42,632 nucleotides of DNA from contig CALVDE010000010.1 of assembly GCA_944326265.1 (NCBI GenBank), positions 1-42,632 on the forward strand, written 5' to 3'. Of this stretch, positions 1 through 42,632 are shown piece by piece (position 1 is the stretch's first letter; every line of letters starts with the position of its first letter). The DNA comes from an uncultured Bacteroidales bacterium. Lineage in GTDB: Bacteria > Bacteroidota > Bacteroidia > Bacteroidales > UBA932. Position numbers and translations under genes: made by a program. The notes under the pieces are model-generated. The model saw nothing but the letters and a program-made list of their open reading frames with translations, was not told the DNA's origin and did not search any database.

Positions 1-215
1 ATAATACATTGCAGATCAGTTAATTATCAAATAACTGATAAATATTAATCCGTCCAACTTTTTTGGTACACCTCAGCATACCGCAACTGTGTTAAAGGTA
101 TGTGCCAGTATATCAGCGACATCGTGAATCATGAGGTGCTTTATGGGTGGTGATATTTCTGGCCAGGTGTGTCACCGGCTCGAAAATTGTTAATTTTACC
201 GAAAAATTGTTAATC
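1..215. other. Gene-poor left edge with a small inverted repeat
   Basis: I see no convincing gene here. A 7-bp perfect inverted repeat (TCAGTTA at 16-22, TAACTGA at 32-38, 9-nt loop) lies in AT-rich DNA near the left edge. Just before the small gene at 216 there are two near-identical copies of GAAAATTGTTAAT, at about 182-194 and 202-214, which may be promoter or leader sequence. The upstream neighbour is outside the window, so the left edge could also be the tail of another transcript. Confidence 0.3.
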
Positions 216-368
216 ATGGCGGACAATTATCTGGAAAAGAGATACGACGAGTATGTGGCGCGTAAAGAGGCCGAGCAAAGAAAGCGTCAGCGGGCATGGA
301 AAAAACAGCTCGAGGCATATAGGAAAAAACTCTCAAAGGAGTGTCAGGAAGTGCGTGAGGCGGAATGA
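216..368 (+). CDS. Small charged hypothetical protein (50 aa)
   Basis: The product is a 50-residue, very basic and charged protein beginning MADNYLEKRYDEY and continuing as an amphipathic lysine/arginine/glutamate-rich helix, with no signal peptide and no membrane segment. I chose the ATG at 216 rather than the in-frame ATG at 147. The segment between them reads as untypical protein and contains the repeated GAAAATTGTTAAT leader, while the MADNYLE start resembles small conserved Bacteroidetes proteins of similar length that I recall. Function is unknown; I infer at most a nucleic-acid or ribosome-associated helix from the charge. It lies just before a tRNA on the opposite strand. Confidence 0.55.
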   Translation: MADNYLEKRYDEYVARKEAEQRKRQRAWKKQLEAYRKKLSKECQEVREAE

Positions 369-421
369 AAAAGACCGCTGGCTGGAGGTGCTGCGGTCTG
401 TGGTTGTAGGGATTTTCCTTG

Positions 422-494
422 AGCGGAAAACGGGGTTCGAACCCGCGACCTTCGGCTTGGGAAGCCGACGCTCTACCAACTGAGCTATTTCCGC
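422..494 (-). tRNA. tRNA-Gly (anticodon CCC)
   Basis: The reverse strand folds as a full cloverleaf: a 7-bp acceptor stem GCGGAAA/TTTCCGC, a D arm GCTC/GAGC, an anticodon stem TCGGC/GCCGA with loop TTCCCAA giving anticodon CCC (glycine, codon GGG), and a T arm with TTCGAAC in the loop. The length is 73 nt including a T discriminator; CCA is not encoded. It is divergent from the permease gene that follows, and the promoter of that gene starts about 10 bp beyond the tRNA 5' end. Confidence 0.95.
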
Positions 495-504
495 GAAAAA
501 TGTT

Positions 505-512
505 TACCTTTG
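505..512 (+). promoter_or_regulatory. Bacteroidetes -7 element for the permease-AsmA operon
   Basis: TACCTTTG matches the TAnnTTTG -7 consensus of the Bacteroidetes primary sigma factor. It places a start about 15-20 nt before the ATG at 535. No clear TTTG -33 box is visible at the usual spacing. Confidence 0.5.
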
Positions 513-534
513 CAGGAGTTGGGACTGCAAATAT

Positions 535-1782
535 ATGAATTTAAATTTATTTATCGCCAAAAAAATAAAGGGGCGCGGGCTCAGTACGATGACCAACGGG
601 ATAGCCTGTGTCTCCGTGGCAATCAGTATAGCCGTGATTCTGGCGGCGGTGGCTGTTTCGGGAGGATTCAGGCAGGAGATCAGCAGAAGGGTGGCCGGGT
701 TCACGGGAGAGATACTGATAACCGTCCCTGGTCTGGATTATATGAACGATATCTATCCGTTGCAGGCGGATCTGTCATATTTGCCGGAGATAGAGGCTAT
801 ACCGGGGATAACGTCGGTCAGCGAGGCCGCATACAAGCCCGGCATGGTCAAGTCTGACGGAGACGTGCACGGAGTGATGTTCAAGGGTGTGGATTCGACT
901 TATTCGCTGGATTTCTTCGCCGACTTTCTGACCGAAGGCTCGCTGCCGGATTTCTCTGGCAGACGTATGAGTGATGAGGTGCTGATATCCAAGCGTCTGG
1001 CAGATATGCTCGGCTATGGTGCGGGAGACCGTATGACTGTCTATTTCATCAGTGACCAGGTACGTGTGAGAAGGCTTGTGATATCGGGCCTGTATGACGT
1101 GCAGCTGGAGAGTATGGATGAGCGTCTGGCTCTGCTGGATATCCGTCAGGTCCGCAGGCTCAACGGCTGGGAGGACCATGAGTCGTCCTGCCTTGAGATC
1201 TGTCTGGGCGGTGGCTGGGGAAAGGCTGCGGAAAGGGAAAGGACGCGGGTGTATGAAAGGATAGGGGAGATTATAATGGACCGGGACCTGACTGAGGACG
1301 CACCTGTGGTTGTCCGTCAGGTCAGCGAACTTTATCCCGGGCTGTTTGACTGGCTTGCGCTGCTGGATCTCAATGTGCTGGTGGTTATGGTGCTGATGAT
1401 GGCCGTCGCCGGTTTCAACATGATTTCCGGGCTGCTCATTATCCTTTTTGAAAAAACCTCCATGATCGGCCTGCTCAAATCGCTGGGCATGAGAACTTCC
1501 AATATATGCAGGGTGTTTATCTACAGGGGAGGGGCGATAGTGCTCAGGGGCCTGTTGTGGGGCAATGCGGCTGCGTTGGTACTGCTGGCCGTGCAGAAGT
1601 GGCTGCGTCCGATGAGGCTCAATCCTGACAATTATTTTGTCGATTTTGTCCCTGTGGACATCAGTCTGCTGCATGTCGTGGCCATAGATGCTGCGGCTTT
1701 TGCTCTCATGCTGCTGGTCATGACCGTTCCTTCTCTATTTATTTCCCGCGTGTCGCCTGACAAGACTTTAAAGATAAGCTGA
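535..1782 (+). CDS. LolC/LolE-like FtsX-family ABC transporter permease
   Basis: This 415-residue protein has the standard layout of lipoprotein-releasing permeases: a short cytoplasmic start (MNLNLFIAKKIKG), a first membrane helix at about 22-43, a large periplasmic MacB-PCD-like domain at about 45-265, and three C-terminal helices (about 272-415) forming the FtsX domain, with the conserved EKTSMIGLLKSLGM stretch between helices 2 and 3. Family members work with the LolD ATPase to lift lipoproteins out of the inner membrane toward LolA. No ATPase gene is adjacent, so the partner would be encoded elsewhere. It is followed after 6 nt by the AsmA-like gene, so the two are probably cotranscribed. 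A general MacB-type role is possible, but the length and single N-terminal helix fit LolC/E best. Confidence 0.85.
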   Translation: MNLNLFIAKKIKGRGLSTMTNGIACVSVAISIAVILAAVAVSGGFRQEISRRVAGFTGEILITVPGLDYMNDIYPLQADLSYLPEIEAIPGITSVSEAAYKPGMVKSDGDVHGVMFKGVDSTYSLDFFADFLTEGSLPDFSGRRMSDEVLISKRLADMLGYGAGDRMTVYFISDQVRVRRLVISGLYDVQLESMDERLALLDIRQVRRLNGWEDHESSCLEICLGGGWGKAAERERTRVYERIGEIIMDRDLTEDAPVVVRQVSELYPGLFDWLALLDLNVLVVMVLMMAVAGFNMISGLLIILFEKTSMIGLLKSLGMRTSNICRVFIYRGGAIVLRGLLWGNAAALVLLAVQKWLRPMRLNPDNYFVDFVPVDISLLHVVAIDAAAFALMLLVMTVPSLFISRVSPDKTLKIS

Positions 1783-1788
1783 CAATAT

Positions 1789-4700
1789 ATGAAACCTGTT
1801 GTGAAAAGAACATTGAGGATAAGCTTGATAACGCTTTCTTCCCTGATCGGTCTCTGTATTGTGGCCGTTGCGGCCGTGCTTTGGCTTGTGCTGACTCCGT
1901 CCAGGCTTACGCCGCTGGTCGAGAAAGCCGCCAATGACTATCTGAATGCTGATGTCCATGTGGAGAGTGTGGATGTGTCGTTCTTCTCCACTTTCCCCCG
2001 CTTTACTCTGAAAATCGACGGAGGAGAGCTGGTGGCGCGTGCCGATACATCGCTTCAGGACATGCAGCGGCATCCTCACAGGGATTCCCTCCTGCGGTTT
2101 GCCCGTTGCCGCGTCTCGTTCAATCCCGTGGCTCTGCTCAAGGATGACCGGATAGTCGTCGGCAGGGTGCTGCTGGACGGTGCGTCTGTCTATGCCTGGA
2201 GGGATTCGTCCGGCCGTGCCAACTGGGATTTCATGCCGGCCGGGGAGGATACGGCGGCAGTTCCGGATGCCGATACCGCAGGCGCGTTCAGGCCCCGTTC
2301 CATAGTCGTGCGCTCGCTCAGGATAAGGAACACTGACATAGTGTTCAATGACCGTATGACTGATGTCTATGCGCGGGCCAGGGATATCAATGCAAGGCTC
2401 AGGCTGGGAGCCGGTGTGCGCGGTGCGGCTGCCGGTGTGGAGCTGTCGTGCGGGGATCTGCTTTTCAGCCAGCACGGGGATCTGCTGCTCCGGAGGACTG
2501 CGCTGACCCTGAATACAGGAGTGGGGCTGAATGCGGACAGTATGAAAGTGGTGCTGCGCAATGCGGATCTGAGTGTCAACGACATCCAGCTTTCGCTTGA
2601 CGGTACGTTGAAGGCCGATACGCTTCGGAAGGCCATGGATATGGATCTGCGTTTCTCGGCAGTGGCTCCGTCGGTGGAGAAGGCCCTCCGTCTTATTCCG
2701 GAATCGGTGGTAAGGCATCAGAAGCTGACTGCGGACGGCACCGTGGTGCTGGAGGGAAGTGTCACTGGCGCATACGGCAGGGATGTGATGCCGGCGGTGT
2801 CTCTGTGTCTTAAGATTGACGGTGCATCGGCTCATTACGAAGGCCTTCCGTATGGAATTGACAGCCTTATGGCGGACTTCGATGCATACGTGGATCTGTC
2901 CAGGGAACAGGAGTCCTGGCTGGACCTGAAGATATTCAAGCTGCAGGGCAATGACATGGACGTGCTTGCGGACGCTCGTGTGACGGAGCTTTTCCAGGAC
3001 CCTCTTATCGCGCTCAATACCAAGGCGTGGATAAATCTGGCAAGCATTGCCAAGACTTTTCCCCTGCAGGAAGGCATAGAACTGTCCGGAAACGTGGATG
3101 CGGACCTGAAGGTGCGTACCAGGCTGTCGACTCTGCGCAACCAGGATTACGGGAGGATATTTGCCGCCGGAAAGCTGGCTATGGACGGAGTGCGCGTCAT
3201 CGATACTTCGGGCGGACTTGAAGCCACTGGTGATGTCAATCTGAAGTTCTTCGGAGCCAAGGCATTGGGTGTCAGCGGAGAAGTGTCGGACCTGCGCTTG
3301 CAGAGTCCCGGTCTCAATGCGTTGGCTGACAGTCTTCGGCTCAAGGTGGTCTCGACGCGCCCCCGTGATACCTCCAGGGTGTTCAGAATGAGGGCGGAGT
3401 TCGGAATGAACCGGCTGGGCGCATCTCTGGGTGATTCGCTCAAGGTCTTCTGCGGCAGGGGCAATGCCGTGGCCGGACTGTCTCCCGGGGAAGATGATCC
3501 GCTGAGGCCCAGGTTTGATCTCAATGTCGTGACGGACACGCTTTTCCTCAGATACGGTGATATGCACGGGGGACTCGGCAAGGCTCAGGTGGACCTGACT
3601 GCGGATAAGATCAGGGATTCGCTGTGGAGGCCGTCCGTGTCGGTCGGATTCAACCGTCTTGGAGGCGGTATGGGGGATTCGCTCGGGGTGTTCTGCCTGC
3701 GCGGAGGACTGACTGCTGATGTCAGGCCGTCTCCGGAACGTCCGGAAATGCCAAGGCTGACGCTCAAGGTGGAGACGGACTCGATATTTGCTAAGGCGGG
3801 CGAGATGTCGGGCGGTATGAAGAAGGGTGTCATCAAGGTCAATGCCGATAAGGTGAGGGATTCGCTGTGGCTGCCTTCCGGCACGGTGCGTTTCAACCGG
3901 ATGGTGGCCCGTGTCCCCCAGTGTGCGCTGCCGGTGCGTCTCAATAAGACTGTCGTCACGTTCGGGAAGGGACAGCTGGAACTGAAGAAGGCCGCCGTGA
4001 GGGTCGGCCGGTCCAATGTGGTGCTTTCCGGTACCGTACACGACCTTTACGGAGCACTCAGGCACGGCAGGAAGCTGCGCGCCAATCTGGACATAAGTTC
4101 CAGAAATCTCAATGTCAATCAGCTGATGCGGGCATTCTCGTCTCCGGAAGCCTCGGAGCATGAGATCGAGGCCGATACTGTGTCTTCAGGAATGAGACTG
4201 TTCGAGGTCCCGGACAATATAGATTTTGAGCTGACTGCGGATGTCGCCAGACTGCGTTTCGGCAAATACGTATTCCGGAACATAGCCGGAAGGGCGGAGC
4301 TCAAGGACAGCCATGTGTATCTGGAGAATCTGCGGCTCAATGCTCTGGACAGCGCGCGGCTCGAGGCTTCGCTGATCTACAAGGCGGCTTCTTCGAGATT
4401 CGGCTATGCCGGTTTTGACATCAAGGTGCATGACATCGATATCGCATCCCTTGTGGACGCGACGCCGGCCCTGGACTCCCTGGTGCCCATGCTGCAGTCT
4501 TTCAAGGGCAAGGTACAGGTGGATGTGGCCGCTGAGACAGTGCTGGACTCCTTGCTCAATATCCGCATTCCGTCGCTGCGCTCGGCTGTCTATATCAGGG
4601 GTGATTCTCTGGTCCTGATGGACGGCCAGACATTCGCGGAAATTTCCAAGAAACTGATGTTCAAGAATAAGGAAGAGAATCTTATAGACAGCATATCGGT

Positions 4701-5166
4701 CAATATCACAGTTGAGGACGGCAGTGTCAATATCTATCCGTTCCTGGTGGAGATAGACCGCTATAAGGCTGCTGTTGGCGGAGTGCAGAATCTGGATATG
4801 AGTTTTGACTATCATATATCGATACTGAAGTCTCCGCTGCCATTCAAGGCGGGTCTCAATATCCGTGGTACGCTGGACGATATGCGTTTCGGCATAGGCC
4901 GTGCGAAATATAAGGATGCCGTCACTCCAGTTGAGACACGCAGGATAGACTCGGTGAGGCTCAACCTGAGCGACGAGATCGTCCGCCGCTTCAGAAATGC
5001 CGGAGAGCGCAGCCGCTGGAGTGATAGGGCCGCAGCCCGTGCTCGTATTGACTGGGACCGCCGGCGCGACTCGGTGCGCAGGCATCACCGGATGAATTTT
5101 GACGGGGATTCCATTCAGTGGGAGAAAATTCCCCTCCGGGCACAGCCTTCCGCCGACACTTTGTAA
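1789..5166 (+). CDS. AsmA-like envelope biogenesis protein
   Basis: This 1125-residue protein has one N-terminal membrane helix (about 12-35), then a periplasmic start of the AsmA type (PLVEKAANDYLNADVHVESV, with STFPRFTL shortly after), and a very long beta-rich body built of repeating strand segments. AsmA-family proteins are bridge-like lipid-transfer or outer-membrane assembly factors anchored in the inner membrane; that role is family knowledge, not shown here. Internal near-repeats carry the motif DSLK/GVFCxRG and LTADKxRDSLWxPS (residues about 540-705), consistent with duplicated beta units. The C-terminus is arginine-rich. It starts 6 nt after the LolC-like permease, suggesting an envelope-maintenance operon. 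A long antisense open frame (1768-4161) is a coding shadow. Confidence 0.82.
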   Translation: MKPVVKRTLRISLITLSSLIGLCIVAVAAVLWLVLTPSRLTPLVEKAANDYLNADVHVESVDVSFFSTFPRFTLKIDGGELVARADTSLQDMQRHPHRDSLLRFARCRVSFNPVALLKDDRIVVGRVLLDGASVYAWRDSSGRANWDFMPAGEDTAAVPDADTAGAFRPRSIVVRSLRIRNTDIVFNDRMTDVYARARDINARLRLGAGVRGAAAGVELSCGDLLFSQHGDLLLRRTALTLNTGVGLNADSMKVVLRNADLSVNDIQLSLDGTLKADTLRKAMDMDLRFSAVAPSVEKALRLIPESVVRHQKLTADGTVVLEGSVTGAYGRDVMPAVSLCLKIDGASAHYEGLPYGIDSLMADFDAYVDLSREQESWLDLKIFKLQGNDMDVLADARVTELFQDPLIALNTKAWINLASIAKTFPLQEGIELSGNVDADLKVRTRLSTLRNQDYGRIFAAGKLAMDGVRVIDTSGGLEATGDVNLKFFGAKALGVSGEVSDLRLQSPGLNALADSLRLKVVSTRPRDTSRVFRMRAEFGMNRLGASLGDSLKVFCGRGNAVAGLSPGEDDPLRPRFDLNVVTDTLFLRYGDMHGGLGKAQVDLTADKIRDSLWRPSVSVGFNRLGGGMGDSLGVFCLRGGLTADVRPSPERPEMPRLTLKVETDSIFAKAGEMSGGMKKGVIKVNADKVRDSLWLPSGTVRFNRMVARVPQCALPVRLNKTVVTFGKGQLELKKAAVRVGRSNVVLSGTVHDLYGALRHGRKLRANLDISSRNLNVNQLMRAFSSPEASEHEIEADTVSSGMRLFEVPDNIDFELTADVARLRFGKYVFRNIAGRAELKDSHVYLENLRLNALDSARLEASLIYKAASSRFGYAGFDIKVHDIDIASLVDATPALDSLVPMLQSFKGKVQVDVAAETVLDSLLNIRIPSLRSAVYIRGDSLVLMDGQTFAEISKKLMFKNKEENLIDSISVNITVEDGSVNIYPFLVEIDRYKAAVGGVQNLDMSFDYHISILKSPLPFKAGLNIRGTLDDMRFGIGRAKYKDAVTPVETRRIDSVRLNLSDEIVRRFRNAGERSRWSDRAAARARIDWDRRRDSVRRHHRMNFDGDSIQWEKIPLRAQPSADTL

Positions 5167-5177
5167 TGTTTTTTTTG

Positions 5178-5185
5178 TAAGTTTG
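5178..5185 (+). promoter_or_regulatory. -7 element for rmlA
   Basis: TAAGTTTG matches TAnnTTTG and lies 25 nt before the rmlA ATG, in the only non-coding gap after the AsmA-like gene. A run of T lies just upstream; no spaced -33 box is obvious. Confidence 0.5.
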
Positions 5186-5210
5186 CGGATATTTTAAAGA
5201 AAGGACTTCT

Positions 5211-6122
5211 ATGAAAGGAATCGTACTAGCCGGAGGCTCCGGCACCAGACTGTATCCTATAACGAAGGGTATCAGCAAGCAGTTGATCCCGATATACGAC
5301 AAACCGATGGTGTACTACCCTGTATCCGTGCTGATGCTGGCCGGAATAAGGGAGATTCTCATCATATCCACGCCGGCGGACCTTCCTGGCTTCAGGCGTC
5401 TTCTCGGGGACGGCTCTGAGTTCGGTGTCCGCTTCGAGTATGCCGAGCAGCCCTCTCCGGACGGACTGGCCCAGGCCTTCATCATCGGCCGGGACTTCAT
5501 CGGCAGCGATGCCGCCTGCCTGGTGCTGGGAGACAACATCTTCTACGGCAGTTATTTCACCGTCATGCTGCGCAGGGCTGTGAGCAGGGCGGAGAAAGAG
5601 GGGCTTGCGACGGTCTTCGGCTACTGGGTGGCCGATCCCGAGCGTTACGGTGTCGCGGAGATAGACTCCAAGGGCAATGTGCTGAGCATCGAGGAGAAGC
5701 CGAAGGAGCCCAAGTCCAACTATGCCGTCACCGGTCTCTATTTCTATCCCAACGAGGTGGTGGACGTTGCGGCCAATGTCAAGCCGTCAGCCCGAGGCGA
5801 GCTGGAGATAACCTCCGTCAACCAGGAGTTCCTCGAGCGCGGCAAGCTCCGTCTGGAGACCCTGGGACGCGGATTCGCCTGGCTGGATACCGGTACTCAC
5901 GACTCGCTGGCAGAGGCATCTACCTTTATAGAGGTGATAGAGAAGCGTCAGGGCCAGAAGGTGGCCTGTCTGGAGGACATAGCCCTGCGCAGCGGCTGGA
6001 TTACACCTGACCAGCTGCGCGAGACTGCCAGGCCCATGATCAAGAACCAGTACGGTCAGTATCTGCTCCGTATCGCCGACGAGGAGGAACAGAAACTGGC
6101 CAGGAAACATCACAGCAAATAA
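5211..6122 (+). CDS. rmlA: Glucose-1-phosphate thymidylyltransferase RmlA
   Basis: It makes dTDP-glucose from dTTP and glucose-1-phosphate, the first step of dTDP-sugar synthesis, in the cytoplasm. The 303-residue protein shows the nucleotidyltransferase signature GGSGTRLYP (8-16), the substrate motif [12 protein letters not shown] (26-37), LGDNIFYG, and [19 protein letters not shown]. Length is close to the family norm of about 290-300, with a slightly long charged tail. It is followed after 20 nt by rmlB. The genes for the later steps to dTDP-rhamnose (rmlC, rmlD) are not next to it, so the pair may feed another dTDP-sugar or use rmlCD located elsewhere. Confidence 0.95.
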
Positions 6123-6142
6123 CAATTTTACAACCTTTTACA

Positions 6143-7255
6143 ATGGAATTCAAGCGCAATATACTGATAACGGGCGGCGCGGGCTTCATCGGGAGCCACG
6201 TCGTGCGCCTCTTCGTGAACAAGTACCCTGAGTACCGTATCGTAAACCTGGACAAGCTGACCTACGCCGGCAACCTTGCCAACCTGAAGGACATCGAGAA
6301 GGCTCCGAACTACGTGTTCGTGCGTGCCGACATCTGCGACTTCGAGACGGTCTGCGGAATCTTTGAGAAATACAACATCGACGGTGTGATTCACCTGGCT
6401 GCCGAGAGTCACGTGGACCGCTCGATCAAGGACCCCTTCACCTTCGCGAGGACCAATGTCCTCGGTACTCTGTCCATGCTTCAGGCAGCCAAGCACCGGT
6501 GGGACGGGAAGTGGGAGGGCAGGCGTTTCTACCACATCTCAACCGACGAGGTGTACGGAGCCCTGGAACTGACCCATCCGGAGGGTATTCACTCGGACAT
6601 CAGTGCCCACGAGGTGTATGGGGACGAGTTCTTCCGCGAGACCACCAGATACAGCCCCCACAGCCCCTACAGTGCGTCGAAGGCTTCCTCCGACCACTTT
6701 GTTCGTGCCTTTCATGACACCTACGGAATGCCGACCATAGTGACCAACTGCTCGAACAACTACGGCCCCTATCAGTTCCCGGAGAAACTGATACCGCTGT
6801 TCATCAACAATATCCGCCACCGCAAGCCCCTTCCGGTGTACGGCAAGGGAGAGAACGTGCGCGACTGGCTGTATGTGGAGGACCACGCGAGGGCCATCGA
6901 CCTTATCTTCCATGAGGGTAAGGTGGCCGAGACGTACAATATCGGCGGTTTCAACGAGTGGAAGAACATCGACCTTATCAAGGTGATAATCAAGACAACG
7001 GACCGCATCCTGGGCAATCCCGAGGGTTATTCGGACAGCCTTATCACCTACGTCACGGACCGTGCCGGCCACGATCTGCGCTACGCCATCGATGCTACGA
7101 AGCTGCACCGCGAGCTGGGCTGGAGCCCGAGTCTGCAGTTCGAGGAGGGCATAGACCGGACAGTCCGCTGGTACCTGGACAACCAGGCGTGGATGGACAA
7201 CATCACATCGGGCGAGTACGAGAAGTACTACGAGGACATGTACGGCAACAGATAG
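6143..7255 (+). CDS. rmlB: dTDP-glucose 4,6-dehydratase RmlB
   Basis: It converts dTDP-glucose to dTDP-4-keto-6-deoxyglucose using bound NAD+. The 370-residue short-chain dehydrogenase fold carries GGAGFIGSH (11-19), the catalytic triplet T134-D135-E136 within STDEVYG, and Y176/K180 in YSASK. A loop of about 20 residues follows the DE motif (about 141-165), as in many bacterial RmlB proteins. It lies 20 nt after rmlA and 12 nt before the ABC-F gene, so all three probably share a transcript. Identification is firm; the final sugar made is not determined by this window. Confidence 0.95.
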   Translation: MEFKRNILITGGAGFIGSHVVRLFVNKYPEYRIVNLDKLTYAGNLANLKDIEKAPNYVFVRADICDFETVCGIFEKYNIDGVIHLAAESHVDRSIKDPFTFARTNVLGTLSMLQAAKHRWDGKWEGRRFYHISTDEVYGALELTHPEGIHSDISAHEVYGDEFFRETTRYSPHSPYSASKASSDHFVRAFHDTYGMPTIVTNCSNNYGPYQFPEKLIPLFINNIRHRKPLPVYGKGENVRDWLYVEDHARAIDLIFHEGKVAETYNIGGFNEWKNIDLIKVIIKTTDRILGNPEGYSDSLITYVTDRAGHDLRYAIDATKLHRELGWSPSLQFEEGIDRTVRWYLDNQAWMDNITSGEYEKYYEDMYGNR

Positions 7256-7267
7256 CATCACGTCCGG

Positions 7268-9055
7268 ATGAGCAGTTATCTCGAGGTCAACGATGTGTCC
7301 AAGTCCTACGGCCCCCGGGTGCTGTTCGACCATATATCATTCCATATCGACGAGGGGGACAAGATCGCCCTCGTCGCTCCCAACGGTACCGGGAAGACAT
7401 CCCTGCTGAGCATCATAGCCGGCAGGGATTCTTCTGACGGGGACGGCTCGGTGCATTTTCTCAGGGACATCACCGTGGCCTTTCTGGAGCAGGACCAGCA
7501 TTATGACCCGGACCGCACCATCTCGGAAATAGTCATGGAAGGGGCTGGAGACCAGGCAGTTCCGGAGTATGAGGTGGCCTCGGTGCTTTCCCGCCTGAAG
7601 TTGGACGACCCTTTCCGGAAGGCCGGAACTCTCAGCGGAGGAGAGGCCAAGCGGACCGCCATTGCCGCTGTCCTCATCCGCAAGCCGGACTTTCTGGTGC
7701 TGGACGAGCCCACGAACCATCTGGACGTGGACAGCATCGAGTTCCTGGAGGACTACCTCACCCGCTCGCGCTGCACCCTGCTGATGGTCACCCATGACCG
7801 CTATTTCCTGGACAGGGTCTGCAACCAGATTCTGGAACTTGACGGCGGTAAACTCTACCGCTACCAGGGCAACTATTCCTACTTCCTGGAGAAGAGGCAG
7901 GAGCGCATAGCCAATTTCAATGCGGCTACTGACCGCGCCCGCAATCTGCTGCGTACAGAGCTGGACTGGATGCGCCGGATGCCCTGTGCACGCGGAACCA
8001 AGGCCAAGTACCGTATCGATGCGTTCCATGAGCTCAAGGACAGGGCGGGGCAGAGGATAGAGGAACGGCAGATGGAGATACGGGCCGGGATGACCCGCCT
8101 TGGCCGCAAGATAATCAACTGCCGGGGAGTGGGCTACCGATGGGGCGACTTCCCGGTACTTGAGGATTTTACCTACAACTTCGCTCCGGGAGAGAAAATA
8201 GCGGTGGTCGGTCCCAACGGAGTGGGAAAGAGCACTTTCCTCGATCTGCTGGCCGGTGTCCTGGAACCTTCTGCGGGAGAGATAGACAGAGGTGAGACCC
8301 TCCGCATAGGATATTACCGGCAGGAGGGCATCCGTCTGGACGGCAACAAGACTGTCTTCGAGACCGTCTCGGAGATAGCCGATGTGGTGTCCATAGGCAA
8401 GGGCGAGACCGTCTCTGCGATGACCTTTCTCAACTATTTTCTCTTTCCTCCGTCGATGCATCGCAACAGGGTGGCCCTGCTCAGCGGAGGCGAGCGCCGC
8501 CGGCTGTATCTGCTGACAGTGCTGATGCGCAGTCCCAATTTCCTTATACTCGACGAGCCTACCAACGACCTGGACCTTATGACCCTCAATGTTCTTGAAG
8601 AGTATCTGGCCGGCTTTACCGGTTCGCTGCTGATAGTGTCCCATGACCGTTTCTTTGTGGACAAGCTGGCCGACCACCTCTTCATCTTCGAGGGTGGCGG
8701 CCGGGTCAAGGACTTTGTGGGCAGTTACTCCGGTTATCGTCAGTACCTCAAGGACAGGGAGGAGGAGCGCCGTGCCGCCTCGCGGGAAGCCCGCAGGGAA
8801 TCCTCGCCTGCCGCACCGGTGGACAAAGGAGAGAGAAAACGTCGGCTCTCCTACAAGGAAAAGATGGAAAAGGAGCAGCTGGAGAAAGACCTGGCCGCGC
8901 TGGAAGAGGAGAAAAAGGCTCTTGAGGAGCGTCTTTCATCCGGATCTCTATCCCCCGATCAGCTTACCGCCGACTCGATCCGTATCGGGGAGGTGACCCG
9001 TCTGCTCGACGAAAAGGAGCTACGCTGGCTCGAGCTGGACGAGATAGGGAGCTAG
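7268..9055 (+). CDS. uup: ABC-F family ATPase (Uup-like)
   Basis: This 595-residue soluble protein has two ABC ATPase domains and no membrane segment. Domain 1 has Walker A APNGTGKTS (38-46), signature LSGGE (122-126) and Walker B LVLDEPTNHLD (143-153). Domain 2 has GPNGVGKST (315-323), LSGGE (405-409) and LILDEPTNDLD (426-436). A C-terminal charged coiled coil (about 525-590) is the mark of Uup, which acts on ribosomes or branched DNA; ABC-F proteins in general modulate translation. An antibiotic-resistance ABC-F is less likely, as the interdomain linker is short and the coiled-coil tail is present. Its TAG stop shares CTAG with the stop of the convergent STAND gene. Confidence 0.88.
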   Translation: MSSYLEVNDVSKSYGPRVLFDHISFHIDEGDKIALVAPNGTGKTSLLSIIAGRDSSDGDGSVHFLRDITVAFLEQDQHYDPDRTISEIVMEGAGDQAVPEYEVASVLSRLKLDDPFRKAGTLSGGEAKRTAIAAVLIRKPDFLVLDEPTNHLDVDSIEFLEDYLTRSRCTLLMVTHDRYFLDRVCNQILELDGGKLYRYQGNYSYFLEKRQERIANFNAATDRARNLLRTELDWMRRMPCARGTKAKYRIDAFHELKDRAGQRIEERQMEIRAGMTRLGRKIINCRGVGYRWGDFPVLEDFTYNFAPGEKIAVVGPNGVGKSTFLDLLAGVLEPSAGEIDRGETLRIGYYRQEGIRLDGNKTVFETVSEIADVVSIGKGETVSAMTFLNYFLFPPSMHRNRVALLSGGERRRLYLLTVLMRSPNFLILDEPTNDLDLMTLNVLEEYLAGFTGSLLIVSHDRFFVDKLADHLFIFEGGGRVKDFVGSYSGYRQYLKDREEERRAASREARRESSPAAPVDKGERKRRLSYKEKMEKEQLEKDLAALEEEKKALEERLSSGSLSPDQLTADSIRIGEVTRLLDEKELRWLELDEIGS

Positions 9056-12000
9056 TGTCTCTGCTGTCTGCTCCTGATATGGCTTATGCAGGCCTTCAGG
9101 ATAAAGTCTCCGTCCGGCTCGTCATCCATTGACCATACGTCCATGGTCCCGTCGCTCAGGCAGATATGAAGGAATTTCCCGTCATGGCTGAAACGTAGAT
9201 GCCTTATGTCGGCGTAGGAGCCCGTCTGCATCTTGCGCACACACTCCACCGGTCTGATCGACAGGTCCCATATTCTGGTGCAGCCGTCAGAGCAGCCTGT
9301 CGCGATGTACCTGTTGTCGGGGCTGAAGCAGATGTCTTCTATCGGGTATCCGCAGTATATTGAATACGTCATCCTGCTCCTGATGTTGTGAACGGCTATG
9401 TCGTAGCCGTTGAGCATGTCCCCGCAGGCGGCGGTTATCATAGTGCCGTCCAGGCTGATATCGATATCCGTCACCGGTTTCCGGAATATGACAGGGTGTC
9501 CGCTGCCCTCTTCTGTCCGGCTGCCGACGAGTACTGTTCTGCTGTCGGCGATACGGGCGTAGACGGAACTGTCACGGGAGAAAGTCGCTCCTTCATCTTC
9601 GGGGAATGTGCAGGGAACTCCGCAGATGTAGTCATAGTTCAGTTCGTAAGCAAGGCTGCGGAGGATCTTCATGGCTTCCGGGGAAGCCTTTCTGTTGAGG
9701 CTGCTGTCCCGGTACAGGTAGCCGGCAAGTGTTTCCAGGGCCAGTTGCTTGTCGGCGATGCTCTTGTGCGAGGCCAGTTCCTGAACGGAACTCAGCAGCC
9801 TGCGCTCCTGCCGGCTGTCCGAGAGGTACAGGTAGTAGAATATGCCGACGGCAGCTGTGGCCGCAACAGCTGCGAGGATACAGATCACAGTGGTCCTGTG
9901 CCTGCGGAAAATCCGGTGCAATGCATCCATGACAGTCTTTCCATGCGCAGCGGCTGCAGTGCGTGTCCTTTTCAGAGCGGACAGCAGGATGTGTCCTGCC
10001 TTTAGCCTGCGGAATTCCATCAAGGTGCTGTAATGCAGGGAGAACAGGACTGTCAATGCGGACAGGGATGCGCCGGTCAGGCATATCCACAGTGTACGGG
10101 AATTGAATGTGAAGCGGATGAGCCAGAATGTCACGGCCCAGCTGAGCAGAGTAATCAGGAGCATCAGCAGGCTTGCCGTGAGACTTTTCAGTAGGATTTT
10201 CCTTCTGTCCCGGAACTTTCTGCTGTAGCGGTTGACGCTGAGTATGTAGAACAGTGCGCCCGTGGCTGCCAGCCCCACAGCGGTCAGTAGCGTGCATAGC
10301 GGATTGTCCGCCAGGAACCGGTATGTCAGATGACATATATGGAAGACATTGTCTGTCAGGGTGGCTCCGAGCGGGGTCTTGTTGACGGACTTGAAATCCT
10401 TGAACTCCTCGACGGACATGAATGTGTTCTGATGTCCGAACGGAACGTAGAGGGAGATGCCGCGCTTGAGCGAGTCCGGCAGATTGATGAACCTGTCGAA
10501 ATCCGGACTCTCTATGATTATCCTGGATGTTCCTGAGTGTATTCCGGAGCAGTCAAGGACGCGGATGGAAGAAGGGATATGGAGAGTCTGCGGGGCTGGA
10601 CTGAGCACGGTGGCGTAGGAGTTGCCTCCTGCAATCTTGAAGAATGTTCCTCCCCGGTACCGTTCGGTCCTGAATACGGGGGATACAGCGGCTATGCTGT
10701 CGGCTATGGCCCGGCCGGTGATGCCGCCGCCTTGATTGAATGTAAGGTTGCCGTTGAGGTCCAGTACCTTGCAGTAGAATCCTGGAGCAAGAACGGTAAG
10801 ACCTTCGTAGTCTTCAGGAGTGCCCTCCGTATAGATGTTTCCCGGGTATTCGGATGACATCCAGACGGCTTCTCCGTCTTTCAGGATGATTCCTCCGCTC
10901 TTCGTGTATATGCCGCTTTCGGAAGTTATGTAAGTGATCTTTTCGGATGAGGCTATCTCCACCAGCGGTGCCTTGTGCGGTATGACCACGGTGTCCAGTT
11001 CCGTCAGGCTGTTGAAAGACTTGGATGAGAACATGCTCAGTCCGTCTTTCAGAATCAGTTTGCGGACACCGTTGCCAGGCAGGAATGCATCGCTTTCTAT
11101 ATGGGTCAGCGACGGATATCTGTTGAGGTCAAGTACCCGGCCCAGAGGATTGTGCGAGGAGATGATTCTGGTGCGGTCAGCAGAGAAAAGCAGGCCGTCT
11201 TTCCATACACCGGTGTTGTACAGGGTGTCTCCGACACTGTAGATGTAGTACCGGTGCTCTCTCATTCCGTAGGGGAAATAGGCTCCGTCCTTATGGCTCT
11301 TGCTGTCCGATATGAAAACTATCTTGCTGTATGCCGTGTTCCAGAGGATGCCGTCAAGCCATTGATATTCCGAGCCGTCCGGCGGTATGACACTGTTGAT
11401 GCGGGTAGAACCGTATGTGTTGATGCTGCCTGTCTGAGGAGGGATGTTGAGATTCCTTATGCCCGGGCAGTCGGTGATGCTGAGCGACAGAACGGACTCG
11501 CAGTCGAAAAAGACAGTTGTGAGTCCCGGACAGTCGTTGATGTGGATGTGCGTGGCGGGATTGGATATCACAATGTGACGCAGGGACGGGCAGTGCGATA
11601 CTTCCAGTGTGCCTGAGCCTTCCCAGACCAGTTTCTCGGCGTGACTGTCGCTGAAATAGCTGGAGTCCGTCACGACGCCTTCCTTGGGGAATACCTGAAG
11701 TCTGGACTGGTCTCTTCCGCTGATGTCGTAGACAGTGCCGAAAACGGCGAAAATGAATGCAGCCGCCAGGAATGCCAGTATCGTGATCTGTATTAGCCGG
11801 CTCTTTCTCCTGTTGTCGCGCTGTAGCCTGACATCGTATATGGCCCTTGCCAGCATATCGTGGATGAGCTCCACTTTGTCATTGGAGCACTGGAGAATGC
11901 GCCGGCTTCCTGTCAGAAGTGTCTCCCAGTTTGGGAAATTGCGGCTCATCTCTTCCTTGTGGACGGCATTGCGTCTTCCGTCCGCATCCACCAGCCTGTC

Positions 12001-12960
12001 CTCGATGTAATATCTGTACTTGTGCAGTCCCCGTGCTATGGACAGGTAGAAATCCTTGAGGGGGTTGGAACCGAGGTTGCGGACATCCTCAAGAGTAATG
12101 CGCCCGTTTTCCCGTTCTCTTACCCTGTCGTAGAGGACGCTGCAGACCAGAGACAGTATCAGGGTATTGATGTTGCCGTCATTGCCGTCCTTGACAACCT
12201 TGATGATGGCCTTGATGACGGCTTCTTTTGCTGAGCTTTCCGGCGGCAGGATGCTCTCGCCGGGAAACAGGATGACTTCCCGGGCCTCTTCGTCAGTAAG
12301 TCCTGTGAGTCTGTACCGGTTGAATTTGAAGTCGTTGAGATTGAGCCTGTCGATGCAGTCCTCCAGGCGGTACAGATCGTCCTCGCGTATGGAGAGCACG
12401 ATTCTGAATACGGTCTCGTTGTGGTAGCCCTCAGGATAGATCTTGTTGTCATCCATGAGCGAGTGCAGCTGCTCCAGAAGTCTCCATGTTCCGGCTTTGT
12501 CGGATGAGAAATTCTCCTCGAACTGGTCGATGACCACGACCGGGAATACCTCATGCCCGTCCGTGTAGAAATGTCTCGTTGCGAAATAGGCCCAGAGGTA
12601 GTCCTTTTCGGATGGATCTGAAGGAGCGTCGGCGCAGACGCGGACTTCTTCCACGGAAAGCTCGACAGCCCCGGTGATGCTCCTGGCGAAAGCCTCCCTG
12701 CTGTCAGCGGCTCTTCCCATGCTCAGCCTTACGGGGACAGGAATGTAGCCGGAATGTCTCAGTCTGGGAAATACGCCGGCCTCAAGCAGGGATGTCTTTC
12801 CCACGCCCGTGCGTCCGTAAAGTGTGACGAAGAGACTGTTCCTGATCAGGGATGCAAGCTCTTTGGATGCTTTTTCCCTTCCGCAGAACAGATATGTCTG
12901 CTCATCTCCCTCCGAGGGCTCTCTGTACGGTGCAAGACCTTTCCATGGATTCTGTATCAT
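9052..12960 (-). CDS. Membrane STAND NTPase with LRR-like and WD40-like repeats
   Basis: This 1302-residue protein begins like nSTAND-type ATPases (NPWKGLAPYREPSEGDE, then FCGRE). Walker A is GRTGVGKTS (49-57), Walker B is VVVIDQFEE (141-149), a sensor-like SIREDDLYRL sits at 190-199, and a winged-helix-like end VELIHDMLARAI at 363-374. A membrane helix (about 389-411) follows. Residues about 440-870 hold LRR-like units (HCPSL, DCPGL, DCPGI about 20 residues apart, then BspA-like stretches around 605-665). More helices lie at about 886-908, 925-950, 956-976 and 1024-1046. The C-terminus (about 1120-1285) has WD40-like blades including DGCTRIWDL and DGTMDVWSM, too few for a seven-blade propeller. 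STAND proteins are ligand-triggered switches; the repeats are the likely sensors. It is the last gene of a three-gene operon, overlapping the SIR2-TIR gene by ATGA. The architecture is unfamiliar to me as a named system. Confidence 0.8.
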   Translation of the reverse strand: MIQNPWKGLAPYREPSEGDEQTYLFCGREKASKELASLIRNSLFVTLYGRTGVGKTSLLEAGVFPRLRHSGYIPVPVRLSMGRAADSREAFARSITGAVELSVEEVRVCADAPSDPSEKDYLWAYFATRHFYTDGHEVFPVVVIDQFEENFSSDKAGTWRLLEQLHSLMDDNKIYPEGYHNETVFRIVLSIREDDLYRLEDCIDRLNLNDFKFNRYRLTGLTDEEAREVILFPGESILPPESSAKEAVIKAIIKVVKDGNDGNINTLILSLVCSVLYDRVRERENGRITLEDVRNLGSNPLKDFYLSIARGLHKYRYYIEDRLVDADGRRNAVHKEEMSRNFPNWETLLTGSRRILQCSNDKVELIHDMLARAIYDVRLQRDNRRKSRLIQITILAFLAAAFIFAVFGTVYDISGRDQSRLQVFPKEGVVTDSSYFSDSHAEKLVWEGSGTLEVSHCPSLRHIVISNPATHIHINDCPGLTTVFFDCESVLSLSITDCPGIRNLNIPPQTGSINTYGSTRINSVIPPDGSEYQWLDGILWNTAYSKIVFISDSKSHKDGAYFPYGMREHRYYIYSVGDTLYNTGVWKDGLLFSADRTRIISSHNPLGRVLDLNRYPSLTHIESDAFLPGNGVRKLILKDGLSMFSSKSFNSLTELDTVVIPHKAPLVEIASSEKITYITSESGIYTKSGGIILKDGEAVWMSSEYPGNIYTEGTPEDYEGLTVLAPGFYCKVLDLNGNLTFNQGGGITGRAIADSIAAVSPVFRTERYRGGTFFKIAGGNSYATVLSPAPQTLHIPSSIRVLDCSGIHSGTSRIIIESPDFDRFINLPDSLKRGISLYVPFGHQNTFMSVEEFKDFKSVNKTPLGATLTDNVFHICHLTYRFLADNPLCTLLTAVGLAATGALFYILSVNRYSRKFRDRRKILLKSLTASLLMLLITLLSWAVTFWLIRFTFNSRTLWICLTGASLSALTVLFSLHYSTLMEFRRLKAGHILLSALKRTRTAAAAHGKTVMDALHRIFRRHRTTVICILAAVAATAAVGIFYYLYLSDSRQERRLLSSVQELASHKSIADKQLALETLAGYLYRDSSLNRKASPEAMKILRSLAYELNYDYICGVPCTFPEDEGATFSRDSSVYARIADSRTVLVGSRTEEGSGHPVIFRKPVTDIDISLDGTMITAACGDMLNGYDIAVHNIRSRMTYSIYCGYPIEDICFSPDNRYIATGCSDGCTRIWDLSIRPVECVRKMQTGSYADIRHLRFSHDGKFLHICLSDGTMDVWSMDDEPDGDFILKACISHIRSRQQRH

Positions 12961-14252
12961 GACCGTCGCATTAATCTGTTAATAGCATCGAGTATGCCGT
13001 CGCCGCCGTCTTTGGTCCAGCTAACCGAGGTCTCGCTCAGGATGGTGTCCGGGATGCCCTCTCTGTCGGAGCGTATATCGAAGCCGCTCAGGGTTACGGG
13101 CAGTATGGAGCATGTCTTGTTGTCCTCGATGGCGGGCCATTCCACATCCTTGTAGTAACGCCAGACACCGTTGGCGATGTCATATTTCGTCTGTCCGCTC
13201 AGTACTGGAATGAAAATGCGGCACTCGCTTATGGCATTGGATATCCTGACATCATATCTGTCGCCGCCGCTGAGTTCCTTGTCGTCGAACCACACCTTTA
13301 TGCCGGAACGGCTGAGGATGGAGTATATCTGGCAGACGATGGGAAAGTCCTCGGATGCGTATGATATGAATACCCCTCCTGTCATCAGCCTGTTGCGGTA
13401 CTTGCTGTAGACGCTGTTGTCCGGATCGCTGAGCTGAAGGCTGAGCTCGTGGATGAACTTTTTGGAGTTGCCCTTGTCGCCCACGTTGATTTTCGCGAGA
13501 TATTCGGCCAGGTTGCGGTCGGACTCGGACTTGTCGGCCTGGAGAGATATGGCCACGTCTCCGGAGAGATGCTCGAAGTCCTGTCTGAGACAGTACCAGA
13601 AGAAACGGAAATACCAGTCGTCGAACTTGCATCCTATGGCCAGTATCTTCTTGCTCTTCAGGTACTCGATCATGTCAAGCGGAGCATAGTTGCTCAGCCA
13701 TCTGGATATTGCCTTGATGGCGTCGTTCTCTGAGAAGACATAGTCGTAGCCCGAATCGGCCTTACCGAAAGCGTAGTACAGGGTGGGAGGGATGGAGTTG
13801 TATTCGGATTCGGGACAGAAAGCCTTGATATCCTTGGTGTCGTAGAGATTCATTACCCTGAGGCTGTTTCCGAATATGCTGCGCATGAGTGTCTCGAGAT
13901 ATCCGTCGAATGTGGTGGTGATGACTACTCTGAAACACTTGGTGGAGAGCAGTGAGACAAGGTCTTCCGACAGCTCGTCCGCGTCATACCGCCATTCGTT
14001 GCGCAGTATGTCCCGGATTCTTATCTTGTGCTCCCTGGCGCTTCTGCCCAGATATTTTGTCCTTTCATCCAGTGTCTCGTTGCTGAAATAGTCCTGGATG
14101 ATGTATTCCTGGGAATTGCCTCCGGCGTACTGGGGCTTGAGAATCACGTCGCCTCCTATCACCAGGACGTACTCCCCCTGGTATATGTCGCAGCACAGGT
14201 CGGTCAGCACCCTGTCCCCGCCGCCGTGGTTGTTGTTAGCTATCCTGCCCAT
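12957..14252 (-). CDS. Degenerate SIR2-like domain fused to TIR domain
   Basis: This 431-residue soluble protein has two parts. Residues about 20-275 resemble SIR2_2 domains: VLVIGGDVIL (29-38) at the nucleotide loop, VVITTTFDGYLE (109-120) where active enzymes have TTNxD, and LAIGCKFDDWYFRFF (204-218) like the terminal G-x-S-x-x-D region. The usual Asn is Thr and the HG catalytic site appears as YAFGK (160-164), so this half is probably inactive or ligand-binding only. Residues 293-431 are a TIR_2 domain: GVFISYASED (293-302), KVWFDDKELSGGD (319-331), IFIPVLS (346-352) and the candidate catalytic Glu371 in VEW. TIR domains of this kind cleave NAD+ or make cADPR-like signals. The gene overlaps the channel gene by 17 nt and the STAND gene by 4 nt, so the three products are likely made together. 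Confidence 0.82.
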   Translation of the reverse strand: MGRIANNNHGGGDRVLTDLCCDIYQGEYVLVIGGDVILKPQYAGGNSQEYIIQDYFSNETLDERTKYLGRSAREHKIRIRDILRNEWRYDADELSEDLVSLLSTKCFRVVITTTFDGYLETLMRSIFGNSLRVMNLYDTKDIKAFCPESEYNSIPPTLYYAFGKADSGYDYVFSENDAIKAISRWLSNYAPLDMIEYLKSKKILAIGCKFDDWYFRFFWYCLRQDFEHLSGDVAISLQADKSESDRNLAEYLAKINVGDKGNSKKFIHELSLQLSDPDNSVYSKYRNRLMTGGVFISYASEDFPIVCQIYSILSRSGIKVWFDDKELSGGDRYDVRISNAISECRIFIPVLSGQTKYDIANGVWRYYKDVEWPAIEDNKTCSILPVTLSGFDIRSDREGIPDTILSETSVSWTKDGGDGILDAINRLMRRS

Positions 14253-16359
14253 ATTCCTTCAATGTAAATCTGTATATGTCCGGCAGAATATCAATCATTG
14301 CATTGTCATACAGTACTGCATCGGGGTCTATCTCCTTGAGCCTTTCCCAGGAGCATATATCCAGATGCGCTGCCTCCGAGCCTTTCAGCTCCTCCTTGTC
14401 AAAGGTGGAGTCAAGTACCCCGGCCTGCTCGTCGGCAGTGAGGGGGCGGAACCTCATGAGCAGAGTCTCCATATTCCATCTGTAATGCTCTGTCATGGCC
14501 AGAAGCCTGTCGGGATCCACCTCTCCCGTGCCGTCGCAACCGGCGGATCTCAGTTTGGTCCAGACCGAATCGGCGTTATACACGTTGGACCACCATTTTG
14601 CTGCGGCGGATTTGCCGTAGGCTTTTTTCACCCCGGCTGGTCTTGCCGTATTGCCGTGCCTGCCGCTGAGTTTTGCATATATCGCGCTGTAGGCACTTGC
14701 GAACTGGTCCGCGATGGTTTCGGACATCCGGACGGTCCTGTCATCGTAGCACTCTGAATCCATACCGAACGGACGGACATTGCTCATGAGCATATCGTGG
14801 GAGCTGTCAGCCGCCAGGCTGTCTATGACGGAAGAGCCGCAGCGCTGGTACACCAGGACCTGTACGGCTTTGCGGTAAATGATGTCGGGAAGACTGGTGG
14901 CGCAGGAGAGAGCCTGATTGTGGTCAGGGATGCAGACAGCTACGGTCACCCTGGCGTCGGGATTGCTTACGGACTGTGTCAGGAAGTCCTGGATGCCCTT
15001 GTCCTCAGGGCTTCCGCTTATGAATTCCCAGTCCACGTCCGTGACATCGCGGCCCAGATGACCGGTGCCGGAAGGCAGGGTCCATCCGCCGGTACAGCAG
15101 GATGCGGCATCGGCAAAACGCCATCTGGAGACGGAGAACATGCCCTTGAAGCGGTTCTGGAACAGGAGCATCCTGCGGTATGCTTCAGGATCGATGAATG
15201 TTATCCTTGAACGGATGCCCTTGGATGCGAAATTGGGATAGTGGGCGTTCTGGGCTCCTTCCGTGGCAAGTGCGATGCCCATAGGCGACATGCCGACAAT
15301 CACGATATGGACGTATGCGCTGTCGCTGCCGGATATTCCGGAAGTGCCTTCGGGAGGGAGGTATGAGCGTGGATTGCTCTTGCCCGGCCACTGGACGAAA
15401 ATATTGCGGGCCCACTGCTCGTGATAGTTGAAAGGCCGGAAGTCTATGCGTCCCTTGACCGAGTCGCTTATGCCTGAGAGCTGGAATGCCGCGTGGGTCG
15501 TCTGGCTCCCGAACATCACCCTGCAGGTGACAGGTCTGTCCTGTATGCGGCACGAAGCTATGAGCTGAAGACACCTCATCACCGCTGTGTCGTGGCTGGA
15601 ACTGTCCTCATTGTCCAGGGTCTCCTCTCCGGTTACGAATATCTCCGCCGCGCTGTCCAGGCAGAGACTGCCTATATCCCCTTCCGAGCAGCAGTCTCCG
15701 TAGTAGATGATAATCTTTTTACGACCGGAGGCGGGCAGGGCGGTGAAAAGGGCTCTTCTGAATGACTCGACATCCGAGCCCGTCATTATCAGTATGTATC
15801 CTTTCCTTCCGAGCATCTGACGGACGATGCCTGTCGTGGTGCCGCCGCTGCCGATAATGACGGTGTGGCCCTTGAGACGGCGGTATCTTGCCTCTCCCTT
15901 GAGCCAGCGTTCTTTCCTGCGGTCGAACCAGCTCATCATGGTGGATACCAGCAGGCCGTTCAGCAGGAATACGCCCAGAATCGCCATGATTACGCCGACG
16001 GCTCTTCCCTGCTGCGATGTGGTCATGTGCTGGTTGCCCGGGTCGATCATGAGGTAGTAGATGCCCCACAGCCATGACGGATCCTCCTGCCTGTCCCTTA
16101 TCGTGTCGGAAAGCTGGTTGTCCGGGGCTCTGTACAGATCCGGAGTGTAGACCAGTTCCCGTGGAGACACCATGCCGCAGCAGTTGGAGACGATGAACTC
16201 CATGGCGAACGGGGTGAGGACCACGAGCAGAAAGACATATTTGGTAAAACCGTTGATGATGCAGCGGTCCCTGAGTATGGGTTTGCCTATCAGGATGAAT
16301 AGTGTGAGCAGCCAGTAAAGCACGCCTATGACACCGATGATGTCGATAATAGTTTTCAT
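14236..16359 (-). CDS. CASTOR/POLLUX-like ion channel with RCK folds and RyR-like domain
   Basis: This 707-residue protein has membrane helices at about 6-27, 39-58 and 118-144. A pore-loop region at 96-112 carries DPGNQ (106-110), placed like the D-x-GNH filter of plant CASTOR/POLLUX channels, and is followed by a helix and a charged linker as in those proteins. Two Rossmann/RCK-like folds follow: HTVIIGSGGTTTG (165-177) and VHIVIVGMSPMG (350-361). The C-terminus (about 615-700) reads as a RyR domain: TEHYRWN near 623-629, then HLDICSWERL and LYDNAMIDIL. RyR domains in bacterial conflict proteins are thought to bind nucleotide-like ligands, an idea taken from the family. It is the first gene of the operon with its own promoter, and is followed by SIR2-TIR with a 17-nt overlap. 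Ion selectivity cannot be read from sequence. Confidence 0.78.
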   Translation of the reverse strand: MKTIIDIIGVIGVLYWLLTLFILIGKPILRDRCIINGFTKYVFLLVVLTPFAMEFIVSNCCGMVSPRELVYTPDLYRAPDNQLSDTIRDRQEDPSWLWGIYYLMIDPGNQHMTTSQQGRAVGVIMAILGVFLLNGLLVSTMMSWFDRRKERWLKGEARYRRLKGHTVIIGSGGTTTGIVRQMLGRKGYILIMTGSDVESFRRALFTALPASGRKKIIIYYGDCCSEGDIGSLCLDSAAEIFVTGEETLDNEDSSSHDTAVMRCLQLIASCRIQDRPVTCRVMFGSQTTHAAFQLSGISDSVKGRIDFRPFNYHEQWARNIFVQWPGKSNPRSYLPPEGTSGISGSDSAYVHIVIVGMSPMGIALATEGAQNAHYPNFASKGIRSRITFIDPEAYRRMLLFQNRFKGMFSVSRWRFADAASCCTGGWTLPSGTGHLGRDVTDVDWEFISGSPEDKGIQDFLTQSVSNPDARVTVAVCIPDHNQALSCATSLPDIIYRKAVQVLVYQRCGSSVIDSLAADSSHDMLMSNVRPFGMDSECYDDRTVRMSETIADQFASAYSAIYAKLSGRHGNTARPAGVKKAYGKSAAAKWWSNVYNADSVWTKLRSAGCDGTGEVDPDRLLAMTEHYRWNMETLLMRFRPLTADEQAGVLDSTFDKEELKGSEAAHLDICSWERLKEIDPDAVLYDNAMIDILPDIYRFTLKEYGQDS

Positions 16360-16387
16360 GTGTTCAGGACGGTATTCAGTAATAATG

Positions 16388-16395
16388 CAAAAATA
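16388..16395 (-). promoter_or_regulatory. -7 element for the channel/TIR/STAND operon
   Basis: Read on the minus strand, TATTTTTG matches TAnnTTTG and lies about 28 nt upstream of the channel ATG at 16359. The AT-rich stretch around it is the only promoter-like sequence in the 176-nt gap to the ABC permease gene, so the three-gene operon probably has its own start. Confidence 0.5.
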
Positions 16396-16535
16396 CTTAA
16401 ATTTTTAACAGAAGCCGCATCCTGAGTGATAAAGTGTCACCGGAACAGGGCTCCTGTCCTTTGGTGTTTTATAATCTATGGACGCATAATGCTGATGGTC
16501 AGTAGGTTGTGCTCTAAGCCTGTGCTCTCCGTCTC

Positions 16536-17225
16536 TCAACTGAACTGCATACGTCTGAAGAGCAGATAGGATACTGTCCAGATAATTGCTGGAAGTGCGT
16601 AGGAGTAGATCAGAAAGACCGGGCCGTTCAGTATGCTTTCTGTCCTGAAAATGCTTAGGAAGATGCCGTGGACGGCAAGTACGGCAAGCAGGGTAAGGGA
16701 AAGCTTGTGCCTGCGGAAGAAGATGTTGCCCAGAATGAATACTGACTGGTACAGGCATATCTTTCCGAAATCTGACCAGAAGGAGCAGAAGTCCGTCCCT
16801 CCTGAGTCCCAGATCATGCCGCTGAATCCGTTTCCCCCCGATACGAGGACGAGGCCGCAGTCCAGGATGTAGGCAGCTGTGTAGAATCCGAAAGGCAGTA
16901 TTATGGCTGAAACGAGCATCATCGTGCCGAATTTTATCCAGGGAGGCAGCGGAAGCATCGCGTATATGCCGCCTTCAGACGGGTCGTTGATAAAGCCGTA
17001 TACGGAAGACGGAACGCAGAAAGAGAATACCAGCGCGGCCATATAAACGACCGGACCCCTGTCCGGAGGCCCTGCCTGGGCCCCTGTCAGAAGCATCACG
17101 ATCCAGTAGACCGTGTACAGCCCTGCTGTCGCGGCTGCCGACGGCCACACTCTCCGTATGCCTTTTCCTGTATCGGCGAGAATCAGCCGCAGGGTTTTAT
17201 GGAGCAGGGAAGCCGGGCTATTCAT
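16536..17225 (-). CDS. ABC-2-like multispanning permease, partner of adjacent ATPase
   Basis: The product is 229 residues from the ATG at 17225. It has about six hydrophobic segments and no recognised motif, as is normal for ABC-2-like permeases. An upstream in-frame ATG at 17255 would add ten residues but give a 38-nt overlap; the ATG at 17225 gives an 8-nt overlap with the ATPase stop (ATGAATAG), typical of translational coupling. The gene immediately follows its ATPase partner and most likely encodes the membrane half of an exporter. The substrate is unknown. The 176 nt after it hold the promoter of the channel operon and a weak imperfect hairpin, but no clear terminator. Confidence 0.7.
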   Translation of the reverse strand: MNSPASLLHKTLRLILADTGKGIRRVWPSAAATAGLYTVYWIVMLLTGAQAGPPDRGPVVYMAALVFSFCVPSSVYGFINDPSEGGIYAMLPLPPWIKFGTMMLVSAIILPFGFYTAAYILDCGLVLVSGGNGFSGMIWDSGGTDFCSFWSDFGKICLYQSVFILGNIFFRRHKLSLTLLAVLAVHGIFLSIFRTESILNGPVFLIYSYALPAIIWTVSYLLFRRMQFS

Positions 17226-18168
17226 CGCGCACCTCCTTTTCCCGGAGGATGTCACTCCTTAGGTACTCCAGGACTTTCCTGCCTCCGGATATGCAGGCAT
17301 TGAACAGTACCTCCAGGTCCACTCCGCTTCCTGAACGGTAAGATTCCGTTTCCGCTGCCTGGTCCGATATGAAGTGATGCGCTTTGTCTTCGGCCCAAAG
17401 TTCTGGCGGCTCAGTGCGTGAGACCGCGCCCGGCATGATGTTGACAGCTCCAGCCGCAGTCCGCTCGCTGTACAGTGCTCCTGTCTCAGGTGTCCCGGTC
17501 CTGGTAAAATGCACTCTGGCGGCGATTTCTTCCAGGGATGCGTTGAGCAGCAGCCGTCCGGAATCGATGACGGTTACATGATCTGTTATCTCATCTACTT
17601 CCCTGACCTGGTGCGTGGAAAGCACGATGGTCCTGTCAGGCCTTCTGTGTCCGGCCAACATGCGTCTCAGGCACAGTCTGGAAGGAATATCGAGTCCGTT
17701 GCCGGGTTCGTCAAGGAGCAACAGACGTGTGTTGAGCGACAGAGCGAAGGCTATCAGTGCCTTTTTTTTCTGTCCGGCGGACAGCTTGCGGAACGAATCG
17801 CCTGGGTTTACATCGAATGCTTCCAGGTATCCGCGCAGAGCCCCGCTGTCATAGTGGGAATAGAATACACCGTAGCTGTCGGCGAATTTCACGACCGGCA
17901 TGTCCGGAGCATTGAAGCTTTCCGGCACGAAACAAACTTCGTCCAGGAACTCCGTCCTGCGTTCAAACGGTGTCATGCCGTTTACCGATATCCGTCCGCC
18001 AGTGCATTTGAGAAGTCCGGCCATCAGGCGCATCAGGGTGGTCTTGCCTGCCCCGTTCCTGCCCAGAAGCCCGTAGACTGCTCCGTCATTCAGCTTGAGG
18101 CTCAGGCCGTCGTAGATACGTCGTCCCCTATAGCTGAACATAAGTTCATCTATCTGTATCATAAGCAT
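17218..18168 (-). CDS. ABC transporter ATP-binding protein
   Basis: The 316-residue protein has Walker A GRNGAGKTT (36-44), signature LSAGQ (129-133), Walker B LLLLDEPGNGLD (149-160) and a switch His in STHQ. The C-terminal 100 residues extend beyond the nucleotide-binding fold, as in bacitracin/CcmA-type exporters. Sequence around the signature, QKKKALIAFAL, resembles the YtrB group, in which a GntR regulator usually precedes the ATPase; no such regulator is present here. An ATG at 18162 is an equally good start. A near-consensus CATATTTG (minus strand, 18233-18240) may be the promoter. The product pairs with the permease downstream. Confidence 0.88.
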   Translation of the reverse strand: MLMIQIDELMFSYRGRRIYDGLSLKLNDGAVYGLLGRNGAGKTTLMRLMAGLLKCTGGRISVNGMTPFERRTEFLDEVCFVPESFNAPDMPVVKFADSYGVFYSHYDSGALRGYLEAFDVNPGDSFRKLSAGQKKKALIAFALSLNTRLLLLDEPGNGLDIPSRLCLRRMLAGHRRPDRTIVLSTHQVREVDEITDHVTVIDSGRLLLNASLEEIAARVHFTRTGTPETGALYSERTAAGAVNIMPGAVSRTEPPELWAEDKAHHFISDQAAETESYRSGSGVDLEVLFNACISGGRKVLEYLRSDILREKEVRDE

Positions 18169-18308
18169 ATAATTAAAATGTTCAGTGCTGCCGGCTGCCG
18201 TGGGACGTTACGGTTGCCTTTTCTTCACTCTGCAAATATGAGACAATAATCCGGCATATCAAAATTAAGATAGAAAGTTTTGATAAAATTGGAAATTCAG
18301 ACGATATC

Positions 18309-18564
18309 CGGCTTTGCCGCATATCCTGTTGCGCCTCGGCAATGCAAAATTGAATAAATTCATTTGCATTGCTCTTTTGGTTTCTGGGTATATTCGGCTT
18401 TGCCGCATATCCTGTTGCGCCTCGGCAATGCAAAATTGAATAAATTCATTTGCATTGCTCTTTTGGTTTCTGGGTATATTCGGCTTTGCCGCATATCCTG
18501 TTGCGCCTCGGCAATGCAAAATTGAATAAATTCATTTGCATTGCTCTCGGCTTCTGCGTATATT
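18309..18564 (+). repeat. Three tandem copies of an 86-bp repeat with internal hairpin
   Basis: Units begin at 18309, 18395 and 18481 (period 86). The first two are nearly identical; the third is about 2 nt shorter and diverges in its last 25 nt. Each contains a perfect 10-bp inverted repeat, GCAATGCAAA and TTTGCATTGC, at 18339-18372, 18425-18458 and 18511-18544, plus a short CGGC-TTT-GCCG hairpin. Because 86 is not a multiple of 3, the open frames across this region are chance products. The last copy merges directly into the tRNA-Ser promoter. Confidence 0.9.
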
Positions 18565-18566
18565 TG
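18535..18566 (+). promoter_or_regulatory. Promoter of tRNA-Ser inside the last repeat copy
   Basis: TTTG at 18535-18538 and TATATTTG at 18559-18566 are separated by 20 nt, a very good match to the Bacteroidetes -33/-7 arrangement. The tRNA starts 17 nt later. The two upstream repeat copies carry the same TTTG but TATATTCG at 22-nt spacing, so they look like decayed promoter copies. Confidence 0.7.
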
Positions 18567-18582
18567 CAGCCCGAATTGAAAA

Positions 18583-18670
18583 GGAGAGATGCCGGAGTGG
18601 TCGAACGGGGCAGTCTCGAAAACTGTTGAACTCCTTGTGGGTTCCGGGGGTTCGAATCCCCCTCTCTCCG
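18583..18670 (+). tRNA. tRNA-Ser (anticodon CGA)
   Basis: The 88-nt cloverleaf has acceptor stem GGAGAGA/TCTCTCC, a long class II variable arm, anticodon loop CTCGAAA giving CGA (serine, codon UCG) and T arm GGGGG-TTCGAAT-CCCCC. The discriminator is G and CCA is not encoded. Confidence 0.95.
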
Positions 18671-19007
18671 CAAAATCCCCGTAATATTCTAAATATCATC
18701 GATTTCTCAGCCCGATTCCTCAGTTTCAATTCGCCCGGCATCTTCACGTTGCTTTTTAGTTGTATTGTAACAGCTTTATTTACATGGTATTGTATTTTGC
18801 GTAAAAAGTTAAGTGACGGCACAAAGGCACATTCTGAGAGGAATCTGCCCCACTTAAAATTTTGGCTGATAGATAAAGTGTTTATATTCAAGCATATGCA
18901 ACTCAACTAAAAATTAACATGAAGATTGTAGGGTATATTTGCGGATAATCATTTTTATAATAAAATGGAATGTTTAGTTTTGTAAAAATAACGATGGAGT
19001 CAATGCT
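18671..19007 (+). promoter_or_regulatory. 337-nt gap with two candidate -7 elements for the DUF1963 gene
   Basis: No gene is visible. Two perfect TAnnTTTG elements occur on the plus strand, TATATTTG at 18934-18941 and TAGTTTTG at 18975-18982. The second ends 25 nt before the ATG at 19008 and is the likelier promoter. The rest is AT-rich DNA downstream of tRNA-Ser, with no clear terminator. Confidence 0.45.
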
Positions 19008-19631
19008 ATGGCGATACGGATTAATACAAGGGTGACAGACGGGAACCTAAAAGGGCTTAGTCATTGGTGGGGTGCCCCGGATTTGCCTGAGGGTATGGCT
19101 TACCCCTGTATCAATGTCAAGGATGAGGACGGCGGCACTTATCCCGAGCCGCTGACGTTCGTGTGTCAGATACGGTGTGCTGATATTGCGGAGCTGGATC
19201 CGGAGGGACTGCTGCCGCATCGCGGTATGCTTTACTTTTTTGCACCGATAGACTATTTTCTGGGGGATGACGGCTCGCCGCTGGATTATCACGATTCACC
19301 GGCGGTGCTTTATACGGAGCAGGAAGACGGGCTGCGGCCTTATGAGCTGTGCTGGGAGGGTACGGACGAGAGTGTATTCCGGCCTGCCGAGGAAATGCTT
19401 TTCACTAAGACTGAATCTCCGCGCGGCGACGGTCACATCCTGCTGGGCGAGCCGTATCAGGACGAGATCCGCCAGGCTCATCCGGGCTGCCTGTCCCTGC
19501 TGCAGATAGACGAGGACGACCGCTGGGGGCTGCGCTTCTACGACTGCGGCATGTACTATTTTCTCGTCGTACCCGGCGACCTCAAGGCCCGCAGATGGCA
19601 CCGCGTCGGAGGCGATATGTTTTTCTATTAG
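19008..19631 (+). CDS. DUF1963 (YwqG-like) protein
   Basis: The 207-residue soluble protein matches the YwqG/DUF1963 pattern: an N-terminal segment with WWGAPDLPEGMAYP (24-37), a central LTFVCQIRCADI, the GMLYFF strand, and a C-terminal LLQIDEDD ... FYDCGMYYFLV stretch. The family function is not established. Its N-terminus (about 80 residues) is shorter than in Bacillus YwqG. It stands alone, with its own promoter candidates and a strong bidirectional terminator after it. Confidence 0.8.
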   Translation: MAIRINTRVTDGNLKGLSHWWGAPDLPEGMAYPCINVKDEDGGTYPEPLTFVCQIRCADIAELDPEGLLPHRGMLYFFAPIDYFLGDDGSPLDYHDSPAVLYTEQEDGLRPYELCWEGTDESVFRPAEEMLFTKTESPRGDGHILLGEPYQDEIRQAHPGCLSLLQIDEDDRWGLRFYDCGMYYFLVVPGDLKARRWHRVGGDMFFY

Positions 19632-19647
19632 AAATGATTCTTAATGA

Positions 19648-19681
19648 AAACCCCGGGCGGGAAGATTCCTGTCCGGGGTTT
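19648..19681. terminator. Bidirectional intrinsic terminator between DUF1963 gene and nqrF
   Basis: Arms AAACCCCGG (19648-19656) and CCGGGGTTT (19673-19681) pair perfectly around a 16-nt loop that can itself pair in part. The A- and T-rich flanks of the GC stem allow it to serve both convergent transcripts: the DUF1963 gene ending at 19631 and the nqr operon ending at 19720. Confidence 0.75.
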
Positions 19682-19719
19682 CGTGTGTATACTGTCGACT
19701 ATTAAAGTCCGTAGCGGGA

Positions 19720-20985
19720 CTATGAGCCGAAGTTGTCGAAGAGGATGTTCTCGGGAGGTACTCCGAGGCTGTCCAGCATCTTGAGGACGGACTGGGTCAT
19801 CATCGGAGGTCCGCACATCAGGTAGAGACAGTCCTCTGGTGCCTCGTGATTCTTGAGGTAGGTCTCGTAGAGGACGTTGTGCACGAATCCGACTTTGTAT
19901 GCCACTCCGGCTGCATCGGCCTCGGGATCCTGACGGTCGAGGGCCAGGTGGAACTTGAAGTTGGGGAACTCGCGCTCTATCTCGTGGAAGTCCTCGAGGT
20001 AGAAGGCCTCCTTCAGGCTGCGGGCACCGTAGAAGAAGTTGACCTTGCGGGCTGTCTTCTCGGTCTTGAACAGATGCATGATGTGGCTTCTCATGGGAGC
20101 CATGCCGGCACCGCCGCCGATGAAGATGAACTCCTGGTCTGCGGGAGCGTTGTCCGGGATGAAGAACTCTCCGTAAGGGCCCGAGATGATCACCTTGTCA
20201 CCCGGCTTGCGGGAGAAGATGTAGGACGAGCTGATTCCGGGAGGCACGTTCATGAAGCCGCCCTTGGCCTTGTCGAAAGGAGGCGTGGCGATACGGACGT
20301 TGAGCATGATGATGTCGCCCTCTGCAGGGTGGTTGGCCATGGAGTAGGCCTTGAAGGTAGGCTCGGAGTTGTGGGCGTGCAGCTTGAACACTCCCATCTT
20401 CTCCCAGTCGGTCCTGTAAGGCTCCTCGATGTCCATATCCTTGTAGTCGATGTCGTATTTGGGGATATCGATCTGGATGTAGCCGCCGGAACGGAAGTTG
20501 AGATGCTCGCCTGCGGGGAGCTTCACTACAAACTCCTTGATGAATGTGGCCACGTTCTTGTTGCTTACCACCTCGCACTCGAGTTTCTTGATTCCGAGGA
20601 TGCTCTGGGGAACGAGAATCTTGAGGTCCTCGCGCACCTTGACCTGGCATCCGAGTCTCCAGTTGTTCTGCTGCTGCTTGCGGGTGAAGAATCCCACCTC
20701 GGTGGGCAGGATGCTGCCGCCGCCGGAGAGCACCTGGCATTTGCACATGCCGCAGCTTCCGCCGCCTCCGCAGGCAGAGGGCAGGAAGATTTTCTCGTTG
20801 GAGAGGGTAGCCAGCAGGGACGAGCCGGGATTGACATCGAGGACTCTCTCCCCGTTGTTGATGTCGATCTTGACGTTGCCCTGAGGGGTCAGCTTGGCCT
20901 TGGCCACCAGCAGAAGGGCGACCAGGATGAGTGTCACTATGAGGAATGTGACGATTGAAAGTATAAGTATTGTAGTCAATGACAT
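19720..20985 (-). CDS. nqrF: Na+-translocating NADH:quinone reductase subunit F
   Basis: This is the NADH-oxidising subunit of Na+-NQR. The 421-residue protein has one N-terminal membrane helix (about 4-28), a plant-type [2Fe-2S] domain with Cys72, Cys78, Cys81 and Cys113, then FAD-binding (GGYIQIDIP, YSMANHP) and NADH-binding domains (GGGAGMAPMRSH, YGARS). Length fits the family. It is the last gene of nqrABCDEF, 12 nt after nqrE, and is followed by a strong terminator. Confidence 0.96.
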   Translation of the reverse strand: MSLTTILILSIVTFLIVTLILVALLLVAKAKLTPQGNVKIDINNGERVLDVNPGSSLLATLSNEKIFLPSACGGGGSCGMCKCQVLSGGGSILPTEVGFFTRKQQQNNWRLGCQVKVREDLKILVPQSILGIKKLECEVVSNKNVATFIKEFVVKLPAGEHLNFRSGGYIQIDIPKYDIDYKDMDIEEPYRTDWEKMGVFKLHAHNSEPTFKAYSMANHPAEGDIIMLNVRIATPPFDKAKGGFMNVPPGISSSYIFSRKPGDKVIISGPYGEFFIPDNAPADQEFIFIGGGAGMAPMRSHIMHLFKTEKTARKVNFFYGARSLKEAFYLEDFHEIEREFPNFKFHLALDRQDPEADAAGVAYKVGFVHNVLYETYLKNHEAPEDCLYLMCGPPMMTQSVLKMLDSLGVPPENILFDNFGS

Positions 20986-20997
20986 AGTCGTGTCCTC

Positions 20998-21612
20998 CTA
21001 TAATTGAATACCCATGAAGCTCATGAATGCCAGGCCCATGAGACCGGTGATGATGAATGATATACCGAGACCCTTGAGAGGCTTGGGCACGTTGGAATAG
21101 GCGAGTTTCTCGCGGATGGCGGCGATGGTCACGATGGCCAGGAACCAGCCGATGCCGGAACCGAGGGCGTATACCGTGGCATAGCCGAGGTTGGCGAAAT
21201 CCCTCTCCTGCATGAAGAGCGATGCTCCCATCACGGCGCAGTTCACAGCGATAAGGGGCAGGAAGATACCGAGCGAGGAGTAGAGCGAGGGGGAGAATTT
21301 CTCCACGATCATCTCGACGAGCTGGGTAACTGCCGCGATAACGGCTATGAAGATGATGAAACTCAGGAAGCTCAGGTCCAGATTGGCGAATGCCGGGCTG
21401 ATCCAGTCCATTGCTCCGGGGGTGAGGAAGAACTTATTGAGGAGGTAGTTGATGGGCAGGGTCACGAGGATAACGAAGATCACGGCGATACCCAGACCGA
21501 AGGCTGTCTTGACGTTCTTCGATACAGCCAGGAACGAACACATCCCCAAGAAGTATGCGAAAACCATGTTGTCGATGAAAATCGACTTGACGAATAGATT
21601 TAAATATTCCAT
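20998..21612 (-). CDS. nqrE: Na+-NQR subunit E
   Basis: The 204-residue integral membrane protein has six predicted helices and the NqrE start MEYLNLFVKSIFIDNMVFAY. NqrE and NqrD together hold an iron centre between half-helices in the membrane and form part of the Na+ path; that is family knowledge. It lies 15 nt after nqrD and 12 nt before nqrF. Confidence 0.95.
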   Translation of the reverse strand: MEYLNLFVKSIFIDNMVFAYFLGMCSFLAVSKNVKTAFGLGIAVIFVILVTLPINYLLNKFFLTPGAMDWISPAFANLDLSFLSFIIFIAVIAAVTQLVEMIVEKFSPSLYSSLGIFLPLIAVNCAVMGASLFMQERDFANLGYATVYALGSGIGWFLAIVTIAAIREKLAYSNVPKPLKGLGISFIITGLMGLAFMSFMGIQL

Positions 21613-21627
21613 AGCGGTGTGTCGTTA

Positions 21628-22242
21628 TTATTTTTCTTCAATGAGTTCTTTCTGGTAGCTTCTCTGTATCCAGATGAACAGGCCGACGAGAATCAGTGCC
21701 ATGGGAGGCATGATGATCAGGCCGTTGTTCATGTATCCGGCTGCGTACCAGCTGTCAGGGATGATCTGATGTCCGAAGAGACAGCCGGAGCCGAGCAGCT
21801 CGCGGAAGAAGGCCAGCACGACGAGTATCATACCGTAGCCTAGACCGTTGGCGATACCGTCAACGAATGAGGGCCAGGGCTTGTTGCCGAGGGCGAATGC
21901 CTCGATACGTCCCATGACGATACAGTTGGTGATGATAAGGCCGACGTATACGGAGAGCTGCTTGCTGACCTCGTAGGCGAAGGCCTTGAGGAACTGGTCG
22001 ATGAGAATCACGAACAGGGATACGAGCACCAGCTGTACGATGATACGGATACGGTTGGGAATCGTATTCCTGAGAAGTGACGCGAACAAGCTTGAGAATC
22101 CGGTTACGAGGGTAACCGAGAGAGCCATTACGCAGGCAGGCTCAAGCTTTACGGTAACTGCCAGCGAAGAGCAGATACCCAAGACTAAGACCGTTACCGG
22201 GTTGGCCTTGAAAAACGGGTTTTTATAGATTTCCTTCTTCAT
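21628..22242 (-). CDS. nqrD: Na+-NQR subunit D
   Basis: The 204-residue membrane protein begins MKKEIYKNPFFKANPV and contains LGICSSLAVTVKLEPA and IVMGRIEAFA, both typical of NqrD. I set the start at the ATG at 22242: the open frame extends 51 codons further upstream, but that extension lies within nqrC and has no NqrD similarity. The chosen start overlaps the nqrC end by 20 nt. The product pairs with NqrE in the membrane. Confidence 0.95.
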   Translation of the reverse strand: MKKEIYKNPFFKANPVTVLVLGICSSLAVTVKLEPACVMALSVTLVTGFSSLFASLLRNTIPNRIRIIVQLVLVSLFVILIDQFLKAFAYEVSKQLSVYVGLIITNCIVMGRIEAFALGNKPWPSFVDGIANGLGYGMILVVLAFFRELLGSGCLFGHQIIPDSWYAAGYMNNGLIIMPPMALILVGLFIWIQRSYQKELIEEK

Positions 22243-23044
22243 GATTGTCCACAGTATTGGTTGTTGAATCTGCGGCTGCCTGAGCCTGTGCTTTGGCGGC
22301 CAGTTGTTTTTCAAAATAGGGTTCATAATCCACAAGCCACTGCCTGATGGCGTTCTCCAGTGCGCGGCTGGTGATTGTTCCGCCGGAGATGGCATCCACT
22401 CCGTGCATGTCGCCTTCAGGAGCTCCGCCTTTTATGACGGAGATCGAGACTACGTTGTCTCCTTCAAAGATGGTCTTGCCGGCGAACTGGTTGCTGAAGT
22501 GCGGTGTGGCTATCTCGGCTCCCAGACCCGGAGTCTCGCCCTTGTGGAGGAATGTGGCTCCGTATACGGTGTTGTAGTCGTCCTTAAGGGAGACGTAGCC
22601 CCAGATAGGACCCCACAGACCTGCTCCGTAGATAGGGAAGATCTCGACTCTGCTGCCGTCGTCCAGAGTGCAGACGAATACGGGCAGGGTGAGTTTTGAT
22701 ACATCGGGATTGGCCTGCTTCATGATGTCGTACTGGGATTTCAGACCGGATGCGAGAGCCATCGGAAATGCGTTCCCCTCTACCTTCTCACCTTTGATAT
22801 TCACAAGGTAGGAGTCGGTGATGTATTTGTTGTACTCTGCTTCGATGTAGCTGTTCTTGTCCTTTGCCTGATCGGCTTCCTGAGCCAGATTGACTGAATA
22901 CAGGATGCTCTGACGGGTCTCTGTGGCCACGTTGGCGTTCTGCCTGTCACTCAGGGATACGGACACGAAAGCCAGAACAGCTGCCACTACCACCACAAGT
23001 ATGATGGAGTAGATGACGGTATATGTGTTACTGTTGGTATTCAT
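22223..23044 (-). CDS. nqrC: Na+-NQR subunit C (covalent FMN)
   Basis: The 273-residue protein has one N-terminal helix (about 10-30) and a periplasmic FMN-binding domain. The flavinylation motif reads DAISGGTITS (218-226) instead of the more common SGAT form, with the acceptor Thr kept. The C-terminal 30 residues are Ala/Gln-rich and acidic, longer than in Vibrio NqrC. It lies 11 nt after nqrB. Its FMN needs the ApbE flavin transferase, which is not in this window. Confidence 0.94.
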   Translation of the reverse strand: MNTNSNTYTVIYSIILVVVVAAVLAFVSVSLSDRQNANVATETRQSILYSVNLAQEADQAKDKNSYIEAEYNKYITDSYLVNIKGEKVEGNAFPMALASGLKSQYDIMKQANPDVSKLTLPVFVCTLDDGSRVEIFPIYGAGLWGPIWGYVSLKDDYNTVYGATFLHKGETPGLGAEIATPHFSNQFAGKTIFEGDNVVSISVIKGGAPEGDMHGVDAISGGTITSRALENAIRQWLVDYEPYFEKQLAAKAQAQAAADSTTNTVDNHEEGNL

Positions 23045-23055
23045 AGTGCTGTATC

Positions 23056-24174
23056 TTATTGATTGATTTGTGCCCTTTTGAGACGGTTCTTGATGTTCCT
23101 CTGCACTACGCAGTAGTCAATCAGCGGAGCGAAGGTGTTCATAAGCAGAATCGAGAGCATCATTCCCTCGGGATATCCGGGGTTGAACACCCTGAGGATG
23201 ATGGTGAATGCTCCGATCAGGAAACCGTAGATCCACTTGCCGGTCTCAGTCTGAGCCGAGGTGACGGGGTCGGTGGCCATGAATACGGCTCCGAAGGCGA
23301 ATCCGCCCATGATCAGGTGCTCCCATGCGGGCATAGCCAGGTAGGAAGTGGGATCAGGCGCGATGGCGTTGCAGAGATAACCCATTGCAAGACCGCCGAC
23401 AACGGTGGACAGCATGATCTTCCAGCTGGCGACGCCGGTGAAGATCAGTATCGCAGCACCGATAAGTATGGCAATAGTGGAGGTCTCGCCGGGACATCCG
23501 GGCATCAGGCCGATGAACATGTTGAGGATGCTGTCGCTGCCGTTTGCCATTGTGGGGAAGTTGCCTACAGCTGCCTCTGCAAGAGGAGTCGCACCGGAAT
23601 ATCCGTCCACTCCTGCAACCCAGACTTTGTCGCCTGACATGTGGGAAGGATATGCAAAGAACAGAAATGCTCTTGCAATCAGTGCGGGGTTCCATATATT
23701 CATGCCGGTGCCTCCGAATACTTCCTTGCCGAGGATGACAGCGAAAGCCACTGCGAGGGCCAGGATCCAAAGGGGAATGTTGATGGGGACGATCAGCGGG
23801 ATAATCATACCTGTGACCAGGTAGCCCTCGTTGACCTCATGTCCGCGTATCTGTGCAGATGCGAACTCTATGCCCAGACCTACGATGTAGGATACCAGGT
23901 AGAGGGGAAGTATCTTGAGGAAACCGTACCATACCATCTGCCAGAAGCCCATATCCGTGCCTGCGGCGAGGTTGTGCTGGTAGCCGATGTTATAGATACC
24001 GAAGAGGAGGGTGGGGATCAGTGCGACCACCACGATGATCATGACTCTCTTGAGGTCGTTGCAGTCCCTGACGTGCGAGCCCCGTCTGGTGACGGTATTG
24101 GGCACTCTCAGGAATGACTGGAAAGCCTCGATGGTGGAGTCGAATATTGAGCCTTTTTTCTCTTTCTTTTCCAT
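23056..24174 (-). CDS. nqrB: Na+-NQR subunit B (covalent FMN, riboflavin)
   Basis: The 372-residue membrane protein of the RnfD/NqrB family carries the flavinylation motif SGATPLAEA (193-201; acceptor Thr196), GKEVFGGTGMNIWNPAL and the loop FMATDPVTSAQT. NqrB carries covalent FMN and forms the main Na+-coupling subunit. It starts 4 nt after the nqrA stop, so translation is probably coupled. Confidence 0.95.
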   Translation of the reverse strand: MEKKEKKGSIFDSTIEAFQSFLRVPNTVTRRGSHVRDCNDLKRVMIIVVVALIPTLLFGIYNIGYQHNLAAGTDMGFWQMVWYGFLKILPLYLVSYIVGLGIEFASAQIRGHEVNEGYLVTGMIIPLIVPINIPLWILALAVAFAVILGKEVFGGTGMNIWNPALIARAFLFFAYPSHMSGDKVWVAGVDGYSGATPLAEAAVGNFPTMANGSDSILNMFIGLMPGCPGETSTIAILIGAAILIFTGVASWKIMLSTVVGGLAMGYLCNAIAPDPTSYLAMPAWEHLIMGGFAFGAVFMATDPVTSAQTETGKWIYGFLIGAFTIILRVFNPGYPEGMMLSILLMNTFAPLIDYCVVQRNIKNRLKRAQINQ

Positions 24175-24178
24175 ATTG

Positions 24179-25552
24179 CTATGCCATTTCTTTAATCATG
24201 ATGTCAATGCCCTTGGACACGATAGCCTGGATGTCTATCTTGGAAGGGTCTATGTACTCGCAGAGCGCGAAGTCCTCCTCGACTACCTCATAGATGCCGA
24301 GCTGCTCCATCTTGTCGATGTCCTCGGCCAGGATGGCCTTGAGCAGATACACGGGATAGATGTTCATCGGGAACACCTTGGCGTACTTGTTGGTCATTAC
24401 GAATGCTCTTACGCCGCCGTTGAGGTTGGAGTCCATCTTGTACTTCTTCCTGGGGGTAAGCCATGAGAAATAGGTGGATGCGAAGCTGTACTTCTTGGGC
24501 CTGAATATCTTGGCCCATCCGAATGTCTCGTAGTAGTTGCCTTCGGTAATCAGGGACACGCAGTCGTCGTAGAATCCCAGGTAGCCGTCCTTGCCTACGT
24601 TTGTGCCGGTGAGGATGTTGCCGCTGATGAAGCGCACTTCGCAGCCTTTCTGGAGTTGCTCGACATTGTCGTTGGTCATGTCGGCGATGCCGCTCATGCA
24701 CATGCCGCTGATGCATTTCACATAGCCGGGAGTGCTTACGCGGGGACCTCCAACTGCGACGGTCTTGCGCATGTCCACCTTGCCGGTGGCGAAGAAGCGG
24801 CCGATGATGGCCAGCATCTGGAGATTGACAGTCCAGACCATATCACCCTTGTTTATAGGGCAGACGTGGTTGATCTGTACGCCCACATTGCCGGCGGGAT
24901 GAGGCCCGTCAAAAATGTGGAACTCCACTCCGCTCAGTTTGTGGAACGGCGTGCTGGCGTGAGTCTTCGCATTCAGACCGAAGTGAATCTTGGAAACCAC
25001 TTTGGAAAGAGTGCTGATGGCAGTCTGAATGTTCTCCACCTCATCCTTGAGGATGTAATCGTAGTCCGCAGCCAGGGGGGCCGAGTCGAATCCGGAGATG
25101 TAGAGTGCCTTGGGGCGTACTTCCGGATTGGGAATGATACCGTAGGGACGCTGCTTGATGCAGGGCCACAGTCCGCTTTCGAGGAGGGCGCTGATCACCT
25201 GCTCCGCAGTGATGGCCTCGGGCTTGGGAAGATCGAACATGGCGTATTCCGTTTCCGGATCAGCCTTGACTCTGACCTCGAGAAGCTTTCTCTTCTCACC
25301 TCGGATAATTCCGCAGACAGTTCCGCTCACCGGGGAGGTGAACCTGACTTCAGGTCTCTTCTTATCGAAGAAAAGGACGGATCCGGCCTTTACGGCGTCA
25401 CCTTCCTTTACTGCGAGCTTTGGAATAAGGCATCTGAAATCGGTGGGCTTCACAGCCACTGTCTCCGAAACTATACTCTTGAGGATACGGGTCTCGGGCA
25501 CACCCTCTACAGGTATGTCCAGCCCTTGTTTCAATTTTATATAGTCAACCAT
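24179..25552 (-). CDS. nqrA: Na+-NQR subunit A
   Basis: The 457-residue peripheral subunit begins MVDYIKLKQGLDIPVEG, the typical NqrA start. I used the ATG at 25552; the open frame runs 23 codons further upstream, but that part crosses the -7 promoter element. NqrA sits on the cytoplasmic face near the quinone site. It is the first gene of a complete six-gene operon, with promoter TATCTTTG about 32 nt upstream. Confidence 0.95.
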   Translation of the reverse strand: MVDYIKLKQGLDIPVEGVPETRILKSIVSETVAVKPTDFRCLIPKLAVKEGDAVKAGSVLFFDKKRPEVRFTSPVSGTVCGIIRGEKRKLLEVRVKADPETEYAMFDLPKPEAITAEQVISALLESGLWPCIKQRPYGIIPNPEVRPKALYISGFDSAPLAADYDYILKDEVENIQTAISTLSKVVSKIHFGLNAKTHASTPFHKLSGVEFHIFDGPHPAGNVGVQINHVCPINKGDMVWTVNLQMLAIIGRFFATGKVDMRKTVAVGGPRVSTPGYVKCISGMCMSGIADMTNDNVEQLQKGCEVRFISGNILTGTNVGKDGYLGFYDDCVSLITEGNYYETFGWAKIFRPKKYSFASTYFSWLTPRKKYKMDSNLNGGVRAFVMTNKYAKVFPMNIYPVYLLKAILAEDIDKMEQLGIYEVVEEDFALCEYIDPSKIDIQAIVSKGIDIMIKEMA

Positions 25553-25583
25553 ATCCTTTTTATATAAAACAAAAATTTGGGTG

Positions 25584-25591
25584 CAAAGATA
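25584..25591 (-). promoter_or_regulatory. nqrA: -7 element of the nqr operon
   Basis: On the minus strand the sequence reads TATCTTTG, a match to TAnnTTTG, about 32 nt before the nqrA ATG. It lies back to back with the pcrA promoter in an 86-nt divergent gap, so the two promoters may share regulatory input. Confidence 0.6.
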
Positions 25592-25604
25592 GATAAAACT
25601 TTCG

Positions 25605-25612
25605 TAGATTTG
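25605..25612 (+). promoter_or_regulatory. pcrA: -7 element for pcrA
   Basis: TAGATTTG matches TAnnTTTG and ends 26 nt before the pcrA ATG at 25639. It is divergent from, and only 13 nt away from, the nqr -7 element. Confidence 0.6.
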
Positions 25613-25638
25613 CGTCTCCAATTTAAAAAGAATGTGAA

Positions 25639-27954
25639 ATGAATTTGTCGGGATTGAACAGTGTTCAGCAAGAGGCAGTTAGGTGTGTTGACGGGGCATC
25701 GATGATTATCGCCGGAGCCGGTTCCGGAAAAACACGCGTCCTGACCTGGAAGATAGCTGCGGTCATAGAAAGCGGAGTGGAGCCTTCCTCCATCATGGCC
25801 CTGACCTTTACCAACAAGGCGGCCAAGGAGATGAAGGAGCGTGTCGCGGCCATAGTCGGCAGGGACAAGGCCCGTCGTCTGTGGATGGGGACATTCCATT
25901 CCATATTCGCACGCATATTGAGGGATAATGCCGAACTCCTCGGATATCCGAAGGCTTTCACCATCTACGATGCCTCCGATGCCAGGAACGCCATAAAGAC
26001 CTGTATCAAGGAACTTCAGCTGGATGACAAGATATACAAGCCGGGAGAGGTGCTTTCCCGCATATCCACTGCCAAGAACTATCTGGTGACGGCATCGGAT
26101 TATATGAACAATCATGAGGCGATCCGCAAGGATACCCAGATGCGCAAGGGCCGGATATGCGATGTCTATAAGCTCTATGCGGAGAAATGCAAGGCTGAGG
26201 GTGTCATGGATTTTGACGATATCCTTCTGTATACAAACATTCTGCTCAATAAGCATCCGGAGGTTAAGGAAAGTCTCAGAAATGTCATTTCCCATATTCT
26301 GGTGGACGAGTATCAGGACACCAATATGGCCCAGTACCGGATAGTCAATATGCTTGCCGGAAAGCGGCGCAACATAACAGTCGTCGGAGATGACTCCCAG
26401 AGCATATATGCGTTCAGAGGGGCCCGTATTCAGAATATTCTCAATTTCAAGAAAGATTATCCGGAGGCTAGGGAGTTCCGTCTGGAGCAGAACTACCGCT
26501 CCACGCAGACCATAGTCAACGCGGCCAATTCGGTTATCGCACACAATACCAATCGTCTGAAAAAGGAGTGTTTCTCAGAGGGTGACAAAGGAGAGAAGAT
26601 AGAGCTGATACGGGCATACGACGACAGGGAGGAGGCGGCATCCATAGTCTCGTCCATAACGAGGCGGATCTATTCCACAAAAGCCTCGTATGATTCTTTT
26701 GCGATACTCTACCGTGTCAATTCCCAGTCCAGGGTGCTGGAGGAGGCCCTGCGCAAGAAGAATATACCTTATATAATATATGCCGGCCATTCGTTCTATG
26801 AGCGCAAGGAGGTAAAGGATATGCTTGCCTACCTGAGGCTGGTGCTCAATCACAGTGACAACGAGGCTTTTCGCCGGATAGTCAATCTGCCGGCAAGGGG
26901 CATAGGCCAGACTTCGATGGCCAGGCTGTCAGAGGCAGCGTCAGCTTCCGGGGTATCGTTGTGGGAGATGTGCTCGAGTCCGGAGCTGGGCCGCTGGGAC
27001 ATCAAGGAGGCGGCTGCCGCCAAGCTGCGGATGTTCGCTGATATGATAGACAGCTTCAGGGCCCGCGTATGGACTGATGATGCATATACTCTGGCGGTGG
27101 CTGTCGCCGAGGGATCCGGATTACTTCCGTCGCTGAGAGCCGACATGTCGGTGGAGGGTATGTCAGCCCTGGGCAATGTTACGGAACTGCTCAACGGAGT
27201 TCAGGAATTTGTGACCAATGAGGTCGAAGCGGCGGAGCAGATGGGAGAGTACGGCAAGATTCCGACTCTGGAGGCATACATGGAGAATGTGGCCCTGCTT
27301 ACCGATGCAGACAAGGCTGAGGACGAGGATGAGAACAACCGGGTGAAGCTGATGACAGTTCATGCATCAAAAGGTCTGGAGTTCCCGTATGTGTATATCG
27401 CCGGGATGGAGGAGAATCTGTTTCCGTCATCCATGTCCTCTACAGCTGAGAATGTGGAAGAGGAAAGGCGGCTCTTCTATGTGGCTCTGACACGGGCAGA
27501 GAAGGCCGTGACACTCTCGTATGCGGGCAGCCGCTTTCTGAACGGCAAGACCACGGCCTGCCGTCCGAGCCGCTTTCTGAAAGAAATAGATTCAAGGTAT
27601 ATTGACGGAACTGTTGAGGATTTCTCGTCCGTTGGCGGAGATGACTATGAGAATGACAGTTATGGTTGGGGAGGCCTGCGGCAGCGCAGGGTGGTGCCCC
27701 AGGCGCAGGTTCTTCCGTCAGTTGCCGACAAACCGGATATGTCGCGCTTTAAGCCGGTGGAAAAGGCCAGGCCGTTATCAGGCCAGGTTGCGGATAAAGT
27801 AGCTGTTGGAGACAAGGTGCGGCATGACAGATTCGGCATCGGTGTGGTTATGTCTGTGTCAGGTACGGTGCCGGATGTCAAGGCTGTTGTCAGATTTGAT
27901 ACGGCTGGAGAGAAGACATTGCTGCTGAAGTTCGCCAGATTGCAGAAAATATAA
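25639..27954 (+). CDS. pcrA: UvrD/PcrA-type superfamily 1A DNA helicase
   Basis: The 771-residue protein shows all SF1A motifs: Q-like LNSVQQEAV (6-14), Walker A GAGSGKTR (25-32), MALTFTNKAAKEM, Walker B VDEYQDTN, GDDSQSIYAFRGA, LEQNYRS, VMTVHASKGLEF-like LMTVHASKGLEFPYVYIAG, and VALTRAEK. It unwinds DNA 3'-5' in repair and in clearing RNA polymerase or RecA. The C-terminal tail ends in a domain with VGDKVRHDRFGIGVV, the PcrA-type RNA-polymerase-interacting (Tudor-like) module. Length is normal. PcrA and UvrD cannot be told apart firmly by eye; the C-terminal module favours PcrA. Confidence 0.93.
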   Translation: MNLSGLNSVQQEAVRCVDGASMIIAGAGSGKTRVLTWKIAAVIESGVEPSSIMALTFTNKAAKEMKERVAAIVGRDKARRLWMGTFHSIFARILRDNAELLGYPKAFTIYDASDARNAIKTCIKELQLDDKIYKPGEVLSRISTAKNYLVTASDYMNNHEAIRKDTQMRKGRICDVYKLYAEKCKAEGVMDFDDILLYTNILLNKHPEVKESLRNVISHILVDEYQDTNMAQYRIVNMLAGKRRNITVVGDDSQSIYAFRGARIQNILNFKKDYPEAREFRLEQNYRSTQTIVNAANSVIAHNTNRLKKECFSEGDKGEKIELIRAYDDREEAASIVSSITRRIYSTKASYDSFAILYRVNSQSRVLEEALRKKNIPYIIYAGHSFYERKEVKDMLAYLRLVLNHSDNEAFRRIVNLPARGIGQTSMARLSEAASASGVSLWEMCSSPELGRWDIKEAAAAKLRMFADMIDSFRARVWTDDAYTLAVAVAEGSGLLPSLRADMSVEGMSALGNVTELLNGVQEFVTNEVEAAEQMGEYGKIPTLEAYMENVALLTDADKAEDEDENNRVKLMTVHASKGLEFPYVYIAGMEENLFPSSMSSTAENVEEERRLFYVALTRAEKAVTLSYAGSRFLNGKTTACRPSRFLKEIDSRYIDGTVEDFSSVGGDDYENDSYGWGGLRQRRVVPQAQVLPSVADKPDMSRFKPVEKARPLSGQVADKVAVGDKVRHDRFGIGVVMSVSGTVPDVKAVVRFDTAGEKTLLLKFARLQKI

Positions 27955-27982
27955 CTTTTTTTAATGTTTTTTGCGATTTTTG

Positions 27983-28165
27983 CCCCCTATGGCATAGATG
28001 TTGTAGTATCACCGTTTGAAGTTTTTCATAGTTTAAGTTTAGGTTAAGTAGCTAGGCTGTGTACGATCTGAAGTACGCGGCCTAGTGAATTTTTAGGGGG
28101 TCGTGTAATACGGGCCAGACCTGTCGGATGTCACAAAACCGCAGGGTGCTCATTAATCTTCAAAC
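27983..28165 (+). other. Possible structured RNA region after pcrA
   Basis: The gap from 27955 to 28318 has several complementary segments: CCCCCTA (27983-27989) with TAGGGGG (28094-28100), enclosing a 13-bp hairpin (28052-28085), and GTTTGAAG (28014-28021) with CTTCAAAC (28158-28165). The two long-range pairings cross, so both could form only as a pseudoknot or as alternatives. This could be the leader of the small reading frame at 28186, a small RNA, or the pcrA 3' end. I do not recognise a named RNA family. Confidence 0.35.
28052..28093 (+). terminator. Hairpin with T-rich tail, candidate pcrA terminator
   Basis: CTAGGCTGTGTAC (28052-28064) pairs with GTACGCGGCCTAG (28073-28085) over 13 positions, two of them G-U pairs in RNA, with an 8-nt loop. 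It is followed by TGAATTTTT. It lies about 100 nt after the pcrA stop. The T tract is short, so it may instead be part of the structured region described around it. Confidence 0.45.
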
Positions 28166-28185
28166 TTTGGTAAATCTGAAAATTG

Positions 28186-28296
28186 ATGGGAAAAATGGAA
28201 AAAGTTGTAAAAATCTCCAGACGGGAGCATATCAGGACGATACTGAGCATATTGTCGATACTCTCGCTGCTGCTCGTGGCACTGGTGTTGATGTGA
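28186..28296 (+). CDS. Possible 36-aa single-span membrane peptide
   Basis: An ATG at 28186 opens a 36-codon frame ending TGA at 28294-28296. It reads as a basic N-terminus (MGKMEKVVKISRREH) followed by a clean hydrophobic helix (SILSILSLLLVALVLM), the form of a small single-pass membrane peptide. A second ATG at 28195 could be the start. It converges on the end of the sugar dehydrogenase gene 22 nt away. There is no similarity I recognise, and a frame of this length can occur by chance; the basic-then-hydrophobic composition is the only support. Confidence 0.3.
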   Translation: MGKMEKVVKISRREHIRTILSILSILSLLLVALVLM

Positions 28297-28318
28297 GCGT
28301 AATGCCGTCCCGGTCGTC

Positions 28319-29632
28319 CTATAGCAGTTCGATGTTGCTGCGGTCCTTAATGTCCTTCATCGCATTGCGTGTGTCGAAGACAGCTTTTGAGTATTTCTGT
28401 ACAAGCGCATAGTCTACATTGCTGTGTGCTGTTGTGATTACAGTGATGTCGGCGGACCTGAGAAGTTCTTCTGTAAGTGCCTTCTCTCCCTTGTAGGTCG
28501 TTCCGTTGTCAATATATTCCGGGACATAAGGATCGAAGAATATGACCTCGGCTCCTTTCTTGCGCAATACATTGATAACCCTTATCGCAGGACTTTCACG
28601 GCAGTCATCAATGTCGGCTTTATATGCTGCGCCGAGGACCAGCACTCTTGAGCCTTTCAGTGATTTTGAAAATTCATTCAATATATTCGCCACTCTCTGG
28701 ACGCAGTATTCCGGCATCCGGTCGTTTATCATCATCGAGGTCTCGATCATGGATGTGTGGAAAGCATATTCCCTTACTTTCCAGCTGAGATAATAGGGGT
28801 CCAGCGGAATGCAGTGCCCGCCCAGTCCCGGGCCAGGGTAAAAGGCCTGGAAGCCGTATGGTTTGGTCCTGGCAGCCTCAATAACCTCCCAGATGTTGAT
28901 TTTCATGCGGTCGCACAGCATCGCCATCTCGTTGATGAGGCCGATGTTGATGTTCCTGTATGTGTTCTCCAGAATTTTCTCCATCTCTGCGATGGCAGGA
29001 GATGAGACTGTGTGTACTCCGCCTTCCAGAAAACTCTCATACATGGCCTTTATGACTTCTTCCGCATCCTTGCCTATCGCTCCGACCACTTTGGGCGTGT
29101 TGCCGGTGTTGTAGTGCTTGTTGCCCGGATCAACTCTCTCGGGAGAGAATGCCAGATAGAAGTCCTTTCCGCATACCAGGCCGGAGCCTTTTTCCAGAAT
29201 GGGCCTGACAATATCAGAAGTGGTGCCGGGGAACGTCGTGGACTCCAGCACCACCATTGTGTCTTTTTTCAGAAATTCGGCTATCTGTATGGATGAATGT
29301 TCGATGTATGATAGATCAGGCTGTTGGTGGGTGTCCAGCGGTGTCGGTACGCAGATGGCTATGAAGTCCATCCCGGATATGAGACTGAAATCAGAGGTTG
29401 CGCTGAGCATGCCTTTGTCTGTCAGGCTCCTGAGAGTGCTTTGATCTACGTCCGCGATGTAGCTGTCACCGCTGTTGATTCTGCTGATCTTGTCTTCCAG
29501 CAGATCGAATCCCACTGTGCGGAAGCCCGCTCCGGCTATTTCCACTGCCAGGGGAAGACCCACATATCCCATACCGACGACTCCTGCAGTAATGCTTCTT
29601 TCGGAGATTTTCTTCAAAAGCTGATCTTTCAT
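28319..29632 (-). CDS. wbpA: UDP-sugar 6-dehydrogenase (WbpA/TviB-like)
   Basis: The 437-residue nucleotide-sugar dehydrogenase has Rossmann GMGYVGLP (20-27), ICVPTPLD (93-100), ESTTFPGTT (130-138), the Lys/Asn pair K219/N223 in EKILENTYRN, and catalytic Cys274 in GGHCIPLDP. The overall pattern (FSPERVDPGN, GLGGHCIP) is that of UDP-N-acetylglucosamine 6-dehydrogenase rather than UDP-glucose dehydrogenase, giving a uronic acid for surface polysaccharide. No glycosyltransferases lie nearby, so it is probably an outlier of a polysaccharide locus. It has its own promoter 25 nt upstream. Confidence 0.9.
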   Translation of the reverse strand: MKDQLLKKISERSITAGVVGMGYVGLPLAVEIAGAGFRTVGFDLLEDKISRINSGDSYIADVDQSTLRSLTDKGMLSATSDFSLISGMDFIAICVPTPLDTHQQPDLSYIEHSSIQIAEFLKKDTMVVLESTTFPGTTSDIVRPILEKGSGLVCGKDFYLAFSPERVDPGNKHYNTGNTPKVVGAIGKDAEEVIKAMYESFLEGGVHTVSSPAIAEMEKILENTYRNINIGLINEMAMLCDRMKINIWEVIEAARTKPYGFQAFYPGPGLGGHCIPLDPYYLSWKVREYAFHTSMIETSMMINDRMPEYCVQRVANILNEFSKSLKGSRVLVLGAAYKADIDDCRESPAIRVINVLRKKGAEVIFFDPYVPEYIDNGTTYKGEKALTEELLRSADITVITTAHSNVDYALVQKYSKAVFDTRNAMKDIKDRSNIELL

Positions 29633-29656
29633 TGTCTGTCAAACATTAAAACCGGA

Positions 29657-29664
29657 CAAAGATA
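29657..29664 (-). promoter_or_regulatory. -7 element for the UDP-sugar dehydrogenase gene
   Basis: The minus strand reads TATCTTTG, matching TAnnTTTG, about 25 nt before the ATG at 29632. It lies in the 52-nt gap to the lipoprotein gene, so the dehydrogenase may be transcribed separately from it. Confidence 0.5.
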
Positions 29665-29684
29665 CGGCTTTTTATTTCAATATG

Positions 29685-30776
29685 TCATTCGAGCTTGAAT
29701 TCCTTGATGTTTTTCACTCCTGGGCATCCGAAGTAGTTCTCTATATCGCCTTTGACGTACAGTTTTCTGCCGATATAGTCAGGGTGGTCCACCAGATTGA
29801 CAGCTTCTCTTATGTCTCCTGACGAAGGCAATTCGACAGCGGCACATTCAGCTCTTTCCGAAACGGCAGTCCTGTCGGCTATGGCAAGATGGGAGTTCTT
29901 TGAAAACGGAGGCTCCAGGTTGATGTTGGAGGTCGTGACATCTCCTCCGACTATGTAGCCAGCCACCCATACTTCCTTTGCGCCCAGATTCATGATGAGG
30001 TCGGCGACGGCCAGGGCTTTTTCTGCAGTGGATCCGTCATTGCCGCTGCCCAGGGTGAAGTCCTCGTATAGCCAGTTGCGGCTCGTGTCCACTGCAACGG
30101 AGAATCCTCCGCTGTTTTCTCCCGAGGCAGACAGCTTGATGGTCAGGATGTCGGCGGCATCAAGCTGTCTGGACAGAATGGTCATCTCGTCGTTTCCGTC
30201 GGAGCAGATGACCTTGAGAATGCCGGGGAGAAAATAGGCGATCCGTTTTTCGGTATAAGTGTAGGGGAGCGAGTGCTCACCGGATCTGATGAATATGTCC
30301 GATGAGAAGAACCGGTCCCGGAACGAATCCTCGAATTCCAGTCTCATGCCGCAATTGAGCTGTGTGCATCCGAATTTCACGGCAAGGACCTCCCCCGATG
30401 CGACCACGACGGTCCTGGTGTCCCCGAATTGCGGTGAGGAGAATGCCGGTCCGTCGAATTCCATAGAGTAAAGGGCTACATCGTAACTGCCTGACTGTAC
30501 CGGTATCGGATCAGGCCGGTCCCCGTAGGGACCTTTGTATACCTGCCCCCCGTCGGAGCCGGTGATTGAGAGTATGAAATCATTGGTGTCCGGCAGGACG
30601 ATGTCGTTCCCTGAGGAACTCAGCTTTTCGGTGAGCCGGCTGATAGAGTAGCTGCTGTAATCTGAAGACAGGGCAAAAGAAATATATGCGTCTCCCTTCA
30701 GTCCGTCCTTGTTGCAGGCAGTCGCCAGGACTGCGGCAATGAGGAGGACGGTCCCCTTCAACATTCTAATATTCAT
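29685..30776 (-). CDS. DUF4493/DUF6359-type surface lipoprotein
   Basis: From the ATG at 30776 the product is 363 residues with a lipoprotein signal (MNIRMLKGTVLLIAAVLATAC; acylated Cys21, then NKDG). Residues about 30-240 resemble the DUF4493 fold (ISFALSSD, FILSITGSDGGQVYKG, GSYDVALYS). The last 120 residues resemble DUF6359: GAKEVWVAGYIVGGD, SHLAIADRT, LPSSGDIREAVNLVDHPDY and GRKLYVKGDIENYFGCPGVKN. Both are Bacteroidetes cell-surface families of unknown function. An in-frame ATG at 30809 would add 11 residues across the -7 element and is less likely. Confidence 0.8.
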   Translation of the reverse strand: MNIRMLKGTVLLIAAVLATACNKDGLKGDAYISFALSSDYSSYSISRLTEKLSSSGNDIVLPDTNDFILSITGSDGGQVYKGPYGDRPDPIPVQSGSYDVALYSMEFDGPAFSSPQFGDTRTVVVASGEVLAVKFGCTQLNCGMRLEFEDSFRDRFFSSDIFIRSGEHSLPYTYTEKRIAYFLPGILKVICSDGNDEMTILSRQLDAADILTIKLSASGENSGGFSVAVDTSRNWLYEDFTLGSGNDGSTAEKALAVADLIMNLGAKEVWVAGYIVGGDVTTSNINLEPPFSKNSHLAIADRTAVSERAECAAVELPSSGDIREAVNLVDHPDYIGRKLYVKGDIENYFGCPGVKNIKEFKLE

Positions 30777-30806
30777 ATAATTTCTTTTATGAGTTAAAAC
30801 TGTGGG

Positions 30807-30814
30807 CAAATATA
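30807..30814 (-). promoter_or_regulatory. -7 element for the lipoprotein gene
   Basis: The minus strand reads TATATTTG, matching TAnnTTTG, about 31 nt before the lipoprotein ATG at 30776. This supports the shorter start. It is divergent from the promoter of the fused oxidoreductase. Confidence 0.55.
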
Positions 30815-30860
30815 GTCATTGGAGCGGCCTTTAATTGTAAAAGAAAAAAACGTGTAAGTT

Positions 30861-30880
30861 TATTTTTGTTTTTAAATTTG
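30861..30880 (+). promoter_or_regulatory. Two overlapping -7 candidates for the fused oxidoreductase
   Basis: TATTTTTG (30861-30868) and TAAATTTG (30873-30880) both match TAnnTTTG; they give leaders of roughly 20-35 nt before the ATG at 30907. No spaced TTTG -33 box is clear for either. Confidence 0.45.
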
Positions 30881-30906
30881 TAACGACAACACTAACCTAT
30901 TAAATT

Positions 30907-33900
30907 ATGTATCGCGTAACAACTCATCCCGTTCTTCCGGTGCCTGCGGAAGATCCTGTATCATTTAAGTTTGAGGGTAAAACAATAACAGGGCAGAGGG
31001 GGCAGACCATCGCCGCCGCCCTGCACCAGGCCGGCTGTCCTGTACACAGTCTCAGTCTCGACCACCGCAAGAGGACCATGGAGTGCGGTATCGGTAAGTG
31101 CGGAGCCTGCGAGATGCTCGTGGACGGCAAGATCCGCCGTATCTGCATAACCAAGGTGGACGGTGTCCGGGAGGTCGCCAGGCTCAGCTCCGACAGCGGC
31201 TTCAAGGGTGTTCTGGTCACAGAGAAGGACGGCGTGGAGGAGGAAAAGGAGGTCTACAGGACTACCGTGGCCATTATCGGTGCCGGACCGGCCGGTCTGG
31301 CAGTCCGCGAGGAGCTGCTGAAAGAGGGCGTGGACTGTCTGGTAATCGACAGCAACAGCGAGATCGGCGGTCAGTTCCTGATGCAGACCCACCAGTTCTT
31401 CTTCTTCGAGAAGGAGAAGCGTTTCGGAGGGATGAGGGGATTCGATATAGCCAGAACTCTGGCCGGGGACTCTCACGAAGGCATCATGCTGGACTCTGTG
31501 GTCTGGGATATCCTTGAGGGCAAGAGGCTGGCGGTCAAGAATATCGCTACCGACAAGGTATTCTATGTGGATACCGACGAACTGGTCATCGCTACCGGTG
31601 CCGTGCCCTTCATGCCGGCCTTCAAGAACGACGATGTGCCCGGAGTCTACACCGCCGCCGTGGTCCAGAGGATGATGAACACCCAGTTTACGCTCTTGGG
31701 CAAGAACATCCTTACGGTCGGAGCCGGCAACATCGGCTACCTGACCTCCTATCAGGCCATGCAGGCCGGGGCCAATGTCAGAATGATCATAGAGGGTATG
31801 CCCCGCGAGGGAGGCTTCCCCGTGCAGGCCAACAGGGTGCGCCGTCTAGGCATCCCGATTCTGACCTCCCACGTGCTGGTGGAGGCTGTGCCCAACGCCG
31901 ACCATACCGGCATTACCGGAGCCATCATCGCCGAGTGCGAGAACTTCAAGCCCATTCCCGGTACAGAAAGGCTCATCGACGGTATCGACTGCATCAACAT
32001 CTGTACTGGTCTGATGCCTGACAACCAACTCTTTGTCAAGGGCAATGCCGTCTTCGGCCGCAGCTGCCACGGAGTCGGCGACTCCGTCCGTATCGGTGAG
32101 GGCACCTCAGCCGTCCTTCGAGGAAGGCAGTGCGCGTATGAGATCCTCCAGAACCTCGGCCGCCGCTTCAATTATGACAGCTACCTTCAGGTCTCGAAGG
32201 AATACATTGACTCCCAGCAGCATCCCGTGAGGATCCTCCAGGAGCCCGCGATGCCCTCCGCAGAGAGAGCCGCTGCCGCTCCATTTGTAATCATGGACTG
32301 CCTCTACGGATTTGCCTGCAACCCGTGTTCATTTGCCTGCAAGAGCGGAGCCATTACCAAGAGTTCCACATCCACTACTCCAAAGATAGACTACGACAAG
32401 TGTATCGGCTGTATGCAGTGCGTGTATCAGTGCCCCGGTCTGGCTATTTTCGGCTATGATCCCCGTGCCGGCAAGCTCTTCCTGCCTATCGAGTACGAGG
32501 CTCAGGAGGGTTCCGGGGTATTCTTAGTGGACGACAACGGCAGGAAGGTCGGAGAGGGCGTCATCGAGAAGATCATGCTCAAGCCCAATAAGACCAATGT
32601 GGCCCGCGTCAAGGTGGCTCAGCTCTATGACGGCGGCGTGCTGACCGATGCCCGCGGCTTCATCGTCAAGGAACGCTATCCCGCTCCGGTGGAGATGAAA
32701 CCGGCTCCCTCGGTGGACGGCAAGACCTATATCTGCCACTGCGAGGACCTTACATTGGAGAGGATACTGGAGTTGATAGGCGACCGCAAGACTATATCGG
32801 CCGATGAGCTCAAGCACATCTCCCGTCTTGGCATGGGACCCTGCCGCGGCAAGCGATGTCTCCCGAGGGCCAAGTCCGCCCTGCGCCCCTACGGCATAGA
32901 GGTGACCGGCGATTTCACACCCCGTGCGCCTATGGCCAGTCTCGTGGAGCTGGGCAATGTCATCAACAAGTCCGGGGCTGAGAAGATTGTCCTGCCTTCC
33001 GGGGCTGTTGCCGACGGCGGCAAAGTGGGGGCTCTCGTCGCAGGAGGCGGTATGGCGGGCTCGGCGGTGTTCCGCTATCTGGCCGAGGCCGGTTTCGCCC
33101 CTGTGCTGGTCAATAAGGACCGCGGCAGCTCGTGGAGAAATATCGCCGGCGGACGTCCGGCATTCTCCCTGCCCGCCCTGGCCGACATCGCCAACCACAA
33201 CCTCGAGATATTCCGTAACCTGCAGCAGCATGCGAATATAGACTTCCGCCTGATCCGCTATGTCAACTTTGCCCACGATGAGGCGACATACCGCTCTCTC
33301 GATGCCGCCCGCGCCTGGTCCAAGGCCTACATGGTGGATCCCAAGGACTTCCAGAAGGAGATATCGCCTTACATGCGTCCGGGTCTGGACATATACGTGG
33401 CCGCTCAGGTGACGGAGGACTGCTGGCAGGCCACTCCAGGCAAGACCATCAACGCCGTCCGCCTGATAGGACGCAGCCACGGCGGCCGGATTCTCGAGGA
33501 GACCGAGTTAGTGGATGTACGCAAGGTAGGCGGAGAATACGAGGTGCTGGTACGCGACAGTGCCCGCCGCTACACTAGGTTCCGCACGGAGATATTCGTC
33601 AATGCCCTCGGATACGGCGCGGAGAAATTCGCCCACATGCTCGGCATCGAGACCGGCCTGTATCCTGTCAAGCACCAGGCCTTCATCACCAAGCGTCTGC
33701 CGCTTTTAGGCAAGGAGGGTGCTCCTCTGGACATGCTCATCGACCGCCGTCATTACAAGGGCTTCTCGGCTGTCTACGGGCAGCAGCTCGCCGATACAGG
33801 CCAGATCATCGGCTGTGCCTCTCCTGCCACCGATCCCGCTGAAGCCGGCAAGGATCTCAGAATCAATACCCAGGCCTTCCTGGAGATAGCCTCCGAAGTC

Positions 33901-34149
33901 TTCTCCGAGTGGATTCCCGCTCTCAAGGAAGTCGGTATACAGGCCACCTGGGCAGGCTACTATGTGGAGCCCCGCTATATCGTCGATCCGGCTCTCGGCC
34001 TCTTCATCGGTATGCGCGGCCACGGCTTCATGCTCTCGCAGTACATCGGCAAGCTCTACGTGGAGGCCCTCCTCGGCCGTCCCGTGCCCGAGTACTTCAA
34101 GGACCTGGCCCTCAGCGGCACAGGCCTCAGCGAGCAGGCCTTCAAATAG
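30907..34149 (+). CDS. HcnA-HcnB-ferredoxin-BFD-HcnC fused FAD-dependent oxidoreductase
   Basis: This 1080-residue protein joins parts that are usually separate subunits. Residues 1-115 are an HcnA-like [2Fe-2S] domain (Cys60, 65, 68, 80). Residues 118-425 are an HcnB-like disulfide-oxidoreductase fold (IIGAGPAG 123-130, VGAGNIG 271-277). Residues 460-515 carry two [4Fe-4S] motifs (Cys465/471/474/478 and Cys499/502/505/509). Residues 605-660 are a BFD-like [2Fe-2S] site (Cys610, 612, 646, 651). Residues 705-1075 are an HcnC/D-amino-acid-oxidase fold (VAGGGMAGSA 711-720). Known relatives are hydrogen cyanide synthase, opine oxidase and dye-linked proline or hydroxyproline dehydrogenases. The substrate here is probably an amino acid or secondary amine; cyanide production should not be assumed. 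No partner gene is next to it. Confidence 0.85.
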   Translation: MYRVTTHPVLPVPAEDPVSFKFEGKTITGQRGQTIAAALHQAGCPVHSLSLDHRKRTMECGIGKCGACEMLVDGKIRRICITKVDGVREVARLSSDSGFKGVLVTEKDGVEEEKEVYRTTVAIIGAGPAGLAVREELLKEGVDCLVIDSNSEIGGQFLMQTHQFFFFEKEKRFGGMRGFDIARTLAGDSHEGIMLDSVVWDILEGKRLAVKNIATDKVFYVDTDELVIATGAVPFMPAFKNDDVPGVYTAAVVQRMMNTQFTLLGKNILTVGAGNIGYLTSYQAMQAGANVRMIIEGMPREGGFPVQANRVRRLGIPILTSHVLVEAVPNADHTGITGAIIAECENFKPIPGTERLIDGIDCINICTGLMPDNQLFVKGNAVFGRSCHGVGDSVRIGEGTSAVLRGRQCAYEILQNLGRRFNYDSYLQVSKEYIDSQQHPVRILQEPAMPSAERAAAAPFVIMDCLYGFACNPCSFACKSGAITKSSTSTTPKIDYDKCIGCMQCVYQCPGLAIFGYDPRAGKLFLPIEYEAQEGSGVFLVDDNGRKVGEGVIEKIMLKPNKTNVARVKVAQLYDGGVLTDARGFIVKERYPAPVEMKPAPSVDGKTYICHCEDLTLERILELIGDRKTISADELKHISRLGMGPCRGKRCLPRAKSALRPYGIEVTGDFTPRAPMASLVELGNVINKSGAEKIVLPSGAVADGGKVGALVAGGGMAGSAVFRYLAEAGFAPVLVNKDRGSSWRNIAGGRPAFSLPALADIANHNLEIFRNLQQHANIDFRLIRYVNFAHDEATYRSLDAARAWSKAYMVDPKDFQKEISPYMRPGLDIYVAAQVTEDCWQATPGKTINAVRLIGRSHGGRILEETELVDVRKVGGEYEVLVRDSARRYTRFRTEIFVNALGYGAEKFAHMLGIETGLYPVKHQAFITKRLPLLGKEGAPLDMLIDRRHYKGFSAVYGQQLADTGQIIGCASPATDPAEAGKDLRINTQAFLEIASEVFSEWIPALKEVGIQATWAGYYVEPRYIVDPALGLFIGMRGHGFMLSQYIGKLYVEALLGRPVPEYFKDLALSGTGLSEQAFK

Positions 34150-34171
34150 CCTACCGCAGATATCATCCATT

Positions 34172-34207
34172 CAGGGCGCGGCACTTTTATGTCACGCCCT
34201 GTTTGCT
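34172..34207 (+). terminator. Probable terminator after the fused oxidoreductase
   Basis: CAGGGCG (34172-34178) pairs with CGCCCTG (34195-34201) around an imperfectly paired loop and is followed by TTTGCTT. It lies 23 nt after the stop codon at 34149 and before nnrD. The T run is short, so termination may be partial. Confidence 0.45.
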
Positions 34208-34228
34208 TAAACGGAAAAATTAAGGAAA

Positions 34229-35080
34229 ATGGAAAAGAATGCACTAATTACCGAAATGGAGGATGTGCGCCGGATGCTGAGGCCGAGGCGCGAGGATGCG
34301 CATAAGGGGGATTTCGGACATGCGCTGCTGGTGTGCGGCTCGCGAGGGATGGCGGGGGCGGCTGTGTTGGCCGCCATGGGGGTGCTGCGCTCCGGCTGCG
34401 GCCTGGTGACGGTGCATCTGCCGGAGTCCGAACGGACGGTGATTCACTGCACCTGCCCCTCTGCTATGGTGGACTGCGACCCTCAGGGGCATTTTTCCGC
34501 ATTGCCTTCAAATATGGAGCGGTATACTGCGGTGGGATGCGGGTGCGGCCTCGGGCGGCATCCTGAGACGGAGGCCGCCCTCAGAAGCCTGCTGTGTACA
34601 TGGCAGCGGCCGATGGTCCTGGATGCGGATGCTCTGAACATCATTGCCGCCGGGCCGGATTTGCTTGGACTCGTGCCGGAAGGCTCAATTCTCACGCCCC
34701 ATCTCGGAGAACTCCACCGTCTGGTGGGCGAATGGGTCTCTGCGGAGGAAAGGTTGGCGAAAGCTACTGACCTTGCTGTCCGGACGCATAGCTGCGTGGT
34801 GGTCAAGGGGCCGCATTCGGCTGTAATCTCTCCGGAAGGACAGGCGGCATTCAACACCACCGGCAATTCAGGGATGGCGACCGGCGGCAGCGGAGATGTG
34901 CTGACCGGCCTGCTTACAGGGCTGCTGGCCTCTGGCTACGGGGCGTATGAGGCGGCCCGCATGGGAGTGTGGCTGCACGGCAGGGCGGGGGACATCGCCG
35001 CCTCCCGTTACGGGCAGAACGGCATGAACAGCCGCGACATCGCCGACTGCCTCGGAGAAGCTTTCCTGGCTGTTGAGTGA
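34229..35080 (+). CDS. nnrD: ADP-dependent NAD(P)H-hydrate dehydratase
   Basis: This enzyme restores damaged NAD(P)H hydrates. The 283-residue ribokinase-like fold shows HKGDFGHALLVCGSRGMAGA (25-44), ILTPHLGELHRL (154-165) and the anion-hole/catalytic motif GGSGDVLTGLL (219-229; Asp223). It lacks the N-terminal epimerase (NnrE) domain found in bifunctional E. coli Nnr, so it is the dehydratase alone. No clear -7 element is visible, so read-through from the upstream gene is possible. Confidence 0.93.
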   Translation: MEKNALITEMEDVRRMLRPRREDAHKGDFGHALLVCGSRGMAGAAVLAAMGVLRSGCGLVTVHLPESERTVIHCTCPSAMVDCDPQGHFSALPSNMERYTAVGCGCGLGRHPETEAALRSLLCTWQRPMVLDADALNIIAAGPDLLGLVPEGSILTPHLGELHRLVGEWVSAEERLAKATDLAVRTHSCVVVKGPHSAVISPEGQAAFNTTGNSGMATGGSGDVLTGLLTGLLASGYGAYEAARMGVWLHGRAGDIAASRYGQNGMNSRDIADCLGEAFLAVE

Positions 35081-35107
35081 ATGAGAAATTATTGCTAAAT
35101 TCGGGGC

Positions 35108-36505
35108 GTGAAAATAAGAATCGACATATTCCGGCTGGCAGTGGCCGCTCTTGCGGCTGGCGTTATCGTCTACGGACTTTCCTGTTCTTCCGGCAACGGA
35201 AAGGCCACGCCGCTGCTTGAGACTGCGGACTCGCTGATGGCCTCGGATCCTCAGGCTGCCAGGCAGGTGCTTTCCTCTGTTGGAGACGGGAAGGATATCC
35301 GGATGAGCCGTGCCGAGAGGGCTTATTATCTGCTGCTTGTGGCTGAGGCCGATTATCTCTGCGGAGAGCCGATGATCAGAGATACGGCTGTGCATGAGAC
35401 AGTCGAGTTCTTTCGGAGCGGAGCTCAGAAAAGGCTTTGCGCCCGTGCTCTGCTGATGCGGGCTGCGGTCCGGCAGGAAATGGCGGATACGCTGGCGGGG
35501 CTAGGGAACTGGTGGAATGCACTTCCGGCTTCTGATAGGGCGGGCGACGGTGAGTCGATGCGGCTGCTGCGCTCCGTCGTGGGCAGTATGTACAGTCTGA
35601 TGCCGGATTGCGGTGCGGAGCAATATGCCGCTGCGCTGGACAGCCTTGAGCGGAGAGCCGGTGTGGAGGAGGCGGCTGAGGTATATCTGTCATTGGCCCG
35701 CGGACTATTCAGCTATGCTGCGGGACAGGCTGCTGACGATATCGCTCTCGGTATGAGGCTCGCCCGGGAGGAGGGAGACGGAAGGACTCTGACTCTCGGG
35801 GAGGAATTACTCGGGAAGCAGTCTGCTCTTATGAGCGGGACGTATGTCGAGGCCCATGCTGATGCTGAGGCTCTTCGGCTCGCCGGGCTGATACTTGAGA
35901 ATGAGTCGCTGCGTCTGCAGTCGGCGGAGGCACGTCTGCAGGTGATGGCCCTTGTGCTTGTGCTGGCGGCAGTGCTTGCCGTGGTGCTGGCCGGGGCCGG
36001 GATTCTGTGGCTCAGGGTGCGGAGGCTCAGATTGGAGAATTGCGCTCTGAAAGCGTCTATCGAGACCTTTGAAGTGTCTCCGGAATCCGAGGGAGCGGAA
36101 GCTGGTGAGGGAATCCAGTCTGTTCTGCGCGATATGGTGGCACTCATCGGCGAGATGAACGAGGCCTGCGGCCGGGACGGTGACGGAAGTGTCCCTGCCG
36201 TTGACATCCGGAAGATGCTCGACCGCTATTTCCCCGAAGAAGAGGTGTATGACCGCATCCGGAGGATCTGCGACCTGCTGTATCCCGGGGTACTTGCCGC
36301 GATTGAGCGCGAACAGCCGTCCCTTACCCACAACGACCTCCTGCTCATTGCCCTGATGGCATGCGGCTTCCCCACCGGAGCTATCTGCGCCGTCCGTCGT
36401 CTCAACGTACATTCGCTCAATGTCCAGAAGACCCGTACTGCCCGGAAGATTGCCCGGGGCCTGCGCCTTTCCGATTTCGTCGCGCAGAATTTTCCTAGAA
36501 AGTAA
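35108..36505 (+). CDS. Two-TM membrane protein with helical sensor and C-terminal helix-turn-helix
   Basis: The 465-residue protein begins with GTG at 35108. It has an N-terminal signal or lipobox-like segment (AVAALAAGVIVYGLSC; Cys26), an alpha-helical TPR-like region (about 30-245), a short coiled coil, a membrane helix at 278-304, and a cytoplasmic tail. Residues about 405-450 (PSLTHNDLLLIALMACGF, then TGAICAVRRLNVHSLNVQK) form a LuxR-like helix-turn-helix. This is a known Bacteroidetes layout in which an outside helical sensor is joined to an inside DNA-binding domain; target genes are unknown. A near-consensus TAAATTCG (35096-35103) overlaps the start, so the true start or promoter is uncertain. 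The permease gene follows in the same orientation. Confidence 0.72.
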   Translation: MKIRIDIFRLAVAALAAGVIVYGLSCSSGNGKATPLLETADSLMASDPQAARQVLSSVGDGKDIRMSRAERAYYLLLVAEADYLCGEPMIRDTAVHETVEFFRSGAQKRLCARALLMRAAVRQEMADTLAGLGNWWNALPASDRAGDGESMRLLRSVVGSMYSLMPDCGAEQYAAALDSLERRAGVEEAAEVYLSLARGLFSYAAGQAADDIALGMRLAREEGDGRTLTLGEELLGKQSALMSGTYVEAHADAEALRLAGLILENESLRLQSAEARLQVMALVLVLAAVLAVVLAGAGILWLRVRRLRLENCALKASIETFEVSPESEGAEAGEGIQSVLRDMVALIGEMNEACGRDGDGSVPAVDIRKMLDRYFPEEEVYDRIRRICDLLYPGVLAAIEREQPSLTHNDLLLIALMACGFPTGAICAVRRLNVHSLNVQKTRTARKIARGLRLSDFVAQNFPRK

Positions 36506-36580
36506 ATATTTTCAGGTCAGCATTGCAGTTTTCTTATACTTCATTTCTGCTGTTCGTCCGGCTGTAAGCGGTGTTGGCAT

Positions 36581-36609
36581 TGATGCTGACAAAATGTAAG
36601 TCAGCATCA
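36581..36609. repeat. Perfect 10-bp inverted repeat, possible operator
   Basis: TGATGCTGAC (36581-36590) and GTCAGCATCA (36600-36609) form a perfect 10-bp palindrome with a 9-nt spacer. A third copy of the core, GTCAGCAT, lies at 36516-36523. No T tract follows, so a transcription-factor site is likelier than a terminator. The gap 36506-36690 contains no gene. Confidence 0.5.
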
Positions 36610-36678
36610 GTTGGTAATCAGAGAGTTGCGCGTGTCTTGCTAACTGCCAGGATATTTGGAGAGAGGCATTTTTCGGCT

Positions 36679-36686
36679 TATGTTTG
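36679..36686 (+). promoter_or_regulatory. -7 element right before the permease gene
   Basis: TATGTTTG matches TAnnTTTG and ends only 4 nt before the ATG at 36691. If used, the mRNA would be nearly leaderless. Confidence 0.4.
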
Positions 36687-36690
36687 CGGT

Positions 36691-39077
36691 ATGAAGAATC
36701 TGGAAATTGCAATGAGACTGCTGCGGCGGCACGTGTCGCTGCGGATGGTCAATCTGGCGGGGCTGTCGGTGGTGCTCGCCTCGCTGCTTGTCTCTGTGAG
36801 CTACATCCGGCGGGAATTGAGCTGGGACAGGTACAATGGGAATGCAGACCGTATCGTCCGGCTGACTCTGGCCTCGGATGGGGAACAGGTGGACGGAAGG
36901 GTATGGGGCAATATGACGGACGACCCAATCCGCCAGATACCGGAGGTCAGGGCCATCGCCAAACTGCACGAGGTGTATCAGCCGGATCTGAAATATCAAG
37001 GCACTTACCTGACGGCTGAGGAAAAGGTATTCTATGTCAATAGGGATTTTCTCGGGACATTCGACCTGGAAATGGTGGAGGGCGGAACGGCCGCGGGTGC
37101 GCTGGAGGCTGCCGGTCAGGTGATAATCAGCGAGAGCCTGGCCCGGAAGCTGGCAGGGATGCAGGATATGGCGGGAGGCGTCTTGGGGACTGATCTGGAA
37201 ATCGAAGGTGTTCCGATGCAGATTACCGGTATTTATAAGGATGTCCCTGCGACCTCGCACTGGAGAGGGGACGCGCTGATGCTCCTGCCCGAGGACATGA
37301 ATACGTTCTGCTATACCTATCTGCTGCTTGAGGAGGGTAGTGACATAGCGGAGGTGGAGGAAATGATAACGGAACTGGTCCGCGGGATGACACCCGAGAA
37401 TGCGGCTCCCCTCCGGGCCGGGCTCATGCCCCTGACGGACATCCATCTGCACAGCCACAACCTCCGGGAGCTGAGCGTCAACGGCAATATCGCCTATATC
37501 TGGCTGACCGTCGGGGCCAATGTCCTGCTGCTCGTGGTTGTTCTCTTCAATCTCTGGCTAAACGGCAGCCTTATTTTTTCCAGTAACAGACGGTTCTACC
37601 AGCTCCTGCGCCTGCACGGGGCTCCAGCTTCGGAGATACTGAAGGATGAGGCGCTGCAGGCCATGGTACTGGCGGTGGGTGCGATAGCCATCGGTCTGGC
37701 CCTGGCCGCTGTGGTGTTCGGATACGGAGTGGTTCCGGGCAGGATGGAGCTTCTGCCGACCGCTCTCACATCCTTGATATTCGCGGCGGTGACTGTATCT
37801 GTGGCCCTCGTGCCGGCTGTCAGGAACATGGCCCTGACCCGCTTCCTGAATACCGGACATGACAGCCGCCCTGTGCATTTTTCCTACGGCAATGTCCGCT
37901 GGATGCTGGCCGTGCAGTACTCGGTGGTGATTACCGTCCTGATTCTGGCGGTGGGTATCAGCCGGCAGATGAAGGTCATCGGGAGCGTGCAGACCGGAGG
38001 CGACGGGAGCGGGGTGCTGGTGATGAGCGGGCTGCCGGAGAGCGCCATGGGAAAATTTCCCCTGCTGCGGGAGCGTCTGGGCCGCAGTCCCCTGATCAAG
38101 GAGGTCACCACATCGTTTCAGTTGCCGGGCAATGCGATACGGGACCATGTCAGTGTGCGCCGGGGCGGCTCGACGGAGTGGGTGCAGGTGCCGGTGATGG
38201 TGGCCGGGGACGGATTCCTGTCATTTTACGACATACCGATAGTGGCGGGCGGAGACTTCTCACCGTTGGGATATGGTGTGGCGCAGGAGCAGGAGATGCT
38301 GCGGAATTTCTGGGCGACCGGCAGGCCTCTGACCGCAGCGAGGAGTATATTATCAACCGCAAGGCCATGACGGCATTGGGATTCAGTACGCCGGAGGAGG
38401 CGGTCGGACAGCCGCTGGAGATAAGGCAGGGCACGCTCGACTATATCAACAGCGGGGTGATAGCCGGTGTCTCGGAGGACTACAGCTACACCGGTGTGTT
38501 CGAGGAGAGTCTGCCGCTGATCATGCTGCACCGCAACCTTTTCCAGTTCTGTCTGATGGTGCGAATCGACACATCTGACCCGGACGGGGCCATGCGGGCC
38601 CTCAGCGCGGCGTGGGCGGAGGTCTTTCCCGACCGCCAGAGCGACTTCGTGCCTCTTAGCAGCATCTACAGGTCGCTGTACCGCAACGAGTTCAATGCCC
38701 GTAGCCTCGTACTGGTATTTACCCTCCTGTGCCTGATTATCGCTGACCTCGGCCTGATCATCTTCATGGCCTTCATCATCCGCCGCCGCACCAAGGAGAT
38801 TGCCATCAGGAATGTTAACGGAGCCACAGCCGGCCTCATCGTCCGTATGCTCAACATCAACTTCATCAGGTATATAGCCATTGCATTCGCCGTGGCCGTC
38901 CCTGTCTCCTGGCTCGTCCTACACGGCTGGCTCCGGCGCTTCGCCTACAGGACGACCCTCGACTGGTGGATTTTCGCCGCTTCCGGAGCCGCCGTCCTGA
39001 TCATCTCCCTGCTGTCCGTCTCGCTGCAGAGCTGGCGGGCTGCGACCATCAATCCTGTGCGGGGACTAAACAAATAA
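36691..39077 (+). pseudogene. MacB/FtsX-type ABC permease, split by a frameshift
   Basis: The gene encodes a MacB-type permease of about 795 residues: first helix at residues 19-39, a MacB-PCD periplasmic domain, an FtsX domain, a second periplasmic domain and a final FtsX domain. The reading frame from 36691 stays homologous in style to about 38265 (IPIVAGGDFSP) and then runs into a stop at 38368-38370. The continuation (SEEYIINRKAM onward, to RGLNK at 39077) is in the -1 frame, open from 38178. The break therefore lies between about 38266 and 38336; a lost C in the AATTTC-CTGGGC context near 38310 would restore RNFLGDRQ. It may be a real mutation or a sequence error. The in-frame ATG at 36571 is less likely than 36691, where MKNLEIAMRLLRRH is the usual start for the family. 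No ATPase gene is adjacent. Confidence 0.8.
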
Positions 39078-39097
39078 GAAATTAAAAAAAGATTGAT

Positions 39098-41049
39098 ATG
39101 AAACACTTTGCCAGTTATCTTGTTATTGTTTTTACTCTGTGTTTGTCCGTAAATGCCGTTCATGCTCAGAATCATTGGCAATGGCCGATAAAAGGAATGG
39201 AGGCCGGGAACTGAATTTTGGAGATCTTATCGTAGCTGCGTCCGAGGGTACCTATGTGCTGTGCCCTGCCGGCGGTGTAATACTTGATTTCGGAGTCGGA
39301 TATCGCAAGTCGCTTCAGGAATCCGTCTCCTTTCATGCCGGTTCGGATAATTTCGACTCAATGCTCGGAGAGCTTGAGGATGCCGGAGAACTCAATAGTC
39401 TGCCCGTTCCGACCATATATGTGAGCGGAGATGTATTTATACGGCTTGATGACGGCAGGAAGATATTCATTTCAGGTCTTACCGGTGATATCCCGATGAA
39501 AACCGGAATGAGAGTCGAAGAAGGCGAGGTTATAGGCAAGGTAGGATATGCGTATTATAAGATAGACAGGCCGCACATTATATTGTCTGTCACCGGCAGT
39601 ACGGGGCGGCCTGATGACCCTATGGAGCCGTTCGGAATCCCGACTACTTTCCTTGAACCCGAGGAGATGGCAACTCCGGAGTTTCTGACTGAGGAGCAGG
39701 CTGTGGAGGATATCTCGGTGCTGATGAACGCGTACCGGGAACTTTTTCCGTCCATGGATGAGATTGTGACCCCGGTGCAGTTTGAGACTTTCCGGTCCGA
39801 GGCTTTGGAAGCGGTCAGTGGAGGCATCAGCTATTCAGATCTTTACGATATCGTGTACAGTTCCATTACATCCAGACTCATGCATGATTCGCACATACGG
39901 ATCCGGACACCGAATCCGAGGGTTGATGTTGCGGCTCAGAAGTATGTCCCGAACATCATTCACGGAATACTTGGCGATACCGTGTTTGTCCGTCATGCAT
40001 CGGAACGGTACCGGGAGCATGTGGGCAAGCGGATCGTGTCCATAGACGGTATGCGGCCCGAAGAAATATGCCGCAGGAGCAGGGACATGGTCTCTGGGTA
40101 TGACGGAGACAACCAAAGCGTGGTAAACAGACTGCTGCTCGTAAAGTACTGGTATCTCTATGGCGGTGTGGATGCTCCAAGAACGGTAGAGGTAGTTTTG
40201 GAAGACGGTACTGTAATTGAGGATGAGTGGGTCCGGCAGGGGGAATCGGGTGCGTATTACCCTCAGATGACGAAGAGTACCGCGCAGTACAAGCGGATGG
40301 CGGAGAGTGCCTCCGGGAAATACAGTTTCGGGATGCTTGACGACAATACGGTGCTGTTCCGTCTCGGCTCGTTCGACTTGACGGATGTGGACCTGGAGAG
40401 TATAGCGGACTCCCTGGCGCGTTATCAGGACGTGCCGAATATGATAATCGATGTAAGGTACAATGCCGGAGGTGAAGTTGCGGCGGTCAGGAAAGTCGCA
40501 TCATATCTGCTCGGAGAGCCCTCGGTGAATACCGGTTCATACCGTATGGTGAACGATACTGTCTTCAGCAGTCTGAGGTATTCCGTGAACTATTCGGAAA
40601 GGGCTGTTTTCAGCGGCTATGAGCGCGTGGACAGCCGCAGTGGCTTTTACTCTTATGACGACTGCGGCATAATAACACCGGACACATGCGTGAACTATAA
40701 AGGCCGTCTGTATATTCTTACAGATGAGACATCGAATTCCGCTGCGACTCTTTTCCCGTCGATATTGTCCAGAAATCACCGTGCCGCGACAGTCGGCCGT
40801 GAAACCGGCTCGGGTTATCATTATATGACGGGTTATGACTTTGCCCGCATCATGCTGCCCAATTCCAGGATTATGGTGCAGATTCCTATCGTCAAATGTG
40901 TTCTGGACGATGCTGTGACCGAGCGTTATCCTGCCGGACGCGGTCTGCTGCCGGACTATGAAGTGCCGCTCACTTATGAGGAGGTCTATACTGGCACGGT
41001 TGACCCGGTGCTTTCAAAGGCCCTCTCGCTCATCGGCTCAGGTCAGTGA
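39098..41049 (+). CDS. S41-family C-terminal-processing-like peptidase, frameshifted after the signal peptide
   Basis: Two frames make up this gene. The ATG at 39098 starts a signal peptide (MKHFASYLVIVFTLCLSV, cut after VHAQ) but stops at 39212-39214. The rest, from about LNFGDLIVAASEGTYV, is in the -1 frame open from 39139. Residues about 30-165 (numbered from 39139) resemble a decayed M23 peptidase fold with LDDGRK and PHIILSV where active enzymes have metal-binding His residues. Residues about 190-630 are an S41 serine peptidase: DVRYNAGG (438-445) and nucleophile Ser534 in TSNSAA. Secretion needs the first frame to join the second. It follows the broken permease after 20 nt and overlaps the convergent hydrolase gene by 20 nt. 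Confidence 0.78.
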
Positions 41050-42454
41050 CTGAAAGTATCCACTCGGCGATGTCTGTCAGGACTTCGGGCGCAATGGTGG
41101 TCTCGATGCGGCCGTATTCTGCAGGCATGCCGGTGGTGCAGGGCTGCAGCAGATGGTTGAGGCCGGAGTATTCCTTTATCAGGTTGTGCGGGCCGTCGGG
41201 CAGGAGTCTGCGGATGTGCTCCAGGTTGACCGGCGGAACCTGCAGGTCGAGACTGCCATTAAGGGCAAATACGGGGCAGGTGGTCCGGGAAATGTCCCTG
41301 ACGGGTGAGGACTGGAGGAAATACAGCATCCAGGGGTCATCTACGGTGTCCCAGACGGTAGCGAGGTTGGCGGCTGAGCCGAAAGGCATGTTCTGTGCGT
41401 CAAGGGCTGTTATAAGGCTGTCCACCAGTGCCTCAGGACTGTCTGTGGAATATCCGTCCGTTTTCATCCTGAGCATGGCGGCAAGGACGCGGCAGTAGTT
41501 GTCGGCTGATGTGGGGGTAAATCCCGATTTGGTGAGTATCAGACGGTTCTGCTCCACGAGGATGCTGTCGCCCCGCATTCCGGGGCCGGCCATACTGATG
41601 ATGAAATCCGCCTCTTCCGCGGCTCCCAGCATGAACACGATCTGGCCGCCCTCGCTGTGTCCCAAAGTTCCTACCTTGTCGAATTCCCCGAGGCTCCGGA
41701 GGTACCTGATGCCGGCCAGGGCATCCTGCATATTGGTCAGAGTGGTGATTTCTACCGTGCCTCTTTCTGACCCTCCCATGCCGCGGTCGTCGTAGCGCAG
41801 GGAGGCTATGCCGTGGCGGGCCAGCCAGTCGGCCAGTACGAGGAAGGGCTTGTGGCTGAAGAGCTCCTCGTCCCGGTTCTGCGGGCCGCTGCCGGTAATC
41901 ATCAGTACTGCGGGTATGTGCCCGGGCTCCGAGTTGTTGTCGTCATAACCCACAGGGTAGGTGAGGGTTCCCGCCATGACCGCTCCGTCCGCTCCGCTGG
42001 AGAACGTGACTTCCTCGCTCCGGTAGGGATACGGCGGCTGCGGCTCCTGCGGCCGGTTCAGCACCGGCAGTCCCATCTGGAGAACCAGCGGAAACTGCAT
42101 CCCCATCTGGGTGAAGACCCCTTGGATTTCCCCTGACGGCCTGCTGCCCTGAGGCACTTCATGCAGTACCAGCCTTCCCTGGTAGGCCGCCCCGAGCATC
42201 GGTATTGTCACCGATACGGAGTCATTGTCCAGCAGCGCGATTTCTCCCGGTATGCCCTCCGCTCCCTGGTCCGGGCTGTCCATGAAGAAATAGGTCTTTC
42301 CCAGCGAATCTGTGGTGAAATGGAATACCAGGGTGAGGCTGCTGCCTCCGGCCTCCAGCTTGCCGTTCCACGAGCCGAGGAGCCTGCTGCGCTGCGCCCC
42401 GGCGGTGGTTGAAAGTGTGATGAGACTCAATAGTATACAGAGAAATCGTTTCAT
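41030..42454 (-). CDS. Secreted alpha/beta hydrolase
   Basis: The 474-residue protein has a signal peptide (MKRFLCILLSLITLSTTAGA). Residues about 25-130 form a beta-rich N-terminal domain seen before such hydrolases. The alpha/beta fold carries nucleophile Ser267 in GHSEGG, Asp403 in NGSLDLQVPP and His434 in GLNHLLQ, with oxyanion region ITGSGPQNRDE. It is probably a periplasmic esterase or peptidase-like enzyme of unknown substrate. I used the ATG at 42454; an in-frame ATG at 42475 lies inside the -7 element region. Its end overlaps the convergent S41 gene by 20 nt. Confidence 0.87.
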   Translation of the reverse strand: MKRFLCILLSLITLSTTAGAQRSRLLGSWNGKLEAGGSSLTLVFHFTTDSLGKTYFFMDSPDQGAEGIPGEIALLDNDSVSVTIPMLGAAYQGRLVLHEVPQGSRPSGEIQGVFTQMGMQFPLVLQMGLPVLNRPQEPQPPYPYRSEEVTFSSGADGAVMAGTLTYPVGYDDNNSEPGHIPAVLMITGSGPQNRDEELFSHKPFLVLADWLARHGIASLRYDDRGMGGSERGTVEITTLTNMQDALAGIRYLRSLGEFDKVGTLGHSEGGQIVFMLGAAEEADFIISMAGPGMRGDSILVEQNRLILTKSGFTPTSADNYCRVLAAMLRMKTDGYSTDSPEALVDSLITALDAQNMPFGSAANLATVWDTVDDPWMLYFLQSSPVRDISRTTCPVFALNGSLDLQVPPVNLEHIRRLLPDGPHNLIKEYSGLNHLLQPCTTGMPAEYGRIETTIAPEVLTDIAEWILSVTDLSR

Positions 42455-42472
42455 GATAAAGTCGTTTTTATG

Positions 42473-42480
42473 CAAATATA
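42473..42480 (-). promoter_or_regulatory. -7 element for the hydrolase gene
   Basis: The minus strand reads TATATTTG, matching TAnnTTTG, about 19 nt before the ATG at 42454, and argues for that start over the one at 42475. Confidence 0.55.
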
Positions 42481-42504
42481 TGCAATAATTACATGATTTT
42501 ACTA

Positions 42505-42512
42505 TAAATTTG
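42505..42512 (+). promoter_or_regulatory. -7 element facing out of the right edge
   Basis: TAAATTTG matches TAnnTTTG on the plus strand, divergent from the hydrolase promoter. Only a 20-codon frame (from ATG 42524) follows before the window ends, so the gene it drives probably lies outside. A TAACTTTA near 42619 is another, weaker candidate. Nothing else is seen in 42513-42632. Confidence 0.4.
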
Positions 42513-42632
42513 TGTCAATTAACATGTTGGGTATGAATATTGATGGATTGGTAAGTAAGAAGCTGTTTAAATTTATTTATAATTAGTTGTAAATCAGTAG
42601 GTTAATTGGGATATTTTTCGTAACTTTATGGT

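What the first reader, a model, noticed from the sequence alone, without database searches (positions are those of the whole stretch)
9052..16359. Three-gene operon: RyR-tailed channel, SIR2-TIR, and membrane STAND ATPase
Seen: three genes on the minus strand, overlapping by 17 and 4 nt, behind their own -7 element, between ordinary housekeeping genes. Known: STAND ATPases, TIR and SIR2 domains, and RyR domains recur in bacterial anti-phage systems. Inference: the STAND protein senses a trigger through its LRR/WD40-like parts, the TIR makes a nucleotide signal or depletes NAD+, and the channel acts on the membrane. I know of no named defence system with this exact trio.
Basis: partly seen in the sequence, partly recalled or inferred. 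Interest (0 to 1): 0.9.

Follow-up and report, generated by a model that had tools for sequence, protein, structure and literature searches.

The report
TIR enzyme, membrane receptor, RyR channel
Three overlapping genes in a gut bacterium look like a sensor-to-channel alarm, probably against viruses, in which a membrane receptor switches on an enzyme whose NAD-derived signal opens an ion channel carrying a ryanodine-receptor-like domain; none of this has been tested in the laboratory.

Summary
Three minus-strand genes overlap by 17 and 4 nt: a 707-aa channel, a 431-aa SIR2-TIR protein and a 1302-aa nSTAND1 protein. The channel is RCK-gated with a CASTOR-like pore motif. Its tail belongs to the RyR superfamily by family profile (not by its own Pfam score) and keeps the four residues that bind ADP-ribose signals in the phage protein RyDEP. 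The TIR keeps its glutamate; the SIR2 part has lost its catalytic His and Asn. The STAND has a conserved NTPase, a membrane helix and a variable, probably extracytoplasmic, sensor.

The genes travel together, with a hierarchy: SIR2-TIR is followed by nSTAND1 in 26 of 30 loci; the channel is an optional third part, contiguous with the pair in 5 of 92 channel loci but near only 1 of 15 SIR2-TIR genes found independently. TIR genes lie within 5 kb of the channel in 31 of 92 loci. Five same-genus genomes have the flanking genes side by side without the trio.

Best reading: receptor, then TIR signal, then RyR-gated channel; probably abortive anti-phage immunity. It works like Thoeris but with a channel effector that my searches found nowhere in print. 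Untested biochemically.

The parts
14236..16359 (-). 707-aa RyR-tailed RCK channel: N-terminal membrane part, two RCK-like Rossmann domains, C-terminal RyR-like tail
16030..16047 (-). pore motif IDPGNQ (residues 105-110), like the CASTOR filter AD-S/A-GNH
   Evidence: CASTOR motif from PMC6697748
14290..14505 (-). RyR-like tail, residues 619-690, with H625, W628, H665, D685
   Evidence: ligand residues from PMC13232231
12957..14252 (-). 431-aa SIR2-TIR protein
13446..14174 (-). SIR2-like domain (residues 27-269), KomC/ThsA-like by profile, catalytic His and Asn positions replaced
12993..13373 (-). TIR domain (residues 294-420)
13140..13142 (-). putative catalytic Glu371 of the TIR domain
9052..12960 (-). 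1302-aa membrane nSTAND1 protein
11806..12957 (-). nSTAND1 NTPase (residues 2-385): P-loop, DQFEE Walker B, HD motif
11740..11796 (-). predicted transmembrane helix after the NTPase (residues 389-407)
10297..11733 (-). region with weak, sub-threshold BspA-LRR similarity (residues 410-888), predicted extracytoplasmic
9838..10296 (-). four further hydrophobic helices (within residues 889-1041)
9115..9588 (-). WD40 propeller part (residues 1125-1282)
16388..16395 (-). TATTTTTG, match to the Bacteroidota -7 element (consensus recalled)
7268..9055 (+). ABC-F ATPase, one edge of the insertion site
16536..17255 (-). 239-aa protein, probable ABC permease by position only, other edge of the insertion site

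Best explanation
A three-part defence circuit. (1) The nSTAND1 protein sits in the inner membrane with its NTPase in the cytosol and a variable sensor, probably in the periplasm. (2) A trigger, most likely phage-related, makes the NTPase exchange nucleotide and oligomerise, which assembles and activates the cytosolic SIR2-TIR protein. (3) The TIR domain, through Glu371, converts NAD+ into an ADP-ribose-type messenger; the degenerate SIR2 part acts as a binding or assembly platform. (4) The messenger binds the RyR tail on the RCK gating ring of the channel, the CASTOR-like pore opens, cations flow and the cell stops supporting the phage. Shown by sequence: gene order, linkage in other genomes, domains, conserved residues, the empty site. 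Inferred: steps 2 to 4, the topology, the tetramer, and that the trigger is phage.
For: SIR2-TIR followed by nSTAND1 in 26 of 30 loci examined (9 of 9, 12 of 15, 5 of 6; some are close relatives of each other). All three genes contiguous in 5 of 92 channel loci, SIR2-TIR within 10 kb in 9 of 92 (window included). On a quick channel tree of 88 rows the SIR2-TIR label (9 rows) needs 7 changes, shuffled mean 8.8, so the linkage arose or was lost repeatedly. A TIR gene lies within 5 kb of the channel in 31 of 92 loci; 43 of those 44 proteins are confirmed by Pfam; baseline 52 TIR_2 matches in 79 relatives, 0.24 per Mb. RyR tail: profile of 86 tails against 34 stand-alone RyR proteins scores 42.75, E=2.7e-07, against at most 17.3 in the 94 of 100 column shuffles that parsed and 12.4 reversed. 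In 18 channels collected without the motif, W628, H665 and D685 are invariant and H625 is His in 16 (Lys in L036, L038). The matching positions bind or cleave 2'/3'cADPR in RyDEP (PMC13232231). PDB profile search: DMI1 4.1e-05, CASTOR 4.9e-05; Foldseek: Slo1, GsuK with ADP or NAD, CASTOR. Pore part 93% identical between two species while the second RCK region is 47% and the RyR tail 61%. Variable STAND C-terminus and an empty site in 5 of 10 fetched same-genus genomes fit a defence cassette.
Against: The channel was near only 1 of 15 SIR2-TIR loci found without using the channel (several stretches end early), so the core pair exists without it. The window's own tail has no Pfam RyR hit; a smaller profile comparison (22 tails) aligned the wrong stretch at 32% probability, and the 22-tail profile found no RyR chain in the PDB. 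The TIR glutamate is replaced in 2 of 9 SIR2-TIR proteins. TIR frequency falls only modestly with distance (24 of 395 genes at 0-2 kb, 4 of 149 at 8-10 kb), so part of the enrichment may reflect defence islands. Few of 108 neighbours matched known defence models at 1e-20, and no control was run. 4-fold sites in the pore part are also more alike (54%) than in most of the locus (35-51%), so its identity may not be constraint alone. No biochemical or phage data.
Confidence: 0.5

Rival explanations
1. The SIR2-TIR plus nSTAND1 pair is a complete NAD+-depleting abortive system, and the channel is an accessory with a separate trigger or merely a neighbour.
For: 26 of 30 SIR2-TIR loci carry the STAND gene, and of the 21 found without the channel only one showed it; many bacterial TIRs kill by NAD+ loss (established knowledge).
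Against: The channel overlaps SIR2-TIR by 17 nt in the window and is contiguous with the pair in 5 loci in two different orders; TIRs of other kinds are also near the channel.
Confidence: 0.2
2. The RyR tail is a signal-removing or NAD-status module: the channel reports NAD+ or ADPR levels for ion homeostasis (GsuK-like) and is not a defence effector.
For: Foldseek finds GsuK bound to ADP and NAD; RyDEP uses the same residues as a glycosidase (PMC13232231).
Against: Patchy distribution (19 of 148 genomes, own included), empty site and TIR neighbourhood are unlike housekeeping.
Confidence: 0.12
3. The TIR domain acts as a scaffold rather than an enzyme, recruiting the channel by direct contact.
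For: Two divergent relatives lack the glutamate; the SIR2 half lacks its catalytic residues.
Against: The glutamate is kept in 7 of 9 SIR2-TIR proteins and its column is at least 90% conserved in the alignment of 44 channel-neighbour TIR proteins; the RyR ligand residues are kept.
Confidence: 0.08
4. A non-defence signalling module for envelope stress or a surface cue.
For: Predicted extracytoplasmic sensor; few known defence neighbours.
Against: Single copy, patchy, variable sensor and a TIR/STAND make-up that established knowledge ties to immune systems.
Confidence: 0.1

Closest known systems
Thoeris (TIR makes an ADP-ribose signal, a partner effector senses it)
   Same: TIR enzyme beside a protein with an ADPR-signal-binding fold; the first seven Foldseek hits of the SIR2-TIR model are ThsA chains
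   Different: Signal reader is an RyR-like tail on an ion channel, not SLOG or Macro; TIR is fused to a degenerate SIR2 domain; an nSTAND1 receptor is added
Avs and other STAND immune receptors
   Same: STAND NTPase with conserved switch residues and variable C-terminal part, encoded with a TIR/SIR2-type protein
   Different: Effector is a separate gene; the STAND protein has a membrane helix and WD40, WG or other repeats (Avs features recalled)
CASTOR/POLLUX/DMI1 plant nuclear channels
   Same: RCK gating ring by profile and fold; 58 of 92 channels carry x-D-[PSAT]-G-N-Q against AD-S/A-GNH in CASTOR (PMC6697748, passages)
   Different: Bacterial, extra RyR-like tail; ion selectivity unknown; 13 of 92 showed no match to my pore pattern
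RyDEP phage RyR-domain proteins (PMC13232231)
   Same: RyR domain with H, W, H, D ligand residues
   Different: Here the domain is fused to a host channel in loci rich in TIR genes, on the opposite side of the conflict
KomC (Kongming) and ThsA SIR2 domains
   Same: SIR2 part aligns to KomC (4e-08) and ThsA (0.0026)
   Different: KomC His146 position is Phe here; Asn position is Thr

Membership tests
nSTAND1 (PF20703) | score above gathering cut-off, P-loop and Walker B | tested here: met
   81.7 bits against 27.1; 15 of 15 aligned homologues hit at E<=0.001; G52, G54, K55, D145, Q146, E149 invariant
TIR_2 (PF13676) | score above cut-off | tested here: met
   51.7 bits against 28
Catalytic TIR NADase | catalytic Glu | tested here: met
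   E371 present; 7 of 9 SIR2-TIR proteins keep it
Catalytic TIR NADase | NAD+ cleavage | not testable with these tools
   needs enzyme assay
SIR2 NADase (KomC/ThsA type) | family score | tested here: met
   SIR2_2 28.2 bits against 24.5; KomC 4e-08
SIR2 NADase (KomC/ThsA type) | catalytic His and Asn | tested here: not met
   window has Phe and Thr; among 16 aligned relatives no His in 16, Asn only in 2 (L160, L165)
RyR (PF02026) | window protein above Pfam cut-off | tested here: not met
   no hit, whole protein or tail
RyR superfamily | homology of the tail family and ligand residues | tested here: met
   2 of 13 channels and 3 of 22 tails hit PF02026; 86-tail profile E=2.7e-07; against: 22-tail comparison failed
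CASTOR/POLLUX-like RCK channel | RCK gating ring and D-x-G-N pore motif | tested here: met
CASTOR/POLLUX-like RCK channel | Ca2+-selective conduction | not testable with these tools
   needs electrophysiology
Thoeris | TIR gene beside a ThsA-type effector with SLOG or Macro sensor | tested here: not met
   no SLOG or Macro hit in the three proteins
Thoeris | TIR product activates the effector | not testable with these tools
   needs biochemistry
Avs | effector fused N-terminally to the STAND NTPase (feature recalled) | tested here: not met
   NTPase match starts at residue 2; effector is a separate gene
Named PADLOC defence system | full-length match to a model | tested here: not met
   partial TIR- or SIR2-region hits in SIR2-TIR, none in the channel, E 0.02-0.05 in STAND
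Anti-phage defence system | protection against phage | not testable with these tools
   needs phage challenge

The most novel reading that the evidence does not exclude
A bacterial immune circuit in which a TIR-made cyclic ADP-ribose isomer directly gates an RyR-domain, CASTOR-like cation channel: a prokaryotic counterpart of the cADPR-to-RyR link proposed in animals, driven by a membrane receptor with an extracytoplasmic sensor.
Probability: 0.35. Interest if true: 0.93.

Novelty: new variant of a known kind. Interest (0 to 1): 0.72.

Why it matters
The one RyR-domain immunity paper I found (PMC13232231) concerns phage proteins that destroy or soak up TIR signals; a host channel carrying the same fold in loci rich in TIR genes would be a natural receiving end. 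If true, it adds an ion channel with a directly testable ligand to TIR immunity, joins two modules known from animal and plant channels (RyR repeat, CASTOR-like pore and gating ring) in one bacterial protein, and makes the open question whether RyR repeats sense cADPR-type ligands testable in a small protein.

Tried and rejected
Direct assignment of the channel by Pfam, PADLOC, NCBIfam and PHROGs gave nothing above cut-off. A first RyR profile comparison with 22 tails failed (wrong stretch, 32%), and that tail profile found no RyR chain in the PDB. With all 86 usable tails it worked. In one search a few of the 30 shuffle values came from a faulty read-out, so I repeated the control (94 of 100 shuffles parsed). 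The 86 tails were cut out by the pattern E[HKN].RW, so the conservation of E624, R627 and W628 there is by construction, and the genome-contig scan also used a motif pattern as one of two seeds; I therefore cite H625/W628 from the 18 sequences. Single-HMM test of tails: 20 of 87 at E<0.01 against 1 of 435 shuffled, the window not among them.

Mobile-element origin: no plasmid match for SIR2-TIR or channel, one weak phage-record match covering 33% of the channel, no channel in viral contigs, TIR-only matches for SIR2-TIR there. I did not search for integrases and claim no mobile element. A defence-island reading is only weakly supported: 108 complete neighbour ORFs of at least 220 aa from 17 loci (cut at 49,000 residues, so some were left out) gave 25 PADLOC models at 1e-20, among them DpdF, MkoA/C, PDC-S01, PsyrT, BrxHI; mad3 (5 members) looks like ABC ATPases; no control was run. 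I rejected a working SIR2 NADase because both catalytic positions are replaced, and 'the trio is an obligate unit' because of the converse test.
Full report
WHAT IS THERE. The three ORFs, their strand and their 17- and 4-nt overlaps are exactly as described. Each protein has one match, itself, in the 2.36-Mb genome, and SIR2-TIR is the genome's only TIR_2 match at E<=1e-5. A genome of the same genus (G007) has a 5358-bp contig that agrees in length and channel sequence with a record titled Candidatus Coprenecus stercorigallinarum, so the window is probably from a Coprenecus species (inference).

THE CHANNEL. Alone, the 707-aa protein hits no family above cut-off. Of 13 aligned relatives (window included), 8 hit Pfam Slo-like_RCK and 2 hit RyR at E<=0.01. 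Their profile finds plant DMI1 (4.1e-05) and CASTOR (4.9e-05) first in the PDB. The AlphaFold2 model (18 sequences, pLDDT 83.7, pTM 0.79) matches Slo1, GsuK and CASTOR. The pore motif is IDPGNQ; 58 of 92 channels carry x-D-[PSAT]-G-N-Q, including ADSGNQ, IDAGNQ and VDAGNQ, 13 showed no match to the pattern. The CASTOR filter is given as AD265S(A)GNHA in PMC6697748 (passages seen).

THE TAIL. PMC13232231 (parts 1, 2 and 6 of 6 and passages seen) shows that the RyR-domain protein RyDEP uses H75, W78, H100 and D117 on 2'/3'cADPR. In the 18-sequence alignment, which was collected by protein similarity, W628, H665 and D685 are invariant and H625 is His in 16. Aligning 86 channel tails with 34 stand-alone RyR proteins puts these residues on the positions of H32, W35, H57 and D74, which are invariant in 20 stand-alone proteins. 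Among the 86 tails, H665 is kept in 83 and D685 in 74, the rest being gaps (H625 and W628 partly selected by the cut-out pattern). The profile score is 42.75 (E=2.7e-07) against at most 17.3 in the 94 of 100 shuffles that parsed, and 12.4 reversed. The window's own tail stays below Pfam detection and a 22-tail comparison failed, so 'RyR-like' is a statement about its family.

SIR2-TIR. TIR_2 and SIR2_2 pass their cut-offs. The model is modest (9 sequences, pLDDT 70.7, pTM 0.58); Foldseek finds ThsA, TIR domains, SARM1 and DSR2. In the profile alignment, KomC's His146 falls on the Phe of the FG motif and the Asn of TTN on Thr (the H146N chain in the same listing marks the position). Among 16 aligned relatives none has His there and 2 have the Asn. 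The TIR glutamate is kept in 7 of 9 (Asp in L096, Lys in L057).

STAND. P-loop, DQ.E and HD residues are invariant across 15 relatives, and every invariant column lies within the first 370 residues. The C-terminal parts differ: WD40 in 4 of 15, WG repeats in L103, no strong repeat in L068. A hydrophobic helix follows the NTPase in 19 of the 20 homologues in which a helix was found, with more Lys/Arg before than after in all 19 (L074, in fragments, is the exception; two further cut or partial ones showed none). By the positive-inside rule the sensor lies outside the cytoplasm. This used Kyte-Doolittle windows, not a trained predictor.

DO THEY TRAVEL TOGETHER? One scan of genome contigs gave 268 relatives of the channel, of which the tool kept the best 80. 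With 18 loci from the genome search and the window, 92 distinct channel loci were annotated (duplicates and L114, without a callable channel ORF, dropped). Nine carry SIR2-TIR, each with nSTAND1 as the next gene (L070 and L096 STANDs are cut by the locus end, L074's is in two ORFs). All three are contiguous in 5 (window, L044, L072, L074, L103). On a quick channel tree of 88 rows the label needs 7 changes, shuffled mean 8.8 (13 of 500 as low), with long-branch warnings. Converse test: a SIR2-TIR profile matched 54 of 393 order genomes, many by the TIR part only. I fetched 15 of the stronger, longer matches: 12 have STAND as the next sizeable gene (gaps of 250-440 nt in L165-L167), L161, L162 and L168 do not; the channel is in 1 (L157, cut), a separate RyR-domain ORF in 3 (L154, L158, L163). 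Several of these stretches are short. Phylum search: 6 of 395 genomes, own included; of 6 loci fetched, 5 have STAND (L228 in broken ORFs), and the contig of L227 ends. Total 26 of 30, not all independent.

TIR AND THE CHANNEL. 31 of 92 channel loci have a TIR gene within 5 kb (44 genes); Pfam confirms TIR_2 in 43 of 44. The baseline is 52 TIR_2 matches in 79 genomes, about 212.9 Mb from rounded sizes, so about 0.0024 expected per 10 kb. Caveats: the 31 include the window and its ortholog, the TIR model was trained on these loci, and defence genes cluster. Stand-alone RyR genes show a sharper gradient: 60 of 395 genes at 0-2 kb against 1 of 149 at 8-10 kb.

THE SITE. Of 19 same-genus genomes, 18 carry the ABC-F gene. 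Of 10 fetched besides the window and G012, 5 (L207, L208, L209, L213, L214) have ABC-F followed by the 239-aa gene and the ABC ATPase without the trio (L209 with an 82-aa ORF between); G012 has the trio beside ABC-F plus other genes; L210 has other genes there; L211, L212, L215 and L216 differ more. The trio is a variable insertion. Between window and G012 the channel's first 160 residues are 93% identical, SIR2-TIR 83-85%, STAND NTPase 78%, STAND sensor regions 58-61%, residues 341-600 of the channel 47%, RyR tail 61%. 4-fold sites are 35-54% identical (54% in the pore part; ABC-F 57%), so the pore's identity reflects constraint at least in part.

HOW IT LIKELY WORKS. See the best explanation. 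Shown: architecture, residues, linkage, empty site. Inferred: activation, product, gating, phage trigger. The nearest known kind is TIR signalling with a sensing effector (Thoeris logic) under a STAND receptor; the locus fails the Thoeris and Avs membership tests, so it is filed under neither.

IN PRINT? Searches, and look-ups in PMC9503650 (no RyR) and PMC7159879 (passages only), showed no host RyR-tailed channel linked to TIR or STAND genes. The library holds open-licence papers only. Burroughs et al. 2015 on nucleotide-centred conflict systems (recalled, not read) may mention RyR domains.

Noticed in passing
59 of 92 channel loci, e.g. L033:8553-8837: A separate RyR-domain gene (about 95-110 aa, or 300-380 aa) lies within 5 kb of most RyR channels, with the four ligand residues invariant in 20 aligned; it could be a signal sponge or hydrolase acting as an off switch. 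The window's genome has no PF02026 match.
   Followed up: partly
L052:2444-4127 and other loci: Recurrent genes near RyR channels: an M48 peptidase with zinc ribbon (about 292 aa, 8 loci), an 85-aa protein (8 loci) and a 172-aa zinc-ribbon protein (6 loci).
   Followed up: no
L049:12063-12665 and 14 more loci: A 187-209-aa protein next to RyR channels in 15 loci, with weak Sigma70_r2 similarity in the one tested.
   Followed up: no
L026, L077:6856-9855, L078: A 999-1001-aa protein, PPDK_N in the one tested, directly upstream of the RyR channel in 3 loci.
   Followed up: no
window 18304-18547: 86-bp tandem repeat, 2.8 copies at 99% matches, just before tRNA-Ser at 18583.
   Followed up: no
L154:14405-18284 and L155:2216-6080: Two proteins of 377 and about 912 aa follow the SIR2-TIR/STAND pair in two same-genus genomes; those of L154 have no Pfam hit at 0.01.
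   Followed up: no
channel-neighbour TIR genes, alignment A10: Some TIR proteins beside channels also carry WD40, BspA-LRR, Sel1, kinase or carboxypeptidase-regulatory domains.
   Followed up: partly
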